The notes under the pieces: generated by a model
The model's database searches: none
Told to the model about the DNA's origin: nothing
What the model saw: the letters and a program-made list of their open reading frames with translations, nothing else
Translations under genes and position numbers: made by a program
From: Sphingomonas sp. LT1P40
GTDB taxonomy: Bacteria; Pseudomonadota; Alphaproteobacteria; Sphingomonadales; Sphingomonadaceae
Assembly (NCBI RefSeq): GCF_036663835.1
Contig: NZ_JAXOJT010000001.1
Coordinates: forward strand, 1,922,001 to 1,986,000
Reading direction: 5' to 3'
DNA length: 64,000 nt
In this document: piece after piece, positions 1-64,000 of the stretch
How the letters are laid out: every line of letters starts with the position of its first letter
How positions within the stretch are numbered: position 1 is the first letter of the stretch

Positions 1-1
1 C

Positions 2-331
2 GCCCCCGAACGCGACGCCTATCTCGATGAATGGAGCCAGCCCGGCGCGATGACCGCCATGCTCAACTGGTATCGCGCCAGCGCCATCGTCGTCCCCGCG
101 ATGGACGAGACCCCCGACCGCCCCGCTTTTCTCGACGCTCCCTTCCCGCCGCTGCGCATGCCGGTGCTGGTCATCTGGGGCACCGGCGACACCGCGTTGC
201 TCCCCGTCCAGCTGGAAGGGCTCAACGCGCTGGTCCCCGACCTGAAGATCGTCAAAATCGACGCGGGCCATTTCGTCCCGTGGGAAAAGCCCGAGGCGGT
301 GACCACCGCGATCCACGACTGGCTGCCCTAA
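2..331 (+). CDS. alpha/beta hydrolase, C-terminal part (cut by window start)
   Basis: This is the last 109 residues of an alpha/beta-hydrolase-fold enzyme of the epoxide hydrolase / haloalkane dehalogenase type; the start lies before the window. The cap-domain end (AMTAMLNWYRAS) is followed by the core strand VLVIWGTGDTALL, whose Asp is the usual acidic triad member, and by DAGHFVPWEKPE, whose His is the usual catalytic base. The nucleophile elbow is missing because it lies upstream. Substrate cannot be told from this part. The TAA stop overlaps the stop of the convergent DUF6157 gene. Confidence 0.85.
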   Translation, partial: APERDAYLDEWSQPGAMTAMLNWYRASAIVVPAMDETPDRPAFLDAPFPPLRMPVLVIWGTGDTALLPVQLEGLNALVPDLKIVKIDAGHFVPWEKPEAVTTAIHDWLP

Positions 332-708
332 CGGCTCCGCCGCATCCCCGGCTTCTTCACCACAGCCGTGTCCGCTACCAACCGCGCATAATCCACGCTC
401 TCGACGGCAACCAGCGCGACCCGCGCCTCGCCATCCTGATGCAGGCCCCAGCCGAACTGCTTCACCAGCGGTGACGCCCGCAAACACGCCTGCGGCTTCG
501 CAAAAAACTCGACCCGGCTCTTGTCTCCGCCCCGCGCGACATGCGCCGCGTGCAACAAATCGTCGCTCGTCATCGCATAGGGCTTGTCCAGCAACAGCGC
601 ATATTGCGCCCCCGCCACGCTGTGCGGTTTCTCCGGCACCGTGCCCACGCTTACCGGAGAGTCCGGCGACACCGTGATCAGCGTATCGCGATAATTGGTC
701 GTGTTCAT
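328..708 (-). CDS. DUF6157 family protein
   Basis: A 126-residue soluble protein of unknown function. The blocks YRDTLITVSPDSPVSVGTVP, YALLLDKPYAMTSDDLL and QACLRASPLVKQFGWG match what is known of the DUF6157 family, and the length is normal for it. The ATG at 708 is chosen because it overlaps the stop of the upstream DUF2332 gene as ATGA, a typical coupled junction. No signal peptide or membrane segment is seen. The two genes look like a small operon of uncharacterised proteins. Confidence 0.8.
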   Translation of the reverse strand: MNTTNYRDTLITVSPDSPVSVGTVPEKPHSVAGAQYALLLDKPYAMTSDDLLHAAHVARGGDKSRVEFFAKPQACLRASPLVKQFGWGLHQDGEARVALVAVESVDYARLVADTAVVKKPGMRRSR

Positions 709-1754
709 ACCAGCCACTCCACCCACGCCCCATGCGCATGCGCCCGCGCCAGCAAGTGCGGCGCGCCATCCCCCGGCCAAAACCGGACGACCAGTTCATG
801 CTGAAACGTCTCACGATTGGCCTCCAGCGCAATCCACGCCAAGGGCCGCTCCGCCATCGCCCGCGCGCCCGCAGCCTCCATCGCCGCCATGATCCGCGCC
901 TGCCCAGCACCCCCGACATATTGCCACACGATCGAGTGCATCAGCACGCGGGTCGTCCCCGCAACCTGCGGCGCGGCCAGTGCCGCCTCGACGAAATCGG
1001 CGGCATCCGCCTCCACCAGATCGGGCGCACGCACCCGCGCCGCCGCCGCCGCAGCCTCCAGTCGCGCAAAGCGCACCCCATGCTCCGGCCACACATAAGC
1101 CTTCAACCGCAGCAACGCCGCCGGATCGGTCAAATCGACCGGCGCAACATCGCACCCCCGCAACGACTCAAAAACCGGCGCACCAGCGGGCGGCGGCGAA
1201 CCGCGCCATTCCGGCGCAATCGTCATCACCGCGTCCTCCGGCCCGACCTCAACCCCGCCCAGTTCGTACCGATAGCGGTCCATCATCAAATTGATGCCCG
1301 CGCTCGATCCGATCTCGATTGCCTCGAACCGCCCCGGCAGCCCCTGCGCGATCAACCACAGCAACGCCGCCGCGTAATTCGCCGACCGCCCCGCCTCGTT
1401 CGTCTGCGGCGGCCCGTCCAGCCACGGCAGCAGTGCGGCATCGTGCCGCGCAATCGCTCCGGCAATCAACGCCTCCGCATCCACCTTCTCACCCGCATAA
1501 AGCGGTGCAAGCGCCGGTTCCGCCCCCGAAAGATGCAACGCATGCAACCCGCCCGTGACACGCAGCGGTAGCGCGTCGGCCATCGGCTTGCCCGGCCATT
1601 CGCGCACCGCCTTCAGGAACACGCCCGGCCCGTCGAGGTTCGCCAGCACCGCCGCCACCACATCCGCCGTGATGGTCGCCCCATTGGCCCGGCAATAGCT
1701 CACCTGATTGGCAAACGCCGCGCGCACGTCCTGCGAAGTCGTCCAGTCCTTCAT
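705..1754 (-). CDS. DUF2332 domain-containing protein
   Basis: A 349-residue cytosolic protein of the DUF2332 family, whose function is unknown. The block [20 protein letters not shown] resembles a glycine-rich SAM-binding loop, so a methyltransferase-like fold is conceivable, but this is inference. The C-terminal block [18 protein letters not shown] is typical of the family. The start [10 protein letters not shown] at 1754 is preferred over an upstream GTG-rich extension because it fits the family N-terminus. It is divergent from hisG with a 59-bp gap and coupled to DUF6157 downstream. Confidence 0.8.
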
Positions 1755-1813
1755 GCGCCACCTCCTCACCCTTGTTGCGCCAGCGCCACCCCCCAAGTAA
1801 AGGCGCGCAACCT

Positions 1814-2470
1814 ATGAGCGACCCAATCATCCTCGCCGTGCCAAAGGGGCGCATCCTCGAAGAGGCCTTGCCCCTGCTCGCGCATGCGGGAATCATGCCC
1901 GAAACTGCGTTCATCGACCCGGACAGCCGCGCGCTGCGCTTCAGGACCAACCGCCCCGACATCGACTTGATCCGCGTGCGCGCGTTCGACGTCGCCACCT
2001 TCGTCGCCCACGGCGCGGCGCAACTCGGCATCGTTGGCTCCGACGTGCTCGATGAATTCGCCTATTCCGAACTCTACGCGCCCGTGGATCTCGGTATCGG
2101 CGCGTGCCGCCTGTCGGTGGCCGAACCCGCCGAACTCGCCGCGACCGACGATCCGCGCGGCTGGAGCCACGTTCGCGTCGCCACCAAATATCCCGGCCTC
2201 ACCCGCCGCCATTTCGAGGCACGCGGTGTCCAGGCCGAATGCGTCAAGCTGAACGGCGCAATGGAGCTCGCCCCCCTGCTCGGCCTGGCTCCGCGCATCG
2301 TCGATCTCGTTTCTTCGGGCCGCACGCTCAAGGAAAACGGGCTGGTCGAGGTCGAGGTGATCGCGCAAGTCACCAGCCGCCTGATCGCCAACCGCGCCGC
2401 GTTCAAAACGCGGGCTGAAGTCGTGCCGCTGGTCGATGCCTTCCGCCGCGCCGTGGAAGCGAAAGCGTGA
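1814..2470 (+). CDS. hisG: ATP phosphoribosyltransferase, short form
   Basis: HisG condenses ATP with PRPP, the first step of histidine synthesis. The 218-residue length marks the short form, which in known systems lacks the regulatory C-terminal domain and works with HisZ; hisZ is not in this window. Visible motifs are [16 protein letters not shown] at the N-terminus, [12 protein letters not shown], and the PRPP-loop region [14 protein letters not shown]. The ATG at 1814 gives the family N-terminus. The stop overlaps the GTG of hisD (GTGA), so the two are translationally coupled. Confidence 0.95.
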
Positions 2471-3759
2471 TCAAGCTCTCCACCTCCGAACCCGGCTTCG
2501 CGCAAGCCTTTCGCGAGCTGGTCGATGCCCGCCGCGAGGCCGATGCCGATGTCGCCCGCGACGTCCGCACCATCGTCGCCTCGGTCCGCGACGAGGGCGA
2601 CGCCGCGCTCAACGCCTTCACCAAGAAATTCGACAAGCACGACCTGAACGACTCCGGCTGGCGCATCGAAAAGGCCGACTGCACCGCCGCACTCGACGCG
2701 CTCGACCCAAATCTCCGCGCCGCGCTGCAACTCGCAGCCGACCGCATCACCGCGTATCATGAGAAGCAGCGCCCCGCCGACAGCGACAGCATCGACGATG
2801 CCGGTGTTCGAACCGGCGCACGCTGGACCGCGGTCGATGCGGCGGGCGTCTACGTGCCCGGCGGCCGCGCCGCCTACCCATCCTCCGTGCTGATGAACGC
2901 GATTCCCGCAAAGGTCGCGGGCGTAGACCGCCTCGTCATGGTCACGCCGACGCCCAACGGTGAGATCAACCCGCTCGTCCTTGCAGCCGCCGAAATCGCG
3001 GGCGTCGATGAAATCTGGCGCGTCGGCGGCGCGCAGGCCATTGCCGCACTCGCCTACGGCACCGGACGCATCGCCGCTGTCGATGTCATTACCGGGCCCG
3101 GCAACGCCTGGGTGGCAGAGGCCAAGCGCCAGCTTTACGGCGTCGTCGGCATCGACATGGTCGCCGGCCCGTCCGAAATCGTCGTCGTCGCGGACGGCAA
3201 GAACGATCCCGAATGGATCGCCGCCGACTTGCTCAGCCAGTCCGAACACGACCCCACCAGCCAGTCGATCCTGCTCACCGACGACGCAATCTTCGCCGGC
3301 AAAGTCGCCGAAGCCGTGGATCGCCAGATCGGCACGCTCTCGACCAAGGCGGTTGCCCGCGAAGCATGGGACGCCAACGGCGCGATCATCATCACCGCCT
3401 CGCTCGACGAAGCGATCCCGCTGGTCAACCGCCTCGCTCCCGAACATCTCGAACTCGCCTGCGACGATCCCGACGCGCTGTTCGCCCGCGTTCGCCACGC
3501 TGGCTCCGTGTTCCTCGGCCGCATGACGCCCGAGGCGATCGGCGACTACGTCGCCGGGCCCAACCACGTCCTCCCCACCGGGCGCCGCGCGCGTTTCGCC
3601 AGCGGGCTGTCCGTCCTCGATTTCATGAAGCGCACCAGCTTCCTCGCCCTCGACGCCGCCGGTCTCGCCGCCATCGGCCCCGCCGCCGTCGCCTTGGCCG
3701 AAGCCGAAGGCCTGCCCGCCCATGCCCGGTCGGTGGCGCTGCGCCTAGGAAGTTCGTGA
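2467..3759 (+). CDS. hisD: histidinol dehydrogenase
   Basis: HisD catalyses the last two NAD-dependent oxidations of L-histidinol to histidine and binds zinc. The protein is 430 residues, the usual length. Family blocks are [38 protein letters not shown], the metal region [13 protein letters not shown], and APEHLELAC. Translation starts at a GTG overlapping the hisG stop. The stop overlaps the ATG of the following DUF2314-like gene (TGATG), so that gene is coupled to his expression. Confidence 0.96.
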
Positions 3760-4139
3760 TGGAAGCGGTAAATTGGTCTCTTGATGACGGTGAGGAACTG
3801 GCGGCACTTTATCCCAAGACCTTCCTGATCGCACCAAGAGAAACCCGTGTCCGGCTAGAGCCTGGCGAGTATGCCAAGGCGATCTTTAGGTTTCCAAGCG
3901 CCCAGCATGAGAATGGTGAGGCAGTTGAGCGGATGTGGCTCATCGTGCATTCCAACGACAACGGTCGATATATCGGTCGCCTAGCAAACGAACCAGCAAG
4001 CAAGCCTGATGATTTACGGCTTGCTCATGGTGCATGGATCGAATTTGAGGCGCGCCACATCATCAATTGGGAAAACGCCAGCGAAGAGAGTCGGGCGGCT
4101 GTCGAGAATCCAGACGCAGATTTCTGGACGGGTGTTTAA
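3759..4139 (+). CDS. hypothetical protein, DUF2314-like, lower GC
   Basis: A 126-residue protein not recognised with certainty. The central pattern ERMWLIVHSNDNGRYIG, then LANEP, then GAWIEFEARHIINWE resembles DUF2314-type domains, some of which sit near polymorphic-toxin immunity genes; that link is only suggestive. There is no signal peptide or membrane segment. Base composition differs from its neighbours: positions 4021-4080 are 30 of 60 G+C, against 48 of 60 in the end of hisD at 3661-3720. The start overlaps the hisD stop, so an acquired gene appears to have been placed into the his-nusB transcript. Confidence 0.6.
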   Translation: MEAVNWSLDDGEELAALYPKTFLIAPRETRVRLEPGEYAKAIFRFPSAQHENGEAVERMWLIVHSNDNGRYIGRLANEPASKPDDLRLAHGAWIEFEARHIINWENASEESRAAVENPDADFWTGV

Positions 4140-4194
4140 GGTCCGTTCCGAACACTCGCACCGTCTCGCCATCTGAATTGCCAAAGAGATAAAC

Positions 4195-4653
4195 ATGCCC
4201 AGCAACACTGCCAAAACCCGCTCCAAAGCCCGCGCCGCCGCGCGCCTCGCCGCCGTGCAGGCGCTTTATCAGCAAGAGATGGAGGGCATGCCCCTCGACC
4301 GCCTGTTGATCGAGTTTCACCAGCACCGGCTGGGCGCAACGATCGAGGGTGTTGAATATGCCGATGCCGACGCCGATTTCTTCGACGATATCGTCAAGGG
4401 CGTCGATGCCCGCCGCGGAGAGATCGACGCGCTGATTACCGCCAAGCTCACCGGCTGGACGCTGGAACGCATCGACCGCCCGATGCGCCAGATCCTGCGC
4501 GCCGGCACCTATGAACTACTCGCGCGGAAGGACGTGCCGACGGGTGCTGCGATCAGCGAATATCTCGACGTCACCGACGCATTCTACGACAAGCGCGAAA
4601 AGGGCTTCGTCAACGGCCTGCTCGACGCGATTGCGAAGGATGTTCGGGCCTGA
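4195..4653 (+). CDS. nusB: transcription antitermination factor NusB
   Basis: NusB, with NusE/S10, binds boxA RNA and promotes antitermination on rRNA operons. The 152-residue length is normal. Visible are the N-terminal basic segment KTRSKARAAARLAAVQALYQ, the helix TGWTLERIDRPMRQILRAGTY, and the conserved C-terminus KGFVNGLLDAIAKD. It lies 55 bp after the DUF2314-like gene in the his run, a grouping common in sphingomonads except for the inserted gene. The 180 bp downstream are relatively AT-rich and hold no gene I can support. Confidence 0.95.
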   Translation: MPSNTAKTRSKARAAARLAAVQALYQQEMEGMPLDRLLIEFHQHRLGATIEGVEYADADADFFDDIVKGVDARRGEIDALITAKLTGWTLERIDRPMRQILRAGTYELLARKDVPTGAAISEYLDVTDAFYDKREKGFVNGLLDAIAKDVRA

Positions 4654-4837
4654 CGGTCTGTAGCCCTTGTAATGTTGGAACCGATTTGCTCGAATCAGAG
4701 TGCGCCAAACGGCCCGCTCTTTGACATCGAAACGCAAATTGTCGGCGGTTGACGGTCGCATGTGAAAACCGTGCAATGTGTCAATCGCCTCCCTCCAAGA
4801 GACGACAACTTCGTCAAACCAGGCAGGCGCGTTCCAG

Positions 4838-6571
4838 CTATTGTGGCGTGAGATTTTTCACCCGCCCCAGCGTCGCCGGACGCACCACTTCACCCCGCGC
4901 GAACCACGCTTCCAGCGCATCGAGATCGAGCATGCCGCCCGCCACGATCTTGCCGTCCTTGAACACGGTGAAGCCGTCGCCGCCGCTGGTCAGGAAACTG
5001 TTCACCGTCACGCGATAGACCGTCGCTGCATTCAGCGGCTTACCGTCCACCAGCGGCGCGATGATCCGCTGCCCCGCCGGTTTCGACCGGTCATAGCTAT
5101 AGGTCAGACCCGCCGGAAACAGGATCATCGCGCTTGGCTCGCGTGCGAATTGCTGTTCCAGCACCGCCCGAATCTGCGCACCGGTCAGCTCGACCACCTG
5201 CACATTGTTGCCGAACGGCTGCACCACATACAGGTCGCCGAACGTTACGCTGCCATCGGCGGCAGGTTCGATCCCCGTGCGCACGCCGCCCGGGTTCATC
5301 AGCGCCATCTGCGCCCCGTTCGACCGTGTCGCCGCTAGCTGAGAATCGGCCACAAGCAGCCCGATCGTCGTTTCCCTGGTCACGTCCTTGTCCCAGACGA
5401 ACGCCGCCGAAGCCTTGCCCACCACCCGTTTGGCCAGCGGTTCGGCGGCCTTGGCATAGCGAGCGACATGCGCCGCCACCGCCGGATCGGCGGCAAAGGT
5501 CGGGAATGCGGCGACCGGCTTGACCGGCCCCGCCGCGCTGGTCGCGCCGTCGCCCTGCACGATCACCTGTACCGCCCGCTTCGCCGTCACCCGCCTGGTG
5601 GCGGGGTCAAAGGTCAGGTCGATATCGGTCAGCATCGACCCGTTATTACCCGCGCTGGTCAGCAGCACAGGCCTGGCCGGATCGCTCGCGCCATAGTCGC
5701 AGATATAGGCCCGGTGGCTGTGCCCCGACACAACCAGATCAATCGCCGGATCAAGCTTCTGGACGATATCCACGATCGGCCCCGACAGTCCCTCGCACTT
5801 GCCCGGCTGGTCAGTGCGCGCCGGGTAGCCGCCCTCATGCACCAGCATCACGATCGCATCCGCACCCTGCGCCTTCAACGATTTCGCCAGCCGGTTCGCG
5901 GTCTCTGCCTCATCGGCAAAGGTAAAGCCCTTGATCCCGTCCGGGCTGACATAATTGCCGGTCAGCTTGGTCGTAATCCCGATAAAGCCGATCTTCACCG
6001 CCGCCTTGCCGCTGCCGAAGGTCCGCAACGTCGTTCCCGGCAACAGACTGCTGCCATCGGCCCGAACCGTGTTGCCCGCCAGATAGGCATAGGCCGCCCC
6101 CTTGAACGGCTCGAGCTGGCATGGCTTGACCTGAGTCAACTTGGCGCAGCCGCCATTCTGCAACCGTAGCAATTCTTCGGTTCCCCGATCGAATTCATGG
6201 TTCCCCGCCGCGTTGATCTCCAGCCCGGTCATGCTCAGCGCCTTGACCGTCGGCTCATCCAGAAACACCGACGACATAAGCGGACTGGCACTGGTCAAAT
6301 CACCCGCCGCGACGACGACGCTGTGCGCCGCCTTCGCCTTCAGCGACTTCACCGCTGTTGCAAAATAGGCCGCACCACCCGCCGGCACCTTCACCACAGA
6401 CCCATCGGCAATCTGCACGTCGATTGGCCGCCCCGGCGTTTCCAGCGCACCATGAAAATCATTGAACGCAATGATCTTGACCGTCAGCGGCGCGGGCGGA
6501 CCATCAACCCGCTGCTGGGCACAGCCTGCCAGCGCCAGCGCCGCGAGCACCGTCAATCCAATCCGCTTCAT
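4838..6571 (-). CDS. 5'-nucleotidase / metallophosphatase lipoprotein (UshA-like)
   Basis: A 577-residue periplasmic nucleotidase-type enzyme. A lipoprotein signal ends in the lipobox LAGC (Cys17), so it should be membrane-anchored. The N-terminal metallophosphatase domain shows IIAFNDFHGALE, GDLTSASPL, GNHEFDRG and GHSHRAYIC, the usual dimetal ligands. The C-terminal 5'-nucleotidase substrate domain shows NPGGVRTGIEP, VQPFGNNVQVVELTG and SGGDGFTVFKDG. Known relatives release nucleosides and phosphate from nucleotides or UDP-sugars outside the cytoplasm; exact substrate is not readable. It stands alone between nusB and murA. Confidence 0.92.
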   Translation of the reverse strand: MKRIGLTVLAALALAGCAQQRVDGPPAPLTVKIIAFNDFHGALETPGRPIDVQIADGSVVKVPAGGAAYFATAVKSLKAKAAHSVVVAAGDLTSASPLMSSVFLDEPTVKALSMTGLEINAAGNHEFDRGTEELLRLQNGGCAKLTQVKPCQLEPFKGAAYAYLAGNTVRADGSSLLPGTTLRTFGSGKAAVKIGFIGITTKLTGNYVSPDGIKGFTFADEAETANRLAKSLKAQGADAIVMLVHEGGYPARTDQPGKCEGLSGPIVDIVQKLDPAIDLVVSGHSHRAYICDYGASDPARPVLLTSAGNNGSMLTDIDLTFDPATRRVTAKRAVQVIVQGDGATSAAGPVKPVAAFPTFAADPAVAAHVARYAKAAEPLAKRVVGKASAAFVWDKDVTRETTIGLLVADSQLAATRSNGAQMALMNPGGVRTGIEPAADGSVTFGDLYVVQPFGNNVQVVELTGAQIRAVLEQQFAREPSAMILFPAGLTYSYDRSKPAGQRIIAPLVDGKPLNAATVYRVTVNSFLTSGGDGFTVFKDGKIVAGGMLDLDALEAWFARGEVVRPATLGRVKNLTPQ

Positions 6572-6628
6572 TGAAATGCTTCCTGCGATTCGTCTGGCGC
6601 GACGGATAACAGGCCTATGTGACAGCCC

Positions 6629-7912
6629 CTAGCCGTCCCCGACCCGCTCGATATCCGCACCGACGCCCTGCAATTTCTCTTCCAGCCGCTCATACCCGCG
6701 ATCGAGGTGATAAATCCGGCTGACCTGCGTCTCGCCCTCCGCCACCAGCCCGGCCAGGATCAAGCTCATCGAGGCCCGCAAATCGGTCGCCATTACCGGT
6801 GCGCCGACCAGATCGACCGATCCCCGCACCACTGCCGACCGCCCAGAAACGTGGATATCCGCCCCCATCCGCGCCAGTTCCGGCACATGCATGTAGCGAT
6901 TCTCGAAAATCGTCTCGGTCAGCACGCTCGCCCCGTCCGCCTTGCACAGCATCGCCATGAACTGCGCCTGCATGTCGGTGGCAAAGCCCGGATAGGGCGC
7001 GGTCGACAACGTCAGCGGCTTCAGCGGCCCATTGGCGGCAACCCGCACCCCGGTCTTCTCCTCCTCGACCGTCACGCCCGCCTCGACCAGCGCGTCCAGC
7101 GTTGCCCGCATATCGTCGGCGTTGGCCCCGACCAGCTCGACATCGCCCCCAGTGATCGCCGCGGCACAGGCATAGCTGCCCGCCTCGATGCGATCCGGCA
7201 TCACCTTGTGCGTCGTGCCGTGGAGGCGGTCGCGCCCTTCGATCGTCAGCGTCTCGCTGCCGATCCCGTCGATCGACGCGCCCATCGCCACCAGCAAATT
7301 GCACAGATCAACGATCTCCGGCTCACGCGCCGCATTCTCCAGCACGCTCGTTCCCTTGGCTGTCGCCGCCGCCATCAGCGCGTTTTCGGTTGCGCCGACC
7401 GACACGACCGGGAAGCGATAGCGTCCGCCCGCCAGCCGTCCGCCGGGTGCCGTTGCCTTTACATAGCCCGCCGCCAGCTCGATCTCCGCGCCCAGTGCCT
7501 CCAGTGCCTTCAGATGCAGGTCGATCGGTCGATTGCCGATGGCGCAGCCGCCGGGCAGCGAAACCGTCGCCTCCCCCGCCCGTGCCAGCAACGGCCCCAG
7601 CACCAGGATCGACGCCCGCATCTTGCGCACGATGTCATAAGGGGCCACGGTCGAGGTGAGGCGCGATGCGCGCACCGTCAGCACCCGCCCGAAATCATTC
7701 GGGCGCGTGCCCTCGATCGCGGTCGAAGCGCCAAGTTCGTTAAGCAGGTGGCCAAACCCGTCGGCATCGGCCAGCCGCGGCAGATTGCGCAGCGTCAGCG
7801 GCTCGTCGGTCAGCAATGCACACGGCATCAGCGTCAACGCGGCGTTCTTGGCGCCCGAGATTGCGATCTTGCCGGAAAGGCGGTTGCCGCCACGAATGAG
7901 AATACGGTCCAT
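6629..7912 (-). CDS. murA: UDP-N-acetylglucosamine 1-carboxyvinyltransferase
   Basis: MurA transfers enolpyruvate from PEP to UDP-GlcNAc, the first committed step of peptidoglycan synthesis. The 427-residue length fits. Lys22-Asn23 in SGAKNAAL and the loop [13 protein letters not shown] carry the catalytic residues; Cys123 is the residue alkylated by fosfomycin in characterised enzymes, so no fosfomycin-resistant Cys-to-Asp change is present. [14 protein letters not shown] and the C-terminal GYERLEEKL are also typical. It is divergent from a Crp/Fnr regulator. Confidence 0.97.
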
Positions 7913-8036
7913 TTACGGGCTTCTACCGCCTCGCAATCCACACGCAAGCGCGGCAGACTGATTGGCGGCTTGATCGACTTTAATGCACTGATTCCATTGG
8001 ACTGCTTTGCATCAACCATCAGGGGGAAGGTACAGC

Positions 8037-8771
8037 GTGTCAGGGAGTTGTTTCGCGGAGGTTCTCGGCGAGCTTGTAGCGCTTACGCCAGCGGAAACGG
8101 CTGCGCTTCAACGGCTTGAGGATCGTCAGCGCCACATCCGGCGCGGCGCGATCCTGTTGCGGGAGAATGAAGCGGGCGACGAGTTGTTCGTCCTGCGCAA
8201 GGGGCTGATGATGAGCTATGTGCTGCTGGACGACGGCAGCCGACAGATTCTGCGCTTCCTGTTTCCCGGCGATATGCTCGGCATTTCCAGCATGGTTTAC
8301 CGCGAATCGCCCGAAACGCTTTGCGCACTGTCGGATTGCGTGGTCTGCCCGTTCGATCATTCGGCGTTTGGCGAGCTTATCACCGCCCATCCCCGGCTCT
8401 CCGCCCTGATCCTCGTGTTCAGCCAGATCGAACGCGTCGCGCTGACCGACCGTCTCGCCGCGCTCGGCCGCACCTCGGCCAAGACGCGCGTCGCGGCCCT
8501 CCTGCTCGATCTGCGCAACCGGCTCCGTTCGACCGACAAGTCGATCGACAAGGCATTTGCGCTGGGCTTGACTCAGGAGGAGATCGGCGACGCCACCGGC
8601 CTGACCTCGGTCCATGTCAACCGCATGCTCCGCCAGCTTGAGGAAGAGGGCATGATTGCCCGCGAGTCGGGCCGCGTCACGCTGCTTGACGACCGCGCCC
8701 TCGCCCGCGCCGCGAATTACGTGAACCGCTATGAAGGGCTTGACCTGAGCTGGTTGCCCGCAGCGCGATAG
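8037..8771 (+). CDS. Crp/Fnr family transcriptional regulator
   Basis: A 244-residue regulator with an N-terminal cyclic-nucleotide-type sensor domain (about residues 20-140; RGAILLRENEAGDELFVLRKG and RFLFPGDMLG) and a C-terminal Crp-type helix-turn-helix (LTQEEIGDATGLTSVHVNRM). The FNR four-cysteine cluster pattern is absent, so direct Fe-S oxygen sensing is unlikely; the effector is unknown. The GTG at 8037 is preferred because an AGGGGGAAGG sequence at 8021-8030 is well placed before it; an in-frame ATG at 8007 lacks such a site. Confidence 0.88.
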   Translation: MSGSCFAEVLGELVALTPAETAALQRLEDRQRHIRRGAILLRENEAGDELFVLRKGLMMSYVLLDDGSRQILRFLFPGDMLGISSMVYRESPETLCALSDCVVCPFDHSAFGELITAHPRLSALILVFSQIERVALTDRLAALGRTSAKTRVAALLLDLRNRLRSTDKSIDKAFALGLTQEEIGDATGLTSVHVNRMLRQLEEEGMIARESGRVTLLDDRALARAANYVNRYEGLDLSWLPAAR

Positions 8772-8773
8772 GC

Positions 8774-9331
8774 TTAGCCGCCGCGCAGTCCGGTCCACGC
8801 GACCAGCGCATGCCGAACCCCGCTGGTCACCGGCGTCACCCGATGGATCATCCGCGATGGAAATAATCGCGCGCCACCGCGCGGCAGGGTGCGCGGAACA
8901 CCCATGATCGGCGCAATTTCGAGCGCGCCGCCACGATAGTCCGCAGCGTCAGACAGTTCGACCGACGCCGATATCCGCCGCGCCTCATGCCGGTCGGTGC
9001 CGGCATCCGAATGCCACTGCTGGAAATGCGCGCCGACGCCATAACGAAGGAACTGAATGTCCTCGAAAACCGGATCGACGGTCGTATCCAGCCGCGCCGC
9101 CGCATGCGAAAACAGCGCGTCGAGCCGGTCGTGGATCCAGTCATGGCCAGCGCGCGGCCAGTGGCAGCGTTCGGCCAGTCGTATCGCCGGATCGACATGG
9201 TCGCACGTTCCGCTCCACACCGTGGCAGGCGTCAGCGCATCCTTTTCGGCCAACGACAGCATCGCGTCGCACTCGGCGGACGTAAACGCGTCGGGATAGT
9301 CGAGCCAGGGAATGTTCAAGGCCACACCCAC
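8774..9331 (-). CDS. 2OG-Fe(II) oxygenase, prolyl-4-hydroxylase type
   Basis: A 185-residue dioxygenase of the Fe(II)/2-oxoglutarate superfamily. The facial triad is readable as His107-x-Asp109 in QWHSDAG and His163 in SRMIHRVTPV, with Arg173 (GVRHALVAW) as the likely 2-oxoglutarate salt bridge. The pattern matches the bacterial P4Hc group (PiuC and prolyl hydroxylase relatives). The substrate is not predictable. It lies between a Crp/Fnr regulator (convergent) and clpS, 17 bp downstream of clpS on the same strand. Confidence 0.85.
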   Translation of the reverse strand: MGVALNIPWLDYPDAFTSAECDAMLSLAEKDALTPATVWSGTCDHVDPAIRLAERCHWPRAGHDWIHDRLDALFSHAAARLDTTVDPVFEDIQFLRYGVGAHFQQWHSDAGTDRHEARRISASVELSDAADYRGGALEIAPIMGVPRTLPRGGARLFPSRMIHRVTPVTSGVRHALVAWTGLRGG

Positions 9332-9347
9332 CCGCCGGTGACCGCGC

Positions 9348-9704
9348 TTAAGCCTTTTCCAGCGTGCATTGCAGCGGGTGCTGATTCTCGCGCGCGAAAT
9401 CCATCACCTGCGCCACCTTGGTTTCCGCCACCTCGTAACTGAAAACGCCGCACACGCCCACGCCGCGCTGGTGCACCGCCAGCATCACCCGCGTCGCCTC
9501 TTCCATGTCCATCTTGAAGAAGCGCTGGAGCACCAGCACGACGAACTCCATCGGCGTGTAATCGTCATTCATCATCAATACGCGATACGGCGTCGGCTTC
9601 TTGGTCTTGGCGCGAGTGCGCGTGGCGACGCCGGTGACGTTGCCGCCATCCTCGTCGCGGTCGCCGTCCTCGGCCATCCGGATCTGCTGAAGGTTCATGG
9701 TCAT
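9348..9704 (-). CDS. clpS: ATP-dependent Clp protease adaptor ClpS
   Basis: ClpS delivers N-degron substrates to ClpAP. The 118-residue protein has the usual variable N-terminal tail and the core [20 protein letters not shown], where the NDD segment and the nearby Met belong to the N-end-residue binding pocket, then [17 protein letters not shown] and the end LQCTLEKA. clpA is not in this window. It sits downstream of a phasin terminator, so it is probably transcribed from its own promoter in the 110-bp gap. Confidence 0.96.
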
Positions 9705-9759
9705 CTAGGCTGCAAAAATATGTCAGCGCCCGTTCAAGGGCAAGTGCGCTAACCAAACA

Positions 9760-9792
9760 AAAAGGGCGGCTGCCGCAGCAACCGCCCCTTCT
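9760..9792 (-). terminator. intrinsic terminator after the phasin gene
   Basis: On the minus strand a GC-rich stem (GGGGCGG pairing with CCGCCC around a TGCTGCGGCA-like loop) is followed directly by TTTTTG. It begins about 20 bp after the phasin stop and precedes clpS on the same strand. Confidence 0.75.
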
Positions 9793-9814
9793 TGTTCCGT
9801 TAGCGCGGAAAGGT

Positions 9815-10627
9815 TCAGGCTGCTGCCTTCACCTTCTCGACTGCAACCGCGAAGCGGCTCGATACGGGCTGTGCGGCATCGCCGGCCAGCTTCATGAACG
9901 CTTCGGTGTTCTTCGTGCTCTCGGCAACCAGCGCGTCCATCGAGCTGCGAACGAAATCGCTCTGCAGCTTGAAGAAGTCGGCTGGCGACTTGACGGCCGA
10001 CATGCTCTTCAGCGCGGCGGTCGCGCTCTCGAACGACTTGCGGCTATACTCGGCGGCGTCCTGACCGATGGTCTCAAGACCCTTGGCAGCGATCTTGCCG
10101 CTCTCGACCAGTGCTTCGACATTGCCCTTGGCGAACTCGGTCGCTTCGGCGACGAGCTTGGTATTCTTCTCGACCTGCACCTTGGCGCGGTCGTTCAGGT
10201 CGGCGAAAACGGCCTGGGTCTTTTCGATCGTTGCTTCCATGATATCAGTTCCCTTGTTTGCGACAGCCGCCAGTTCAGGAGCGGCATCCTTGATGAGGTT
10301 TTCGACGGGTTGAGCAACCTGCTCGACCGCCTCGGCTGCGGTTTCCGCCACGACATTGACGATTTCTTTGGAGGCGGTTTCTTCAACGGCTTCGATCGCA
10401 GCTTTCGGTGCGATTTCAGGCACGATGGCGGTCTTCGGCGCGGCCTCGACCGTCGCCGTCACTGCTTTGGCAACCGGCTCGATGGCCTTTGCCACGACCG
10501 GAGCCGCAACCACTTTGGGTTCCACCACAGCCTTCTTCTCCGCGACTGGCGAAGCGGTTGGCTTCGCCGGTGCGACGGTCTTCTTGAACGGCTTCTTGCC
10601 GCCGGCTTTTGATGCCTTGGTGACCAT
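9815..10627 (-). CDS. phasin family protein (PHA granule-associated)
   Basis: Phasins coat polyhydroxyalkanoate granules. This 270-residue protein has a long Ala/Lys/Pro-rich N-terminal half starting MVTKASKAGGKKPFKK, reminiscent of histone-H1-like or PhaF/PhaM tails, then a helical phasin domain from about residue 140 (NKGTDIMEATIEKTQAVFADL, PADFFKLQSDFVRSSMDAL, EAFMKLAGDAAQP). The ATG at 10627 is taken because the upstream part of the open frame overlaps the TGC-rich operator. The phaC gene lies just upstream on the same strand. The basic tail could bind nucleoid DNA; this is inference from composition. Confidence 0.88.
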   Translation of the reverse strand: MVTKASKAGGKKPFKKTVAPAKPTASPVAEKKAVVEPKVVAAPVVAKAIEPVAKAVTATVEAAPKTAIVPEIAPKAAIEAVEETASKEIVNVVAETAAEAVEQVAQPVENLIKDAAPELAAVANKGTDIMEATIEKTQAVFADLNDRAKVQVEKNTKLVAEATEFAKGNVEALVESGKIAAKGLETIGQDAAEYSRKSFESATAALKSMSAVKSPADFFKLQSDFVRSSMDALVAESTKNTEAFMKLAGDAAQPVSSRFAVAVEKVKAAA

Positions 10628-10650
10628 GTCACAGTCCTCGAAAAGCGTTG

Positions 10651-10713
10651 TTGCAATGCAGCATATACTGCACCAATAACGGGCTTTCAAGGGGTTTTTG
10701 TGCAGTGCAACAA
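10651..10713 (-). promoter_or_regulatory. TGC-rich operator region upstream of phasin, PhaR-like
   Basis: Two dyads lie between phaC and the phasin gene. One is TGCAG-CATATA-CTGCA at 10657-10672, with perfect 5-bp arms, flanked by TTGCAA. The other is TTGTGCAGTGCAACAA at 10698-10713. Known PhaR repressors of PHA metabolism bind TGC/GCA-rich sequences in phasin promoters, so this is a good candidate for PhaR control. phaR itself is not in the window. Confidence 0.6.
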
Positions 10714-10721
10714 AAATGCTT

Positions 10722-12593
10722 TTATCGGGTCGCTACGTAGCTTCCCGGTGCATCACCAAGCTCTTGATTTTCCTTTGGTTTCCGCGTTCCAATAGCCTTG
10801 ACTCGGACATCGTCCAATGCCTCCAGCCAGTCGGACCAGTCGGGCCACCAGCTGCCTTTGGTCTCGCTTGCGCCCGCAACAAAATCGTCGAGCGATGCTG
10901 CACCCGCCTCATTGGTCCAATACTGATACTTCCCTGCCGACGGCGGGTTCACCACCCCTGCAATATGCCCCGATCCGGCGAGCACGAACCGCAACGGCCC
11001 GGTAAATTGTTCGGTGATCTTCCACACGCTTTTGGGCGGGGCGATATGATCCTCGCGCCCTGCCTGGACGTAGGACGGCGTCGCCACCTTGGTCAGATCG
11101 ACGGGCGTTCCGCCGATACTCAGTGCCCCCGCCTGAACCAGCCGGTTGTCGCGGTACAAGTCGGTGAGATAACTCGCATGCCATTTCGCCGGCAGGTTGG
11201 TCACGTCCGAATTCCAGTGGAGCAAGTCAAACGGCATATAGTCTTCGCCGAGCAGGTAATTGCTAGTCACGTAATTCCAGATCAGGTCGCGCCCGCGCAG
11301 CAGGTTGAACGTCGCCGCCATATAGCGCCCGTCGAGAAACCCGTCGGTCGTCAGCGACTGGATCATCGCCAGCTGGTCGTCATCGACAAAGACGTTGAGG
11401 TCGCCCGCCTCGCTGAAATCGACCTGCGCGGTAAAGAACGTCGCGCTCTTCACCTTCGCCGCTTCACCCCGTGCCGCGAGCACGGCCAGCGTCGCCGCCA
11501 GCGTCGTCCCCGCCACGCAGTATCCGATCGTATGCACCGCCTCGACGTCCAGCAATTCGCGCACGGTATCGATCGCGTCGATCTGTCCTTGCTCAACATA
11601 ATCGTCCCACACCACATCGGCCATCGTCGCGTCCGCCGACTTCCACGACACCACGAATACCGTCAGCCCCTGCTCCACCGCCCAGCGGATGAAGCTCTTC
11701 TCCGGCGTCAAATCGAGGATGTAGAAGCGGTTGATCCATGGCGGAAAGATGATCAGCGGCGTCTTGAACACGCTCTCGGTCGCGGGCGAATACTGGATCA
11801 GTTCGTATAAAGGCGTGCGCTTGACGACCTTACCCGGTGTCATGGCAAGGTTCCGCCCAAGCTCGAACGCGCCCTCTGCGCCCTGCGTCATCTGGCCCTT
11901 GCCCAGATCGCTCAGCATATGCTGCAGACCTTTGAGCAGGTTCTCGCCCTTGGTCGCAATCGTCTTTTCCAGCACCAGCGGATTGGTCATGGCGAAATTG
12001 GACGGGCTCATCGCGTCGATGAACCCCTGCGTCTTGAAGCGCAGCTGTTCCTTTTGCTTCGGCGGCATCCCGTCAATCGCCTCCACGCCCTTAAGCATAT
12101 GGTCGGCGATTGTCAGATAGCTCTGGCGTATGAAGTCGAACAGCGGCTGTTCGCGCCATTGCGGTGCCTTGAAGCGCTTGTCGCGCGCCTGCTCGGGCGT
12201 TTCCTCGAACGGTGCCGCCTTGGCTGGGTCCAAGAAACGCTGCCACAAATTCATCGAATCAGCCCAGAAATCCGCCCCGGCGCGGATCATCGCGGCGGGA
12301 TCGACCGGCAGGCTGGTCGGCATGGATGGCATTTGCGGCATTGGCGGCATTGGCGGCATTGGCGGCGTTGTTACTTTCAGGTCGAGCCCCTGCTCCATTA
12401 TCATCTGCTGCGCGCGGCCCATCACCCAGGTCCAGTGCTGCAATTCCTCCAGCCCCGGAGCGGCGGCTTCAGCCTTTGGGGTTTCGACCTCGGGCGCGGC
12501 CTTCGCTTCGACCTTAGGCTTACGCGCAGTCGCCGGTTTACGCGGCTTTGGTGCAGCCTTCGGCGCTGCCTTGTTTTTCTTGTCCGCCGCCAC
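10722..12593 (-). CDS. phaC: class I poly(3-hydroxyalkanoate) synthase
   Basis: PhaC polymerises 3-hydroxyacyl-CoA into PHA at the granule surface. From the GTG at 12593 it has 623 residues. The lipase-like box GYCVAG carries the catalytic Cys359; REDHIAPPKS and GSGHIAGVVNPP supply the expected Asp and His. The N-terminal 60 residues are Ala/Lys/Pro-rich, followed by a PPM repeat run. The GTG is chosen because AGGAG lies 6 nt upstream (12600-12604). Length and box fit class I. It is divergent from the aminotransferase and upstream of the phasin. Confidence 0.95.
   Translation of the reverse strand: MAADKKNKAAPKAAPKPRKPATARKPKVEAKAAPEVETPKAEAAAPGLEELQHWTWVMGRAQQMIMEQGLDLKVTTPPMPPMPPMPQMPSMPTSLPVDPAAMIRAGADFWADSMNLWQRFLDPAKAAPFEETPEQARDKRFKAPQWREQPLFDFIRQSYLTIADHMLKGVEAIDGMPPKQKEQLRFKTQGFIDAMSPSNFAMTNPLVLEKTIATKGENLLKGLQHMLSDLGKGQMTQGAEGAFELGRNLAMTPGKVVKRTPLYELIQYSPATESVFKTPLIIFPPWINRFYILDLTPEKSFIRWAVEQGLTVFVVSWKSADATMADVVWDDYVEQGQIDAIDTVRELLDVEAVHTIGYCVAGTTLAATLAVLAARGEAAKVKSATFFTAQVDFSEAGDLNVFVDDDQLAMIQSLTTDGFLDGRYMAATFNLLRGRDLIWNYVTSNYLLGEDYMPFDLLHWNSDVTNLPAKWHASYLTDLYRDNRLVQAGALSIGGTPVDLTKVATPSYVQAGREDHIAPPKSVWKITEQFTGPLRFVLAGSGHIAGVVNPPSAGKYQYWTNEAGAASLDDFVAGASETKGSWWPDWSDWLEALDDVRVKAIGTRKPKENQELGDAPGSYVATR
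12331..12366. repeat. 9-bp tandem repeat inside phaC
   Basis: The unit GGCATTGGC (plus strand) is repeated about four times with small variation and encodes a Pro-Pro-Met run in the N-terminal linker of PhaC. Such a run could change length by slippage in steps of three codons without shifting the frame. Confidence 0.85.
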
Positions 12594-12681
12594 GTGCCTC
12601 TCCTCTGGCTTGGTCGCCTGACCCCTGTATAACGAGCCCGCGCATCCCGCGCGACCACAGAGGAGCTCATCGAGCAAGAAG

Positions 12682-13887
12682 ATGTCCGAAGAATTCTATC
12701 GCATGAAGCGCCTTCCGCCCTATGTCATCGCCGAAGTGAATGCGATGCGGGCCGCGGCGCGCGCGGGTGGAGAGGACATTATCGATCTCGGCATGGGCAA
12801 TCCCGATCTGCCGCCGCCCGACCATGTCATCGAAAAACTGATCGAAGTCGCGCGCAAACCCAGCGCACACGGTTATTCGCAGTCCAAGGGGATTCCCGGC
12901 CTGCGTCGCGCGCAGGCGAATTATTATGGCCGTCGATTCGGTGTCGATGTCGATCCGGAAACCGAAGTCGTCGTGACGATGGGGTCGAAGGAGGGGCTGG
13001 CCAGCCTTGCCACCGCGATCACCGCACCCGGCGACGTCGTGCTTGCGCCGAACCCGTCCTACCCGATTCACACCTTCGGCTTCATCATCGCCGGGGCTAC
13101 GATCCGCGCGATCCCGACCACGCCGGACGAGCGCTATTTCGAGAGCCTTGAGCGCGCGATGGCGTTTACCGTCCCGCGCCCCAGTATCCTGGTCGTCAAC
13201 TATCCGTCGAACCCGACGGCGGAGACTGTCGATTTAGCCTTTTACGAGCAGCTGGTGGCATGGGCGAAGGAGAACAAGGTGTGGATCATTTCCGACCTCG
13301 CTTATTCCGAACTCTATTTCGACGGCAAGCCGACCGTCTCGATCCTTCAGGTGAAGGGCGCCAAAGACGTTGCGATCGAGTTCACCTCACTCAGCAAGAC
13401 CTATTCGATGGCGGGCTGGCGGATGGGCTTTGCGGTCGGCAACAAGACGCTGATCGCGGCGATGTCGCGGGTGAAATCCTATCTCGATTACGGTGCATTT
13501 ACCCCGATTCAGGCGGCCGCCTGCGCCGCATTGAATGGCCCGCAAGAGATCGTCGAGCGCAATCGCCAGCTTTATCACAAGCGCCGCGATGTGCTGGTCG
13601 AGAGCTTTGGTCGATCTGGCTGGGATATCCCGCCGCCCGCCGCGTCGATGTTTGCCTGGGCACCGCTCCCCCCCGCGCTCGCGCATCTCGGCAGTCTGGA
13701 GTTCTCGAAGCAGTTGCTCAGCCACGCCAAGGTCGCGGTCGCCCCGGGTGTTGGCTATGGCGAAAATGGGGAAGGATTCGTGCGCATTGCGATGGTCGAG
13801 AACGAACAGCGGCTGCGACAGGCCGCCCGCAATGTGAAACGCTATTTGCAATCGATGGGCGTCAACACCGGCGCAAAATCGGCCTGA
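12682..13887 (+). CDS. PLP aminotransferase, AlaC / alanine-type
   Basis: A 401-residue fold-type I class I/II aminotransferase. DLGMGNPDLPPPDHV, NYPSNPTAETV, ISDLAYSELYFDG and the PLP-lysine segment SLSKTYSMAGWRMGF are readable, as is the C-terminal Arg region GFVRIAMVENEQRLRQA. The closest characterised group by pattern is glutamate-pyruvate aminotransferase AlaC; LL-diaminopimelate aminotransferase is related and cannot be fully excluded. It starts 88 bp from divergent phaC and ends at a strong terminator. Confidence 0.88.
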   Translation: MSEEFYRMKRLPPYVIAEVNAMRAAARAGGEDIIDLGMGNPDLPPPDHVIEKLIEVARKPSAHGYSQSKGIPGLRRAQANYYGRRFGVDVDPETEVVVTMGSKEGLASLATAITAPGDVVLAPNPSYPIHTFGFIIAGATIRAIPTTPDERYFESLERAMAFTVPRPSILVVNYPSNPTAETVDLAFYEQLVAWAKENKVWIISDLAYSELYFDGKPTVSILQVKGAKDVAIEFTSLSKTYSMAGWRMGFAVGNKTLIAAMSRVKSYLDYGAFTPIQAAACAALNGPQEIVERNRQLYHKRRDVLVESFGRSGWDIPPPAASMFAWAPLPPALAHLGSLEFSKQLLSHAKVAVAPGVGYGENGEGFVRIAMVENEQRLRQAARNVKRYLQSMGVNTGAKSA

Positions 13888-13894
13888 CATAGAA

Positions 13895-13920
13895 AAGGGG
13901 GCGTCCGCAGACGCCCCCTT
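13895..13920. terminator. bidirectional terminator hairpin
   Basis: A perfect 11-bp stem (AAGGGGGCGTC with its complement at 13910-13920) closes a CGCA loop. The A/T ends make it terminator-like on both strands, between the convergent aminotransferase and beta-barrel genes. Confidence 0.85.
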
Positions 13921-13938
13921 CCCCGATTTGCATTCCGT

Positions 13939-14523
13939 TCAGAAGCGGAAGCCAACCCCGGCCGCGACATGGCGACGCTGCAGGTTGAAGCCGGTGCCAT
14001 AGAAATCGCCATAATCGGCATAGGCCGCTTCGACGTTGACATAGACGTTGCTCGACACCGCGAATTCGGCACCCAGCGCGCCGTAAACGCCGCCCTTGTT
14101 GTCGGTGCCGGTGAAGCCGCCGCTCGCCGCCTTGAGCTTGAGGCTGGCATAGCCGACTTTGCCGTACAGCGCGGCCGTGGGGCTCAGCGCGACGCCAACG
14201 CGGCCACCAGCGCTCAGGTTGCTCTCGATCTCGAGGCAATCGCCGCCGTCGCACAGCTCGACGCCCGAGAATTCGTAATTGATATAGGGGCCGAACGTAA
14301 CCTTGTCGCTGACTGCGAGATCATAGCCGATCTCGCCGCCATAAGAGACCGCGCTGCCGATCTTGTACACATCGCCGTCGCCGCTGACGGTCGGGGTTTC
14401 ATAGCCCAGGCGCAATTCGGCGCGCAGACCGGCGAAATCACTCGGCGGTGCTGCCTCGTCCTGCGCAACAGCGATACCGGGCACGCACGAAAGGACCGCA
14501 ACAGCGGCCAGAAGCTTCTTCAT
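13939..14523 (-). CDS. outer-membrane beta-barrel protein (opacity/OmpA-like)
   Basis: A 194-residue protein with a clean signal peptide (MKKLLAAVAVLSCVPGIAVA, cleavage before QDEAAPP) and about eight alternating amphipathic strands ending in the C-terminal aromatic signature VGFRF used for BAM recognition. A Cys pair (CDGGDC) lies in one predicted surface loop. The function is probably structural or adhesive, like other small OMP_b-brl proteins; no substrate can be inferred. The start is set by the signal peptide and an upstream GGGGGACAAG. Confidence 0.88.
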   Translation of the reverse strand: MKKLLAAVAVLSCVPGIAVAQDEAAPPSDFAGLRAELRLGYETPTVSGDGDVYKIGSAVSYGGEIGYDLAVSDKVTFGPYINYEFSGVELCDGGDCLEIESNLSAGGRVGVALSPTAALYGKVGYASLKLKAASGGFTGTDNKGGVYGALGAEFAVSSNVYVNVEAAYADYGDFYGTGFNLQRRHVAAGVGFRF

Positions 14524-14695
14524 CTTGTCCCCCTTGGATGGCCGGATTGGCTTGAGATACCTGCCGTAACCCGTTGGATTCGGTGGGCGACGGCCGGATA
14601 GTTTCGGACACGATCCAAGTCCAGCAGGTTTTTTTGCGCGCGGATGATCGCAAGACGACGTTGCACCATCGAACGGGTTCCGCCACGGCAAGTGT

Positions 14696-15112
14696 ATGAC
14701 TCGCCCCGGCTTCGATTTCTCCACCCGTCTGCGCGTTCGCTATGCCGAAATCGACGGGCAAAAGGTCGTCTTCAATTCGCGCTATCTCGAATATGCCGAT
14801 GTCGCGCTTAGCGAATATTGGCGCTGGCTGCGGCTGGCCGATCTGCCCGAATGGCGTAGCATGGAATTCCACGTCGCCCGCGCGACCGTCGATTACAAAC
14901 TTCCCTTCCGCTACGATGACGAGTTCGACGCCTGGGCGCGCACCGATCGCATCGGCACCTCCAGCGTCACCAGTATTGTGGAGCTGTGCCACGCCGAAAC
15001 CGGCGCGCTGCACACGGTGATCGAACTGGTGCACGTCAATGTTGATCTGGCAGCGGGACGCTCAGCGGCAATCCCGGAAGCGGTTCGACAGAGAATGCAG
15101 ATAAGTGCCTGA
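14696..15112 (+). CDS. acyl-CoA thioesterase, hotdog fold (4HBT)
   Basis: A 138-residue hotdog-fold thioesterase. The N-terminal block RVRYAEIDGQKVVFNSRYLEYAD matches the YbgC/FcbC-type active-site helix, with Asp at the usual catalytic place but Gln-Lys where many members have His-Met. VDYKLPFRYDDEFDAWAR is the following core strand. It would hydrolyse small acyl-CoA thioesters in the cytoplasm; the substrate is unknown. It is divergent from the beta-barrel gene. Confidence 0.85.
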   Translation: MTRPGFDFSTRLRVRYAEIDGQKVVFNSRYLEYADVALSEYWRWLRLADLPEWRSMEFHVARATVDYKLPFRYDDEFDAWARTDRIGTSSVTSIVELCHAETGALHTVIELVHVNVDLAAGRSAAIPEAVRQRMQISA

Positions 15113-15162
15113 ATCAGACTAGGGGAAACGCGCCGTTAACGGTCTCGCCCTAATCTTGGGCG

Positions 15163-16935
15163 ATGGACGGCAAGTCGCTGAAAAATATCGGAGTCGGGGT
15201 AGTTCTCGGCGTGGCGATCGCCTACTTCGCGCTGGCGGCGGCGGCGATCGAATTCACGCGCCTCAGCGGCAATGTCGCACTGCTATGGATCGCCAACGCG
15301 CCGCTGATCGCCGCGATGCTGACTCGTCCGGCGGTCGAGCGTCCGCTGCACCTGATGGCCTGCTTCGGCGCGACGATCGCCGCCAGCGTCAGCGTATCGC
15401 CCTACAGCGCGCTCTCCCCCCTGTTCGCAATCGCCAATATTGGCGAAGCATTGATCGCCTGGCTGCTCCTTCGGCGGTTTCTGGGCGAGGATCGCCTATT
15501 CGCCTCGTTGCGCTCGCTGGCGATCTTCATAGCCGTCGCCGGCCTTGCCGCTCCGTTCATCACGGGCATAATCCCCACATTGGCGCTATGGATGCTGCAG
15601 GGCACGGCACCGCTGGTGATCTGGTCGAACTGGATGCTGGGTCATGGCCTTGGCGCGCTGATCGGGACGCCGGTCGCGTTGTTGCTGATCGGCGGCACCG
15701 CCTATCGTGAACGGCTGGCGCGCAAGGGTGAGCCGTTGCGCATCCTGTGGGTCGCAACTCTCGTTATCGGCATCACCGGTTTCTGCTTCGCCCAGGATCG
15801 ACTGCCGTTGCTCTTCCTGCCGGTGCTGCCGCTGATCGTTGCGACGATGATCTTTCGCCTTGCCGGTGCGGCGTTCGGGGTGTTTGCCATCGCCATGATC
15901 GGTGCCGGGTTCACCGTCGCGGGCCATGGTCCGATGCAGCTGATTCAGGGCAGCGAAGCGTTCCAGCTGCAATTCTTCCAATTCTATCTGGCCGTGCTGT
16001 TCCTGACCGCACACCCCTTTGCAACGATGATTACCGAAAAGCACCGGCTGGCGCTGGCAGTGGCCGAGAGCGAGGCACGCTACCGGCTGATCGCCGAACA
16101 TGCGTCGGACGCGGTGCTGACGGTCGATCCGGCGGGCGATATCCTGTTTGCTTCCCCCTCGGTGCGCGAACTGGCCGGGTTCGATCCCGCCGCCCTGATC
16201 GGCAAGAGTACGTTCGCCTTCATTGCCGAGGGCGACCGCGAACGCACGCGAGCCGCGCACAAACTTGCCATCGCCCAGCCCGACCGCATTCACCGGTTCG
16301 AGTTCCGGGCCGCCACCGCTTCAGGCACGATCCGCTGGTTCGAATCGACGGCCCGTGCCGTCACCGGCGAGGATGGCGAAGTCGCGACCATCGTCACCGT
16401 CATCCGCGACCTCAGCCATCGCAAGGCGCGCGAGGCCGATCTGGAACGACAGGCAGCGACCGATCCGATGACCGGCGTGCTCAACCGGCGCGCATTCCAG
16501 GAACGCCTCGCCCGCTACCGCGATTCCGGCGACGGACCTGCCGCGCTGGCACTGTTCGACCTCGATCATTTCAAGCGCGTCAACGACAGTCACGGTCATG
16601 AGGCGGGGGATTCGGCGCTGCTGGTCTTCGCCGACGTCCTGCGCGGCAATTTACGATCGGAGGATGTGATCGGTCGTCTGGGCGGGGAGGAGTTCGCGGT
16701 CCTGTTCCCCGGTCGCACCGCATCCGACGCGCTCGCCGCGTGCGAACGCGTCCGCCGGTCGCTCGAAGACACACGCATCGGCACGCCGCCGGTCAGCTTC
16801 ACGATCACGGTCAGCACCGGCGTCGCACCCGTTCGGCACGGCGAAACGTCCGAAGCGGTGTTCCGTCAGGCCGACGCCGCGCTTTATCGCGCCAAGGCAT
16901 TGGGTCGTAACCGCAGCGAACTCGCGGCCGGGTAG
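15163..16935 (+). CDS. diguanylate cyclase with MASE1-like, PAS and GGDEF domains
   Basis: A 590-residue inner-membrane c-di-GMP synthase. Residues 1-300 contain about eight hydrophobic segments arranged like a MASE1 sensor. A PAS domain follows (about 305-430; AEHASDAVLTVDPAGDILFA and VTVIRDLSHRKARE), then a GGDEF domain (about 435-590). The active-site motif is GGEEF at 507-511. Arg498-x-x-Asp501 gives an RxxD inhibitory site at the standard distance, so product feedback is expected. No EAL domain is attached. Confidence 0.93.
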   Translation: MDGKSLKNIGVGVVLGVAIAYFALAAAAIEFTRLSGNVALLWIANAPLIAAMLTRPAVERPLHLMACFGATIAASVSVSPYSALSPLFAIANIGEALIAWLLLRRFLGEDRLFASLRSLAIFIAVAGLAAPFITGIIPTLALWMLQGTAPLVIWSNWMLGHGLGALIGTPVALLLIGGTAYRERLARKGEPLRILWVATLVIGITGFCFAQDRLPLLFLPVLPLIVATMIFRLAGAAFGVFAIAMIGAGFTVAGHGPMQLIQGSEAFQLQFFQFYLAVLFLTAHPFATMITEKHRLALAVAESEARYRLIAEHASDAVLTVDPAGDILFASPSVRELAGFDPAALIGKSTFAFIAEGDRERTRAAHKLAIAQPDRIHRFEFRAATASGTIRWFESTARAVTGEDGEVATIVTVIRDLSHRKAREADLERQAATDPMTGVLNRRAFQERLARYRDSGDGPAALALFDLDHFKRVNDSHGHEAGDSALLVFADVLRGNLRSEDVIGRLGGEEFAVLFPGRTASDALAACERVRRSLEDTRIGTPPVSFTITVSTGVAPVRHGETSEAVFRQADAALYRAKALGRNRSELAAG

Positions 16936-16936
16936 G

Positions 16937-17431
16937 CTACTCGGCCGCCTCGGCCACGCCTTCGCCCACCACATCCTCGGGCAGCGACCACAAAAGGTCA
17001 TGCTTGCCAAGCGCGCGGCCGTCATGGCTCATCACCTGCACCGGCGCGATCCGCCGCCGGTCGCGGGCATCGACCAGCACCGGGGTGGACAGCATGCCGG
17101 TCTCCCAGCGCTCACCCCATTGCCTGAGCGCAACCATCGTCGGTAGCAGCGCAAAGCCCTTGTCGGTCAACCGGTACTCAACCTTGCGCCGGTCGTCATC
17201 ACAGGTCTGTCGCGCCAGGATGCCATGGTCGACTAGCCGTGCCAGCCGGTTCGCCAGGATATTGCGCGCAATCCCCAGTTCCGACTGAAACTCCTCGAAA
17301 TGATAAAGGCCGTTGAAGGACCCGCGCAGGATCAAGAACGACCAGCGTTCCCCCATTGCCTCCAGCGCGGCCGGAAGGCTGCAGTTATTGGCCAGCTCGC
17401 GTAGCGGCTCTCGCAGTCCATTATGACCCAT
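16937..17431 (-). CDS. HxlR family transcriptional regulator
   Basis: A 164-residue winged-helix regulator of the HxlR type. NCSLPAALEAMGERWSFLILR, FEEFQSELGIARNILANRLARLVDHGIL and VEYRLTDKGFALLPTMVAL are the family core; a 50-residue C-terminal extension follows. An in-frame TTG at 17467 is an alternative start, but the ATG at 17431 gives the usual N-terminus. Cys29 near the start of the core is the position that senses electrophiles in some relatives. It is divergent from a CC_3452-type gene across a region with GTTGC palindromes. Confidence 0.88.
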   Translation of the reverse strand: MGHNGLREPLRELANNCSLPAALEAMGERWSFLILRGSFNGLYHFEEFQSELGIARNILANRLARLVDHGILARQTCDDDRRKVEYRLTDKGFALLPTMVALRQWGERWETGMLSTPVLVDARDRRRIAPVQVMSHDGRALGKHDLLWSLPEDVVGEGVAEAAE

Positions 17432-17505
17432 GACCGGCAAATCTACCCTAATTTCCCTGTTGCACAAACCACTTAGATTCTCGCACCCGCAGCAAGAGTT
17501 TTCAG

Positions 17506-17556
17506 TTGCAACTTAAACCGTAGAAATATAAGTAGCGATTCGCAACCTTTGTTGCA
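17506..17556. promoter_or_regulatory. GTTGC palindromes between hxlR-like and CC_3452-like genes
   Basis: GTTGCAAC at 17506-17513 is a perfect palindrome, and GCAAC-CTTT-GTTGC at 17543-17556 is a perfect inverted repeat 22 bp before the start of the secreted-protein gene. A further GTTGCA lies at 17459. The divergent regulator is the obvious candidate binder, but this is inference. Confidence 0.5.
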
Positions 17557-17578
17557 TTGACCCCAGGGAGACTTCGCC

Positions 17579-17890
17579 ATGACCCGCCTTGCCTCGCTCG
17601 CCGCCGCCGCGTTGACGGCCGCTGCGTTCATGCCCATCGCTGCGTTCGCCCAGTCGGGCGGCTATTATTCCGCGACCGCCGTTGAAGCGCCGAAAAAGGC
17701 CAGCTTCATCACCCAGAACACCGTGTGGAAGTGCAAGGACGGAACTTGCACTGCACCCAAGACGCCGATGCAGGACAAGGTGTTGTGCGAGCGCGTGGTC
17801 CAGCGCGTCGGTGCCCTTTCTGCCTTCACGGTTGGCGGTACGCCGTTCGATGCGGCGGCGCTGACGGCCTGCAACGCGCGCGCCAACTAA
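17579..17890 (+). CDS. CC_3452-type small secreted protein
   Basis: A 103-residue exported protein of unknown function. A signal peptide (MTRLASLAAAALTAAAFMPIAAFA) precedes a mature part with four Cys, in the pattern WKCKDGTCTAP, then VLCERVV and LTACNARAN, as in the CC_3452 family of Caulobacter and sphingomonads. Two disulphides are likely in the periplasm. It faces an HxlR regulator and is followed by a hairpin terminator. Confidence 0.8.
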   Translation: MTRLASLAAAALTAAAFMPIAAFAQSGGYYSATAVEAPKKASFITQNTVWKCKDGTCTAPKTPMQDKVLCERVVQRVGALSAFTVGGTPFDAAALTACNARAN

Positions 17891-17912
17891 GTCACTCTTG
17901 CGCCACAGTCAT

Positions 17913-17939
17913 GCGGGCATCGGCGTCGCCGGTGCCCGC
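17913..17939 (+). terminator. hairpin terminator after the CC_3452-like gene
   Basis: A 12-bp stem (GCGGGCATCGGC with its complement, one G-U pair) closes a GTC loop, 22 bp after the stop. There is only a short T-rich tail, so efficiency is uncertain. Confidence 0.6.
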
Positions 17940-17991
17940 TTCGCGTTGAAACTTATTGCAAAGCAACAGGCTCGCGCCCCATCTTGGTCAC

Positions 17992-20082
17992 GTGTTGCGT
18001 CAATATGAACTTGTCGATCGGGTGTTGAGCTACGATCCGGACGCCGACGAGGCGCTGCTCAACCGCGCTTATGTGTTTTCGCTGCACGCGCATGGCAGCC
18101 AGAAGCGCGCCAGCGGCGATCCCTATTTCAGCCACCCGATCGAAGTCGCCGGCATCCTGACCGATCTGCATCTCGACGACGAGACCATCGCCACCGCGAT
18201 CCTCCACGATACAATCGAGGACACCGTTGCGACGCCGGAGGAAATCCTCAAGCGCTTCGGCCCCAATGTCGCGCGGCTGGTCGACGGTGTGACCAAACTC
18301 AGCCGGATCGAGGCGCAGAGCGAGAATGAACGCGCGGCGGAAAACCTTCGCAAATTCCTCCTCGCCATGTCCGACGACATCCGCGTGCTGCTGGTGAAGC
18401 TGGCCGACCGGCTGCACAATATGCGGACGCTCCACCATATCCCCAAGCCGGACAAGCGCCGCCGCATCGCACGTGAGACGATGGACATCTATGCACCGCT
18501 GGCGGAGCGGATCGGCATGTACGAGTTCATGAAGGAGATGCAGACGCTCGCCTTCCAGCAACTCGAACCCGAAGCCTTTGAATCGATCACCAAACGGCTG
18601 GAAGCGCTGACGGTCGAGGGCGAAGACCGCATCGCCAAGATCGCCTCGGGCCTGAAACTCCTGCTCTCACGCGGCGGGATCGAGGCGGAGATTTCCGGCC
18701 GCGAAAAACACCCCTATTCGATCTGGAAGAAAATGTCGGAGCGCCATGTCAGCTTCGAGCAGCTCAGCGACATCATGGCGTTCCGCGTCATCGTCGATGG
18801 CGAGGAGGAATGCTACCGCGCACTCGGCCATATTCACCGCCGCTGGCCGATGGTGCCGGGGCGGTTCAAGGACTATATCTCGACGCCGAAGCGCAACGGC
18901 TATCGCTCGCTCCACACCAGCATCATCCATGCCGGCGACACGCGCGTCGAAATCCAGATCCGCACGCGCGCCATGCATGCCCAGGCCGAACACGGCCTCG
19001 CCGCGCATTGGTCCTACAAACAGAATAATGTCCGCCCCGACACGCAAGTCCGCTGGATTCAGGACCTGGTCGAAATTCTCGAGACCGCCGAAAGCCCGGA
19101 GGAACTGCTCGAACACACCCGCATGGCGATGTATCAGGATCGCATCTTCGCGTTCAGTCCAAAGGGGGAGCTGATCCAGCTGCCAAAAGGCGCGACGCCG
19201 ATCGACTTCGCCTATGCCGTCCACACCGATCTCGGCGATCAGGCGGTGGGTGCGAAGATCAACGGTCGCGTCGTGCCGCTGCGTACCGAGATTCAACAGG
19301 GCGATCAGGTGGCGATTTTGCGTTCGAAGGCGCAGCACCCGCAGGACAATTGGTTGAACTTCGCGTTCACCGGCAAGGCACGCGCCGCGATCCGCCGCCA
19401 TTTGCGGCACAAGGAGCGCGATGAATCGATTGCGCTGGGCCGCAAGCTTTACGACGACATCGTCCGCCGCCTGCCGGTCGAGATCGGCAAGGAGGCGCAA
19501 AAGGCCGCGCTGACGCGCCTCAAAATCGCGGACAGCGACGCGTTGATGGAAGCGATTGCGCGTCAGAAAGTCAGCGATGCTCAGGTGATGGAGGCGCTGA
19601 TGCCCGGCTCCACCACCGGCGAGGACGCAGTCGCCCTGCCCGCACAGCGCGAACCGATCTCGATCAAAGGGCTCACTCCTGGTGTCGCCTTCAACCTCGC
19701 CCCCTGTTGCCACCCGATCCCGGGCGACCGCATCGTCGGCGTCCGCCAGCCCGACGCGCCAATCGAGATCCACCAGATCAGCTGTCCCAAGCTCGACGCG
19801 GTCGAGGATGAGGACTGGATCGACATTGGCTGGGGCGACAAAGCGGAAGGCGGCACCGCGCGCCTCGCCGTGACCGTCAAGAACGAGCCCGGCGCGCTCG
19901 GCGCGGTCGCCACGTTGCTCGGTCAGCACAAGGCGAACATTCTCAACATCCGGTTCGACACGCAGGACACGACCTTCCACACCAACATGATCGATGTGGA
20001 GGTGCGCGACGCTTCCCACCTGATGAAGCTGATCGCCGGTCTGCGCGCTGCCGATGCGGTGAGTTCGGCGGAGCGCGCGTGA
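17992..20082 (+). CDS. rsh: bifunctional (p)ppGpp synthetase/hydrolase (RelA/SpoT homolog)
   Basis: The single Rsh enzyme of alphaproteobacteria makes and degrades the stringent-response alarmone. From the GTG at 17992 it has 696 residues: an HD hydrolase domain (His48 in PYFSHP, His72-Asp73 in LHDTIEDT), a synthetase domain with RFKDYISTPKRNGYRSLH, a TGS domain (MYQDRIFAFSPKGELIQLPK) and a C-terminal ACT domain (RLAVTVKNEPGALGAVATLL). The RxKD loop rather than ExDD fits bifunctional enzymes. Start choice is uncertain: GTG at 17992 and the next TTG both fit, and no strong Shine-Dalgarno is seen. Confidence 0.95.
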   Translation: MLRQYELVDRVLSYDPDADEALLNRAYVFSLHAHGSQKRASGDPYFSHPIEVAGILTDLHLDDETIATAILHDTIEDTVATPEEILKRFGPNVARLVDGVTKLSRIEAQSENERAAENLRKFLLAMSDDIRVLLVKLADRLHNMRTLHHIPKPDKRRRIARETMDIYAPLAERIGMYEFMKEMQTLAFQQLEPEAFESITKRLEALTVEGEDRIAKIASGLKLLLSRGGIEAEISGREKHPYSIWKKMSERHVSFEQLSDIMAFRVIVDGEEECYRALGHIHRRWPMVPGRFKDYISTPKRNGYRSLHTSIIHAGDTRVEIQIRTRAMHAQAEHGLAAHWSYKQNNVRPDTQVRWIQDLVEILETAESPEELLEHTRMAMYQDRIFAFSPKGELIQLPKGATPIDFAYAVHTDLGDQAVGAKINGRVVPLRTEIQQGDQVAILRSKAQHPQDNWLNFAFTGKARAAIRRHLRHKERDESIALGRKLYDDIVRRLPVEIGKEAQKAALTRLKIADSDALMEAIARQKVSDAQVMEALMPGSTTGEDAVALPAQREPISIKGLTPGVAFNLAPCCHPIPGDRIVGVRQPDAPIEIHQISCPKLDAVEDEDWIDIGWGDKAEGGTARLAVTVKNEPGALGAVATLLGQHKANILNIRFDTQDTTFHTNMIDVEVRDASHLMKLIAGLRAADAVSSAERA

Positions 20083-20146
20083 ACGCGGCTTGCATGACGA
20101 GTCCAGTGGTTTAGGTTGGCAGCACACCTTCCCGAAAGGATCCCCA

Positions 20147-21973
20147 GTGGACCGCCGTACTTTTCTCGCCTCCAGCACCGCGACCGCCGCCGTGACCCTG
20201 ACCCCTGCCGCCCATGCGCTTCAGGCCGCGGCGAAGCCCGCCGCTGGTCCCGGTGACGCCGCGCTGAGCAAATTGTTCGATCAGCTGGTCCGCGACATGG
20301 TTCAGATGCAGCCGGAAATCGCCACCTATATCGGCTTCGACAAGGGTCCGGGGGCAGCGCTCAAGAGCCGACTCAACGATCGTTCGCCGGCGGGCAAGGC
20401 CAAAGTCCAAGCTGGCACCAAAGCCTATCTCGACCAGATCAAGGCGACCGATCCCGCAACGCTGTCCGAAACATCGAAGCTCGACCGCGAAGTCGTGAGC
20501 TATTCGCTCGAGGCGCAGCTGCTCCCCCGCGACAAATTCGGCATCGAATCGGTCAATCGTCCCTTCCCGATCTTTCAACAGGGCGGCGTCTATTTCGCGA
20601 TGCCCGATTTCCTGAACACCAGCCACACGATCGAAACCAGGGCGGATGCCGACGCCCTGCTCGCCCGCCTCGAACAGGTCAGTGCCGCGCTTGACGCCGA
20701 CACCGCGGAGCAGACCGAGCAGGCTAAGCGCGGTCTCGTCGCCCCGGACTTCTCGCTCGACCTCACGCTCGATCAGCTGCGCAAGCTCCGCGCACCCGCG
20801 CCGGTCGACAACAGCATCGCCAAATCGCTCGCCACCCGCACTACGGCCAAACAGATTGCAGGCGACTGGGCCGCGCACGCCGCCAAGATCATCGAAGCCT
20901 CAGTCTATCCCGCGCTCGACCGGCAAATCGCGCTGATCGAGCAGCTGCGCACCAAAGCCCGCACCAGTTCCGGCCTGTGGGGCGTCCCGCGCGGCGATGA
21001 AATCTACGCTGCTGCCGTCGCCGTATCGACCACGACCAATCTCTCGCCGGATGAAGTCCACAAGATCGGCCTCGACGAAGTCGCGCACATCACCGCTCAA
21101 CTCGACACGATCCTGAAGGCGCAAAGTTTGACCCAGGGCGCGATCGGCGAACGCCTCGCCGCGCTCAACGTTCGCCCCGATCAGCTTTACCCCGACACCG
21201 CGGCCGGACGGGCAGAGCTGATCAAATCGCTCAATGTCGACAATGAAAAGGTCGGTAAGCTGCTGCCGAAGATGTTCAGCAACCCGGTCATGCCCCCGCT
21301 CGATATCCGCGCGGTCCCGGTGGAGATTCAGGACGGCGCGTCGAACGGCTATTACAATCTCGCAACCCTCGACGGCTCTCGCCCGGCTATCTACTTCATC
21401 AACCTGAAGAGCGTTGCCGACTGGCCCAAATACACGCTGCCATCGCTGACCTATCATGAAGGGCTGCCGGGCCATCACCTCCAGCTCAGCACCACGCTCG
21501 GCTCACCCAGCCCGCTGATTCGCAAGTTCAGCTTCTTCGGCGCGTACAGCGAAGGGTGGGCGCTGTACGCCGAACAGGTCGCCGACGAACTCGGTGCCTA
21601 TGGGAACGATCTGGAGCGCGCGGGCTACCTCCAGTCCTTCCTGTTCCGCGCCGCACGCCTGGTCATCGACACCGGCATCCATCACAAGAAATGGAGCCGC
21701 GAACAGGCGACCGACTATATGGTCAAGACCGTTGGCTTCGCCCGTCCGCGCTCGCAACGCGAAATCGAGCGCTACTGCACCCAGCCCGGTCAGGCGTGCA
21801 GCTACAAGATCGGCCACACCAGCTGGGTCCGCGCCCGACAAAAGGCACAGGCGATCGCGGGCGACAAGTTCGACATCCGCTGGTTTCATGAGATCATCCG
21901 TCGCGGCTCGGTGCCGCTGACGATCCTCGAACGACTGGTCGAGGAAGACGCGCGCAAAATGGCCGCCGGCTGA
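20147..21973 (+). CDS. DUF885 family protein, Tat-exported putative metallopeptidase
   Basis: A 608-residue DUF885 protein. The N-terminus MDRRTFLASSTATAAV followed by LTPAAHA is a twin-arginine signal peptide. The block SLTYHEGLPGHHLQLS gives the conserved His-Glu...His-His pattern, and AYSEGWALYAEQVADELG a second acidic site, so a zinc peptidase-like activity in the periplasm is plausible from the family. The GTG at 20147 is chosen because GAAAGGA precedes it by 6 nt and it places the Tat motif at the N-terminus. Confidence 0.88.
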   Translation: MDRRTFLASSTATAAVTLTPAAHALQAAAKPAAGPGDAALSKLFDQLVRDMVQMQPEIATYIGFDKGPGAALKSRLNDRSPAGKAKVQAGTKAYLDQIKATDPATLSETSKLDREVVSYSLEAQLLPRDKFGIESVNRPFPIFQQGGVYFAMPDFLNTSHTIETRADADALLARLEQVSAALDADTAEQTEQAKRGLVAPDFSLDLTLDQLRKLRAPAPVDNSIAKSLATRTTAKQIAGDWAAHAAKIIEASVYPALDRQIALIEQLRTKARTSSGLWGVPRGDEIYAAAVAVSTTTNLSPDEVHKIGLDEVAHITAQLDTILKAQSLTQGAIGERLAALNVRPDQLYPDTAAGRAELIKSLNVDNEKVGKLLPKMFSNPVMPPLDIRAVPVEIQDGASNGYYNLATLDGSRPAIYFINLKSVADWPKYTLPSLTYHEGLPGHHLQLSTTLGSPSPLIRKFSFFGAYSEGWALYAEQVADELGAYGNDLERAGYLQSFLFRAARLVIDTGIHHKKWSREQATDYMVKTVGFARPRSQREIERYCTQPGQACSYKIGHTSWVRARQKAQAIAGDKFDIRWFHEIIRRGSVPLTILERLVEEDARKMAAG

Positions 21974-21994
21974 CGAGAAAGCGCCTGACCAAAA

Positions 21995-22022
21995 TGCCCG
22001 CCCGGATTGCACTGGGCGGGCA
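21995..22022. terminator. hairpin after the DUF885 gene
   Basis: A perfect 9-bp inverted repeat (TGCCCGCCC and GGGCGGGCA) with a 10-nt loop lies 21 bp after the stop. No T-run follows on the plus strand, so it may be only an RNA-stabilising or weak terminator structure. Confidence 0.5.
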
Positions 22023-22097
22023 GGAGCCGGCACACAAACATTGCCGCGCCGTCAAATCCCGCATGACGTTTCGCCCCCGCCACGCTAAACCGCCCCG

Positions 22098-23174
22098 ATG
22101 CAACGCCCCAAACTCTCGGTCGTCGTGCCGTGCTATAATGAAGAGGCCTGTCTTGAGCTGCTGTACGGCCGGATCGCCGCCGCCGCGCGCGGTGCAGTGG
22201 GCGAGGATTTTGAGATCGTGCTGGTCAATGACGGCTCGCGCGACGGCAGCTGGGCGGTCATGCAGCGCCTCGCCGCCGCCGACCCGCACCTCGTCGCGGT
22301 CAATCTGTCGCGCAACCACGGGCATCAGCTTGCGCTGACCGCCGGTCTCGATTTGTGCGCAGGTGAGGAAATCCTCGTCATCGACGCCGATCTACAGGAC
22401 CCGCCCGAACTGCTTGCCGACATGCGCGCCACCTTGCGCGAACAGGGTGCCGACGTCGTTTATGCCGTGCGCCGCAAGCGCGAGGGCGAGACGTTTTTTA
22501 AGAAAGCGACCGCCGCGCTGTTTTATCGCATGCTCGACCGGATCACCGATACACCGATCCCGCTCGACACCGGCGACTTCCGGCTGATGACGCGCCGCGC
22601 GCTCGACGCATTCCTGTCGCTTCCCGAACAGGCGCGCTTCATCCGGGGCATGGTCGCCTGGGTCGGCTTCCGGCAGGTACCGTTCGTCTATGACCGGCAT
22701 GAGCGGCACGCGGGCGAGACCAAATATCCGCTGGGCAAGATGATCCGCTTCGCGCTCGACGCGGTCACCGGCTTCTCCACCGCGCCCTTGCGTTTTGCCA
22801 GCCATGTCGGCCTTGCACTGACCGGCCTGTCGGCGCTGCTCGTCCTCTACATCGCCTCTGCCTGGCTGTTCGGTCGCGCGATTCAGGGCTGGACCTCGTT
22901 GATGCTGGTCGTCGTCGTGCTGGGCGCGGTGCAGATGTTCGTGCTCGGCATGATCGGCGAGTATCTTGGTCGGCTCTATGTCGAGTCCAAACGACGCCCG
23001 CTCTATCTTGTCGCCGATGTCGCCGGGCCGGTGAAGGGCCATGCCTCGCTCGGCTATCGCTTCATGGATTCGGGCGAGGTTACCGTCTCGCCGCACGCGC
23101 CAGTCCGCGTCGATGCGCCGGAACCCGCACCAAAGCCGTCGCGGCGCAAGTCCGAACCGCCGACGCTCCTCTGA
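22098..23174 (+). CDS. glycosyltransferase family 2, GtrB/DPM1-like
   Basis: A 358-residue membrane glycosyltransferase that in characterised relatives moves a sugar from its nucleotide to undecaprenyl phosphate on the cytoplasmic face. The GT-A domain shows LSVVVPCYNEEACLELLY, VLVNDGSRDGSW, LSRNHGHQLALTAGL and the metal motif IDADLQDPPE. Two C-terminal membrane segments (about 235-260 and 270-295) match GtrB, followed by a Pro-rich tail. The sugar is unknown. A gtrA-like gene and a GT-C protein lie within 4 kb. Confidence 0.9.
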   Translation: MQRPKLSVVVPCYNEEACLELLYGRIAAAARGAVGEDFEIVLVNDGSRDGSWAVMQRLAAADPHLVAVNLSRNHGHQLALTAGLDLCAGEEILVIDADLQDPPELLADMRATLREQGADVVYAVRRKREGETFFKKATAALFYRMLDRITDTPIPLDTGDFRLMTRRALDAFLSLPEQARFIRGMVAWVGFRQVPFVYDRHERHAGETKYPLGKMIRFALDAVTGFSTAPLRFASHVGLALTGLSALLVLYIASAWLFGRAIQGWTSLMLVVVVLGAVQMFVLGMIGEYLGRLYVESKRRPLYLVADVAGPVKGHASLGYRFMDSGEVTVSPHAPVRVDAPEPAPKPSRRKSEPPTLL

Positions 23175-24556
23175 AGCACGCGTTCGCCCTTCTCGCCCTC
23201 GCGCTGGCGACCCCGCTCGCCGCGCAACAGGTGCCGCTGCAAGAGCGCGTCGAGGCGGAGCTGGCCAAAGCCGCGACCGGCACTCGGTTCGGCTTGGTCG
23301 TGACGGACGCACAGGGGCGAGAGATCGTCGCGGTGAACCCGGATGGTCGCTTCATGCCCGCGTCGAACACCAAGATCGTCACCACCGCCGCCGCCTTCGC
23401 CACCCTGCCCGCGCTCGACCAGCCGGACAACAGCGGCGGTGCGACGGTAGGGATCGAGGGGCGTGACGTCATCCTCACCGGCAACGGCGACGCCCGCCTC
23501 TCCAGCGCGCCCGATTGCATCGCCAACTGCCTGTCGCAACTCGCCGACGCCATTGCTGCAAGGACAAAGCGCGTCCGCAATATCACCGGCGACGCCACGC
23601 TGTTTGTGGACGAGCGCTGGAGCGCTGGCATGAGCTGGAACAACATCCCTACCCGCTCCGGCACCGCCATCGCCGCGCTGACGCTCGACGACAATGAGCT
23701 GGTGGCAAAAGTCACCCCCGCCGCTATCGGCCAGCCGCCCCGCCTCGACCATCTCGGCTATCTCGCTATCGACAACCGCGCCGTCACCGTCGCGGCGGGT
23801 GGCAAGACCGACCTGTCCTATGACCGCCTGCCGTTCGAGCGGACGATCCGCCTGACCGGCACCATCGCAGCCGATGCTGGCGAGCGGGCCTTGCGGTTCG
23901 GCATCGACGATCCGGCGCATTACGCAGCGTGGCGGCTGGCGGCGTTGCTGAAAGAGCGCGGCGTCAAGGTGACAGGCGCCGTTGCTTCCCGCTATCGCTC
24001 CACCACCCAGTCCACGGTGAGTCCAAGCCCGCTTGCCAAGCTGACCCCGCCGCCGCTGGTTGAGGACGTCCGGACGATCAACAAGGACAGTCAGAACCTC
24101 CATGCCGAACTGTTGCTTCGGCGTACCGGCGCCGGGTCGGTGGCCGGGGGCCTTAGCCAGGTCGAAGCGATGTTCGCCACGGCCGGTGTGCCCCGGACCG
24201 CCTGGGACTTTTCGGACGGGTCGGGAATGTCGACCTATAACCGCATTTCTCCTCGTGGTATGGTCAAGCTTCTCAACTGGGTTGCTGGCCAACCATGGTC
24301 TGCAACATTCCGCGACACGCTCCCGATCGGCGGCGTGGACGGCACCCTTGCTCGCCGGTTCAAGGGCACGGCGCTTGAAGGCCGCATCTTCGCCAAGACC
24401 GGGAGCATCAACGCGACCAGTGCGCTGGCCGGTTACTTCCTCACCAAGAGCGGCAGGACCCTGACCTTTGCCGCCTATGCCAACGACGTCCCTTCCGAGG
24501 CCAGTGCGACGCCAATGACGGACGCTGCGCTGGTGATGATCGCCGAGGCCAATTAG
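23171..24556 (+). CDS. dacB: D-alanyl-D-alanine carboxypeptidase/endopeptidase, PBP4 type
   Basis: A 461-residue S13-family peptidase acting on peptidoglycan in the periplasm. The active-site motifs are SNTK (Ser65, Lys68), SQN in INKDSQNLHAE, and KTG in FAKTGSINATS. The reading frame from CTG at 23171 encodes an excellent signal peptide (MKHAFALLALALATPLAA before QQ) and overlaps the upstream stop as CTGA. The first canonical start, GTG at 23231, would remove the signal peptide. CTG initiation is therefore the best reading, although unusual. Confidence 0.88.
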   Translation: MKHAFALLALALATPLAAQQVPLQERVEAELAKAATGTRFGLVVTDAQGREIVAVNPDGRFMPASNTKIVTTAAAFATLPALDQPDNSGGATVGIEGRDVILTGNGDARLSSAPDCIANCLSQLADAIAARTKRVRNITGDATLFVDERWSAGMSWNNIPTRSGTAIAALTLDDNELVAKVTPAAIGQPPRLDHLGYLAIDNRAVTVAAGGKTDLSYDRLPFERTIRLTGTIAADAGERALRFGIDDPAHYAAWRLAALLKERGVKVTGAVASRYRSTTQSTVSPSPLAKLTPPPLVEDVRTINKDSQNLHAELLLRRTGAGSVAGGLSQVEAMFATAGVPRTAWDFSDGSGMSTYNRISPRGMVKLLNWVAGQPWSATFRDTLPIGGVDGTLARRFKGTALEGRIFAKTGSINATSALAGYFLTKSGRTLTFAAYANDVPSEASATPMTDAALVMIAEAN

Positions 24557-25284
24557 CTCTCCGGCTCGGCCACCACGATCAACGACAGGCCCGGTGGCAA
24601 CGGCACGCGGCCCAGCAGGTACCGTTCAAGCCCGAAAATCTTTTCGAACGCCCAGTTCAGCGGCTTAGGCGGCGGGGAATCGTCGCTGTCGTCCTTGCCG
24701 GTCAGTTTCCCCGCGAGGCGCGCGGCGATGGCCGCCGGGAACAGCAGCGAGTTGAAATAGCCGAGTTTGCGCCATTTCAGACCGGCCTTGCGCAGCGCGT
24801 CGGTCAGCGTCGCCTTGGAATAACGCCGCTGATGGTGGTTGACCACGTCATGCGCGCTCCACATCCATTGATGCGCGGGGACGGCGATCAGGATCTTGCC
24901 GCCGGGCTTCAGCCGCTTTGCCATGCCCTGAAGCGCGGCAACATCGTCCGCGACATGCTCGATCACGTCGAGCACGGCGATCAGGTCGTACTGCCCCTCG
25001 GCCACACCGGTCAGTTCGGGCAAGGGCGCGGTGCCGACGTCGCGGCCCAGCCGCTTGGCCGCCACCGACGCCGCCGCCGGATCGATCTCGATCGCATCGA
25101 CCGTCCCGAACGCACCCAGCATCGGGAGGTTATGGCCGGTGCCACAGCCGATCTCGAGGATTCGCGCACCCTTAGGCGGCTGGACATAGCGGGCGATATA
25201 GTCGGCGAGGATATCGCGGCGGGCGACATACCACCAATGGGTGGAATCATGCTCGGCCATGCGGTCGTAAACGATACGGTCCAT
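24553..25284 (-). CDS. class I SAM-dependent methyltransferase
   Basis: A 243-residue Methyltransf_11/23-type enzyme. ARILEIGCGTGHNLPML is the SAM-binding motif I, DAIEIDPAAA motif II, and YDLIAVLDVIEHV motif IV. The pattern HQRRYSKATLTDALRKAGL is common in methyltransferases of cell-surface glycan clusters. The C-terminal hydrophobic stretch may touch the membrane. Its stop overlaps the convergent dacB stop. The ATG is only 2 nt from the end of a MITE-like element, and no Shine-Dalgarno is visible in the terminal repeat. Confidence 0.88.
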   Translation of the reverse strand: MDRIVYDRMAEHDSTHWWYVARRDILADYIARYVQPPKGARILEIGCGTGHNLPMLGAFGTVDAIEIDPAAASVAAKRLGRDVGTAPLPELTGVAEGQYDLIAVLDVIEHVADDVAALQGMAKRLKPGGKILIAVPAHQWMWSAHDVVNHHQRRYSKATLTDALRKAGLKWRKLGYFNSLLFPAAIAARLAGKLTGKDDSDDSPPPKPLNWAFEKIFGLERYLLGRVPLPPGLSLIVVAEPES

Positions 25285-25286
25285 AC

Positions 25287-25554
25287 AGGGTCTAAACTCA
25301 CTTATAACGAGGTCGTGACGGAGCCGAATTTGGCGCTAGGCAAGAAGCAAGGAGGGAGCGAGGGATTTCCATCGTGACCGACGCGCGACGCCGCATAGCG
25401 CCAAATTCGGCCCGCCGCTGCGCGGTTGCCGATGGAAGGTCACCGAACGGCGTCGTTTGCTTGCGCGTAGCTCCGCTACGCGACTGCGCTGCACTCCTTG
25501 TCGGTGACCTTCCATCGGCAATCACGATCCTCGTTATAAGTGAGTTTAGACCCT
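25287..25554. mobile_element. MITE-like element with 26-bp perfect terminal inverted repeats
   Basis: The ends at 25287-25312 and 25529-25554 are perfect 26-bp inverted repeats (outer end AGGGTCTAAACTCACTTA). Inside are further perfect inverted repeats: 16 bp (25323-25338 with 25396-25411), 21 bp (25426-25446 with 25501-25521) and a short hairpin at 25464-25482. There is no coding frame of note. TA dinucleotides lie one base outside each end, which would fit a TA target duplication of IS630/mariner type, but two bases are weak evidence. It fills the gap between a methyltransferase and gtrA-like gene. Confidence 0.85.
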
Positions 25555-25977
25555 CTATCCGAAAACCCATTGGCGATTGAGGGCGAAAGTGGCGATCGGC
25601 GTGATCGTCACCACCGGGATCAGCGGCACCCAATCGGGAAAGTGCATCACATCCGCCAGCACCCATGTAAAAATCGCGTTGAGCAGCAGCCCGAACCCCT
25701 GCACCGCCAGAAACTTCAGATGCTGGCGCCCGCTATTCTCGCGCGTGCCATGCCCTTTGAAGCTCCATGCGCTGTGCAGGAAAAAGCCGCAGGTTACGGC
25801 CACGGCAAAGGCGAACGGCACCGCCATCACTGCCTGCGGGAACACCCACCACGCCAGCGGCAGATAGACTGCGGAATAGATGACAGTCGAAATCACGCCG
25901 GCAATGCCGAAGCGGACAAGCTGCCCCAGCACGCCGCTGCGTTGCAATTCGCCGAACCGTTGGATGATTGCTGTCAC
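25555..25977 (-). CDS. GtrA family membrane protein (polyprenol-sugar flippase type)
   Basis: A 140-residue protein with four membrane segments and the GtrA pattern: QLVRFGIAGVISTVIYSAVY, FAVAVTCGFFLHSAWSF, KFLAVQGFGLLLNAIFTWVL and the end FALNRQWVFG. In known systems GtrA is thought to flip undecaprenyl-phosphate-linked sugar made by GtrB. The TAG stop lies right at the end of the MITE-like element, so the insertion may have fixed the present C-terminus. Confidence 0.88.
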   Translation of the reverse strand: MTAIIQRFGELQRSGVLGQLVRFGIAGVISTVIYSAVYLPLAWWVFPQAVMAVPFAFAVAVTCGFFLHSAWSFKGHGTRENSGRQHLKFLAVQGFGLLLNAIFTWVLADVMHFPDWVPLIPVVTITPIATFALNRQWVFG

Positions 25978-26039
25978 GCCCGCCTTGCCCTGAAGCCGCG
26001 CGTCGCACTAATGCCCATCCAACGACAGGGGAAGCGGTT

Positions 26040-27845
26040 TTGGAATCGAAGCGATTTTCGGGGTTTGATCTCGAAACCGAAATCTCCACGCACTGGCTGC
26101 GCTGGACGTTGCTCGTTTGGGGCGTGATCGTCGGCTGGTTCCTGTGGGACCGCTGGGGCGGGATCAACGGCCTCGCGCTCAGCGACACCGACGACAATAT
26201 GCGACTGATGCAAGTGCGCGGGTTGCTCGCCGGACAGGGCTGGTACGATCTGCGGCAGTATCGGCTCAGCCCGCCGGAAGGGCTGGATATCCACTGGTCG
26301 CGGCTGGTCGACCTGCCGATCGCGGCGCTGATCCTGATCTTCAAGCCGTTCGTCGGCGTGCCGATGGCGGAGCGGCTGGCGTGCGGCATCGCCCCGCTGT
26401 TTCCGCTGGCGGTGACGATGGGTGCGATGGGCGCGACGGTGCGCCGACTGATTGCCCCGACCGCATGGCCGATCGCAATCATCATCCTGATGGGCTGCAC
26501 CGCAACGATGATCATGTTCATGCCGCTGCGGATCGATCATCATGGCTGGCAGCTGGCCTTTCTGAGCCTGGCCGTGATGGGCCTGACCGATCCACGTCGG
26601 GCACGCGGTGGTCTTATCGTTGGGCTGTCCAGCGCCGCATCGCTGACCATCGGCCTCGAACTCCTGCCCTATTGCGCGATGGCCGGGGCAATCGTCGCTT
26701 TGCGCTGGATCTGGGACGCGGACGAAGTGCGGCGGATGCAGGGCTATGCGCTGGGTCTCGCGGGCGGCAGCACGGCGGGGTTCGTGCTGTTCGCGTCCAA
26801 CGCCAATTACGCGATGCGCTGCGATGCGCAGACGCCGGTCTGGCTGTCGGTGACGATCACGGCGGGGGCATTGCTGTTCGCCCTGTCGCTGCTCAACCCG
26901 GCTAATCGCGCGGTCCGTGTGGGGTTGGCCGCCCTTGCCGGGGCCGCCATTGTCGGCGGCTTCGCCACACTGTTTCCGAACTGCCTGTCGCGGCCCGAGG
27001 GTGTGTCGCAAGAGCTGGCGGATACGTGGCTGAACAATGTCCGCGAAGCACGTCCGATCTATATGCATACATTCCGCATGGGCTTCCCGCTCGCGGTGCT
27101 GCCGATCATCGGCATCATCGGCGCGGGGGTTTCGGCGTGGCGGGCCAAGACCATCGACCAGCTGGTCGCCTGGGTTGCGATCGGCCTGTTCACCGCGTTC
27201 GCCGGCGCGATGCTGTTGTGGCAAGTCCGCGCCGGTCCTGCGGCGCAATTGCTCGCGGTTCCCGGCTCGACCGCGCTGGCGTGGATCGTGGTGCCGTGGT
27301 TCCTCAACCATAAATGGATGCCGGTCCGCATTCTCGGATCGGCGGCGGCGTTCCTGCTCGTCTCCGGCCTGTTTGCCGGGTTCGTGGTCAAGTACATCCA
27401 GGTCGACAAGCCCCAGCCCGCGCGCGCCACCGTCGCCCGCGCCAATGCCCGCTGTGCCAGCGCGGCCGGGATGGCGATGCTCAACCGCGCGCTGCCGCCA
27501 TCGACATTGTTCACCCATGTCGACCTCGGGCCTCGTCTGATCGTGATGACGCATCATAACGGCATTGCCGGGCCGTATCACCGCAACGAGCGGGCGATAT
27601 TGGACGTGCATCACGCGTTCACCGGCCCGGCGCAAGCGTTCCGGCCGATCGCCCGGCGTTATGGCGCGCAGTATCTGTTGGTATGCCCGAACATGGCGGA
27701 GTCGACGGTGTATCGGGCGCGCAATCGTGACGGCTTTTACGGACAGTTGGCGAAGGGCAAGGTTCCGAGCTGGCTGGAGCCGGTGACGCTGCCGGCAAAG
27801 GCGCCGTATCGGTTGTGGCGGATTCGGTACGATCAACCGGGGTGA
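26040..27845 (+). CDS. polytopic membrane protein, GT-C glycosyltransferase-like
   Basis: A 601-residue protein with about twelve membrane segments and a soluble C-terminal part. The first loop has the acidic cluster LSDTDDNMRLMQVRGLL followed by YRLSPPEGLDIHWSRLVD, which resembles the catalytic loop of STT3/PMT-type GT-C enzymes that use polyprenol-linked sugars. The TTG at 26040 is chosen because AGGGGAAG ends 5 nt before it. The neighbours (GtrB-like, GtrA-like, methyltransferase) support sugar transfer to an envelope acceptor. The exact activity is unknown. Confidence 0.7.
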   Translation: MESKRFSGFDLETEISTHWLRWTLLVWGVIVGWFLWDRWGGINGLALSDTDDNMRLMQVRGLLAGQGWYDLRQYRLSPPEGLDIHWSRLVDLPIAALILIFKPFVGVPMAERLACGIAPLFPLAVTMGAMGATVRRLIAPTAWPIAIIILMGCTATMIMFMPLRIDHHGWQLAFLSLAVMGLTDPRRARGGLIVGLSSAASLTIGLELLPYCAMAGAIVALRWIWDADEVRRMQGYALGLAGGSTAGFVLFASNANYAMRCDAQTPVWLSVTITAGALLFALSLLNPANRAVRVGLAALAGAAIVGGFATLFPNCLSRPEGVSQELADTWLNNVREARPIYMHTFRMGFPLAVLPIIGIIGAGVSAWRAKTIDQLVAWVAIGLFTAFAGAMLLWQVRAGPAAQLLAVPGSTALAWIVVPWFLNHKWMPVRILGSAAAFLLVSGLFAGFVVKYIQVDKPQPARATVARANARCASAAGMAMLNRALPPSTLFTHVDLGPRLIVMTHHNGIAGPYHRNERAILDVHHAFTGPAQAFRPIARRYGAQYLLVCPNMAESTVYRARNRDGFYGQLAKGKVPSWLEPVTLPAKAPYRLWRIRYDQPG

Positions 27846-28150
27846 CGTTGACAGACTTGACGGTTTGACGGGGTTTGAGGGCGGATACGACGGGGAAGCG
27901 ACGGGTTCGCATCTGTGAGGCGGCGAGAACGCGGCGGTGGCGCGCCATGCACGCGGCACCGGCGCGGCATTGACGCGGCAGATACGCGCCAGTGGCGCGA
28001 CGGGTTGGCGGCAGGGAAGCGGCGGCGACGCGACGCCCGCGCGCCAGCGGCGCGGCAGAGTTGTCAGGCTTGAGGGTTCGCCGCCGTTGCATCGACGAGT
28101 TTAAAGCAGGCGAAATCCAACATTGCCAGTGGGTTTGCGCGTCTCAGCAT
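27846..28150. other. non-coding GC-rich gap with short direct and inverted repeats
   Basis: No gene is supported here. The plus strand is rich in TTGAC and GACGGG steps near the left edge and then carries two near-identical palindromes, CGCGCCAGTGGCGCG at 27985-27999 and CGCGCCAGCGGCGCG at 28040-28054. It may be decayed sequence or a small repeat array. The CCTCCCC repeat begins at its right edge. Confidence 0.5.
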
Positions 28151-28279
28151 TTATCCTCCCCGGCACGGGGAGGTGGCAGCGCATAGCGCTGACGGAGGGG
28201 GCTATCCGCACCGGAAGCCCTTGCCTCGCTCCCCCTCCACCAGCTTCGCTGGTCCCCCTCCCCGTGCCGGGGAGGATAA
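28151..28279. repeat. CCTCCCC palindromic repeat, copy 1
   Basis: A 129-bp element with perfect 23-bp terminal inverted repeats (28151-28173 and 28257-28279; outer end TTATCCTCCCCGGCACGG). Each arm is itself a hairpin (CCTCCCC..GGGGAGG). The inside has GCTGACGGAGGGGG and CTCCCCCTCCACCAGC modules and a CCAGC-TTC-GCTGG hairpin. It shares its architecture with copies at 33858 and 49376. Confidence 0.85.
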
Positions 28280-28337
28280 GACAGTTCGACCGCCGACCCC
28301 GTAGCCGATGCTTGGCTTAAATGGCATAATGCCCGTT

Positions 28338-28676
28338 ATGAAAAATATTCAGATCGTCGACGGTGCATCGAACGCCACGCTCAGCATCTTCCAATCGACT
28401 GAGCAAGAGTTTGAAGTGATCTTCCCTGGTGGCCGGGACATGGAACTGATTGAAGACCTGATCGCGCGTGTCGGTGATGACGAAGCGGGTCGTGTGCTTA
28501 CGCCGCTATGGAGCCGACCGATCCTAAAGCGAGATGCTGCAGGCATCCATGGAACGCTCTTTTATGACAATGAGGACCGCATAATCCCCGCGACAAAACG
28601 AGAGATCGATTGGGATGACAGTTCCATCAACCCGGCTCAACGAGAGCTATTCGCCCGCCATCGGGGTGACAGCTAA
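28338..28676 (+). CDS. conserved hypothetical protein, lower GC
   Basis: A 112-residue soluble protein from the ATG at 28338 (in-frame ATGs at 28308 and 28329 are alternatives). I do not recognise a characterised family. It is acidic, with blocks MKNIQIVDGASNATLSIFQ, DMELIEDLIARVGDDEAGR and IHGTLFYDNEDR, and the end INPAQRELFARH. Base composition is lower than its surroundings (31 of 60 G+C at 28381-28440), which suggests relatively recent arrival. It sits between repeat copy 1 and marC. Confidence 0.65.
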   Translation: MKNIQIVDGASNATLSIFQSTEQEFEVIFPGGRDMELIEDLIARVGDDEAGRVLTPLWSRPILKRDAAGIHGTLFYDNEDRIIPATKREIDWDDSSINPAQRELFARHRGDS

Positions 28677-28693
28677 CCGTCAATAGCCCTCCC

Positions 28694-29317
28694 CTAAACC
28701 CCAAAACTCTTCTTCACCCCGTCGATCACGAACTGGATCGCCAGCGCCGCGAGCAGCACGCCGAGCAACCGCGTGATGACCGACTCGATCTTCGCACCCA
28801 GCAGCCGCATCAGCGGCCCGGCTGCCAGCAGCGCGGCAAGCGTCAGGATCAGGACCAGCGCCAGCGCGCCGAATACCACCGCCGTTTCTGCCGGTCCCTC
28901 GGCGCGGGAGACGAGCAGCATGATCGTGGCGATCGAGCCCGGTCCGGCGATCATCGGCATCGCCATCGGGAAGACCGAGACGTCCTCCACTTCGGGCGTC
29001 TGGCGCACCTTTTCGGCGCGGTCCTCGCGGCGTTCCTGGCGCTTTTCGAACACCATCTCCAGCGCGATGATGAACAGCATGATCCCGCCCGCGATGCGGA
29101 ACGCGTCGAGGCTGATGCCGAGCGTGCGCAACAGCGCCTCGCCCACCAGTGCGAACACCAGCAGGATGGCGCTGGCGATCATCGCCGCGCGGATCGCCAT
29201 CGCGCGCTGCTGTGCCTGCGTCGCACCCTTGGTCAGTCCGGCATAAATCGGCGCGCAGCCGGGCGGATCGATCACGACGAACAGGGTGGCGAAAGCGGAA
29301 ATGAAGATTTCGATCAT
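28694..29317 (-). CDS. MarC family integral membrane protein
   Basis: A 207-residue protein with six hydrophobic segments. ISAFATLFVVIDPPGCAPIYAGLT and FRIAGGIMLFIIALEMVF, and the repeated-half block FPMAMPMIAGPGSIATIMLL, match the MarC/UPF0056 family, which has been called an amino-acid exporter type but is poorly characterised. A charged cytoplasmic loop (EKRQERREDRAEKVRQ) separates the halves. The ATG overlaps the galE stop (ATGA), so it is coupled to galE. Confidence 0.88.
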   Translation of the reverse strand: MIEIFISAFATLFVVIDPPGCAPIYAGLTKGATQAQQRAMAIRAAMIASAILLVFALVGEALLRTLGISLDAFRIAGGIMLFIIALEMVFEKRQERREDRAEKVRQTPEVEDVSVFPMAMPMIAGPGSIATIMLLVSRAEGPAETAVVFGALALVLILTLAALLAAGPLMRLLGAKIESVITRLLGVLLAALAIQFVIDGVKKSFGV

Positions 29318-30309
29318 GCGCGTTCCCCCAGCTTGCGCTCCCACGCGACGGCGTCGATCACGATGCGGTCGAGATCGTCATGCTGGGGTCGCCACGGCAA
29401 CGCCGCCAGGATCGCGCGATTGTCCGACACCAGTTCGTCCGGATCGCCCGCGCGACGGCCTTCGAAGCGGCGCTCGATCTTGACGTTTGTGACCCGGTCG
29501 ACCGCGTCCAGCACCTCAAGCACCGAATAGCCGCGGCCGTATCCGGCGTTGAGCGTGTGGCTCTTCGTTGGCTCCGCGATCAGCAGGTCCAGCGCATCGA
29601 CATGCGCGGCGGCGAGGTCGCTGACATGGATGTAGTCGCGCACCCCGGTGCCGTCGCGCGTTGCGAAATCGGTGCCGAATATGCCGACATGGGGGCGCTT
29701 GCCGGTTGCCGCTTCGACCGCAACCTTGATGAGGTGGGTGGCACCCGCTGTGCTCTGGCCGCTGCGCCCCTGCGGGTCCGCGCCCGCGACGTTGAAGTAG
29801 CGCAGCGCGGCATAGTTGATCGGGTGCGCCGCCGCGACATCGGCCAGCATGAACTCGGTCATCAGCTTCGACATGCCATAGGGGTTGATCGGAATGCGCG
29901 GGGCATCCTCACGCACTGGCACGACCTCCGGGATGCCATAGGTGGCGGCGGTGGAGGAGAAGATGAAGTGCTTCACGCCGGTCGCCACCGCGCTCTCGAT
30001 CAGGCTGCGGCTGGCGGCGGTGTTGTTGCGGTAATATTTGAGCGGGTCGGTGACCGATTCCGGCACCACCACCGATCCGGCGAAGTGCATGATCGCGGTC
30101 ACATTATGATCGCGGATCGCGGTGCGGACGACCGCATCATCCTCGACGCTGCCGACCACCAGCTTGGCGCGCGGATCGACCGCCCAGTCGAAGCCGGTAA
30201 CAAGGTTGTCGATCACGACAACCGACCAGCCCGCATCGAGCAGCGCCAGCACCGCATGGCTGCCGATATAGCCCGCCCCGCCCGTCACCATCACCGTACC
30301 GTCGCGCAT
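29314..30309 (-). CDS. galE: UDP-glucose 4-epimerase
   Basis: GalE interconverts UDP-glucose and UDP-galactose, supplying galactose for surface glycans. The 331-residue protein has the Rossmann motif GGAGYIGS near its N-terminus, the SSTAATYG Ser/Thr segment, and the catalytic Tyr-x3-Lys in NPYGMSKLMTEF. FNVAGADPQGRSGQ and HVSDLAAAHVDAL are typical GalE blocks. The ATG at 30309 gives the usual N-terminus. It is followed by coupled marC and could feed the glycan genes at 22-28 kb. Confidence 0.93.
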   Translation of the reverse strand: MRDGTVMVTGGAGYIGSHAVLALLDAGWSVVVIDNLVTGFDWAVDPRAKLVVGSVEDDAVVRTAIRDHNVTAIMHFAGSVVVPESVTDPLKYYRNNTAASRSLIESAVATGVKHFIFSSTAATYGIPEVVPVREDAPRIPINPYGMSKLMTEFMLADVAAAHPINYAALRYFNVAGADPQGRSGQSTAGATHLIKVAVEAATGKRPHVGIFGTDFATRDGTGVRDYIHVSDLAAAHVDALDLLIAEPTKSHTLNAGYGRGYSVLEVLDAVDRVTNVKIERRFEGRRAGDPDELVSDNRAILAALPWRPQHDDLDRIVIDAVAWERKLGERA

Positions 30310-30377
30310 TCTGATCCGTCCCGTTGTTCGCAAGCGGCCCAAACCCTATCTTAATGCGGTAAGCAAGGAGTTCCAAA

Positions 30378-30923
30378 ATGACGAGCGAAACCGCAATCTT
30401 CGCGGGCGGATGCTTCTGGTGCGTGGAAGCGGTGTTTAAGGATCTGATCGGGGTCGAGACGGTCGAGAGCGGCTATATCGGCGGGCATGTCGACAACCCG
30501 ACCTACAAGCAGATTTGCGGCGGCGATACCGGGCATGCCGAGGCGATCCGGGTGACGTATGATCCGGCAAAGATCGGCTATGGCGACCTGCTCGACATCC
30601 ATTTCGCAACGCACGATCCGACGCAGCTAAACCGGCAGGGCAATGACGTCGGCACGCAATATCGTTCTGCGATCTTCCCGATCACGCCGGCGCAGGAGGC
30701 CGAGGCGAAAGCCGCGATCGAGCGCAATGCCGCCAGCTGGCCCGCGCCGATCGTCACGGCGATCGAGGCCAACGACACCTGGTGGCCGGCCGAGGATTAT
30801 CATCAGGATTATTGGGACGGCGAAGGCCAGCGAAATCCCTATTGCCTTGCCGTGATCCCGCCCAAGCTCAACAAGCTGCGCAAGAGCTTTGCCGCGCGGC
30901 TGAAGGATGCGGCGACCGCCTGA
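30378..30923 (+). CDS. msrA: peptide-methionine (S)-S-oxide reductase MsrA
   Basis: MsrA repairs oxidised methionine. The 181-residue protein has the GCFWC motif with catalytic Cys12, GYIGGHVDNPTYKQIC, and EDYHQDYW near the C-terminus. An AAGGAG site precedes the ATG by 7 nt. No msrB fusion is present. It is followed 24 bp later by a LytS-type kinase, possibly in one transcript. Confidence 0.96.
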   Translation: MTSETAIFAGGCFWCVEAVFKDLIGVETVESGYIGGHVDNPTYKQICGGDTGHAEAIRVTYDPAKIGYGDLLDIHFATHDPTQLNRQGNDVGTQYRSAIFPITPAQEAEAKAAIERNAASWPAPIVTAIEANDTWWPAEDYHQDYWDGEGQRNPYCLAVIPPKLNKLRKSFAARLKDAATA

Positions 30924-30947
30924 CATCATTTCGCAAAGGGGACGCAG

Positions 30948-31991
30948 ATGACGGCACGACAGCGATCGACGCTGATCCTGATCGTCGCCTTCTGGGCGTT
31001 CACCTTTGCGATGCTGTCGATCCGCGCGGCGTTCGTCGAGTCGTTGCCCTTTTCCGTCATCGGCCCGCGCCGCGCGATCACGGCAGCGTTCGGCGTGGCG
31101 CTGTGCCTGGCGATGGTGTGGCTGCTGGCGCGGTTGCGGACGGGGGCGTTTTTCCGCTGGATCGCGTGGGGCGTGGGCGGGGCGCTGGTGATGGCGGTGG
31201 CGCTGACCAGCTTTGGATTCACGATGAACCGCGTGGTAGCACCGCTTCCCGGCCTGTCGGCGGTGACGCCTGGCGATTATGCGCAATGGGTGCTGATCTG
31301 GCTGGGCTATTGCCTTGCGTGGACCGGCACGCACCTGGCGCTCACCTATCACTGGGATGTGCAGGACGAACAGGCGCGCAGCGCGCGGATGACGGCGCTG
31401 GCGAGCGAGGCGCGGTTTGCGGCGCTGCGGTACCAGATCAACCCGCATTTCCTGTTCAACACGCTCAATTCGATCTCGGCGCTGGTGCTGGAGCGCCGCA
31501 ATGACGAGGCGGAGCGGATGCTGCTCAACCTCTCCGCCTTTGTCCGCACGCTGTTCGCGCACGACCCCGGCAGCATGATCCCGTTGCGCGAGGAATTCGC
31601 CTTTCAGCGCCTGTACCTTCAGATCGAACAGGCGCGATTCGAGGCGCGGCTCACGGTCGTTTTCGACTTTGCGGAGGGGATCGGCGATATGCCGGTACCG
31701 ACGCTGATCCTGCAACCGTTGGTCGAGAATGCGATCCGCCACGGGGTCGGTGCGGCCGAGCAACCCACGACAATCCGCATCTGCGCTGCCCGCAGCGGCG
31801 AGTGGGTCGAGCTGATGGTGGAGGACGATGCGATCCCGGTCGAACCGTCGGCGCCCGGGACCGGCCTTGGCCTGACCAACACCCGCGAGCGGCTGGCTGC
31901 GCATTACGGCAGCGCCGCCATCCTCGACGCCGCGCCGCGCACCCCATCGGGCTATTGCGCGCTGATCCGCATTCCGGCGGCGGCGGCGTGA
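30948..31991 (+). CDS. LytS/YehU-type sensor histidine kinase
   Basis: A 347-residue inner-membrane kinase. Four N-terminal membrane segments (to about residue 145) are followed by the His_kinase domain with the phosphoacceptor in RYQINPHFLFNTLNSISAL, and an HATPase_c domain with LVENAIRHG and GTGLGLTNTRERL. There is no large periplasmic sensor, so the signal is probably sensed in the membrane. It is coupled to the LytTR regulator by a GTGA overlap. Confidence 0.93.
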   Translation: MTARQRSTLILIVAFWAFTFAMLSIRAAFVESLPFSVIGPRRAITAAFGVALCLAMVWLLARLRTGAFFRWIAWGVGGALVMAVALTSFGFTMNRVVAPLPGLSAVTPGDYAQWVLIWLGYCLAWTGTHLALTYHWDVQDEQARSARMTALASEARFAALRYQINPHFLFNTLNSISALVLERRNDEAERMLLNLSAFVRTLFAHDPGSMIPLREEFAFQRLYLQIEQARFEARLTVVFDFAEGIGDMPVPTLILQPLVENAIRHGVGAAEQPTTIRICAARSGEWVELMVEDDAIPVEPSAPGTGLGLTNTRERLAAHYGSAAILDAAPRTPSGYCALIRIPAAAA

Positions 31992-32731
31992 CAATGCTGC
32001 GCGCGATCCTGATCGATGACGAGGCGCTGGCAATCCGTCGGCTCGCGCTCGCGCTGAAACCCTTTACCGACGTCGAGGTCGTGGCGACCGGTGCCAGCGC
32101 GCGCCACGCCCGCCTGTTGATCGCCGAACACCGTCCGGATCTGGTGTTTCTGGACATTGCGATGCCGGGCACCAGCGGCCTCGACATCGCCGGCGAGATT
32201 GCGGGGTCGGGACCCGCCGTGATCTTCGTCACCGCGTTCGACAGTCATGGCGCGGCGGCGTTCGGGGTGGATGCAGTCGACTATCTGCTCAAGCCGGTCG
32301 CCCCGGAGCGACTTGCCGCCGCGATCGCCCGCGCGCGCACATGGATTGGCGGGCGCGCGAAGCTGACCGCCGATGCCACGCCCCCGGACGACAGTATCTG
32401 GGCCTATCGCCACCGCGAATATGTCCGCATCCGCATCGCCGACATCAGCTGGGCCGAGGCGGATGGCGACTATGTAAGGCTGCACACCGCGGACGGCACC
32501 GGGCTGGTGCGCGCGACGCTGTCGGCGATCGAGGCGCGGCTCATTCCCGCAGGCTTTATCCGCGTCCATCGTTCCGCTTTGTGCCGCCGCGAGGCGATTG
32601 CCGGACTGTTGCGTCGGCCCAGCGGCGCGCTCGCCATTCGCCTGAACACTGGGGCGGAGATTCCGGCCGGACGCAGCTATGTCGGCGGGCTGCGGGGGAT
32701 GATCGACCGGCTTCAGGATCCGGCTCCATAA
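31988..32731 (+). CDS. LytTR-family response regulator
   Basis: A 247-residue regulator. The receiver domain has Asp-Asp in LIDDEAL, the phosphorylation site in LVFLDIAMPG and the Lys in YLLKPV. The LytTR DNA-binding domain follows (DISWAEADGDYVRLHTADG, FIRVHRSALCRRE). The GTG at 31988 overlaps the kinase stop; an ATG at 31994 is an equally possible start. The kinase upstream is its evident partner. Target genes are unknown. Confidence 0.92.
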   Translation: MTMLRAILIDDEALAIRRLALALKPFTDVEVVATGASARHARLLIAEHRPDLVFLDIAMPGTSGLDIAGEIAGSGPAVIFVTAFDSHGAAAFGVDAVDYLLKPVAPERLAAAIARARTWIGGRAKLTADATPPDDSIWAYRHREYVRIRIADISWAEADGDYVRLHTADGTGLVRATLSAIEARLIPAGFIRVHRSALCRREAIAGLLRRPSGALAIRLNTGAEIPAGRSYVGGLRGMIDRLQDPAP

Positions 32732-32947
32732 GCGCTGTGACGCTCGCCGCATCGGCGCGACGCCTGCCGCTTTCCGGATGGCACGACACCTGCCGCCGCC
32801 TACCCCGGTTGCGGGTCGAGCGTGGTACCTATCCCCCCGCCGTGCCGGCCCACATTCATTCGGCGACCGCGCGGAAAATCGTGGCGGCGCAAACGAACCC
32901 CGATAGGGGGAGGTCGGCGCCTCAGCACCTCGGGCGCTGGCCGGAAA

Positions 32948-32979
32948 GGGATCCCGCGCGTCGCATATTGCGGGATCCC
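32948..32979. terminator. inverted repeat between convergent LytTR and aquaporin genes
   Basis: A perfect 10-bp stem (GGGATCCCGC and GCGGGATCCC) has a 12-nt loop, without a T-run. It sits in a 273-bp gap with no gene I can support and probably ends one or both convergent transcripts. Confidence 0.5.
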
Positions 32980-33004
32980 GATCCGGCCAACCTGCCCGCC
33001 TGAA

Positions 33005-33751
33005 TCAGTCCTCGCCACCCGGCAGCGGCGCACCCTCCACCGGCGGCCGCTTCGCTGCCTCGGCACCCAGAGTCTTGTAGATCAGCCCGCCGATCATCCC
33101 GCCGACGATCGGCGCGACCCAGAACAGCCACAATTGCTGAACTGCCCAGCCGCCGACGATCAGCGCCGGGCCGGTGCTGCGTGCCGGGTTGACCGATGTA
33201 TTGGTGACCGGGATCGAGATCAGGTGGATCAGCGTCAGCGTGAGGCCAATCGCGATCGGCGCGAACCCGGCGGGTGCGCGGCTGTCGGTCGATCCCATGA
33301 TGATGAGCAGGAACATCGCGGTCAGCACGACCTCGATTGTCAGCGCCGCGGTCATGTTGAACTGCCCCGGCGAATGCTCGCCAAAGCCGTTTGCGGCGAG
33401 GCCACCCGCGAGGTCGTATCCGCCCGGTGCACCGCTGGCGATGCAGTATAGCAGCCACGCCGCGACCAGCCCGCCGACGAGCTGTGCGGCGACGTAGAGC
33501 GGGATGTCCTTCGCGGCGAAGCGTCCGCCCGCCCACAGGCCGACCGTCACCGCCGGATTGAGGTGGCAGCCGGAGATATGTCCGATCGAATAGGCCATGG
33601 TCAGTACGGTGAGGCCGAACGCCAGACTGACGCCGAGCAGCCCGATCCCCACTTCCGGAAACGCCGCCGCCAGCACCGCGCTGCCGCAGCCGCCGAATAC
33701 CAGCCAGAATGTGCCGATCAGCTCGGCCAGCCCGCGTTGCAAATTGGTCAT
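33005..33751 (-). CDS. aqpZ: aquaporin Z
   Basis: A water channel of 248 residues with six membrane segments and two NPA half-helices: [12 protein letters not shown] and [11 protein letters not shown]. The N-terminal [20 protein letters not shown] is characteristic of the AqpZ subgroup rather than glycerol facilitators. Two ATGs stand in tandem; the second (33751) has AGGAGG 6 nt upstream, while the first (33754) is too close. It ends near the hairpin shared with the convergent LytTR gene. Confidence 0.94.
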
Positions 33752-33857
33752 CATGCCCCTCCTGCTATCGTGATCGAACAGGCCAGTTAAGCGGCAGGGG
33801 CAGCCTAGAACTCGTTCCGCCGGTGTAAAGACCTAGAAGGGCCGACATCCGGTTTCC

Positions 33858-33982
33858 ATCCTCACCCCCCAGGGGGAGGTGGCGCGAAGCGACGGAGGGG
33901 GAGGAAGCAAGCCGCTGGCGGTCTGGCATCCGCCCCCTCCGTCAGCCTCGAGGCTGACACCTCCCCCTGGCGGGGGAGGATA
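33858..33982. repeat. CCTCCCC palindromic repeat, copy 2
   Basis: A 125-bp element between aqpZ and the threonylcarbamoyl-AMP synthase gene. It opens ATCCTCACCCCCC, ends CTGGCGGGGGAGGATAT, and contains GGCGCGAAGCGACGGAGG plus a GTCAGCCTCGAGGCTGAC palindrome. Its left half equals the reverse complement of the right half of copy 3 over most of its length, so the two are related in opposite orientation. Confidence 0.85.
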
Positions 33983-34007
33983 TGTTCCGACCGAATGGCG
34001 ATCCGTC

Positions 34008-34958
34008 CTAGTCGTGCGCCGCCCGGTTCAACCGATCGTTGATCGCAATGCCGATGCCATCGTCGGGGACGGGCGCAACGGCGATGGCCGTGCGGTCGCT
34101 TGCGTCGGCACGGTGGAGCGCGTCGAACAGGCGGGTGGCGGCTTCGGTCAGGTCGCCCGATGCGGAGAGGGTGTCGTCGCCCGCTACTGCGCCGAAACCG
34201 ATCAGCCATTCGCCTTCGCGCGCTTCGGTGGCATCGAGCCGGAGCGGCTTCGATGGGGCATAGTGGCTGGCCAGCTGCCCCGGCGCTTCCACCCCCTCGC
34301 CCGCCACGCCCAGCCACCGCCCGATCTCCCGCTCGATCGCGTCCGCCGCAATCGGGCCGGGGCGCAGCAGTCGTGCACCGCCCCCGAGTGCGACAATGGT
34401 CGATTCGATGCCGCCGCTGGTGGGGCCGTCGTCGACGATCAGCGGGATGCGCCCACCCAGACTCGCCGCGACATGTGCCGCGCGCGTCGGACTGATCGAC
34501 CCGCTGGCATTGGCGGAGGGGGCGGCCAGCGGAACGCCCGTCGCCGCCAGCAACGCCTGCATCGCGCGATGTTGCGGCACGCGGATCGCCACAGTCGTCA
34601 GGCCCGCCGTCACCAGTCCGGCAAGCGTCGCATCGGGCCGGATCGGCAGCACCAACGTCAGCGGCCCCGGCCAGAAGCTATCCGCCAGCGCGCGCGCATC
34701 GCGGTCGAACATCGCGATCTTCTCCGCTGCCGCACGATCCGCGACGTGGACGATCAGCGGGTTGAACGATGGCCGGCCCTTCGCCGCGTAGATGCCTGCG
34801 ACGGCCGCCGCGTGCGTTGCGTCCGCCGCGAGGCCATAGACCGTCTCGGTCGGCACCGCGACGCATTCGCCCGCCGCGATCAGCGTGGTGGCCTCGGCAA
34901 TCGCGGCCTCGCCGTAAGGTAAGGTTCGCGTCTCGAAATGCGGGTTTGGTTCGCTCAT
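34008..34958 (-). CDS. L-threonylcarbamoyladenylate synthase (Sua5 type)
   Basis: This enzyme makes threonylcarbamoyl-AMP for the t6A37 modification of ANN-decoding tRNAs. The 316-residue length marks the two-domain Sua5 form: a YrdC domain (VAVPTETVYGLAADA, IYAAKGRPSFNPLIVH, APSANASGSISPT) and a C-terminal Sua5 domain. RPGPIAADAIE and GQLASHYAPSKPLRL are the linker and start of the second domain. The ATG at 34958 gives the family N-terminus. It is divergent from the acyl-CoA dehydrogenase. Confidence 0.93.
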   Translation of the reverse strand: MSEPNPHFETRTLPYGEAAIAEATTLIAAGECVAVPTETVYGLAADATHAAAVAGIYAAKGRPSFNPLIVHVADRAAAEKIAMFDRDARALADSFWPGPLTLVLPIRPDATLAGLVTAGLTTVAIRVPQHRAMQALLAATGVPLAAPSANASGSISPTRAAHVAASLGGRIPLIVDDGPTSGGIESTIVALGGGARLLRPGPIAADAIEREIGRWLGVAGEGVEAPGQLASHYAPSKPLRLDATEAREGEWLIGFGAVAGDDTLSASGDLTEAATRLFDALHRADASDRTAIAVAPVPDDGIGIAINDRLNRAAHD

Positions 34959-35005
34959 GCAACCGTGGCTATAGCGAGCGCAAAATCGCGGCAAGAGAGG
35001 ACGTC

Positions 35006-36712
35006 ATGAGCTTTACCCCCGCCATCGCCGAACAGCGCTTTGTCCTAGAGCATATCGCCGGGATTTCCGAGCTGTCCGAAGCCGCGACGCCCGATCTGGT
35101 CGATGCTGTGCTGGAGGGGGTCGGTGCGTTTGCGGCGGGCGAATGGGCGCCGCTCGACCGTATCGGCGATACGGTGGGTGCGAAGTGGACGGCGGACGGC
35201 GTGGTGATGCCGGAGGGCTATGCCGCCGCGTACAAAGCCTATGTCGAGGGTGGCTGGGGCACGATCGGGTCGCCGGAAGCGTTTGGCGGACAGGGGTTGC
35301 CGTTCACGCTGGCGACCGCGGTGCTGGAGATGCTGGGCACCGCGAACACCGGGTTTGCGCTCTGCCCGACGCTGAATGTCGGCGCGATCGAGTCGCTGAT
35401 GCATCATGGCACGCCGGAGCAACAGGCACTGTGGCTGCCAAAGCTGTCCACCGGCGAGTGGACCGGCACGATGAACCTGACCGAACCGCAAGCAGGCAGC
35501 GATGTCGGCGCGCTGAAATCGCGGGCCGAGCCGCGCGGCGACGGCACGTTCAGCATTACGGGCACGAAAATCTTCATCAGCTTCGGCGATCACGACATGG
35601 CGGACAATATCGTCCACCTCGTCCTCGCCCGCACGCCCGATGCGCCGCCGGGAACCAAGGGCATCTCGCTGTTCCTCGTCCCCAAATATCGGCTCGATGC
35701 CAGCGGCAAACCGGGTGCGTTCAACGATGTCCGCGTGGTGTCGATCGAGCACAAGATGGGCCTGCACGCATCGCCCACCTGCGTATTGTCGTTCGGCGAT
35801 AACGGCGATTGCATCGGCGAGCTGATCGGTGAGGAGCTGGGCGGCATCCGCGCCATGTTCACGATGATGAACAATGCGCGGCTGAACGTCGGGCTTCAGG
35901 GGGTGCAGGTCGCCGAGCGTGCGACTCAGCGTGCCGTCGCCTTTGCCCGCGACCGTATTCAGTCAGCGCGGGCCGGCAAGGGTCGCGAGCCGGTGGCGAT
36001 CATCGAGCATCCCGATGTCCGCCGCATGTTGCTGCGCATGAAGGCGCAGACGATGGCGGCGCGGGCTCTGGTGTATCTGGCGGCGTCGATGGTCGATCGG
36101 GCGAACGTGGGCGATGCGGCGGCGCGGGCACGGCTGGAACTGCTGACCCCGCTGGCCAAGGCGCATGGCACCGACATCGGCAACGAGGTCGCATCGCTGG
36201 GCGTGCAGGTGCATGGCGGCATGGGCTATATCGAGGAGACCGGCGCGGCCCAGCATTTCCGCGATGCGCGGATCACGCCGATTTACGAAGGCACCAACGG
36301 CATCCAGGCCGCCGATCTGGTCGGTCGCAAGCTGACCGGCGATGGCGGGGCGGCGTTGGCCGCGCTGATCGCCGATATGCGGGCCGATGCGGCGGACGCG
36401 GGCCTGGTCGCGCTGATCGACGCGTGCGAGGCGGTCGGACAGCATATGCTGGGTGCCGAAGTCGATGACCGGTTAGCGGGCAGCTATCCGTTTCTGACGA
36501 TGCTGTCGGTCGCGGTGTGCGGCTGGCTGATGGAGAAACAGGGGCGAATTGCGGCTGGCTGTGAGGGCGATCCCGCGTTTCTGGCGATGAAGGCGGCGGC
36601 GGCGCGATTCCATGTCGAGCAGATCGTGCCGGAGGCGGTGGGGCTCAAGGCGGCGGCGATGGCGAAGGCGGAAGTGCTTTACGCCGTGGATGCGGAGACG
36701 TTTGCAGCCTGA
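35006..36712 (+). CDS. acyl-CoA dehydrogenase, DmdC-like
   Basis: A 568-residue FAD-dependent acyl-CoA dehydrogenase. The long form with extra N- and C-terminal extensions matches the group containing 3-methylmercaptopropionyl-CoA dehydrogenase (DmdC), but many members have other substrates. Readable are MNLTEPQAGSDVGALKSRA, TKIFISFGDHDMADNIVHL, the catalytic-Glu segment IYEGTNGIQAADLVGRK and VQVHGGMGYIEETGAAQ. No DMSP or clear beta-oxidation partners are adjacent, so the substrate is left open. Confidence 0.88.
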   Translation: MSFTPAIAEQRFVLEHIAGISELSEAATPDLVDAVLEGVGAFAAGEWAPLDRIGDTVGAKWTADGVVMPEGYAAAYKAYVEGGWGTIGSPEAFGGQGLPFTLATAVLEMLGTANTGFALCPTLNVGAIESLMHHGTPEQQALWLPKLSTGEWTGTMNLTEPQAGSDVGALKSRAEPRGDGTFSITGTKIFISFGDHDMADNIVHLVLARTPDAPPGTKGISLFLVPKYRLDASGKPGAFNDVRVVSIEHKMGLHASPTCVLSFGDNGDCIGELIGEELGGIRAMFTMMNNARLNVGLQGVQVAERATQRAVAFARDRIQSARAGKGREPVAIIEHPDVRRMLLRMKAQTMAARALVYLAASMVDRANVGDAAARARLELLTPLAKAHGTDIGNEVASLGVQVHGGMGYIEETGAAQHFRDARITPIYEGTNGIQAADLVGRKLTGDGGAALAALIADMRADAADAGLVALIDACEAVGQHMLGAEVDDRLAGSYPFLTMLSVAVCGWLMEKQGRIAAGCEGDPAFLAMKAAAARFHVEQIVPEAVGLKAAAMAKAEVLYAVDAETFAA

Positions 36713-36717
36713 AGCGA

Positions 36718-37446
36718 TCAGCCTTCGCGCTTGGTGCGAAGATGCTCGATGGTGGTTCGTTCAAACGCCAGCGGATCGGATCGCGCGGCTAGAATCGCGT
36801 CTGCATCGATCTCGAACGCAACGCATCCTTCGGCGAGCAGCGCCCCGCTGTCGCACGATCCGGCGAGCGTGGTCAGGTCGTGCAGCGCGGTGACCAGCGT
36901 CAGCCCGTCATCGACGCGAGCCCGCAATGCGCGCCGCAGATCATAGGCCGCCAGCGGATCGAGCCAGTTGAACGGTTCATCCAGAATGACAATGTCCGTT
37001 GGGCGGGCAAAGGCACAAGCGATTGCGATCCGTTGCCGCATCCCGGCCGAACAGGCTCCGATACGGGTTTCGATCAGCCGCTCGATCTCCAGCGCGGCGG
37101 CCAGCGAGCCGAGCGTTGCCAAAGCGGGTTCGAGCGCACCACCGGCAATCGAGAGAATTTCGCGCGCGGTCAGCGCGTCCGGTAGCATCGCCGGGTCGGG
37201 CGCAAACCCGATCGCGCGGGCGCGGGCGGCGCGATCCGCCGACATATCGACGCCGCCGATCCGGATTTGCCCGCCCTGCGCGGCCAGCCGACCCGCGACG
37301 GCGCGCAGCACACTGGTTTTGCCCGATCCGTTCGCGCCGATCAGCCCGAACCAGGTTTGCGCGGGGACCGCCAGCGTCACCTCGCACACGGCCAGTGTCT
37401 GACCGCGCATGACCCGCAGCGCCTCGACTGCCAGTGCCGGATTCAT
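36718..37446 (-). CDS. ABC transporter ATP-binding protein
   Basis: A 242-residue ATPase with Walker A GANGSGKTS, signature CSAGMRQR (a variant of LSGGQ), Walker B IVILDEPFNWLDP and the switch His in VTALHDL. The ATG at 37446 overlaps the permease stop (ATGA). With the GntR regulator and permease it forms a three-gene operon of the YtrA-like type, whose known members respond to envelope stress or antibiotics; the substrate here is unknown. Confidence 0.9.
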   Translation of the reverse strand: MNPALAVEALRVMRGQTLAVCEVTLAVPAQTWFGLIGANGSGKTSVLRAVAGRLAAQGGQIRIGGVDMSADRAARARAIGFAPDPAMLPDALTAREILSIAGGALEPALATLGSLAAALEIERLIETRIGACSAGMRQRIAIACAFARPTDIVILDEPFNWLDPLAAYDLRRALRARVDDGLTLVTALHDLTTLAGSCDSGALLAEGCVAFEIDADAILAARSDPLAFERTTIEHLRTKREG

Positions 37447-38441
37447 GGCAGCATCCAGGTCACGGATCGCGCCCGACGGTAGAAGGTCACGCCGAGATAC
37501 CCGATCACCAGCGCTACCAATGGCGGCATCAGCATCCCCACCAACCCGGCACCGAAAATCGAGAAAGTGAGGATCGTGTCGGCGCTTCGCCGGGAGTGCA
37601 CGCGATACGCCCAGACCCGCAGCGCGACATAGCATCCGAACCCCAGACCGATCAGCGCTACGATCGCTGCCGCGCGTGGATCGAACAGCCCGGCGAGGAG
37701 GGCGACCGGCACCAGATAGGCCGCACCCGCCGCTAGATGCAGCAGCGCACTGTGTCCCGCGCCGTAGCCGGTGGCAGCGAGGAAGCGGACCACTTTATGG
37801 TCGACGCGCCCCAGCATCAGCAACGGTAACAAGGCTCCGGCGGCCAACGCGAACGGTGCCCAGCGTTCCCCAACCCAGCCGCTCACCCCCATCGCCGCGA
37901 GGATGACCAGCAAAATGCCGCCGCTGGCCGCAGACCAGCCGAACGGAAGCTGAGTTGCGACAATTGCTTTCAGCGGCGTTGTCCCACCGCCGCCGCCGCA
38001 CCGGAGAGACCAAGCGGGCGACGCGATGAAAGGCGTCACGATGCCGAGTGCGGTTCCGCCCCCGAAACCGGTAAGAAGGAAAGGCAGCACACCGGGCCGG
38101 ATGGCCAATCCCGCCACGGCCACAACCGCCAGACCCAACGTCGCGCCCAGGGCCAGAAACCGGCGTGCCGACACAGGCGTTAGAGCGTCCGCAGCCAGCA
38201 CGCCGTCCGCACGATGCCAGTCCAGTCGGCGGATCGCGGTGCGTCCCGTCAACCATCCGGCGAGCGCCCCGACCGCCCCGGAAATTCTTTCATCGTCAAG
38301 CAGCGCCTGCGGCCCGCGCGCGTGCATCAATCCGATCGCCAGCGCACAGATTGCCGCCAGCATCAGCCAGTCGCGCCATTCGGGAAACGCTTCCGCGATC
38401 GCACGGCGCAGGACGAGTCGGTCGTGTCGGATCAGCGGCAG
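37443..38441 (-). CDS. ABC transporter permease-like membrane protein
   Basis: A 332-residue protein with about eight membrane segments, unassigned to a named family. The frame has no ATG, GTG or TTG between the GntR stop and an internal ATG at 38363, yet the upstream 26 codons (PLIRHDRLVLRRAIAEAF and on) read like a real cytoplasmic N-terminus. CTG at 38441 has GGGAG 7 nt upstream and lies 22 bp after the GntR stop, so it is the favoured start; starting at 38363 would begin inside the first membrane segment. Confidence 0.7.
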   Translation of the reverse strand: MPLIRHDRLVLRRAIAEAFPEWRDWLMLAAICALAIGLMHARGPQALLDDERISGAVGALAGWLTGRTAIRRLDWHRADGVLAADALTPVSARRFLALGATLGLAVVAVAGLAIRPGVLPFLLTGFGGGTALGIVTPFIASPAWSLRCGGGGGTTPLKAIVATQLPFGWSAASGGILLVILAAMGVSGWVGERWAPFALAAGALLPLLMLGRVDHKVVRFLAATGYGAGHSALLHLAAGAAYLVPVALLAGLFDPRAAAIVALIGLGFGCYVALRVWAYRVHSRRSADTILTFSIFGAGLVGMLMPPLVALVIGYLGVTFYRRARSVTWMLP

Positions 38442-38460
38442 CGCACTGCTCCCGCGCGGT

Positions 38461-38817
38461 TCACGCGATCTCGCGGTCCAGCAGCTCGCTCGCGTTCAGC
38501 CCCAGCAGCGCAATATGCTCCCGCACCTTCGGCCAATAGCCGTTCAGGAAGCGGTCGCGCTCGGCCAGCTTCAGCCGTTCGACCGCGCCGGACAGCACGA
38601 ACATGCCGACCCCGCGCCGCACCTCGACATAGCCGTCGTCCTGGAAACTCTGATACGCCTTCGCCACCGTCAACGGGTTCGCGCCATGTTCGGCGGCAAG
38701 CGCGCGCACCGATGGCAATTGGTCCCCGGCGCGATACTCCCCGCGCAGGATCGCGGTCGCAATAATCGCGCGCAGCTTCAGGTAAACGGGCGAGTCTTCA
38801 TGTTCCAGCGCTGTCAT
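38461..38817 (-). CDS. GntR family regulator, YtrA subfamily
   Basis: A 118-residue repressor-type protein. The winged helix-turn-helix (PVYLKLRAIIATAILRGEY, GDQLPSVRALAAEHGANPLT, FQDDGYVEVRRGVGMFV) is followed by the short C-terminal dimerisation tail that defines the YtrA subfamily (no large effector domain). It heads the operon with a permease and an ATPase and most likely controls it from an operator upstream of 38817. Confidence 0.92.
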   Translation of the reverse strand: MTALEHEDSPVYLKLRAIIATAILRGEYRAGDQLPSVRALAAEHGANPLTVAKAYQSFQDDGYVEVRRGVGMFVLSGAVERLKLAERDRFLNGYWPKVREHIALLGLNASELLDREIA

Positions 38818-38869
38818 GGTGCCTTAATACAGCAAGGGCGCGGCAAGTTCCACCATTTTGATGGTTTCG

Positions 38870-39469
38870 TCAGATACCAACCGACTCCGGTTCGCGCCAG
38901 ATCGAGACGACGGCGTTCATGTCGGGCCGGGGGCGTTCTTCCAATGGCTTAGCGGGTGTGCCGATGAAGATGAATCCCGCGATCCGCTCCGGCGCAGCGC
39001 CGAACAGGTCGCGCACGCGGTCGCTGAATGCCGCCCAGCCGGTCAGCCAGCACGCCGCATAGCCGCTGGCGTGAACGGCATGCTCCAGGTTCATCGTCGC
39101 CGCGCCGACCGACAATTCCTGTTCCCACAAGGGGATCGAGCTGGCGGTCTTTGGCGAGAACAGCACGACCACCAGACAAGGGGCCTGACGCGCAAAGCCG
39201 TCCATCGCCTCGATCTCCAGCCGACCGGCCCCGGGCCGGTCGGCGCGATACGCCGCGACCAGTTCCGCCGCCAGTGCGTCGCGGGCGCCGTCCGGCACCA
39301 CCACGAACCGCCACGGGGCCAGCTTGCCGTGATCGGGCGTGCGCGCCGCAATCTCCAATATGCGCGCGAGTTCGGCAGCGTCAGGGCCGGGCGCGATCAT
39401 GTCGCGTGCCTTGCCCGAGCGACGGGTGGCAAGCAGCGAGAGCGGGGTTGAGCGATCGTTGAAGGTCAT
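38870..39469 (-). CDS. nitroreductase family protein (YdjA-like)
   Basis: A 199-residue flavin oxidoreductase. STPLSLLATRRSGKARDM carries the FMN-phosphate-binding Arg region, APWRFVVVPDG the second, and SVGAATMNLEHAVHASGYAA the conserved helix of the YdjA group, whose physiological substrate is unsettled. The start MTFNDRSTPLSLL at 39469 fits the family. It is divergent from the peptide transporter across a region containing an ATTGCGAA inverted repeat. Confidence 0.9.
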   Translation of the reverse strand: MTFNDRSTPLSLLATRRSGKARDMIAPGPDAAELARILEIAARTPDHGKLAPWRFVVVPDGARDALAAELVAAYRADRPGAGRLEIEAMDGFARQAPCLVVVLFSPKTASSIPLWEQELSVGAATMNLEHAVHASGYAACWLTGWAAFSDRVRDLFGAAPERIAGFIFIGTPAKPLEERPRPDMNAVVSIWREPESVGI

Positions 39470-39512
39470 GGCCAGCGCCGATAGCGCGGCCCCGCCGCCA
39501 CGCAAAGGTCCA

Positions 39513-39531
39513 ATTGCGAACCGTTCGCAAT
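39513..39531. promoter_or_regulatory. ATTGCGAA inverted repeat in divergent promoter
   Basis: ATTGCGAA-CCG-TTCGCAAT is a perfect 8-bp inverted repeat, framed by GGTCC on both sides, in the gap between the nitroreductase and the peptide transporter. The size and symmetry suit a dimeric repressor; the binder is unknown. Confidence 0.5.
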
Positions 39532-39648
39532 GGTCCAGTCGAACCGATCACGGTTTCGCTTGTAACAATCATGCTTCACATGGGCGTTTTCGACGCTAGT
39601 CTCCCCGCCATCCGGCCATAGAGCCAATGAAATCAGTCAGGGAGCTTC

Positions 39649-41235
39649 GTGCCAATGGCACTTTCACCAGCAGCCGCACCGGGCGGCGAGCGAACATTTC
39701 TGGGCCACCCCGTTGGCCTGTTCATCCTGTTCTTCGCCGAAATGTGGGAGCGCTTCTCCTATTACGGCATGCGCGCGCTGCTCATTTTCTACCTGACGCA
39801 GCATTGGCTGTTCTCGGACGAGAAATCGGGCGTCATCTATGGTGCCTATACCGCGCTGGTTTACATCACGCCGGTGCTGGGCGGTTATCTGGCGGATCGC
39901 TATCTGGGCCAGCGCAAGGCGGTGACCTATGGCGCGGTTCTGCTGACGTTCGGCCATTTCCTGATGGGGTTTGAGGGAAGCGGCGGACAGGACCCGGCGT
40001 CGCTCAGCCTCTTCTGGCTGGCCTTGTCGTTCATCATTGTCGGATCGGGCTTCCTGAAGGCCAACATTTCGGTGATCGTCGGCCAGCTGTATCCGCGCAC
40101 CGATGTGCGGCGCGATGGCGCGTACACGATCTTTTACATGGGCATTAACTTGGGCGCTGCGCTTGGCTCGTTGCTGTGCGGTTATCTGGGTCAGACCTAT
40201 GGCTGGAATTACGGTTTCGGCGCGGCGGGCGTGGGCATGTTGCTCGGCCTGATCGTGTTCGTCATCGGCAAGCCGTTGCTGATGGGTCAGGGCGAAGCGC
40301 CCGACGCGGCACGGCTCAAGACGTCGGTGATGGGCATCAAGTTCGAGTGGCTGCTGTATCTGGTCGGCATCGCCGCCGTCATCGGCATCTGGCAGTTGAT
40401 CCAGTATCAGGCGGTGATCGGCTATCTGCTGATGGTCGCCGGCGCGATTCTGGTCGGTTACGTGCTGCTGACCGCTGTAACCAAGTTGGAAAAGCATGAT
40501 CGCGACCGCATCTTTGCGGCGATGTTCCTGATCCTGGGTTCGATCATGTTCTGGGCATTGTTCGAGCAGGCGGGTTCGTCGCTCAACCTGTTCACCGATC
40601 GCTATGTTGATCGTTCGGGCGTCCCGGCATCGATGTTCCAGTCGATCAACGCGATCTATATCGTGCTGCTCGCCCCGCTGTTCGCGTTGCTGTGGACCAA
40701 GCTGGGTCGCGCGGGCCTCGAGCCATCGACCCCGGCCAAATTCGGGCTGGCGATGTTGCAGCTGGGTCTGGGCTTCCTCGTCCTCGTCTGGGGATCGCAG
40801 GCGGCGGGGATGGAAAACCTCACCCCGGTGCTGTTCATTTTCCTGATCTATCTGCTGCACACCACCGGTGAGCTGTGCCTGTCGCCGGTCGGCCTCAGCG
40901 CGATGAACCGGCTTGCCCCCGCACATATGGCCAGCCTTATCATGGGCACGTGGTTCTTCGCATCGGCCACCGGCAATTTCGCCGCGGGCCTGATCGCGGC
41001 GGCGACGGGTTCGGAAGCGGCATCGGGCGATGGCGCGAACAAGGCGGTCGTGCTGGACGTGTACTGGACCGTCGGTCTGGTGGCGATCGGCTTTGGTGTG
41101 GCGGTGCTGGTCATTTCGCCGCTGATCAAGAAGCTGATGCATCTCGACACGCTGAAGGACAATGAGCTGGCGGGTGAAGCCCAGCTCGCCGAGCCGCAGG
41201 CGGCGGGCGTCAATACGACCGGGGAAACCCGCTGA
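39649..41235 (+). CDS. POT/PTR2 family di- and tripeptide:H+ symporter
   Basis: A 528-residue MFS transporter with about fourteen membrane segments, importing small peptides with protons. The POT motif ExxER is in FAEMWERFSYYGMRALL, followed by GAYTALVYITPVLGGYLADR and FYMGINLGAALGSLLCGYLG; the late motif CLSPVGLSAMNRLAP is also diagnostic. GTG at 39649 and ATG at 39655 are both possible starts after AGGGAG at 39639-39644. Confidence 0.94.
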   Translation: MPMALSPAAAPGGERTFLGHPVGLFILFFAEMWERFSYYGMRALLIFYLTQHWLFSDEKSGVIYGAYTALVYITPVLGGYLADRYLGQRKAVTYGAVLLTFGHFLMGFEGSGGQDPASLSLFWLALSFIIVGSGFLKANISVIVGQLYPRTDVRRDGAYTIFYMGINLGAALGSLLCGYLGQTYGWNYGFGAAGVGMLLGLIVFVIGKPLLMGQGEAPDAARLKTSVMGIKFEWLLYLVGIAAVIGIWQLIQYQAVIGYLLMVAGAILVGYVLLTAVTKLEKHDRDRIFAAMFLILGSIMFWALFEQAGSSLNLFTDRYVDRSGVPASMFQSINAIYIVLLAPLFALLWTKLGRAGLEPSTPAKFGLAMLQLGLGFLVLVWGSQAAGMENLTPVLFIFLIYLLHTTGELCLSPVGLSAMNRLAPAHMASLIMGTWFFASATGNFAAGLIAAATGSEAASGDGANKAVVLDVYWTVGLVAIGFGVAVLVISPLIKKLMHLDTLKDNELAGEAQLAEPQAAGVNTTGETR

Positions 41236-41256
41236 TCTGAAAACGGAGGACGGGAA

Positions 41257-41949
41257 ATGGGTGAGTTGATCGCGGCGTGCGTCGCCTTTGTCGGCACCCA
41301 TTTCCTGCTCTCGCATCCGTTCAGAAAGCCGCTTGCCGACCGGATTGGCGAGCGGCTTTTTCTTGGCGTCTATTCGCTGGTTGCCTTTGCCACGCTGGGC
41401 TGGATGGTGTGGGCGTATCGCGCGGTGCCCGATGCCGCACAGCTGTGGATTGTCGGCGACGGCCTGCGGGCGCTGGCCACGGCCATCACCCTGATTGCCT
41501 CGATCCTGCTGATCGGATCGTTGCGCGGCAATCCCGCCATGCCCGATCCGACTGGCGCGCCAAAGACAGTTCCTGCCCCACGCGGCGTGTTCGCAATCAC
41601 CCGTCACCCGATGATGTGGGGCTTCGCATTATGGGCCGTGGCGCATGTGGCGGTCTTCCCCCAGCCCGCACAGATCGTGCTGGCCGCGACGATCGGCCTC
41701 CTCGCGCTGGGCGGCGCAGCGTTGCAGGACGCCAAGAAGCGCAAGCTCCAGCCCGATTTCTGGCCGCGTTGGCAGCGCGTGACGAGCTATTGGCCGCTCG
41801 CCGCCGTCGCGCGCGGCGATGCGCAGGGCGCGGCGGCGTGGCCCGGCACCTTCGCGACGGTGGGCGGCACGATCCTGTGGCTGGCGGCCAGTTGGGCGCA
41901 TATCCCGCTGACCGGATGGGACGCGGGCGTGTGGCGGTGGTTAGGCTAA
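41257..41949 (+). CDS. NnrU family membrane protein
   Basis: A 230-residue protein with about six membrane segments. [40 protein letters not shown] and the C-terminal [14 protein letters not shown] match the NnrU family, first noted near nitric oxide reductase genes and related to isoprenylcysteine methyltransferase-like folds. No denitrification gene is in this window, so its role here is unclear. A GGAGG precedes the ATG. The stop overlaps the convergent macrodomain gene by 9 bp. Confidence 0.88.
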
Positions 41950-42443
41950 AGATTCGCGATAGGCGCGGCTGATATCGGCACCAAACGCGACGAGCGAAAT
42001 CTCAAGGTCCATGCCGCTATCCAACGCCGTCCTACATTCGCGAACGGCAATCGCCGCGGCCTCACCGACCGGATAACCATAGACCCCGCAGCTGATCGCA
42101 GGAAATGCGATGCTCCGGACGCTATTCGCCCGCGCGATCTCGAAGCAGCGACGGTAGCAGCTTGCCAGCAACGCAGACTCGCCCTTGTCCCCGCCCTGCC
42201 ACACCGGCCCGACTGTGTGGATGATAAAGCGCGCAGGCAGCCGATATCCGCCTGTCAACTTCGCGTCGCCGGTCTTGCATCCGCCCAGCGAACGCAGCTT
42301 GCGGCATTCGTCCAATAGCTCCGGTCCGGCTGCTCGATGAATCGCGCCATCGACACCGCCCCCACCAAGCAGCGACGAATTCGCCGCATTAACGATCGCA
42401 TCTACCTTCAACCGGGTGATGTCCCCTTCGACGACTTGAAGCA

Positions 42444-42444
<1 letters not shown>
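41941..42444 (-). CDS. macrodomain protein, O-acetyl-ADP-ribose deacetylase type
   Basis: A 167-residue single macrodomain. [39 protein letters not shown], the Asp/Asn and GGGVDGAI loop, [20 protein letters not shown] and [15 protein letters not shown] are the MacroD/YmdB-type ADP-ribose-binding and catalytic segments. Known members cleave O-acetyl-ADP-ribose to acetate and ADP-ribose, or remove ADP-ribose from proteins. The ATG overlaps the acs stop (TAATG), so it is translated after acetyl-CoA synthetase, which would consume the acetate. Confidence 0.92.
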
Positions 42445-44381
<1,937 letters not shown>

Positions 44382-44562
44382 CGGCTCTCCTCTCGCCGCG
44401 ACCTTTACCGGGGCAATCGCGCGGCGCAAGCAAGCGCTGGTTCGTGACCGTAAACCCGCCGTGCAACCTTATCGTTTCGCAGGCATTCCACACGCAGCGC
44501 TTACAATTTGCGACAATATTCTGGTGGACGCAGCGCCCTTCGCGAACCATTTCGGAGCCATG

Positions 44563-46047
44563 ATGAACCGTCCGACGATCTTGATGGCACTGATTGCCAT
44601 GCCGCTCGCGGGGTGCACTGTGGGGCCCGACTATCGGCCCAAGGCTGCATCCGAGCTCGGTGTGCCCCCGGCCTATTCGGTCGCAGCGCGGCAAGAGGCG
44701 CAGGAAGATATCCGCGTGTGGTGGACAGCCTTCAACGATCCGATGCTCACCCGTCTGGTCGAACAGGCCGCGACCCAAAACCTCGATGTCGGACAGGCGG
44801 TGATCCGCTTGCGGCAAGCGCGTGAAGCTTTAGTCCAGTCGCGCGCGTCCCTGCTTCCCAGCATCAGCGCGGGCGGCAGCGCGTCGCGCAGCGAACCGAT
44901 CCGGGGGAACAGCACGCAGGTCACGCTGCCGGATGGCACCGTGACCAGCATCTCGCAGGGCGGCAGCTCCAGCTTCTCGCTGGGCGCCGACGTCAATTAT
45001 CAGGCCGACCTGTTCGGCGGCGTGCGGCGCGGTGTGCAGGCCAGCCGTGCCCAGCTCGACGCCAGCGGTTACGACTACGCCACCGTCCTGATTTCGACTC
45101 AGGCAGAAATCGCACGCAACTATATCCTCGCCCGCGCCGCGCAGACGCAGCTGGCCAATGCGCGCGACAGCCTGGCGATTCAGGACGACAATCTCGAAAT
45201 CGCCGGCTTCCGCGTTCAGGCCGGGCTTGTCTCCTCGCTCGATCAGGAACAGGCGCGTGCCACCCGTGCGCAGACCGCCGCATCGGTGCCGTCGATCGAG
45301 GCCAGCTATAACAGCGCGGTTTCCCGCCTCGGTGTGCTGACCGGGCAAGCCCCCGGCGCATTGAAGGGCGAGATGGAGGCGGTGCAGCCCATCCCGCGCG
45401 GTCCCGCCAGCCTGACCGTCGGCATCCCCGCCAACACATTGCGCCAGCGCCCCGATGTGCGCAGCGCCGAACGCAACCTCGCCGCCGCCGTCGCGCAGAT
45501 CGGCGTGGCGGAGGCGCAGCTTTACCCGCAATTGTCGCTGGGGGGCAGCATCGACGGCGGTGCGGGCAATCTCACCAGCATCTTCGATGTCATAACCGGC
45601 CGCATCTTCGCCAGCATCGCGCAGACGATCTTCGACGCGGGCCGCACCAAATCGCAGATCCGCTCGGCTCAGGCCGGGGCGGACGGTGCATTCCTCGCCT
45701 ATAAACAGACCGTGCTGACCGCGCTGGAGGATGTTGAAAACGCCGTTGTCGCGCTGCGGACCGCACAGGAACGCGAGCGGCAATTCGTCATCGCGCTGGA
45801 TGCCGCGAACAACAGCGCGATCCTGTCGCGCAGTTCCTATCGCGCCGGGCTCGCCGATTTCCTGACGCTGACGCAGAGCGAAGCGTCGCTGATTTCCGCG
45901 CGCAACGGCCTGCTTCAGGCGCGATCGGATCAGGCATCGGCACTGATCCAGCTCTATCTCGCACTCGGCGGTGGCTGGGATGCCGGCACCGTGCCGACCC
46001 CCGACACCGTTCCCGCCCCTGCTCCCCTTTCGACCGGACAAGATTGA
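44563..46047 (+). CDS. efflux outer-membrane lipoprotein, NodT/OprM type
   Basis: The TolC-like channel of a tripartite pump, 494 residues. The signal peptide ends in the lipobox LAGC (TVGPDYRPK follows, the family N-terminus). Two outer_membrane_efflux repeats are readable, with WWTAFNDPMLTRLVEQA, ANTLRQRPDVRSAERNLAAA and YRAGLADFLTLTQSEASL. Of tandem ATGs at 44560 and 44563, the second has GGAG at 5 nt. It is coupled by TGATG to the adaptor gene. A Gly/Ser/Thr-rich loop lies near residues 105-140. Confidence 0.92.
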   Translation: MNRPTILMALIAMPLAGCTVGPDYRPKAASELGVPPAYSVAARQEAQEDIRVWWTAFNDPMLTRLVEQAATQNLDVGQAVIRLRQAREALVQSRASLLPSISAGGSASRSEPIRGNSTQVTLPDGTVTSISQGGSSSFSLGADVNYQADLFGGVRRGVQASRAQLDASGYDYATVLISTQAEIARNYILARAAQTQLANARDSLAIQDDNLEIAGFRVQAGLVSSLDQEQARATRAQTAASVPSIEASYNSAVSRLGVLTGQAPGALKGEMEAVQPIPRGPASLTVGIPANTLRQRPDVRSAERNLAAAVAQIGVAEAQLYPQLSLGGSIDGGAGNLTSIFDVITGRIFASIAQTIFDAGRTKSQIRSAQAGADGAFLAYKQTVLTALEDVENAVVALRTAQERERQFVIALDAANNSAILSRSSYRAGLADFLTLTQSEASLISARNGLLQARSDQASALIQLYLALGGGWDAGTVPTPDTVPAPAPLSTGQD

Positions 46048-47459
46048 TGGCTGACGCAAATCCCCCTGCTGCCCCCGCGAAGATCGACGAGTTCCTCGGC
46101 GGCAAGGTGACGCCGCCATGGCAGCGTTACGCCAAATGGGTCGCGCTCGCGCTCGTGCTGATTGCCGTCATCTTCGGCCTGACAAAGCTGTTCGGTGGAG
46201 CTGAGGAGACCGGCTATGCGGTGCAGAAGGCGGAAACCGGATCGCTGACCGTCACCGTCTCCGCCACCGGCAAGCTCGCCCCGACCAATCAGGTGCAGGT
46301 CGGCTCCGAACTCTCGGGCCTCGTCACCCGCGTGCTGGTCGATGTGAACGACCGTGTCACGGCGGGTCAGTCGCTGGCGCTGATCGATCCGACGGTGCTC
46401 GACAACCAGATCACGCAGGGCCGTGCGTCGGTGTCTGCCGCACAGGCAACGGTCGCGCAAAATCAGGCGACGGTGACCGAGGCGCGCAGCCAGCTTGCCC
46501 GGTTTGAGGAAGTCAGCCGCCTGTCGGGCGGTCGTGTTCCCGCCAAGACCGAACTCGACAATGCCCGCGCCGCCGTCGCCCGCGCCGCTGCCACGTTGCG
46601 CGCCGCGCAGGCGCAGGTCGTCTCGCAACAGGCATCGCTCAATTCGACGATCACCCAGCGGAACAAGGCGATCATCCGCTCGCCCGTGAACGGCGTCGTG
46701 CTCGCGCGTCAGGTCGAGCCGGGGCAGACCGTCGCCTCGTCTTTCAATACCCCGACCCTATTCGTGATCGCCGAGGATTTGAGCGCGATGGAGCTGGAAG
46801 TGGCAATCGACGAGGCCGATGTCGGACAGGTGAAGGATGGGCAAAAGGCCAGCTTTACCGTCGACGCCTTTCCCGGCCAGACCTTCCCCGCGACGATCCA
46901 GCGCGTCGATGTCGGATCGAACCTGTCGGCACAGGCGACCAGCACGGCCTCGACCACCGCCACCACGGGTCAGGTCGTGTCCTATGCCGCAACGCTGAGC
47001 GTCGCCAATCCCGAACAGAAACTGCGCCCCGGCATGACCGCGACGGCGGAGATCGTGACGCTGGAGAAGAACAACGTCCTGCTCGTCCCCAACGCGGCGT
47101 TGCGCTTCACCCCTGCCGTGGCGGGGAGTGAGACCAAGGCCGGCGGCGGCATGGCCGGTGCGCTGGTCCCGCGTGGCGGTCGACGCGGACAGCGCGGCGG
47201 GGCGGAGAAGTCCGCCACCATCGGTCGCGGTGCACGCCAGACCGTCTATGTGAAGGGTGCGGACGGCCAGCCCAAGGCGATTCAGGTCACCACCGGCGAC
47301 ACCAACGGTCAGCTGACCGAAGTGCTCGCGGGCGATCTGAAGCCCGGCATGGAGGTCATCACCGGCCAGTTCGCGGGCGAAGCGTCGGACTCGGGCCAGC
47401 GTAAATCCGGCGGCGGCGGCGGTCAGCGCAAGAGCGGCGGCGGGGCCACCGGTGGCTGA
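46047..47459 (+). CDS. MacA-like periplasmic adaptor (HlyD/RND family)
   Basis: A 470-residue adaptor anchored by one N-terminal membrane segment (WVALALVLIAVIFGLTKLF). The biotinyl-lipoyl-like domain (VSATGKLAPTNQVQVGSELSG), a coiled-coil hairpin (AQATVAQNQATVTEARSQL) and the beta-barrel (DVGQVKDGQKASFTVDAFPG) match MacA. Insertions rich in Gly, Arg and Ser (about 370-395 and the C-terminus, GGGGGQRKSGGG) are longer than usual. It would link the MacB-type transporter to the outer-membrane channel. Confidence 0.92.
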   Translation: MADANPPAAPAKIDEFLGGKVTPPWQRYAKWVALALVLIAVIFGLTKLFGGAEETGYAVQKAETGSLTVTVSATGKLAPTNQVQVGSELSGLVTRVLVDVNDRVTAGQSLALIDPTVLDNQITQGRASVSAAQATVAQNQATVTEARSQLARFEEVSRLSGGRVPAKTELDNARAAVARAAATLRAAQAQVVSQQASLNSTITQRNKAIIRSPVNGVVLARQVEPGQTVASSFNTPTLFVIAEDLSAMELEVAIDEADVGQVKDGQKASFTVDAFPGQTFPATIQRVDVGSNLSAQATSTASTTATTGQVVSYAATLSVANPEQKLRPGMTATAEIVTLEKNNVLLVPNAALRFTPAVAGSETKAGGGMAGALVPRGGRRGQRGGAEKSATIGRGARQTVYVKGADGQPKAIQVTTGDTNGQLTEVLAGDLKPGMEVITGQFAGEASDSGQRKSGGGGGQRKSGGGATGG

Positions 47460-48162
47460 TCCCATCATCGCGCTGCGCGGCGTCACCAAAACCTATGGCG
47501 AAGGTGCCACTGCGTTTCAGGCGCTGAAGGGCATCGACCTCGACATCACCGGCGGCGATTTCGTCGCGGTGATGGGCCCGTCGGGCTCGGGCAAATCGAC
47601 GACGATGAACATCCTTGGCTGTCTCGACGTGCCGAGCGCGGGTGAGTTCACGTTCAAGGGCGTGCATATCGAAACGCTCGACCGCGATCAGCGCGCGCTG
47701 CTGCGTCGCAAATATCTGGGCTTCGTGTTTCAGGGGTTCAACCTGCTCAGCCGCACCAGCGCGCTGGAGAATGTCGAACTCCCGCTGCTCTATCGCGGCG
47801 AGGACAAGAAGACCCGGCACGATATGGGCATGGCCGCACTCGACAAGGTCGGCCTTGCCGACTGGTGGGATCACACCCCGGCCGAACTGTCCGGCGGCCA
47901 GCAACAGCGCGTCGCCATCGCGCGTGCGATCGTCACCAACCCCGATGTGCTGCTCGCGGACGAACCCACCGGCAACCTCGACAGCGAACGCTCGGTCGAG
48001 ATCATGAAGCTGCTCACCCGACTCAATCAGGAAAGCGGCATCACCGTCCTCATGGTCACGCACGAACCCGACATGGCGGCGTTCGCCAATACCATTGTCC
48101 ATTTCAAGGACGGGCTGGTCGAACGGATCGAGACCGGCATGCTACAGAAGGCAAACGCCTGA
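47452..48162 (+). CDS. MacB-type ABC transporter ATP-binding protein
   Basis: A 236-residue LolD/MacB-class ATPase. Walker A is GPSGSGKST, the signature LSGGQQQR, Walker [12 protein letters not shown], and the switch His lies in [10 protein letters not shown]. The GTG at 47452 overlaps the adaptor gene by 8 bp. Unlike E. coli MacB, ATPase and permease are separate polypeptides here, joined by a TGATG junction. Confidence 0.94.
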
Positions 48163-49370
48163 TGCTCGGCACGACCTTTACGCTGGCGATCCGTTCGATC
48201 CTGCGGCACAAGCTCCGCTCGTTCCTCACCACGCTTGGCATCATCATCGGCGTCGCTGCGGTGGTGGCGATGGTCACGCTGGGCAAGGCGACAACGGCGG
48301 CGGTGCAGGAACAGATCTCCAGCCTTGGCACCGGCATCCTTCAGGTTCGCCCGGGGCAAGGCTTCGGCCGCGGCGGCGGTGGCCCGCGTCCACCCGATTT
48401 CGAGGAACAGGACGTTCAGGCGGTCAAGGAACAGGTCGCCGGCGTCACCGCCGTCGCACCGCAAGCCCAGTCCACGGCGACCGCGATTTTCAACGGTGCC
48501 AACTGGTCGACCACGATCAACGGCACCACCAGCGACTTCTTCAAGGTCCAGCCGTGGCAGCTGACCGCCGGCCGGACCTTTGCGCCGGAGGAAGAGGCGG
48601 CGGGCAAATCGGTGTGCATCATCGGCAATACCGTGAAGCAGAACCTGTTCCGCGGCGGTCGTGCGGTGGGCCAGCGGATGCGGATCAACAACATTTCCTG
48701 CGACGTCATCGGCACGCTGGCCACGCGCGGTCAGGCTGGGTTCGGCGGCGATCAGGACGATACCGTCATCATGCCGATCAAGACGGTGCAGCGCCGCTTC
48801 ACCGGCAATCGCGACATCCGCGTGATGCTGGTCGGCGTCGATCCATCCTATGATTCGGCGCAGGTCCAGTCGTCGCTGACCGACCTGTTGCGCGAACGAC
48901 GTGGGGTAGAGGCTGGCGCGGAGGATAATTTCAACATCTTCGACACCGCTCAGATCAGCGCCACGCTGACCGGCACGACGACACTGCTGACCCAGATCGT
49001 CGCGGCGGTGGCGGGCATCAGCCTGCTGGTCGGCGGCATCGGCATCATGAACATCATGCTGGTGTCGGTGACCGAACGCACGCGTGAAATCGGCATCCGT
49101 CTGGCCATCGGCGCGATCGCCAGCGAAGTGCTGATGCAGTTTCTGGTCGAGGCGATCGTGCTGTCGATGCTGGGCGGCGTCATCGGGCTGGTGCTGGCGC
49201 AAATCGCCATCGCCATCCTCGTGCCGCTGATGCAGGTGCCGTTCGTGTTCGACGTCCAGATCAACGTCATCGCTTTTGCGATCTCGGCGGTGATCGGCGT
49301 GGTGTTCGGCTTCTTCCCGGCACGGCGCGCGGCGAGCCTGAACCCGATCGACGCGCTGCGGCATGAGTAG
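48162..49370 (+). CDS. MacB-type ABC transporter permease (FtsX/MacB_PCD)
   Basis: A 402-residue permease with one N-terminal membrane segment ([21 protein letters not shown]), a periplasmic MacB_PCD domain (about 45-270) and three C-terminal FtsX segments ending [15 protein letters not shown], the family signature. A Gly-rich stretch ([16 protein letters not shown]) follows the first strand. It completes a mechanotransmission-type efflux pump with the preceding three genes; known MacABs expel macrolides, peptides or haem precursors. Repeat copy 3 begins 6 bp after its stop. Confidence 0.94.
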
Positions 49371-49375
49371 GTTTC

Positions 49376-49498
49376 AATCCTCCCCGCAAGGGAGAGGTGG
49401 CAGCCGCAGGCTGACGGAGGGGGCGGATACCAGAACGACCGTTGGGCTTCCTCCCCCTCCGTCGCTTCGCGCCACCTCCCCCTGGCGGGGGAGGATTA
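49376..49498. repeat. CCTCCCC palindromic repeat, copy 3
   Basis: A 123-bp element between the convergent macB-type permease and DMT transporter genes, ending 2 bp before the latter's stop. It opens AATCCTCCCCGCAAGGGAGA and ends CTGGCGGGGGAGGATT, with GGCTGACGGAGGGGGCGG in its left half and CCCCCTCCGTCGCTTCGCG in its right half. The position suggests it serves as a bidirectional transcript end. Confidence 0.85.
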
Positions 49499-49500
49499 AC

Positions 49501-50358
49501 TTACGAGAACTGCAACAGCACCAACCCACCCGCCAACACGACCGCCGCGGCGATGCGCCGTCGGCCAAACCCCTCGCCCAGCCAGCGCGATCCAATCAGT
49601 GCCGCCCACACCACCGCCGTCTCACGCAGCGCCGACACCTTCGCTACTTCGATCAGGGAATAGGCGTAGAGCGCCGATCCGAACGACGCGATCGACAGCG
49701 CGCCCGCGGCGGCACCAGTTCGCCATGTTTCGCCGATCGCACGACGCAATTCGCGCCGCCGCAGCACCAGTGCCGTCGTCGTCACGCACACCGCGTCGAG
49801 CATGAACAGCCACACGATATAGCTGAACGGATCGGGCGCGACCCGCACGCCGCGTGCGTCGGTCATGTTATACAACGCCACCCCGACCGCCGTGGCCAGC
49901 GCCCAGCCCATCGCCGCCTTGTCCGGATGATCGCCCAGCCGCACGCCGCGCGCTGGCAGCGCAAAGACGATCACCGCGCCGGTCGCCACGATCAGCCCGG
50001 CCCAGGCGATCAGCGGCAGATGCTCGCGGAGCACGACGACCGCAAACGCCGCCGTCAGCAGCGGCGCGGCTCCGCGCATGATCGGGAATACCAGGCTCAA
50101 ATCGCCGCGCTGCATCGCGCGGATCAGGCAGATCTGGTACAGGAAATGTGCCGGGATCGCCCATGCCAGCGCGTGCCATGTCGCGGTATCTGGGAAGGGC
50201 ACGAACAGGGCGGCGGGTGCGACCATCAGCGCCGCGCTGGACGACAGCACCGCGCGCCCGACCAATATGTCCTGCCCGCGCTTCACTGCGGTATTCGCCA
50301 GCGCCAGCGTCAGCGCCGAGAACAGCCCCAGCGCAATCGCCAGCGCGCGATCATCCAT
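49501..50358 (-). CDS. DMT superfamily transporter (EamA)
   Basis: A 285-residue protein with ten membrane segments in two EamA halves (ALGLFSALTLALANTAVKRG, AVVVLREHLPLIAWAGLIVA; SIASFGSALYAYSLIEVAKV, ETAVVWAALIGSRWLGE). Family members export or import small metabolites; the substrate is unknown. The ATG at 50358 overlaps the end of the MocA-like gene by 8 bp, so it is the third gene of an XdhC-MocA-DMT operon. Confidence 0.88.
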   Translation of the reverse strand: MDDRALAIALGLFSALTLALANTAVKRGQDILVGRAVLSSSAALMVAPAALFVPFPDTATWHALAWAIPAHFLYQICLIRAMQRGDLSLVFPIMRGAAPLLTAAFAVVVLREHLPLIAWAGLIVATGAVIVFALPARGVRLGDHPDKAAMGWALATAVGVALYNMTDARGVRVAPDPFSYIVWLFMLDAVCVTTTALVLRRRELRRAIGETWRTGAAAGALSIASFGSALYAYSLIEVAKVSALRETAVVWAALIGSRWLGEGFGRRRIAAAVVLAGGLVLLQFS

Positions 50359-50923
50359 GAAGCAGCTTTGCCAGATCCTCCGGCGTATCCACATCCACCA
50401 GTTCGGCGGGTGAGGTCACGACATGATGCCCACGCTTCACCATTTCGCGGGCGCCCATATCGCCATCCGCCGCCAGCAACGCGTTCAGATGCGCACAGCC
50501 GAACAGGGCGGGCGGACGTGGGTTGGTGCCGTCGCTGGATGCCACGATCGCATCCGGCCCCTCGGCCCGGTCGAGCAACCGATAGATATGCGTCGCCGTC
50601 ACCTTCGGCATATCGGCCAGCGCGATCAGCACCGACTTTGAACCCTCGTCCAGCGCCGCCTGCACGCCCAATCGCAACGACCGCCCCATCCCCGCCGCCG
50701 GATCGTCGTTGGTGACGATGCGATAGCCGCAACTCGCCAGATCGAGCGAAGTCTCCGACACCACAGCAATACGCTCGCGGAATGGCACCGCCTCCAGTGC
50801 CACGACGACATGCAGCCCCAGCGGGCGACCGAGATAGAGTTGAGTTAGCTTGTCGGCCTCACCAAAGCGCTGCGAACGGCCCGCCGCCAGCAGCACCAAT
50901 GTCACATCCTCAGCCGCGATCAT
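50351..50923 (-). CDS. MocA/MobA-like molybdenum cofactor nucleotidyltransferase
   Basis: A 190-residue NTP transferase. LVLLAAGRSQRFGEADKL is the nucleotide-binding loop, LIALADMPKVTATHIYRL carries the metal-binding Asp, and RPPALFGCAHLNAL is typical of MocA, which attaches CMP to molybdopterin for xanthine-dehydrogenase-class enzymes. The ATG overlaps the XdhC-like gene stop (ATGA). No molybdoenzyme subunits lie in the window, so the client enzyme is elsewhere or absent. Confidence 0.85.
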   Translation of the reverse strand: MIAAEDVTLVLLAAGRSQRFGEADKLTQLYLGRPLGLHVVVALEAVPFRERIAVVSETSLDLASCGYRIVTNDDPAAGMGRSLRLGVQAALDEGSKSVLIALADMPKVTATHIYRLLDRAEGPDAIVASSDGTNPRPPALFGCAHLNALLAADGDMGAREMVKRGHHVVTSPAELVDVDTPEDLAKLLHG

Positions 50924-51843
50924 GCGCTTTCTCCGACATGCAGAGCCCTCACCATTCCCGCCGCGATCGACAGCGCGATTTCCGCTGGTCCGATCGCGTT
51001 GATGTCGATCCCCGCCGGACCCTCGACCCGGTCGATCTGCGCCGCGCTCAGCCCCGCCGCCGCCAGCCGTTCGCGCCGCGACGCATGGCTTTTGCGCGAA
51101 CCCAGTGCCGCGACATAACCAGCACCCGCCCGTAACGCCGCGATCAGCGCGGGGTCGTCGATCTTCGGGTCGTGGCTCAACGTCACCACCGCCGTCGCAC
51201 CATCGGGCCTGAGCGCCGTCACCGCCTCGTCGGGCCAGCGATCGTCCAGCATCACGCCGGGAAACCGCTCCTCGGTAAGGAACCGCGCGCGCGGATCGAT
51301 CACGACGCACGATATGCCCAGTTCGCGCGCCAGCCCGGCAAGCACCTGTGAAATCTGCACCGCCCCGACGATCAGCAAGCGGCGCGGCGGTTCGTAGCGG
51401 TTGACGAACCCTTCGCCTTCCACCGCAGTCCCGCTTTGCCCGTTCGCCAGGTTGGTAAGGACCTCGATCGTTCGACCGTCGCTTCGCGCAGCCGCAACCG
51501 CGTCGAACAGCGCCGGATCGAAGCCGCCGGCCGTCACCGGCTGCACCATCACCTCGATCTCGCCACCGCACGGCAGCCCGACTTCCCACGCCGCCGCATC
51601 GGCCACGCCATAGCGCCGCCGCTGGAACCCCGCGCCCGCGATCACTTCCGCCGCGACGGCCATGATATCCGCCTCGACGCAGCCGCCCGACACCGACCCC
51701 TCGAACCGCCCGTCGCCATGCACCAGCAGATGCGATCCGCGCGGACGCGGTGCCGACCCCCAGGTCGAGATCACCGTCGCCAGCGCCATCGGTTGCCCGG
51801 CCCAGTCGCGTGCCGCCGCGATTACACTGTCATTATCCGCCAA
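50920..51843 (-). CDS. XdhC family molybdoenzyme maturation protein
   Basis: A 307-residue XdhC/CoxI protein. The N-terminal block ALATVISTWGSAPRPRGSHL with VSGGCVEADIMAVA is the XdhC domain, whose Cys takes part in cofactor binding, and RRLLIVGAVQISQVLAGLA starts the C-terminal Rossmann domain (LSHDPKIDDPALIAALRAGA). Known XdhC binds and sulfurates the molybdenum cofactor before insertion. It heads the operon with MocA-like and DMT genes. Confidence 0.9.
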   Translation of the reverse strand: MADNDSVIAAARDWAGQPMALATVISTWGSAPRPRGSHLLVHGDGRFEGSVSGGCVEADIMAVAAEVIAGAGFQRRRYGVADAAAWEVGLPCGGEIEVMVQPVTAGGFDPALFDAVAAARSDGRTIEVLTNLANGQSGTAVEGEGFVNRYEPPRRLLIVGAVQISQVLAGLARELGISCVVIDPRARFLTEERFPGVMLDDRWPDEAVTALRPDGATAVVTLSHDPKIDDPALIAALRAGAGYVAALGSRKSHASRRERLAAAGLSAAQIDRVEGPAGIDINAIGPAEIALSIAAGMVRALHVGESA

Positions 51844-51904
51844 ATTCGCCTCAAACTGTCATCCGAATCGACTAGCCGATCGTCTTTTCGCAGGAGATAG
51901 GGTG

Positions 51905-52972
51905 ATGGCGCAGATGTGGCGAGCAGTCGTTGCCCTGTTTATGATCGCGACGCCCGCGCTCGCTAAGGACGTAAAGATGACGACCGCCAAGCCCCCAGAG
52001 GCACCTATCGTCATCGCGCATCGCGGGGCCAGCGGCGAACGGCCCGAACACACGCTGCCCGCTTATCAGCTCGCCATCGATCAGGGGGCGGATTTCATCG
52101 AACCCGATCTGGTGATGACGAAGGACGGCCAGCTGGTCGCCCGCCACGAAAACGCCATCGCCGACACCACCGATGTCGCCAGCCGCCCGGATTTCAAGGA
52201 CCGCAAGACCACCAAGACGATCGACGGCACGAAATATAGCGGCTGGTTCACCGAGGATTTCACGCTGGCCGAGTTGAAGACGCTGCGCGCGAAGGAGCGG
52301 CTTCCGCTGCTGCGTTCGGGCAACAAGGCCTATGACGGGCAGTTCGAGATTCCCACGCTCCGCGAAATCATCGCGCTCGCCAAATCCGCCACTGCAAAGA
52401 CCGGGCGCACCATCGGCATTTATCCCGAAACCAAGCACCCGACCTATTTCGCTTCGATCGGCCTGCCGCTTGAGGCAGTGCTGGTCGCCGAGCTGAAGGC
52501 GGCGGGCTGGGACCGCGCCGATGCGCCGGTGTTTATCCAGTCGTTCGAGGTGAACAATCTCAAGGCACTGAAGCAACTGACCAAGGTTCCACTGATCCAG
52601 CTGCTCGCCTCCGAAGGTGCCCCCGCCGATGGCGCACATGCCAGCTACGCCGCGATGGTCACGCCCGACGCGCTGAAAGCCATTGCCGTCTATGCCACCG
52701 GCATCGGCCCGCAAAAGGACATGGTGGTGAAGAATGGCGGAACCGTTACGCCGCTGGTTGCGGATGCACATGCGGCGGGTCTGAAAGTCCACCCGTGGAC
52801 CTTCCGCGCGGAAAACTTCTTTCTGCCGTCCGGTCTGCGCACGGGCATCAATCCGGCAGGCCATGGACGCTTGACCGAAGAGATTTCGCGGCACATCGCG
52901 GCGGGCGTGGATGGTTTCTTCACCGATTACCCTTATCTGGGGGTTCAGGCACGTGATCAGCGCTCCCGCTGA
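51905..52972 (+). CDS. glycerophosphodiester phosphodiesterase (GlpQ type)
   Basis: A 355-residue periplasmic enzyme releasing glycerol-3-phosphate from phospholipid head groups. A signal peptide (MAQMWRAVVALFMIATPALA) precedes the GDPD barrel: VIAHRGASGERPEHTLPAY, FIEPDLVMTKDGQLVARHE (metal and catalytic His) and IGIYPETKHPTYF. The length and inserted blocks fit the GlpQ rather than UgpQ group. AGGAG at 51892-51896 suits the ATG at 51905 better than the GTG just before it. Confidence 0.93.
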   Translation: MAQMWRAVVALFMIATPALAKDVKMTTAKPPEAPIVIAHRGASGERPEHTLPAYQLAIDQGADFIEPDLVMTKDGQLVARHENAIADTTDVASRPDFKDRKTTKTIDGTKYSGWFTEDFTLAELKTLRAKERLPLLRSGNKAYDGQFEIPTLREIIALAKSATAKTGRTIGIYPETKHPTYFASIGLPLEAVLVAELKAAGWDRADAPVFIQSFEVNNLKALKQLTKVPLIQLLASEGAPADGAHASYAAMVTPDALKAIAVYATGIGPQKDMVVKNGGTVTPLVADAHAAGLKVHPWTFRAENFFLPSGLRTGINPAGHGRLTEEISRHIAAGVDGFFTDYPYLGVQARDQRSR

Positions 52973-52992
52973 CCCGCCCGGAGGGATGCGCT

Positions 52993-53295
52993 ATGCTCAA
53001 AAAGTTGGGGCGCAAGGGGATTGTTCTAGCCGCAGCGATGCTGCCCTTGCTGTCGGGCGGCTGCGTCGCCAAGACCGCGTTCGACATCGTCACGATGCCG
53101 GTCAAGGCCGCCGGACAGGCCGCCGACTGGGCGACCACCAGCCAGGACGAGGCCGACCGCAACTATGGCCGCAAAGCGCGCAAGGAAGAGGCCAGGGAAG
53201 GCCGCGAGCGCAAGAAGCGCGAGGAAGCCTGTCGCAAGAACCGCGAAGATTGCGCGCCCTATGACGGTTATCGTGCAGGCGAACCCAACGACTGA
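52993..53295 (+). CDS. small lipoprotein with charged C-terminal helix
   Basis: A 100-residue protein of no recognised family. The signal peptide ends at lipobox LSGGC (Cys24). The mature part has DIVTMPVKAAGQAADWATTS and then a highly charged helix (GRKARKEEAREGRERKKREE) with two Cys at the end (EACRKNREDC). GGAGGGATGCGCT precedes the ATG. It is co-directional with the diesterase 20 bp upstream and the JmjC-type gene 9 bp downstream. Confidence 0.8.
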   Translation: MLKKLGRKGIVLAAAMLPLLSGGCVAKTAFDIVTMPVKAAGQAADWATTSQDEADRNYGRKARKEEAREGRERKKREEACRKNREDCAPYDGYRAGEPND

Positions 53296-53304
53296 GGTTC
53301 AGCG

Positions 53305-54387
53305 ATGAGCGGGGTGACACTCGCCGACGCGCTCGGCACCGTACCGCTCGCCACGATCCGTGAGCATCTCGAATCACGCACGGTGTTCCACGCCCCGTCG
53401 CCAGGTATCGCCCTCGCTCGCCTGTTTACGCTCGCCGATCTGGAACGCCTGCTCGCGACCGGCCTGTCCGCCGACGACGATCTGCGCATCACGCTGAAAG
53501 GGACGCCGGTCGATCTGGCCAAACTCGGCGCGATCGATGCCAAGGGGCGCACCCGCCCGCTGGTGCTGCAAAAGCTGTTGCGGCAGGGTGCCAGCGTCAT
53601 CGTCAACAACGCCCAGCGCCGCGTGCCGCACCTCCACGGCCTGGCCGCCGATGTCGAGGCGACAACCGGCGCGCGCTGCACCATCGGCATTATCGCATCG
53701 TTCAGCGAAATGGTCGCGCTGCCGGTGCATTACGACCGACAGGATCTGATCCTGATCCAGCTCGACGGCGCGAAGAGCTGGCGCTTCCTCGGGCACCCCG
53801 TCACCGGCAGTGGGATGCGCCCGCTGCCCGGCGCGGCATTGCCCAACGATGTCGTCCACACTGTCGATCTGCGCCGCGGCGATTTGATGTTCGTCCCCTC
53901 GGGCCAGCATCACCAATGCACGTCGGACGGCTGGTCGATGCATATGGGCATCCTGCTGCACCATCCCAGCGGCCTCGACCTGCTCGAAGACCTGTTCGCG
54001 CAGAACCGCGACCTCGCCATCCCCTTCCCCGCGTTCGAGGGCGAAGCGGCAAGGGCGAACCGTCAGCGCGCCTTCAAGGAAACCCTGACCGCCGCGATCC
54101 GCGATGCCGATATCGACGACTGGCTCGCTCGCTGGAGCGCCAATGCGGCAAAGCCCGCGTCAATCGCATTGCGCCCTGTCGATCTCGACACGCCCGGTGC
54201 CACCGCCAGCCTGATCGTCCGCCCCGCCCAGCGCGCGGATGGCAAATGGGAAGCATCGGGCAGCGTATTTACGCTGGGCGAGCAGGCCGTCGCCACGCTC
54301 GCGCAACTGCCCTGTGCGGTCGCGGGCCTGCATGACAAGACTGGCCTGAAACAATTGCTGAAAGAGGGCATCGCCCGGATCGACTGA
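53305..54387 (+). CDS. JmjC/cupin-type 2OG oxygenase, ribosomal oxygenase-like
   Basis: A 360-residue Cupin_4/JmjC-like protein. HYDRQDLILIQLDGAKSWRFLG holds the His-x-Asp iron motif and the conserved Trp-Arg pair, and FVPSGQHHQCTSD the distal His. The layout resembles YcfD/RoxA and RoxB-like ribosomal protein hydroxylases, with a C-terminal winged-helix-like part, but the RoxA substrate residues cannot be judged from sequence. It ends 6 bp before the convergent esterase. Confidence 0.82.
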   Translation: MSGVTLADALGTVPLATIREHLESRTVFHAPSPGIALARLFTLADLERLLATGLSADDDLRITLKGTPVDLAKLGAIDAKGRTRPLVLQKLLRQGASVIVNNAQRRVPHLHGLAADVEATTGARCTIGIIASFSEMVALPVHYDRQDLILIQLDGAKSWRFLGHPVTGSGMRPLPGAALPNDVVHTVDLRRGDLMFVPSGQHHQCTSDGWSMHMGILLHHPSGLDLLEDLFAQNRDLAIPFPAFEGEAARANRQRAFKETLTAAIRDADIDDWLARWSANAAKPASIALRPVDLDTPGATASLIVRPAQRADGKWEASGSVFTLGEQAVATLAQLPCAVAGLHDKTGLKQLLKEGIARID

Positions 54388-54392
54388 CGTCG

Positions 54393-55115
54393 CTACCCCG
54401 TCGTATCGCGCCCCAGCGTGTCGGCAATCGCGCGCAACACCTCGGGCTTCATCTGCACCCATAAATGCCCGCTATTGACCTCGATCGAGCGGGCGCTTTC
54501 ACAGTCCTCCTCGTGGCAGCACTCGCCATTGACCAGCCCGTCGCTGCGGCTCCAGATCGCGGTCGCGGGGACCGGGAGCGGCGACGACGCCTCCTCCAGA
54601 AATGCGCGCACTGCCGGATCGTCCGACCGCTGGCCGCACGCAAACTCGAACACACGCCACACATTCGTCGCCTGTGGCAGTCCGGCAAAGGGCGAGCTGA
54701 CGGTAATCACCTCGCGCACCCATTCGGGGTGCCGGTGTGCTGCGACGCGCGCCATGATCCCGCCCAGGCTTACCCCGATCAGCGTCACCGGCTCGCCGGT
54801 CGCCTCGTAAATCGCCGCGATCCGCTCGAACAGCCGCTCACCTTCGACTCCGATCGAGCGCGGCCCCAGATTCGCGCCCAATTCCCATTTGAACGCGCGA
54901 TAGCCGAGCGACTCGAGATAATGCCGCATCACGATGTTCGACATGTCGCCATTGACGAGGCCAGGCAGCAGCAGCACCGGCCGCCCGTCGCCGCGCGGCG
55001 CGGTCATCAACTCGCGCCAGGCGAAGGGCAAGCTGCCCAAGCTCCACGCCGCACGCGGCCATTCAGCCATCATCACCGATTTGGGGGGCGCCTTCGCGTC
55101 GGGGTTCAAAGCCAT
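54393..55115 (-). CDS. alpha/beta hydrolase (esterase/lipase-like)
   Basis: A 240-residue hydrolase. VLLLPGLVNGDMSN begins the fold, the nucleophile elbow is GVSLGG, the acid is probably Asp in WSRSDGLVNGE and the base His in EVNSGHLWVQM. A CCHEEDC cysteine cluster near the acid is unusual and might form a disulphide. No signal peptide is present. It is divergent from phhA across a 36-bp dyad. The substrate is unknown. Confidence 0.82.
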   Translation of the reverse strand: MALNPDAKAPPKSVMMAEWPRAAWSLGSLPFAWRELMTAPRGDGRPVLLLPGLVNGDMSNIVMRHYLESLGYRAFKWELGANLGPRSIGVEGERLFERIAAIYEATGEPVTLIGVSLGGIMARVAAHRHPEWVREVITVSSPFAGLPQATNVWRVFEFACGQRSDDPAVRAFLEEASSPLPVPATAIWSRSDGLVNGECCHEEDCESARSIEVNSGHLWVQMKPEVLRAIADTLGRDTTG

Positions 55116-55132
55116 TGCATCACTCTACAAAA

Positions 55133-55168
55133 GAAATGGTGTGGGATTTCGAAATGTCACCCCATTTC
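55133..55168. promoter_or_regulatory. 36-bp dyad operator between esterase and phhA
   Basis: Two 18-bp halves centred on 55150/55151 match at 15 of 18 positions in inverted order: outer arms GAAATGG and CCATTTC, GTG/CAC steps inside, and a perfect central ATTTCGAAAT. It lies 32 bp before the phhA start and 17 bp from the divergent esterase start, so a bound dimer or tetramer could control both. The binder is unknown; Lrp/AsnC-type or PhhR-like control is inference. Confidence 0.7.
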
Positions 55169-55200
55169 CCGTCACACCGCCGTCATGTTATGATCGTTAC

Positions 55201-56088
55201 ATGAGTAACGATAGCCACGTCCTCGACCGCCCACCCGAAGGCTCCGCGCCTGACTGGACGATCCCGCAAAATTGGGAAGCGTTCACGCGTGAGGAACATG
55301 CGGTGTGGGACACACTCTACGAACGTCAGGTAAAATTGCTCCCCGGCCGCGCGTCGCAGGCCTATCTGCGCGGGCTCGATCAGCTGAAGCTGTCCGAATC
55401 CGGCATCCCGAATTTCGAGGAGCTGTCCGAACGGCTGATGAAGCTCACCGGCTGGCAAGTCGTCGCCGTCCCCGGCCTCGTCCCCGATGACGTGTTCTTC
55501 GACCATATGGCCAATCGCCGCTTCGTCGCGGGCAATTTCATTCGCCGCCCGGACCAGCTCGATTATTTGCAAGAACCGGATGTTTTTCACGACGTGTTCG
55601 GCCATGTCCCCATGCTCGCCGACCCGGTGTTCGCCGATTATATGGAGGCCTATGGTCGCGGCGGCGGTCGCGCGATGGAACTGGGTGCGCTCAAACAGCT
55701 CTCGCGGCTCTACTGGTACACGGTCGAATTCGGCCTGATCGAGGAAGCCGGGGACCTGCGCATCTACGGCTCGGGCATCGTCTCCAGCTTTGGCGAAAGC
55801 CGTTTCGCGCTGGACAGCGACAGCCCCAACCGCATCGGCTTCGATCTGAAGCGCGTGATGCGCACCGAATACCGGATCGACGATTTTCAGCAGAATTACT
55901 TCGTCATCCCCGATTTCGAGGAACTGCTGCGCGCGACCGTCGAGACCGACTTTGCCCCGCTTTATGCGGAGATTTTGGCGCAACCGGATATTCCGGTGGC
56001 GACGATCGTCGAAGGTGACCGGATGATTACCCGTGGCACGCAGGAATATGCGCTGGGCAAAATTCCTCTCCCATTGGGAGAGGGATAA
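55201..56088 (+). CDS. phhA: phenylalanine 4-monooxygenase
   Basis: PhhA hydroxylates phenylalanine to tyrosine using iron and tetrahydropterin. The 295-residue bacterial monodomain form has the iron ligands His130 and His135 (FHDVFGHVPML) and Glu176 (YTVEFGLIEE). No regulatory ACT domain is present, as in other bacterial enzymes. The last eight residues, IPLPLGEG, are encoded by a solo CCTCTCCC hairpin repeat that also supplies the stop. The pterin dehydratase phhB is not adjacent. Confidence 0.95.
   Translation: MSNDSHVLDRPPEGSAPDWTIPQNWEAFTREEHAVWDTLYERQVKLLPGRASQAYLRGLDQLKLSESGIPNFEELSERLMKLTGWQVVAVPGLVPDDVFFDHMANRRFVAGNFIRRPDQLDYLQEPDVFHDVFGHVPMLADPVFADYMEAYGRGGGRAMELGALKQLSRLYWYTVEFGLIEEAGDLRIYGSGIVSSFGESRFALDSDSPNRIGFDLKRVMRTEYRIDDFQQNYFVIPDFEELLRATVETDFAPLYAEILAQPDIPVATIVEGDRMITRGTQEYALGKIPLPLGEG
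56065..56083. repeat. solo CCTCTCCC hairpin at phhA 3' end
   Basis: CCTCTCCCATTGGGAGAGG is a perfect 8-bp stem with an ATT loop, followed by GATAATTA. It resembles one arm of the CCTCCCC repeats elsewhere in the window. It lies inside the last codons of phhA and 6 bp from the convergent prmA stop, so it probably ends both transcripts. Confidence 0.75.
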
Positions 56089-57063
56089 TTACCAGCTGCC
56101 GAATCCCGGTGCCTCGCCTTTCCCGCCGCGCCCGCGCGTCACGCGGTCCGCACCGTATCGCCGCCGCTTGACCAGCCGCAGCGTCGGCCACGCACCATTG
56201 TCGATCTGCCCGGCAAGCCGCAGCCCCTGTCGCCGATAGGCCGTCGCCACGGTCTCCGCCTGCCCCTTCAGCAACCCGGCGACGATCAGCGTCCCGCCCT
56301 CGGCAAGCGCCATCGCCACGCCGGGGGCCAGTTCGACCAGTGGTCCGGCCAGGATGTTGGCGATAATGAGGTCATAGGGCGCGTTGACGATCAGCAGCGG
56401 ATGTTCCAGCCCCGGTGCCGCCGCCAGCGCGAGTTCCCCCGCGCCGCTCCCCAGCGCAACCCCGTTGATCCGCGCATTCTGGGCCGTCACCTCGATCGAT
56501 CGCGGATCGATGTCCGACGCGGTGGCAAAGGCGCGCGGCCACAAATGCATCGCGGCAAACGCCAGCAGCCCGGTTCCGGTACCGAGGTCCAGCAGATTGC
56601 GGTATTTCGCCCCAGACACCCGCAACGCATCCAGCGTCATCAGGCATCCGGCAGTGGTCTCATGCGTCCCCGTGCCGAACGCGAGGCCCGCGTCGATGCG
56701 GAACGCCCGCGCGTCCGGCGGCACGGCACCCTTGTTGGTTTCGGTGTGCACGTAAAACCGCCCGGCACGGACCGGCTCGATCCCGGCCTGGCTCATCGTC
56801 ACCCAGTCCGCGTCGCGGATCTTCTCGACCTTGGCGCGCACCCCCGCGCTACTCGGCACCAGCCCCTGCACCGCCGCGACCGCGCCGCTGTTGGGCTTGC
56901 CCTCGAAATAGGCCTCCAGCTGCCAGCTCGTCACATCGTCAGGGATTGTCTCGCTGGTGAGCAGCACCGGCGACGGGTTCAGCGCGAGCAGGTCCGCCCC
57001 CTCAAAATCGATCGCCTCCGCCTCGTCACGCGTGCACGGCAGGGTGACTTTCCACGAACTCAT
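56089..57063 (-). CDS. prmA: ribosomal protein L11 methyltransferase
   Basis: PrmA trimethylates ribosomal protein L11. The 324-residue protein has an N-terminal L11-recognition domain (MSSWKVTLPCTRDEAEAIDF), then FGTGTHETTAGCLMTLDAL, the SAM motif LLDLGTGTGLLAFAAM, and the catalytic segment YDLIIANILAGPLVELAP. A basic, Gly-rich tail of about 25 residues (KRRRYGADRVTRGRGGKG) extends past the fold. The ATG overlaps the stop of the metallo-beta-lactamase gene (ATGA), an unusual operon partner. Confidence 0.93.
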   Translation of the reverse strand: MSSWKVTLPCTRDEAEAIDFEGADLLALNPSPVLLTSETIPDDVTSWQLEAYFEGKPNSGAVAAVQGLVPSSAGVRAKVEKIRDADWVTMSQAGIEPVRAGRFYVHTETNKGAVPPDARAFRIDAGLAFGTGTHETTAGCLMTLDALRVSGAKYRNLLDLGTGTGLLAFAAMHLWPRAFATASDIDPRSIEVTAQNARINGVALGSGAGELALAAAPGLEHPLLIVNAPYDLIIANILAGPLVELAPGVAMALAEGGTLIVAGLLKGQAETVATAYRRQGLRLAGQIDNGAWPTLRLVKRRRYGADRVTRGRGGKGEAPGFGSW

Positions 57064-57920
57064 CGTCCCGTTTCCTTTGCCAGTCGCGCATCCAACCGTT
57101 TCGCGGCCCCAGCCGCATAAGCCTCGCACGCCCCGCGATCGGCCACCTTCTGTTTGCCTGCGAAACGCTCGAACATGTCGCTGCCGCCGGGGTGACCGGT
57201 CAGCAGCAATCCGCAGTCGAGCGCCGCGACCTTGACGAAGCTCCCCCGGAACATGGCGGCGCGCTTCGGATTGGCGCTGAACCGGTAATCGTCGGCGGAC
57301 ACCGCGTTCAGGCTGTCGGCAAACACGATCCGCAAACATTCGCGCTTCTCGCACGACCGCCAGCTCCAGCTGGTGCCGCCAGATGTGTGGCCGGGTGTGG
57401 CGATTGCCGTGAAGCCGTGCTTGCCGAGCCGAACCACCTCACCATCGGCGACGATGCGATCGACCTTTACGCCGGGAAAGCGCGACGCGATCGCCGCCTG
57501 CGGATCGTCGGCATCGACACGACCGGACTCCAGCGCGCGCCGCGCCGCCGCCCGCGCCAGCACCCGTGCACCGGTCGCCGCCTTCAACGCAGCGAGGCCC
57601 GCGACATGGTCGTCATGCTCGTGCGTGCTCAGGATCAGCTTCACGTCCCTGGGATCGAAACCCAGCTTGCGGATGTTGGCGAGCACATAGGGGGCCGCCT
57701 TCTCCGTCGCGCCGTCGATCAGCACATGGCCGCTCGGCGTGGCGATCAGCAACACGGTGATGCCGCAGGTCCCGACATACCAAGTCTGGCCATGAATACG
57801 CGCGGGCGGTGCGGGATCGCTCCAGCCGTCCTTCTCCGCACACGCCGCCGCCAGCGCACGCTGTCCGCTATCCGGCGCGCCAAGCAGCATCAAAAACGCA
57901 GCCGCCGCTTCAACGAACAT
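57060..57920 (-). CDS. subclass B3 metallo-beta-lactamase-like hydrolase
   Basis: A 286-residue metallohydrolase. The zinc motif is His100-x-His102-x-Asp104-His105 (STHEHDDHVAG), His178 is in TPGHTSGGTSWSW and His243 in LLTGHPGGSD, the B3 arrangement. The N-terminal part IHGTW-like segment (RIHGQTWYVGTCGITVLLI) also matches B3 enzymes. A weak hydrophobic N-terminus (FVEAAAAFLMLLGA) may be a signal peptide, but the start overlaps the upstream SDR gene by 11 bp. Activity on beta-lactams is plausible and not proven by sequence. Confidence 0.85.
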   Translation of the reverse strand: MFVEAAAAFLMLLGAPDSGQRALAAACAEKDGWSDPAPPARIHGQTWYVGTCGITVLLIATPSGHVLIDGATEKAAPYVLANIRKLGFDPRDVKLILSTHEHDDHVAGLAALKAATGARVLARAAARRALESGRVDADDPQAAIASRFPGVKVDRIVADGEVVRLGKHGFTAIATPGHTSGGTSWSWRSCEKRECLRIVFADSLNAVSADDYRFSANPKRAAMFRGSFVKVAALDCGLLLTGHPGGSDMFERFAGKQKVADRGACEAYAAGAAKRLDARLAKETGR

Positions 57921-58611
57921 AGCTGGCTCCGTTCACGTCGAGCACCGCGCCGGTCATCGACGCCGGCGCCTCCAGCGCGCAGAAACGCGCCATCACCGCG
58001 ACCTCTTCGGGGTGGGCCACGCGCCCCAGCGGGATGTCGGCCAGCAATTTGTCGCCACCCCGGCTCTCCAGATAATCGTCCGCCATCCCGGTCATCGTAA
58101 AGCCGGGACAGATCGCAAAGGCCAAAATGCCGTCCTTCGCATAGCCGCGCGCGATGCTCTTGGTCATGCCGACCATCCCCGCCTTCGACGCGGCATAATG
58201 CCAGTGCGCCGGGCTGTCGCCGCGATAGGCGGCACGGCTGGCGATGTTGACCAGCCGCCCCCCGGCCCCGCGACCCTGCCAGTGCTTCACCGCAAAGCGC
58301 GACAGTTCGGCGGCGGCGGTCAGGTTGATGCGCATCGTGCGCTCCCACGCGGCAACCCATTCGTCGTCGTCCAGCTCGATCGGTGCCGCCTCGAACACCC
58401 CGGCATTGTTGACCAGCACGTCGATGCGACCGTCCAGCGCGGCCAGCGCTGCGTCCCACAGCGCCCGCGGGGCCGCCGGATCGGTGAAGTCGGCCGGAAT
58501 ACCGAACCGCGTCCCCTGCCCCACCGCGTTCACATCGGGGCGGTCGAATGCTTGCAAAATGGCGGCGCCGATACCCCGGCTGCTGCCGGTGACGAGAATG
58601 TTCGTGGTCAT
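57910..58611 (-). CDS. SDR family NAD(P)-dependent oxidoreductase
   Basis: A 233-residue classical short-chain dehydrogenase. TGSSRGIG binds the cofactor, NNAGVFEAAP is the NNAG motif, Ser is in VNIASRAAY and the catalytic Tyr-x3-Lys is YAASK. It resembles FabG-type ketoreductases, but the substrate is unknown. The ATG at 58611 is preferred; an in-frame GTG lies two codons upstream. It is the first gene of the SDR-metallo-beta-lactamase-prmA overlap series. Confidence 0.9.
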   Translation of the reverse strand: MTTNILVTGSSRGIGAAILQAFDRPDVNAVGQGTRFGIPADFTDPAAPRALWDAALAALDGRIDVLVNNAGVFEAAPIELDDDEWVAAWERTMRINLTAAAELSRFAVKHWQGRGAGGRLVNIASRAAYRGDSPAHWHYAASKAGMVGMTKSIARGYAKDGILAFAICPGFTMTGMADDYLESRGGDKLLADIPLGRVAHPEEVAVMARFCALEAPASMTGAVLDVNGASYVR

Positions 58612-58649
58612 TGCCACCGACTAGGGTCCATGCCCCTAAACGGCAACGG

Positions 58650-60026
58650 TCAGGCGGCAATCTCCGACGAAAACACCGTCGTGGTCTCGTTCAGCTGGGT
58701 CAGCTGTTCGTCGATCTCGCCGAACTCGCGCTCCAGCGAGTCGATCTCGTCCGCCACGCTCTTGGTATCTTCGCGTACCGCGCCGATCGTCGCCGACATC
58801 GAATCGGCGGCCAGTGCGGTCTCGTCCACCGCCGCCGTGATCGCGGTGACCGTCTGCGCCTGCATCTCCATCGCAATGCGGATGCGGTCGGCGCTGGTCT
58901 GCACCTCCAGCACGGTGTCGCGGATCGAAGCATTGGTTTCGACCGTGCGCCGCGTCGCCGACTGGATCACGGCGATCTTTGACGCGATATCGTCGGTCGC
59001 GCGCGCCGTCTGGTTTGCAAGGCTTTTCACCTCCTGCGCCACCACGGCGAAGCCGCGCCCGGCGTCACCCGCACGCGCCGCCTCGATCGTCGCGTTCAGC
59101 GCGAGCAGATTGGTCTGTCCGGCAATGTCGCGGATCAGGCCCAGGATCGATTCGATCGACTTGGCGTGATCGCTCAGCATCTCGCTGATCGTCACCGCGT
59201 CGCCCGCCTGATCGGATGCGCGCGTCGCAATCTCAGCCGCCGCCTCAACTTGTGTCCGTGCATCGTCGATCGCGCGGATCAAGCCGGCGGCAGTATGCGC
59301 CGCCTCGCGCATCGCCAACGCGCTCTGTTCGGCGGCGGCGGCGACTTCGCTGGTCTTGCCCAGCATGCCCCGTGCCGAACCCGCCGCACCCTGTGCCTGC
59401 AACCGCACCCGCGCGCCGCGTGCGCTGGTCGCCTCGATCGTCCCGGCGATATCGGCACGAAACCGCGAAAACCGTTCACGCCGGTCGCGCGCCGCCAGAT
59501 CGGCATCGCGCGCCCCCAGCTGCGACGCCATGAAATCGGATTCGAGCATCGACATGCGCTGCGACACATCGCCCAGCCGCCCCAGCGTCGCCGAATCGCC
59601 CTTCAGCCGCTCCTCCAATATCCGATAGGTGCAGCTATGCGCATAGGCGAACCCGGCCAGCAAAGCCGACAGCGGGATGCGGGCGCGGTGCGCATCGTCG
59701 GCATGTTTCGACGCCATTTTCAGCCATGCATCGTCCAGCGGCCGCCGAAACTTCGCCGCCATATAGCCGGTACTGGCGCGAATCTGCTCGGCCATGCGCT
59801 CACCCGTGAAATAGTCACGGATATGCGCGGTCGAAGGCAGACTCAGATAATGCGACCAGAAGCCAGTCGAGATCAGCTCGAAATCGTCATCGATCAACGC
59901 GGAAATCTCCGCGCAGCCCGGTGCGATCGCGCCGTCCCAGTCATAGTCGCGGACTCGATCGATCAGCGGGCGATCGTTGATGCTCCACTGGCCGACCGCG
60001 CGTTCAGCTCGGGCAGTCTCCGCCAT
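58650..60026 (-). CDS. soluble methyl-accepting chemotaxis protein, globin-coupled-like
   Basis: A 458-residue receptor without membrane segments or HAMP domain. Residues 1-175 look like a globin-coupled sensor: [16 protein letters not shown], then [27 protein letters not shown], where His113 falls at the place of the proximal haem ligand. The signalling domain (about 215-440) has the hairpin tip [37 protein letters not shown]. Oxygen or redox sensing is inference. It lies 15 bp downstream of a close paralogue. Confidence 0.85.
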
Positions 60027-60041
60027 GAATGATCCTCTCCA

Positions 60042-61367
60042 TTACGCAGCGACCTTGGCGACGAATTCGCCCGCGCTGTTCTTTAATGTTCCCAATTGCC
60101 CGTCGAGCGCGGCAAAGCCCTGCCCGACCCGGTCGATTTCGCTGGCGACGGTTTCGGTATCCTCGCGGATCGCGCCGATCGTCGCCGACATCGAATCGGC
60201 GGCGAGCGCGGTCTCGTCGACCGCCGCCGTGATTGCGGTCACGGTCTGTGCCTGAACCTCCATCGCAATGCGGATGCGGTCTGCGCTGGCCTGAACCTCC
60301 CGCACGGTGTCGCGGATCGATGCGTTGGTATCCACCGTCCCCTTGGTCGCGGACTGGATCGCCGCGATCTTGGCGGCGATATCGTCGGTTGCGCGTGCGG
60401 TTTGGTTGGCGAGGCTCTTCACCTCCTGTGCCACCACCGCGAACCCGCGTCCGGCATCGCCCGCCCGCGCCGCCTCGATCGTCGCGTTCAGCGCCAGCAA
60501 ATTGGTCTGTCCGGCGATGTCGCGGATCAGGCCCAGGATCGATTCGATCGACTTGGCATGATCGCTCAGCATCTCGCTCATCACCACCGCCTCGCTCGCC
60601 TGGCTCGACGCGCGCGTCGCAATCCCGGCGGCGGCTTCGACCTCGGTCCGGGCATCCTCGATCGCGCGGATCAGCCCGGCGGCGGTGTGCGCCGCCTCGC
60701 GCATCGCAACCGCACTCTGCTCGGCCGCTGCGGCGACTTCGCTCGCCTTGCCCAGCATGCCGCGGGCGGCTGCCGACGTATGCGCCGCCTGTGCACGCAA
60801 TGCCTGGCCTTCGCTCGATGCCTGTTCGACCGACCGGCCGATCGACTCGCGGAACTCACCCGACAGCCGGTCCCGCGCCACCTGGGCGCTATGTTCGCGG
60901 TACAGATTATAGATTTCGACGGTGATATCGCTTTCCAGCGCGGACAGCCGCATCAACGTGTCGATCAGCGCGGGCAGCCGTGGCTCGCCCGCCTCGACCC
61001 GGCGCACCAGCACCTCAAGCGCGGCCCGGTCGCTGGCGTTGATCATCGACAGCAATGCCATCGGCTCGACGTCGGCGGCATAGGCGGCGGCGATCGACCG
61101 CTCGATCGATTCGACCCAGGCCCGCCCGCGCGTGTCGAGGAAACGATTGCGCAGGAACACCACGCCGACATCGATCATCTTCTGCGTGTCGTCGGTCGCC
61201 CAATTGCGCTCGTCGGCGAAGCAGCGCAGCCATTGCTGCCAATAGGCCTCGGAAATCGCGCGAATCTCGGGTTCCAGCATCGTCCACACATCGCGGCTCA
61301 ACCGGTCGAGCGATCCGTCGAAGTCGAAGATGCGCAGCCGTGCCGCGATATCGATCCTTGCGCTCAT
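60042..61367 (-). CDS. soluble methyl-accepting chemotaxis protein, degenerate globin-like sensor
   Basis: A 441-residue paralogue of the next gene, nearly identical in the signalling half. The sensor half aligns ([28 protein letters not shown]) but Tyr96 replaces the candidate proximal His, so a haem would need another ligand or is absent. A short linker carries [15 protein letters not shown]. The ATG at 61367 is used; an in-frame ATG at 61385 is an alternative. No che genes are in the window, so both must work with a distant CheA/CheW array. Confidence 0.85.
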
Positions 61368-61566
61368 CGTACCCGCAACGGGCATATCCTTGGGCGTCGC
61401 CGCTCGCGTCACGTATAAAGTCCCCCTGTGCGGTGAAGCGCCCGCGCGATCCACCTCAGCCTCACGCTACCGGGACAGGTATTAAGAGTGCGTTAGCCAG
61501 TGCCGATCCACTTGCATCGTGTGCCCACCTGTCTCATTAGGCCCGCAAACCGTCAGGGGAACCACA

Positions 61567-62031
61567 TTGGCCACGGCCCGCAACACCGATCGTCCGCTCT
61601 CGCCGCACCTTCAGGTGTGGAAATGGGGGCCGCACATGCTCGTCTCGATCCTTCACCGCGTCACCGGCAGCGGGATGGCGACCGTCGGTGCCGCCATATT
61701 CCTGTGGTGGCTGGGCGCGCTGGCGGCGGGCGAGACGGCCTATGCCGGGTTCCTCGACCTGCTGACGGTCGAAAGCGGCGCACCCAATATCGCCGGCTAT
61801 ATCCTCGGCATTGGCCTGACGCTCAGCTTCTTCCAGCACATGATGACCGGCATCCGCCATTTCTTCCTGGATGCGGGCGCGGGTTACGAGCTGGAAACCA
61901 ACAAGCGCTTCGCGGTGCTGACGATGGTGGTCTCGGTGCTGCTCACGGCGGCGTTGTGGGGCTATATCACTTATGGCGACCTGATCGCGCCGGCTGCGAC
62001 GCCAGCGCCGATCGCGGTGGAGAAGAAATAA
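61567..62031 (+). CDS. sdhC: succinate dehydrogenase cytochrome b556 subunit
   Basis: SdhC anchors complex II and helps bind haem b and ubiquinone. From the TTG at 61567 it has 154 residues and three membrane segments. RPLSPHLQVWKWGPHMLVSI, the signature SILHRVTGSGM and HMMTGIRHFFLD (haem-region His) are readable. TTG is chosen because CAGGGGAA at 61553-61560 is well placed and this gives the family N-terminus. The stop overlaps the sdhD ATG (TAATG). Confidence 0.94.
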   Translation: MATARNTDRPLSPHLQVWKWGPHMLVSILHRVTGSGMATVGAAIFLWWLGALAAGETAYAGFLDLLTVESGAPNIAGYILGIGLTLSFFQHMMTGIRHFFLDAGAGYELETNKRFAVLTMVVSVLLTAALWGYITYGDLIAPAATPAPIAVEKK

Positions 62032-62426
62032 TGGGCGACGGAACCAGCATCGGCCGCGTGCGCGGCCTGGGCGCGGCGCATGAGGGCACGCACCACTGGG
62101 TGACTCAACGGCTGACGGCGGGGTCCAACTTGGCACTCATGCTTTGGCTGGTGGTCAGCCTCGTTCGCCTGCCGGACCTTGGCTATGAGACGGTTCAGGC
62201 GTGGCTGTCGGCGCCGATCGCCGCCGTTCCGATGATCCTGCTGGTCATCAGCGTGTTCACCCATTTGCGCCTCGGCCTGCAAGTGGTGATCGAGGATTAT
62301 CAGCATGACGAGACCCGCGTCGTGCTGATGACGCTGGTGAATTTCTTCGCCATCGCGGCAGCGGTCTTTGCCATCTTCTCGATCCTCAAGATCGCGTTCA
62401 CCGTGACCACCGGAGCCGCCGCCTGA
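62031..62426 (+). CDS. sdhD: succinate dehydrogenase membrane anchor subunit
   Basis: A 131-residue second membrane anchor of complex II with three membrane segments. [21 protein letters not shown] is the SdhD N-terminus, and [20 protein letters not shown] carries the haem-axial His. It is coupled to sdhC upstream and to sdhA downstream (TGATG). The role and order are those of alphaproteobacterial sdhCDAB operons. Confidence 0.93.
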
Positions 62427-64000
62427 TGACCACAAGTTCTTCTGGCGCCTACAAGATCATCGACCACAGCTATGATGCCGTGGTCGTGGGCGCGGGCGGT
62501 TCGGGCCTGCGTGCGACGATGGGTTGCGCCGAGGCCGGTCTGAAGACCGCGTGCATCACCAAAGTGTTCCCGACGCGCAGCCACACCGTGGCGGCACAGG
62601 GCGGCATCGCCGCCTCGCTCGGCAACAATTCGCCGGATCACTGGACCTGGCACATGTTCGACACCGTCAAGGGATCGGACTGGCTCGGCGACCAAGACGC
62701 GATCGAATATATGGTGCGCGAAGCGCCCGCCGCCGTGATCGAGCTCGAACATGCCGGCGTGCCGTTCAGCCGCAACGACAATGGCACGATCTATCAGCGC
62801 CCGTTCGGCGGCCATATGCAGAATATGGGCGAAGGCCCCCCGGTCCAGCGCACCTGCGCCGCCGCCGACCGCACCGGCCACGCGATGCTCCACGCGCTCT
62901 ATCAACAGAGCCTGAAGTATGACGCCGACTTCTATGTCGAGTATTTTGCGCTCGATCTCATCATGGAAAATGGTGCCTGCCGGGGCGTGATCGCGCTGTG
63001 CATGGAGGATGGCAGCATCCACCGTTTCCGCAGCCATTCGGTGGTGCTCGCCACCGGCGGCGGCGGTCGCGTGTACCAGTCGGCGACCAGCGCCCACACC
63101 TGCACCGGCGACGGTAACGGCATGGTGCTGCGCGCGGGACTGGCATTGCAGGACATGGAGTTCGTCCAGTTCCACCCCACCGGCATCTACGGCGCAGGCG
63201 TGCTGATTACCGAGGGTGCGCGCGGCGAAGGCGGCTATCTCACCAACTCCGAAGGTGAGCGCTTCATGGAGCGCTACGCCCCGTCGGCCAAGGATCTGGC
63301 GTCACGCGACGTCGTCGCCCGCTCGATGGCGGCGGAAATGCGCGAGGGGCGCGGCGTCGGCAAGGACGGCGATTACATCTATCTCCACCTCGACCATATC
63401 GACCCGAAGGTGCTGGCCGAGCGCCTGCCCGGCATCACCGAGACCGGCAAGATCTTCGCGGGCGTCGACCTGACGCGCCAGCCGCTGCCGGTCACGCCGA
63501 CCGTTCATTACAATATGGGCGGCATCCCGACCAATTATCATGGCGAAGTCGTGCAGTTGCGCGATGGCAACCCGGATTCGGTCGTCCCCGGCCTGTTCGC
63601 GGTCGGCGAAGCGGCATGCGTGTCGGTCCACGGTGCCAACCGGCTCGGCTCGAACAGCCTGATCGACCTGGTCGTATTCGGCCGTGCCACCGGCCTGCGC
63701 CTCAAAGAGACGCTCAAGCCCGGCACGCCGCACAATCCGCTGCCCAAGGGGTCGGAGGAATTCGCCCTGACCCGCCTCGACCATTTCCGCAACGCCAAGG
63801 GCGCAACGCCCACTGCGCAAATCCGTGCGGACATGCAAAAGACGATGCAGAAGCACTGCGCCGTGTTCCGCGACACCGCGCTGCTGGCCGAAGGCGCGAC
63901 GAAGATGGATGCGATCTATCAGAGTTTCCAGGATGTCCAGGTCACCGACCGCTCGCTGATCTGGAACACCGATCTGGTCGAAACGCTGGAACTCGACAAT
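62426..64000 (+). CDS. sdhA: succinate dehydrogenase flavoprotein subunit, 5' part (cut by window end)
   Basis: The first 525 codons of SdhA, which oxidises succinate with covalently bound [23 protein letters not shown] is the FAD-binding fold, [12 protein letters not shown] carries the FAD-linked His, and [20 protein letters not shown] and [13 protein letters not shown] are substrate-site segments. About 70-80 C-terminal codons and presumably sdhB lie beyond the window. Confidence 0.97.

What the first reader, a model, noticed from the sequence alone, without database searches (positions are those of the whole stretch)
25287..25554. MITE-like element with perfect 26-bp ends wedged between two envelope genes
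Seen directly: perfect 26-bp terminal inverted repeats, a perfect 16-bp and a perfect 21-bp internal inverted repeat, and a small hairpin, with no coding capacity. The element ends 2 bp from the methyltransferase ATG and abuts the gtrA-like TAG. Without it (keeping one TA) the two genes would overlap in the usual operon style, so the insertion may have split a gtrA-methyltransferase unit, fixed the GtrA C-terminus and changed methyltransferase translation. The nested palindromes could also fold as a stable RNA.
Basis: partly seen in the sequence, partly recalled or inferred. Interest (0 to 1): 0.75.

Follow-up and report, generated by a model that had tools for sequence, protein, structure and literature searches.

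The report
Mobile hairpin element with structured core
A 268-bp non-coding stretch between two Sphingomonas genes is one copy of a scattered, probably mobile DNA family whose ends differ from copy to copy but match each other within a copy, and whose middle keeps an unusual folded shape in more distant bacteria.

Summary
In detail: 25287-25554 has perfect 26-bp ends, 16-bp and 21-bp inner inverted repeats and a small hairpin (fold z -14). It is a dispersed family: 4 copies here; core hits in 79 of 151 genomes of the genus, 28 of 196 of the order, weaker in 15 of 289 of the class. Flanks fit TA duplication at YTAR. Thirty GAGC-ended copies resemble IS630 ends; the window's GGGT class does not. 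28 of 30 examined gtrA-methyltransferase junctions lack the element and gtrA already stops there, so it did not fix the GtrA C-terminus. New: the end arms vary between copies (0.556 conserved) yet pair within each; 72 of 98 pairs change on both sides. Inside is a helix of four tandem G.A modules; two variable G.A positions covary (G.A to A.C) with exactly the predicted partner. Copying one arm from the other cannot produce that, so the folded strand is probably selected. Most likely a MITE-like element whose core, as RNA or single-stranded DNA, helps its own spread. Mobiliser and core function are inferred.

The parts
25287..25554 (+). whole element; core strand = window + strand (antisense to both neighbours)
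25287..25318 (+). P1 left arm (terminal inverted repeat plus inward extension TCGTGA)
   Evidence: pairs covary across copies
25522..25554 (+). P1 right arm (base 25528 bulged)
25323..25338 (+). P2 left arm, 16 bp
25396..25411 (+). P2 right arm, 16 bp
25344..25358 (+). tandem G.A helix, 5' side (modules GAAG, CAAG, GGAG, GGAG)
25375..25389 (+). tandem G.A helix, 3' side (TGAC, CGAC, CGCG, CGAC)
25359..25374 (+). P3 apical hairpin
25415..25425 (+). small hairpin CCGC-TGC-GCGG
25426..25446 (+). P4 left arm, 21 bp
25501..25521 (+). P4 right arm, 21 bp
25464..25482 (+). inner hairpin CGCGTAGC-TCC-GCTACGCG
   Evidence: relatives in 121 of 121 genomes

Best explanation
One copy of an old, dispersed non-autonomous mobile element (MITE-like) of Sphingomonadales with weaker relatives elsewhere in the class. 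SHOWN by sequence: many copies at different sites; unlike arm sequences that pair within each copy; a conserved core; tandem G.A modules, two of whose variable positions change in matched pairs; no clear orientation preference relative to neighbouring genes; absence at this junction in 28 of 30 loci examined. INFERRED: it inserts at TA within YTAR, duplicating TA; a DDE transposase acting in trans moves it, an IS630/Tc1-type one for the GAGC-ended copies and an unidentified one for the window's GGGT class; the core folds as one strand (window + strand), as RNA or as single-stranded DNA, and that fold is kept because it helps the element spread, not because it serves neighbouring genes. Here it lies between the gtrA stop and the methyltransferase start and leaves both reading frames intact. 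Its local effect, if any, would be on coupling or expression of the methyltransferase.
For: Copies. Junctions without it. TA: of 150 copies 104 have TA at the left end, 84 at the right, 62 at both; the base before the left TA is Y in 100 of 104 and after the right TA R in 82 of 84. Structure on 32 copies: 98 pairs, 96.6% of cells paired against 80.3% in shuffles, 503 double-changed cells against 144, 0 of 500 shuffles reach it, slid controls 34-40% paired. Conservation by region over 133 copies: P1 arms without their first four positions 0.556, P4 arms 0.707, P2 0.775, tandem G.A helix 0.904, GCCCGCC 0.986. Non-canonical covariation over 92 representatives: column 63 has its strongest partner of all columns at 98 (MI 0.80, next 0.38) and column 60 at 101 (0.48, next 0.15); pairs are G.A 56 / A.C 33 and A.G 72 / C.A 16. 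All four modules are G.A or an A.C/A.A variant in 113 of 133 copies. Architecture recognisable in distant copies. Neighbour orientation ++27, --38, +-35, -+31 of 131 classified. IS630-end match of 30 GAGC arms: mean 12.8 of 17 against 9.7 shuffled.
Against: No transposase end was found for the window's class: 80 GGGT arms match IS630 ends at 9.5 of 17 against 9.0 shuffled; the smaller classes are near that too, GGGC (15) 10.1 against 8.9 and GACC (8) 10.3 against 8.8. IS630 (PF13358) was not found in G000, G097 (18 copies) or G144. No empty site fixes the duplication: the one joined-flank search found no uninterrupted site, and both ends of the window copy deviate from TA. Six of the eight G.A positions are nearly invariant or covary little, so only two carry the covariation. 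Wobble bias is inconsistent: over 92 representatives G.U/A.C is 69/54 in P1, 92/31 in P2 (43 of the 92 from three columns), 14/58 in P4, and 133/136 over all pairs at least 80% Watson-Crick; a direct arm comparison of 159 copies gives A.C 128, G.T 90. So neither RNA nor one strand is favoured throughout. No transcription or movement was observed.
Confidence: 0.6

Rival explanations
1. A free-standing structured RNA (small RNA) with a host or selfish function that happens to be multicopy; transposition is incidental.
For: Strong covariation, non-canonical covariation and a conserved core on one strand; G.U above A.C in P2 (92 against 31).
Against: No Rfam family reached its threshold in the window stretch or in 12 loci; near-random orientation; among the flanks compared only 3 pairs of copies share both flanks; P1 and P4 lack a G.U excess; deletion derivatives exist (L055, L065, L066, L253).
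Confidence: 0.15
2. A neutral MITE: the arms match only because replication template switching keeps copying one arm from the other; no selection on a fold.
For: Most arm changes are double, with few wobble intermediates, and G.T about equals A.C in P1; a published mechanism makes and maintains perfect stems this way (PMC8794818, abstract and outline seen).
Against: Cannot account for conserved G.A modules and their G.A/A.C covariation, where the strands are not complementary, nor for the core still recognisable in distant families. It may still explain P1 and P4.
Confidence: 0.15
3. A locus-bound regulatory element of the gtrA-methyltransferase operon.
For: G000 and G026 carry it at the same place and orientation; 10 of 15 changed pairs there are compensated (null mean 1.4, maximum 7 in 100000 trials).
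Against: 28 of 30 junctions examined lack it; copies sit at many other loci in all orientations; the local tree places G026 with G093/G134 and G000 with G030/G069, all four without it, so one old insertion lost at least twice, or two insertions.
Confidence: 0.04
4. A REP/RAYT-type element moved as single-stranded hairpin DNA by a Y1 tyrosine transposase.
For: TAG at the hairpin base and a long-hairpin fold recall REPs (recalled comparison, from no call).
Against: Y1_Tnp was found in 2 of 13 genomes with the element and 2 of 13 without.
Confidence: 0.03

Closest known systems
RUP of Streptococcus pneumoniae (IS630-Spn1-linked MITE)
   Same: Small, non-coding, TIRs, TA target; TIRs of one arm class here resemble IS630 ends as RUP's resemble those of IS630-Spn1 (passages of PMC2229807 seen)
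   Different: The passages seen report no structure/function motif for RUP; here arms are of several unlike types and the core is the conserved part; no matching IS was found for the window's class
BOX and SPRITE repeats of S. pneumoniae
   Same: Dispersed repeats with strong predicted secondary structure, BOX with modules (passages of PMC3049150 seen)
   Different: No sequence comparison run; no tandem G.A core is mentioned in the passages seen
ERIC/IRU and Correia/NEMIS elements
   Same: TA at termini, stem formed by pairing of the 5' and 3' ends, can affect mRNA when transcribed (passages of PMC2229807)
   Different: Other bacteria and smaller; no sequence comparison run
CIR repeats of Caulobacter and Brucella
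   Same: Alphaproteobacterial intergenic repeats with a conserved predicted fold (passages of PMC2229807)
   Different: Described there as two arms joined by a linker; here a closing stem joins the ends; sequences not compared

Membership tests
MITE | short, no transposase gene | tested here: met
   268 bp; the listed ORFs entering it are 181 and 122 aa and were not tested as genes
MITE | terminal inverted repeats | tested here: met
   26 bp perfect in the window; mean 92.6% arm complementarity over 159 copies
MITE | multiple copies at different sites | tested here: met
MITE | target-site duplication | tested here: inconclusive
   TA at both ends in 62 of 150 copies, in YTAR context; no empty site recovered; window copy lacks intact TAs
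MITE | ends shared with an autonomous element | tested here: inconclusive
   GAGC class (30 copies) matches IS630 ends, GGGT class (80 copies, the window's) does not
IS630-derived element | IS630 transposase in the same genome | tested here: not met
   none found in G000; found in 5 of 8 genomes tested
Rfam RNA family | match above gathering score | tested here: not met
   two hits far below gathering score; 12 loci, none
structured RNA | covariation of the stems | tested here: met
structured RNA | G.U tolerated over A.C on one strand | tested here: inconclusive
   P2 yes, P1 near even, P4 reversed, 133/136 overall
structured RNA | transcribed from the core strand | not testable with these tools
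   no expression data
REP/RAYT | Y1 transposase associated with copies | tested here: not met
   2 of 13 with, 2 of 13 without

The most novel reading that the evidence does not exclude
A class-wide alphaproteobacterial mobile element in which a conserved folded core with a tandem G.A helix, as RNA or single-stranded DNA, is a working part of its own mobility, while its terminal repeats are exchangeable and have been fitted to different transposases.
Probability: 0.25. Interest if true: 0.87.

Novelty: new variant of a known kind. Interest (0 to 1): 0.63.

Why it matters
In ordinary MITEs the ends are expected to be the conserved part and the middle passive (general knowledge). Here the reverse holds: ends change freely as matched pairs and the middle is conserved down to non-Watson-Crick pairs. 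If the fold is needed for spread, this is a small, tractable case of structure-dependent mobility and may bear on how IS-derived elements change transposase. It also offers a natural test of how far template switching, rather than selection, produces compensatory changes in stems.

Tried and rejected
Insertion into terminator palindromes: some copies looked flanked by inverted sequence. Mean flank score 8.53 against 8.20 (sd 0.16) in shuffled flank pairs, about 2 sd, and strong cases 4.0% against 2.3% (sd 1.2%) of 149; too weak to build on. Longer target duplications: no clear one; the largest excess is at 5 bases (0.274 against 0.241, sd 0.013). REP/RAYT: no association. An IS with AGGGTC ends: none seen in the end listings for 53 IS630 loci (33, 20; one search scanned 58 and assigned ends to 39, a few doubtful), and no such end pair 600-2800 bp apart in any locus fetched by then (loci are mostly about 3 kb). 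In G097, G030, G000 and G064 the arms that have a listed partner lie at most 434 bp apart, but several arms, among them four at contig ends of G097, have no listed partner, so a longer element could be hidden there. Plasmid and phage collections: no match at E 1e-5. Exact 20-base end pattern in named genomes: none. A solo hairpin in G064 (L253) turned out to be a deletion derivative, not an empty target. Literature: the listings show no paper on this family, but searches listed 20 of 1,399 and 15 of 3,441 papers, and the library holds only open-licence papers; this is no proof of novelty. Passages of PMC10969869 and PMC4741004 added nothing specific.

Rows dropped: one search handled 196 core hits: 27 duplicates and 3 at contig edges removed, 166 kept, 6 of them without arms; one search dropped L073 (159 left); one search placed ends in 150; one search classified 131 by codon-usage score, not by annotation (10 ambiguous, 7 unclear, 2 with short flanks); one search used 133 of 150 (length 255-285), then 92 representatives at 85% identity; one search used 32 of the 38 full copies, chosen by hand; one search covers the 30 best loci of 121 genomes. 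Ends were set by an automatic pairing rule, and a few copies (such as L135, L222) were probably extended too far.

Full report
The observation. The stretch folds far better than its shuffles on either strand (z -14.2 and -14.4).

It is a dispersed family. BLAST finds four copies in the own genome (100, 72, 73 and 67% identity over the matched part) and matches in 18 of 61 genomes of a relatives sample. A covariance model of the 122-nt core hits 79 of 151 genomes of the genus, with up to 18 copies; 28 of 196 of the order, in 14 of 63 genera, both at E at most 1e-4; and, at weaker scores (E at most 0.001), 15 of 289 of the class (the own genome is counted in each). Named genomes with an exact 23-base core motif are Sphingomonas, Sphingosinicella and Sandaracinobacter (51 stretches). 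No plasmid or phage record matches the window copy at E 1e-5. In G289, G510 and G676 several copies lie at or near contig ends, as expected of near-identical repeats; that is inference.

Insertion. At 150 copies the flanks read Y-TA-[GRG...CYC]-TA-R: left TA in 104, right TA in 84, both in 62, Y in 100 of 104 and R in 82 of 84. This fits TA duplication in a YTAR target, as known for IS630/Tc1 elements (recalled; the RUP case is in the passages of PMC2229807). No empty site was obtained, and the window copy itself has neither TA intact.

This junction. Of the 30 best methyltransferase loci out of 121 genomes, only G000 and G026 have the element. In 27 of the others gtrA ends 0-15 nt before the ATG; in one (L108) it is longer and overlaps by 1 nt. 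In G000 and G026 the element lies at the same place in the same orientation. A local nucleotide tree puts G026 with G093 and G134 and G000 with G030 and G069, none of which has it there, so either one old insertion was lost at least twice or there were two insertions. BLAST ranks a G030 copy (88%) above the G026 copy (85%) as closest to the window copy, which favours two insertions; the shared irregular gtrA-side end favours one. The compensated changes between them (10 double, 2 single paired, 3 broken) show change in place only if there was one insertion. A second same-site pair, L203/L226, is 96% identical with no double changes, 2 single paired and 3 broken. A third, L175/L216, is 64% identical: 22 double paired, 2 single paired, 14 single broken, 2 double broken.

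Arms. P1 arms are the least conserved part (0.556 without the first four positions) and come in several unlike types around the same core: GGGT 80, GAGC 30, GGGC 15, GACC 8, GGGG 6, GGCC 5 and 6 others of 150. Within a copy they are on average 92.6% complementary (159 copies); left arms of different copies average 60% identity after gap-optimised alignment (3000 random pairs). On 32 copies 72 of 98 pairs show double changes, and each of the five whole-structure measures exceeds all 500 shuffles and the six slid controls. Wobble counts do not favour one strand overall: 133 G.U, 136 A.C.

Core. Between P2 and the apical hairpin the two strands are not complementary throughout, but align as G-GA-G/C-GA-C, C-GA-G/C-GA-G, G-GA-G/C-GA-C and G-GA-G/U-GA-C: four tandem G.A modules. 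Inner GA/GA was counted in 87, 62, 127 and 109 of 133 copies. Two positions vary in matched fashion: G.A to A.C at columns 63/98 (56 and 33 of 92) and A.G to C.A at 60/101 (72 and 16 of 92), and for both columns the predicted partner has the highest mutual information of all columns. The other six positions are nearly invariant or covary little (MI 0 to 0.12). Sequence relatedness can inflate such numbers; the gap to the next-best column is the argument. That A.C can replace a sheared G.A is recalled. In the nine distant alignments shown, this region is among the best kept while the stems differ, but modules vary and L356 keeps little of them. The window copy has GAAG/CGAC, CAAG/CGCG, GGAG/CGAC and GGAG/UGAC.

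Mobiliser. IS630-family elements of the genus and family have TA|GAGC ends, or other ends such as GTCACCTG; 30 GAGC-class copies match such ends at 12.8 of 17 (9.7 shuffled; best 16 of 17, L179 against L281), but 80 GGGT-class copies do not (9.5 against 9.0) and the smaller classes hardly do. IS630 was found in 71 of 250 genomes of the genus at E 1e-15 and not in G000, the 18-copy G097 or G144. So an IS630-type mobiliser is likely for one class and open for the window's.

Function. Neighbour orientation, judged by codon usage, is close to random, and only 3 pairs of copies shared both flanks in the comparison made, so a role for neighbours is unlikely. The simplest account of a conserved fold in a scattered element is that copies with an intact fold spread better. 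Whether the fold acts as RNA or single-stranded DNA is undecided; G.A pairs and the P2 wobbles point to the core strand, the P4 mismatches do not.

Noticed in passing
L075-L078 (G028), L203 (G064), L261 (G097): Extra hairpin blocks (CAGGTCGCC... type, roughly 50-65 nt) sit inside the P4 arm region of some copies; they look like a second small repeat nested in the element.
   Followed up: partly
L259, L261 (G097), L074 (G007): Another inserted hairpin, with CGCAAAGTA-TTACTTTGCG-like arms, lies in or near the core region of some copies.
   Followed up: no
L253 (G064:C30:30043): Arms only a few tens of bases apart: a deletion derivative keeping a piece of the right end.
   Followed up: yes
IS630 loci among L278-L341: IS630 elements themselves have many different end sequences (GAGCGGTTTC, GAGCAAATTC, GAGCATGCTG, GTCACCTG) that match between their two ends.
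   Followed up: partly
L175 (G289) and L216 (G126): Two quite different copies (64% identity) lie at what looks like the same intergenic site in different genera, judged by both flanks.
   Followed up: partly
P4 columns of the 92-copy set: P4 shows A.C mismatches well above G.U (58 against 14), opposite to P2 (31 against 92); unexplained.
   Followed up: partly
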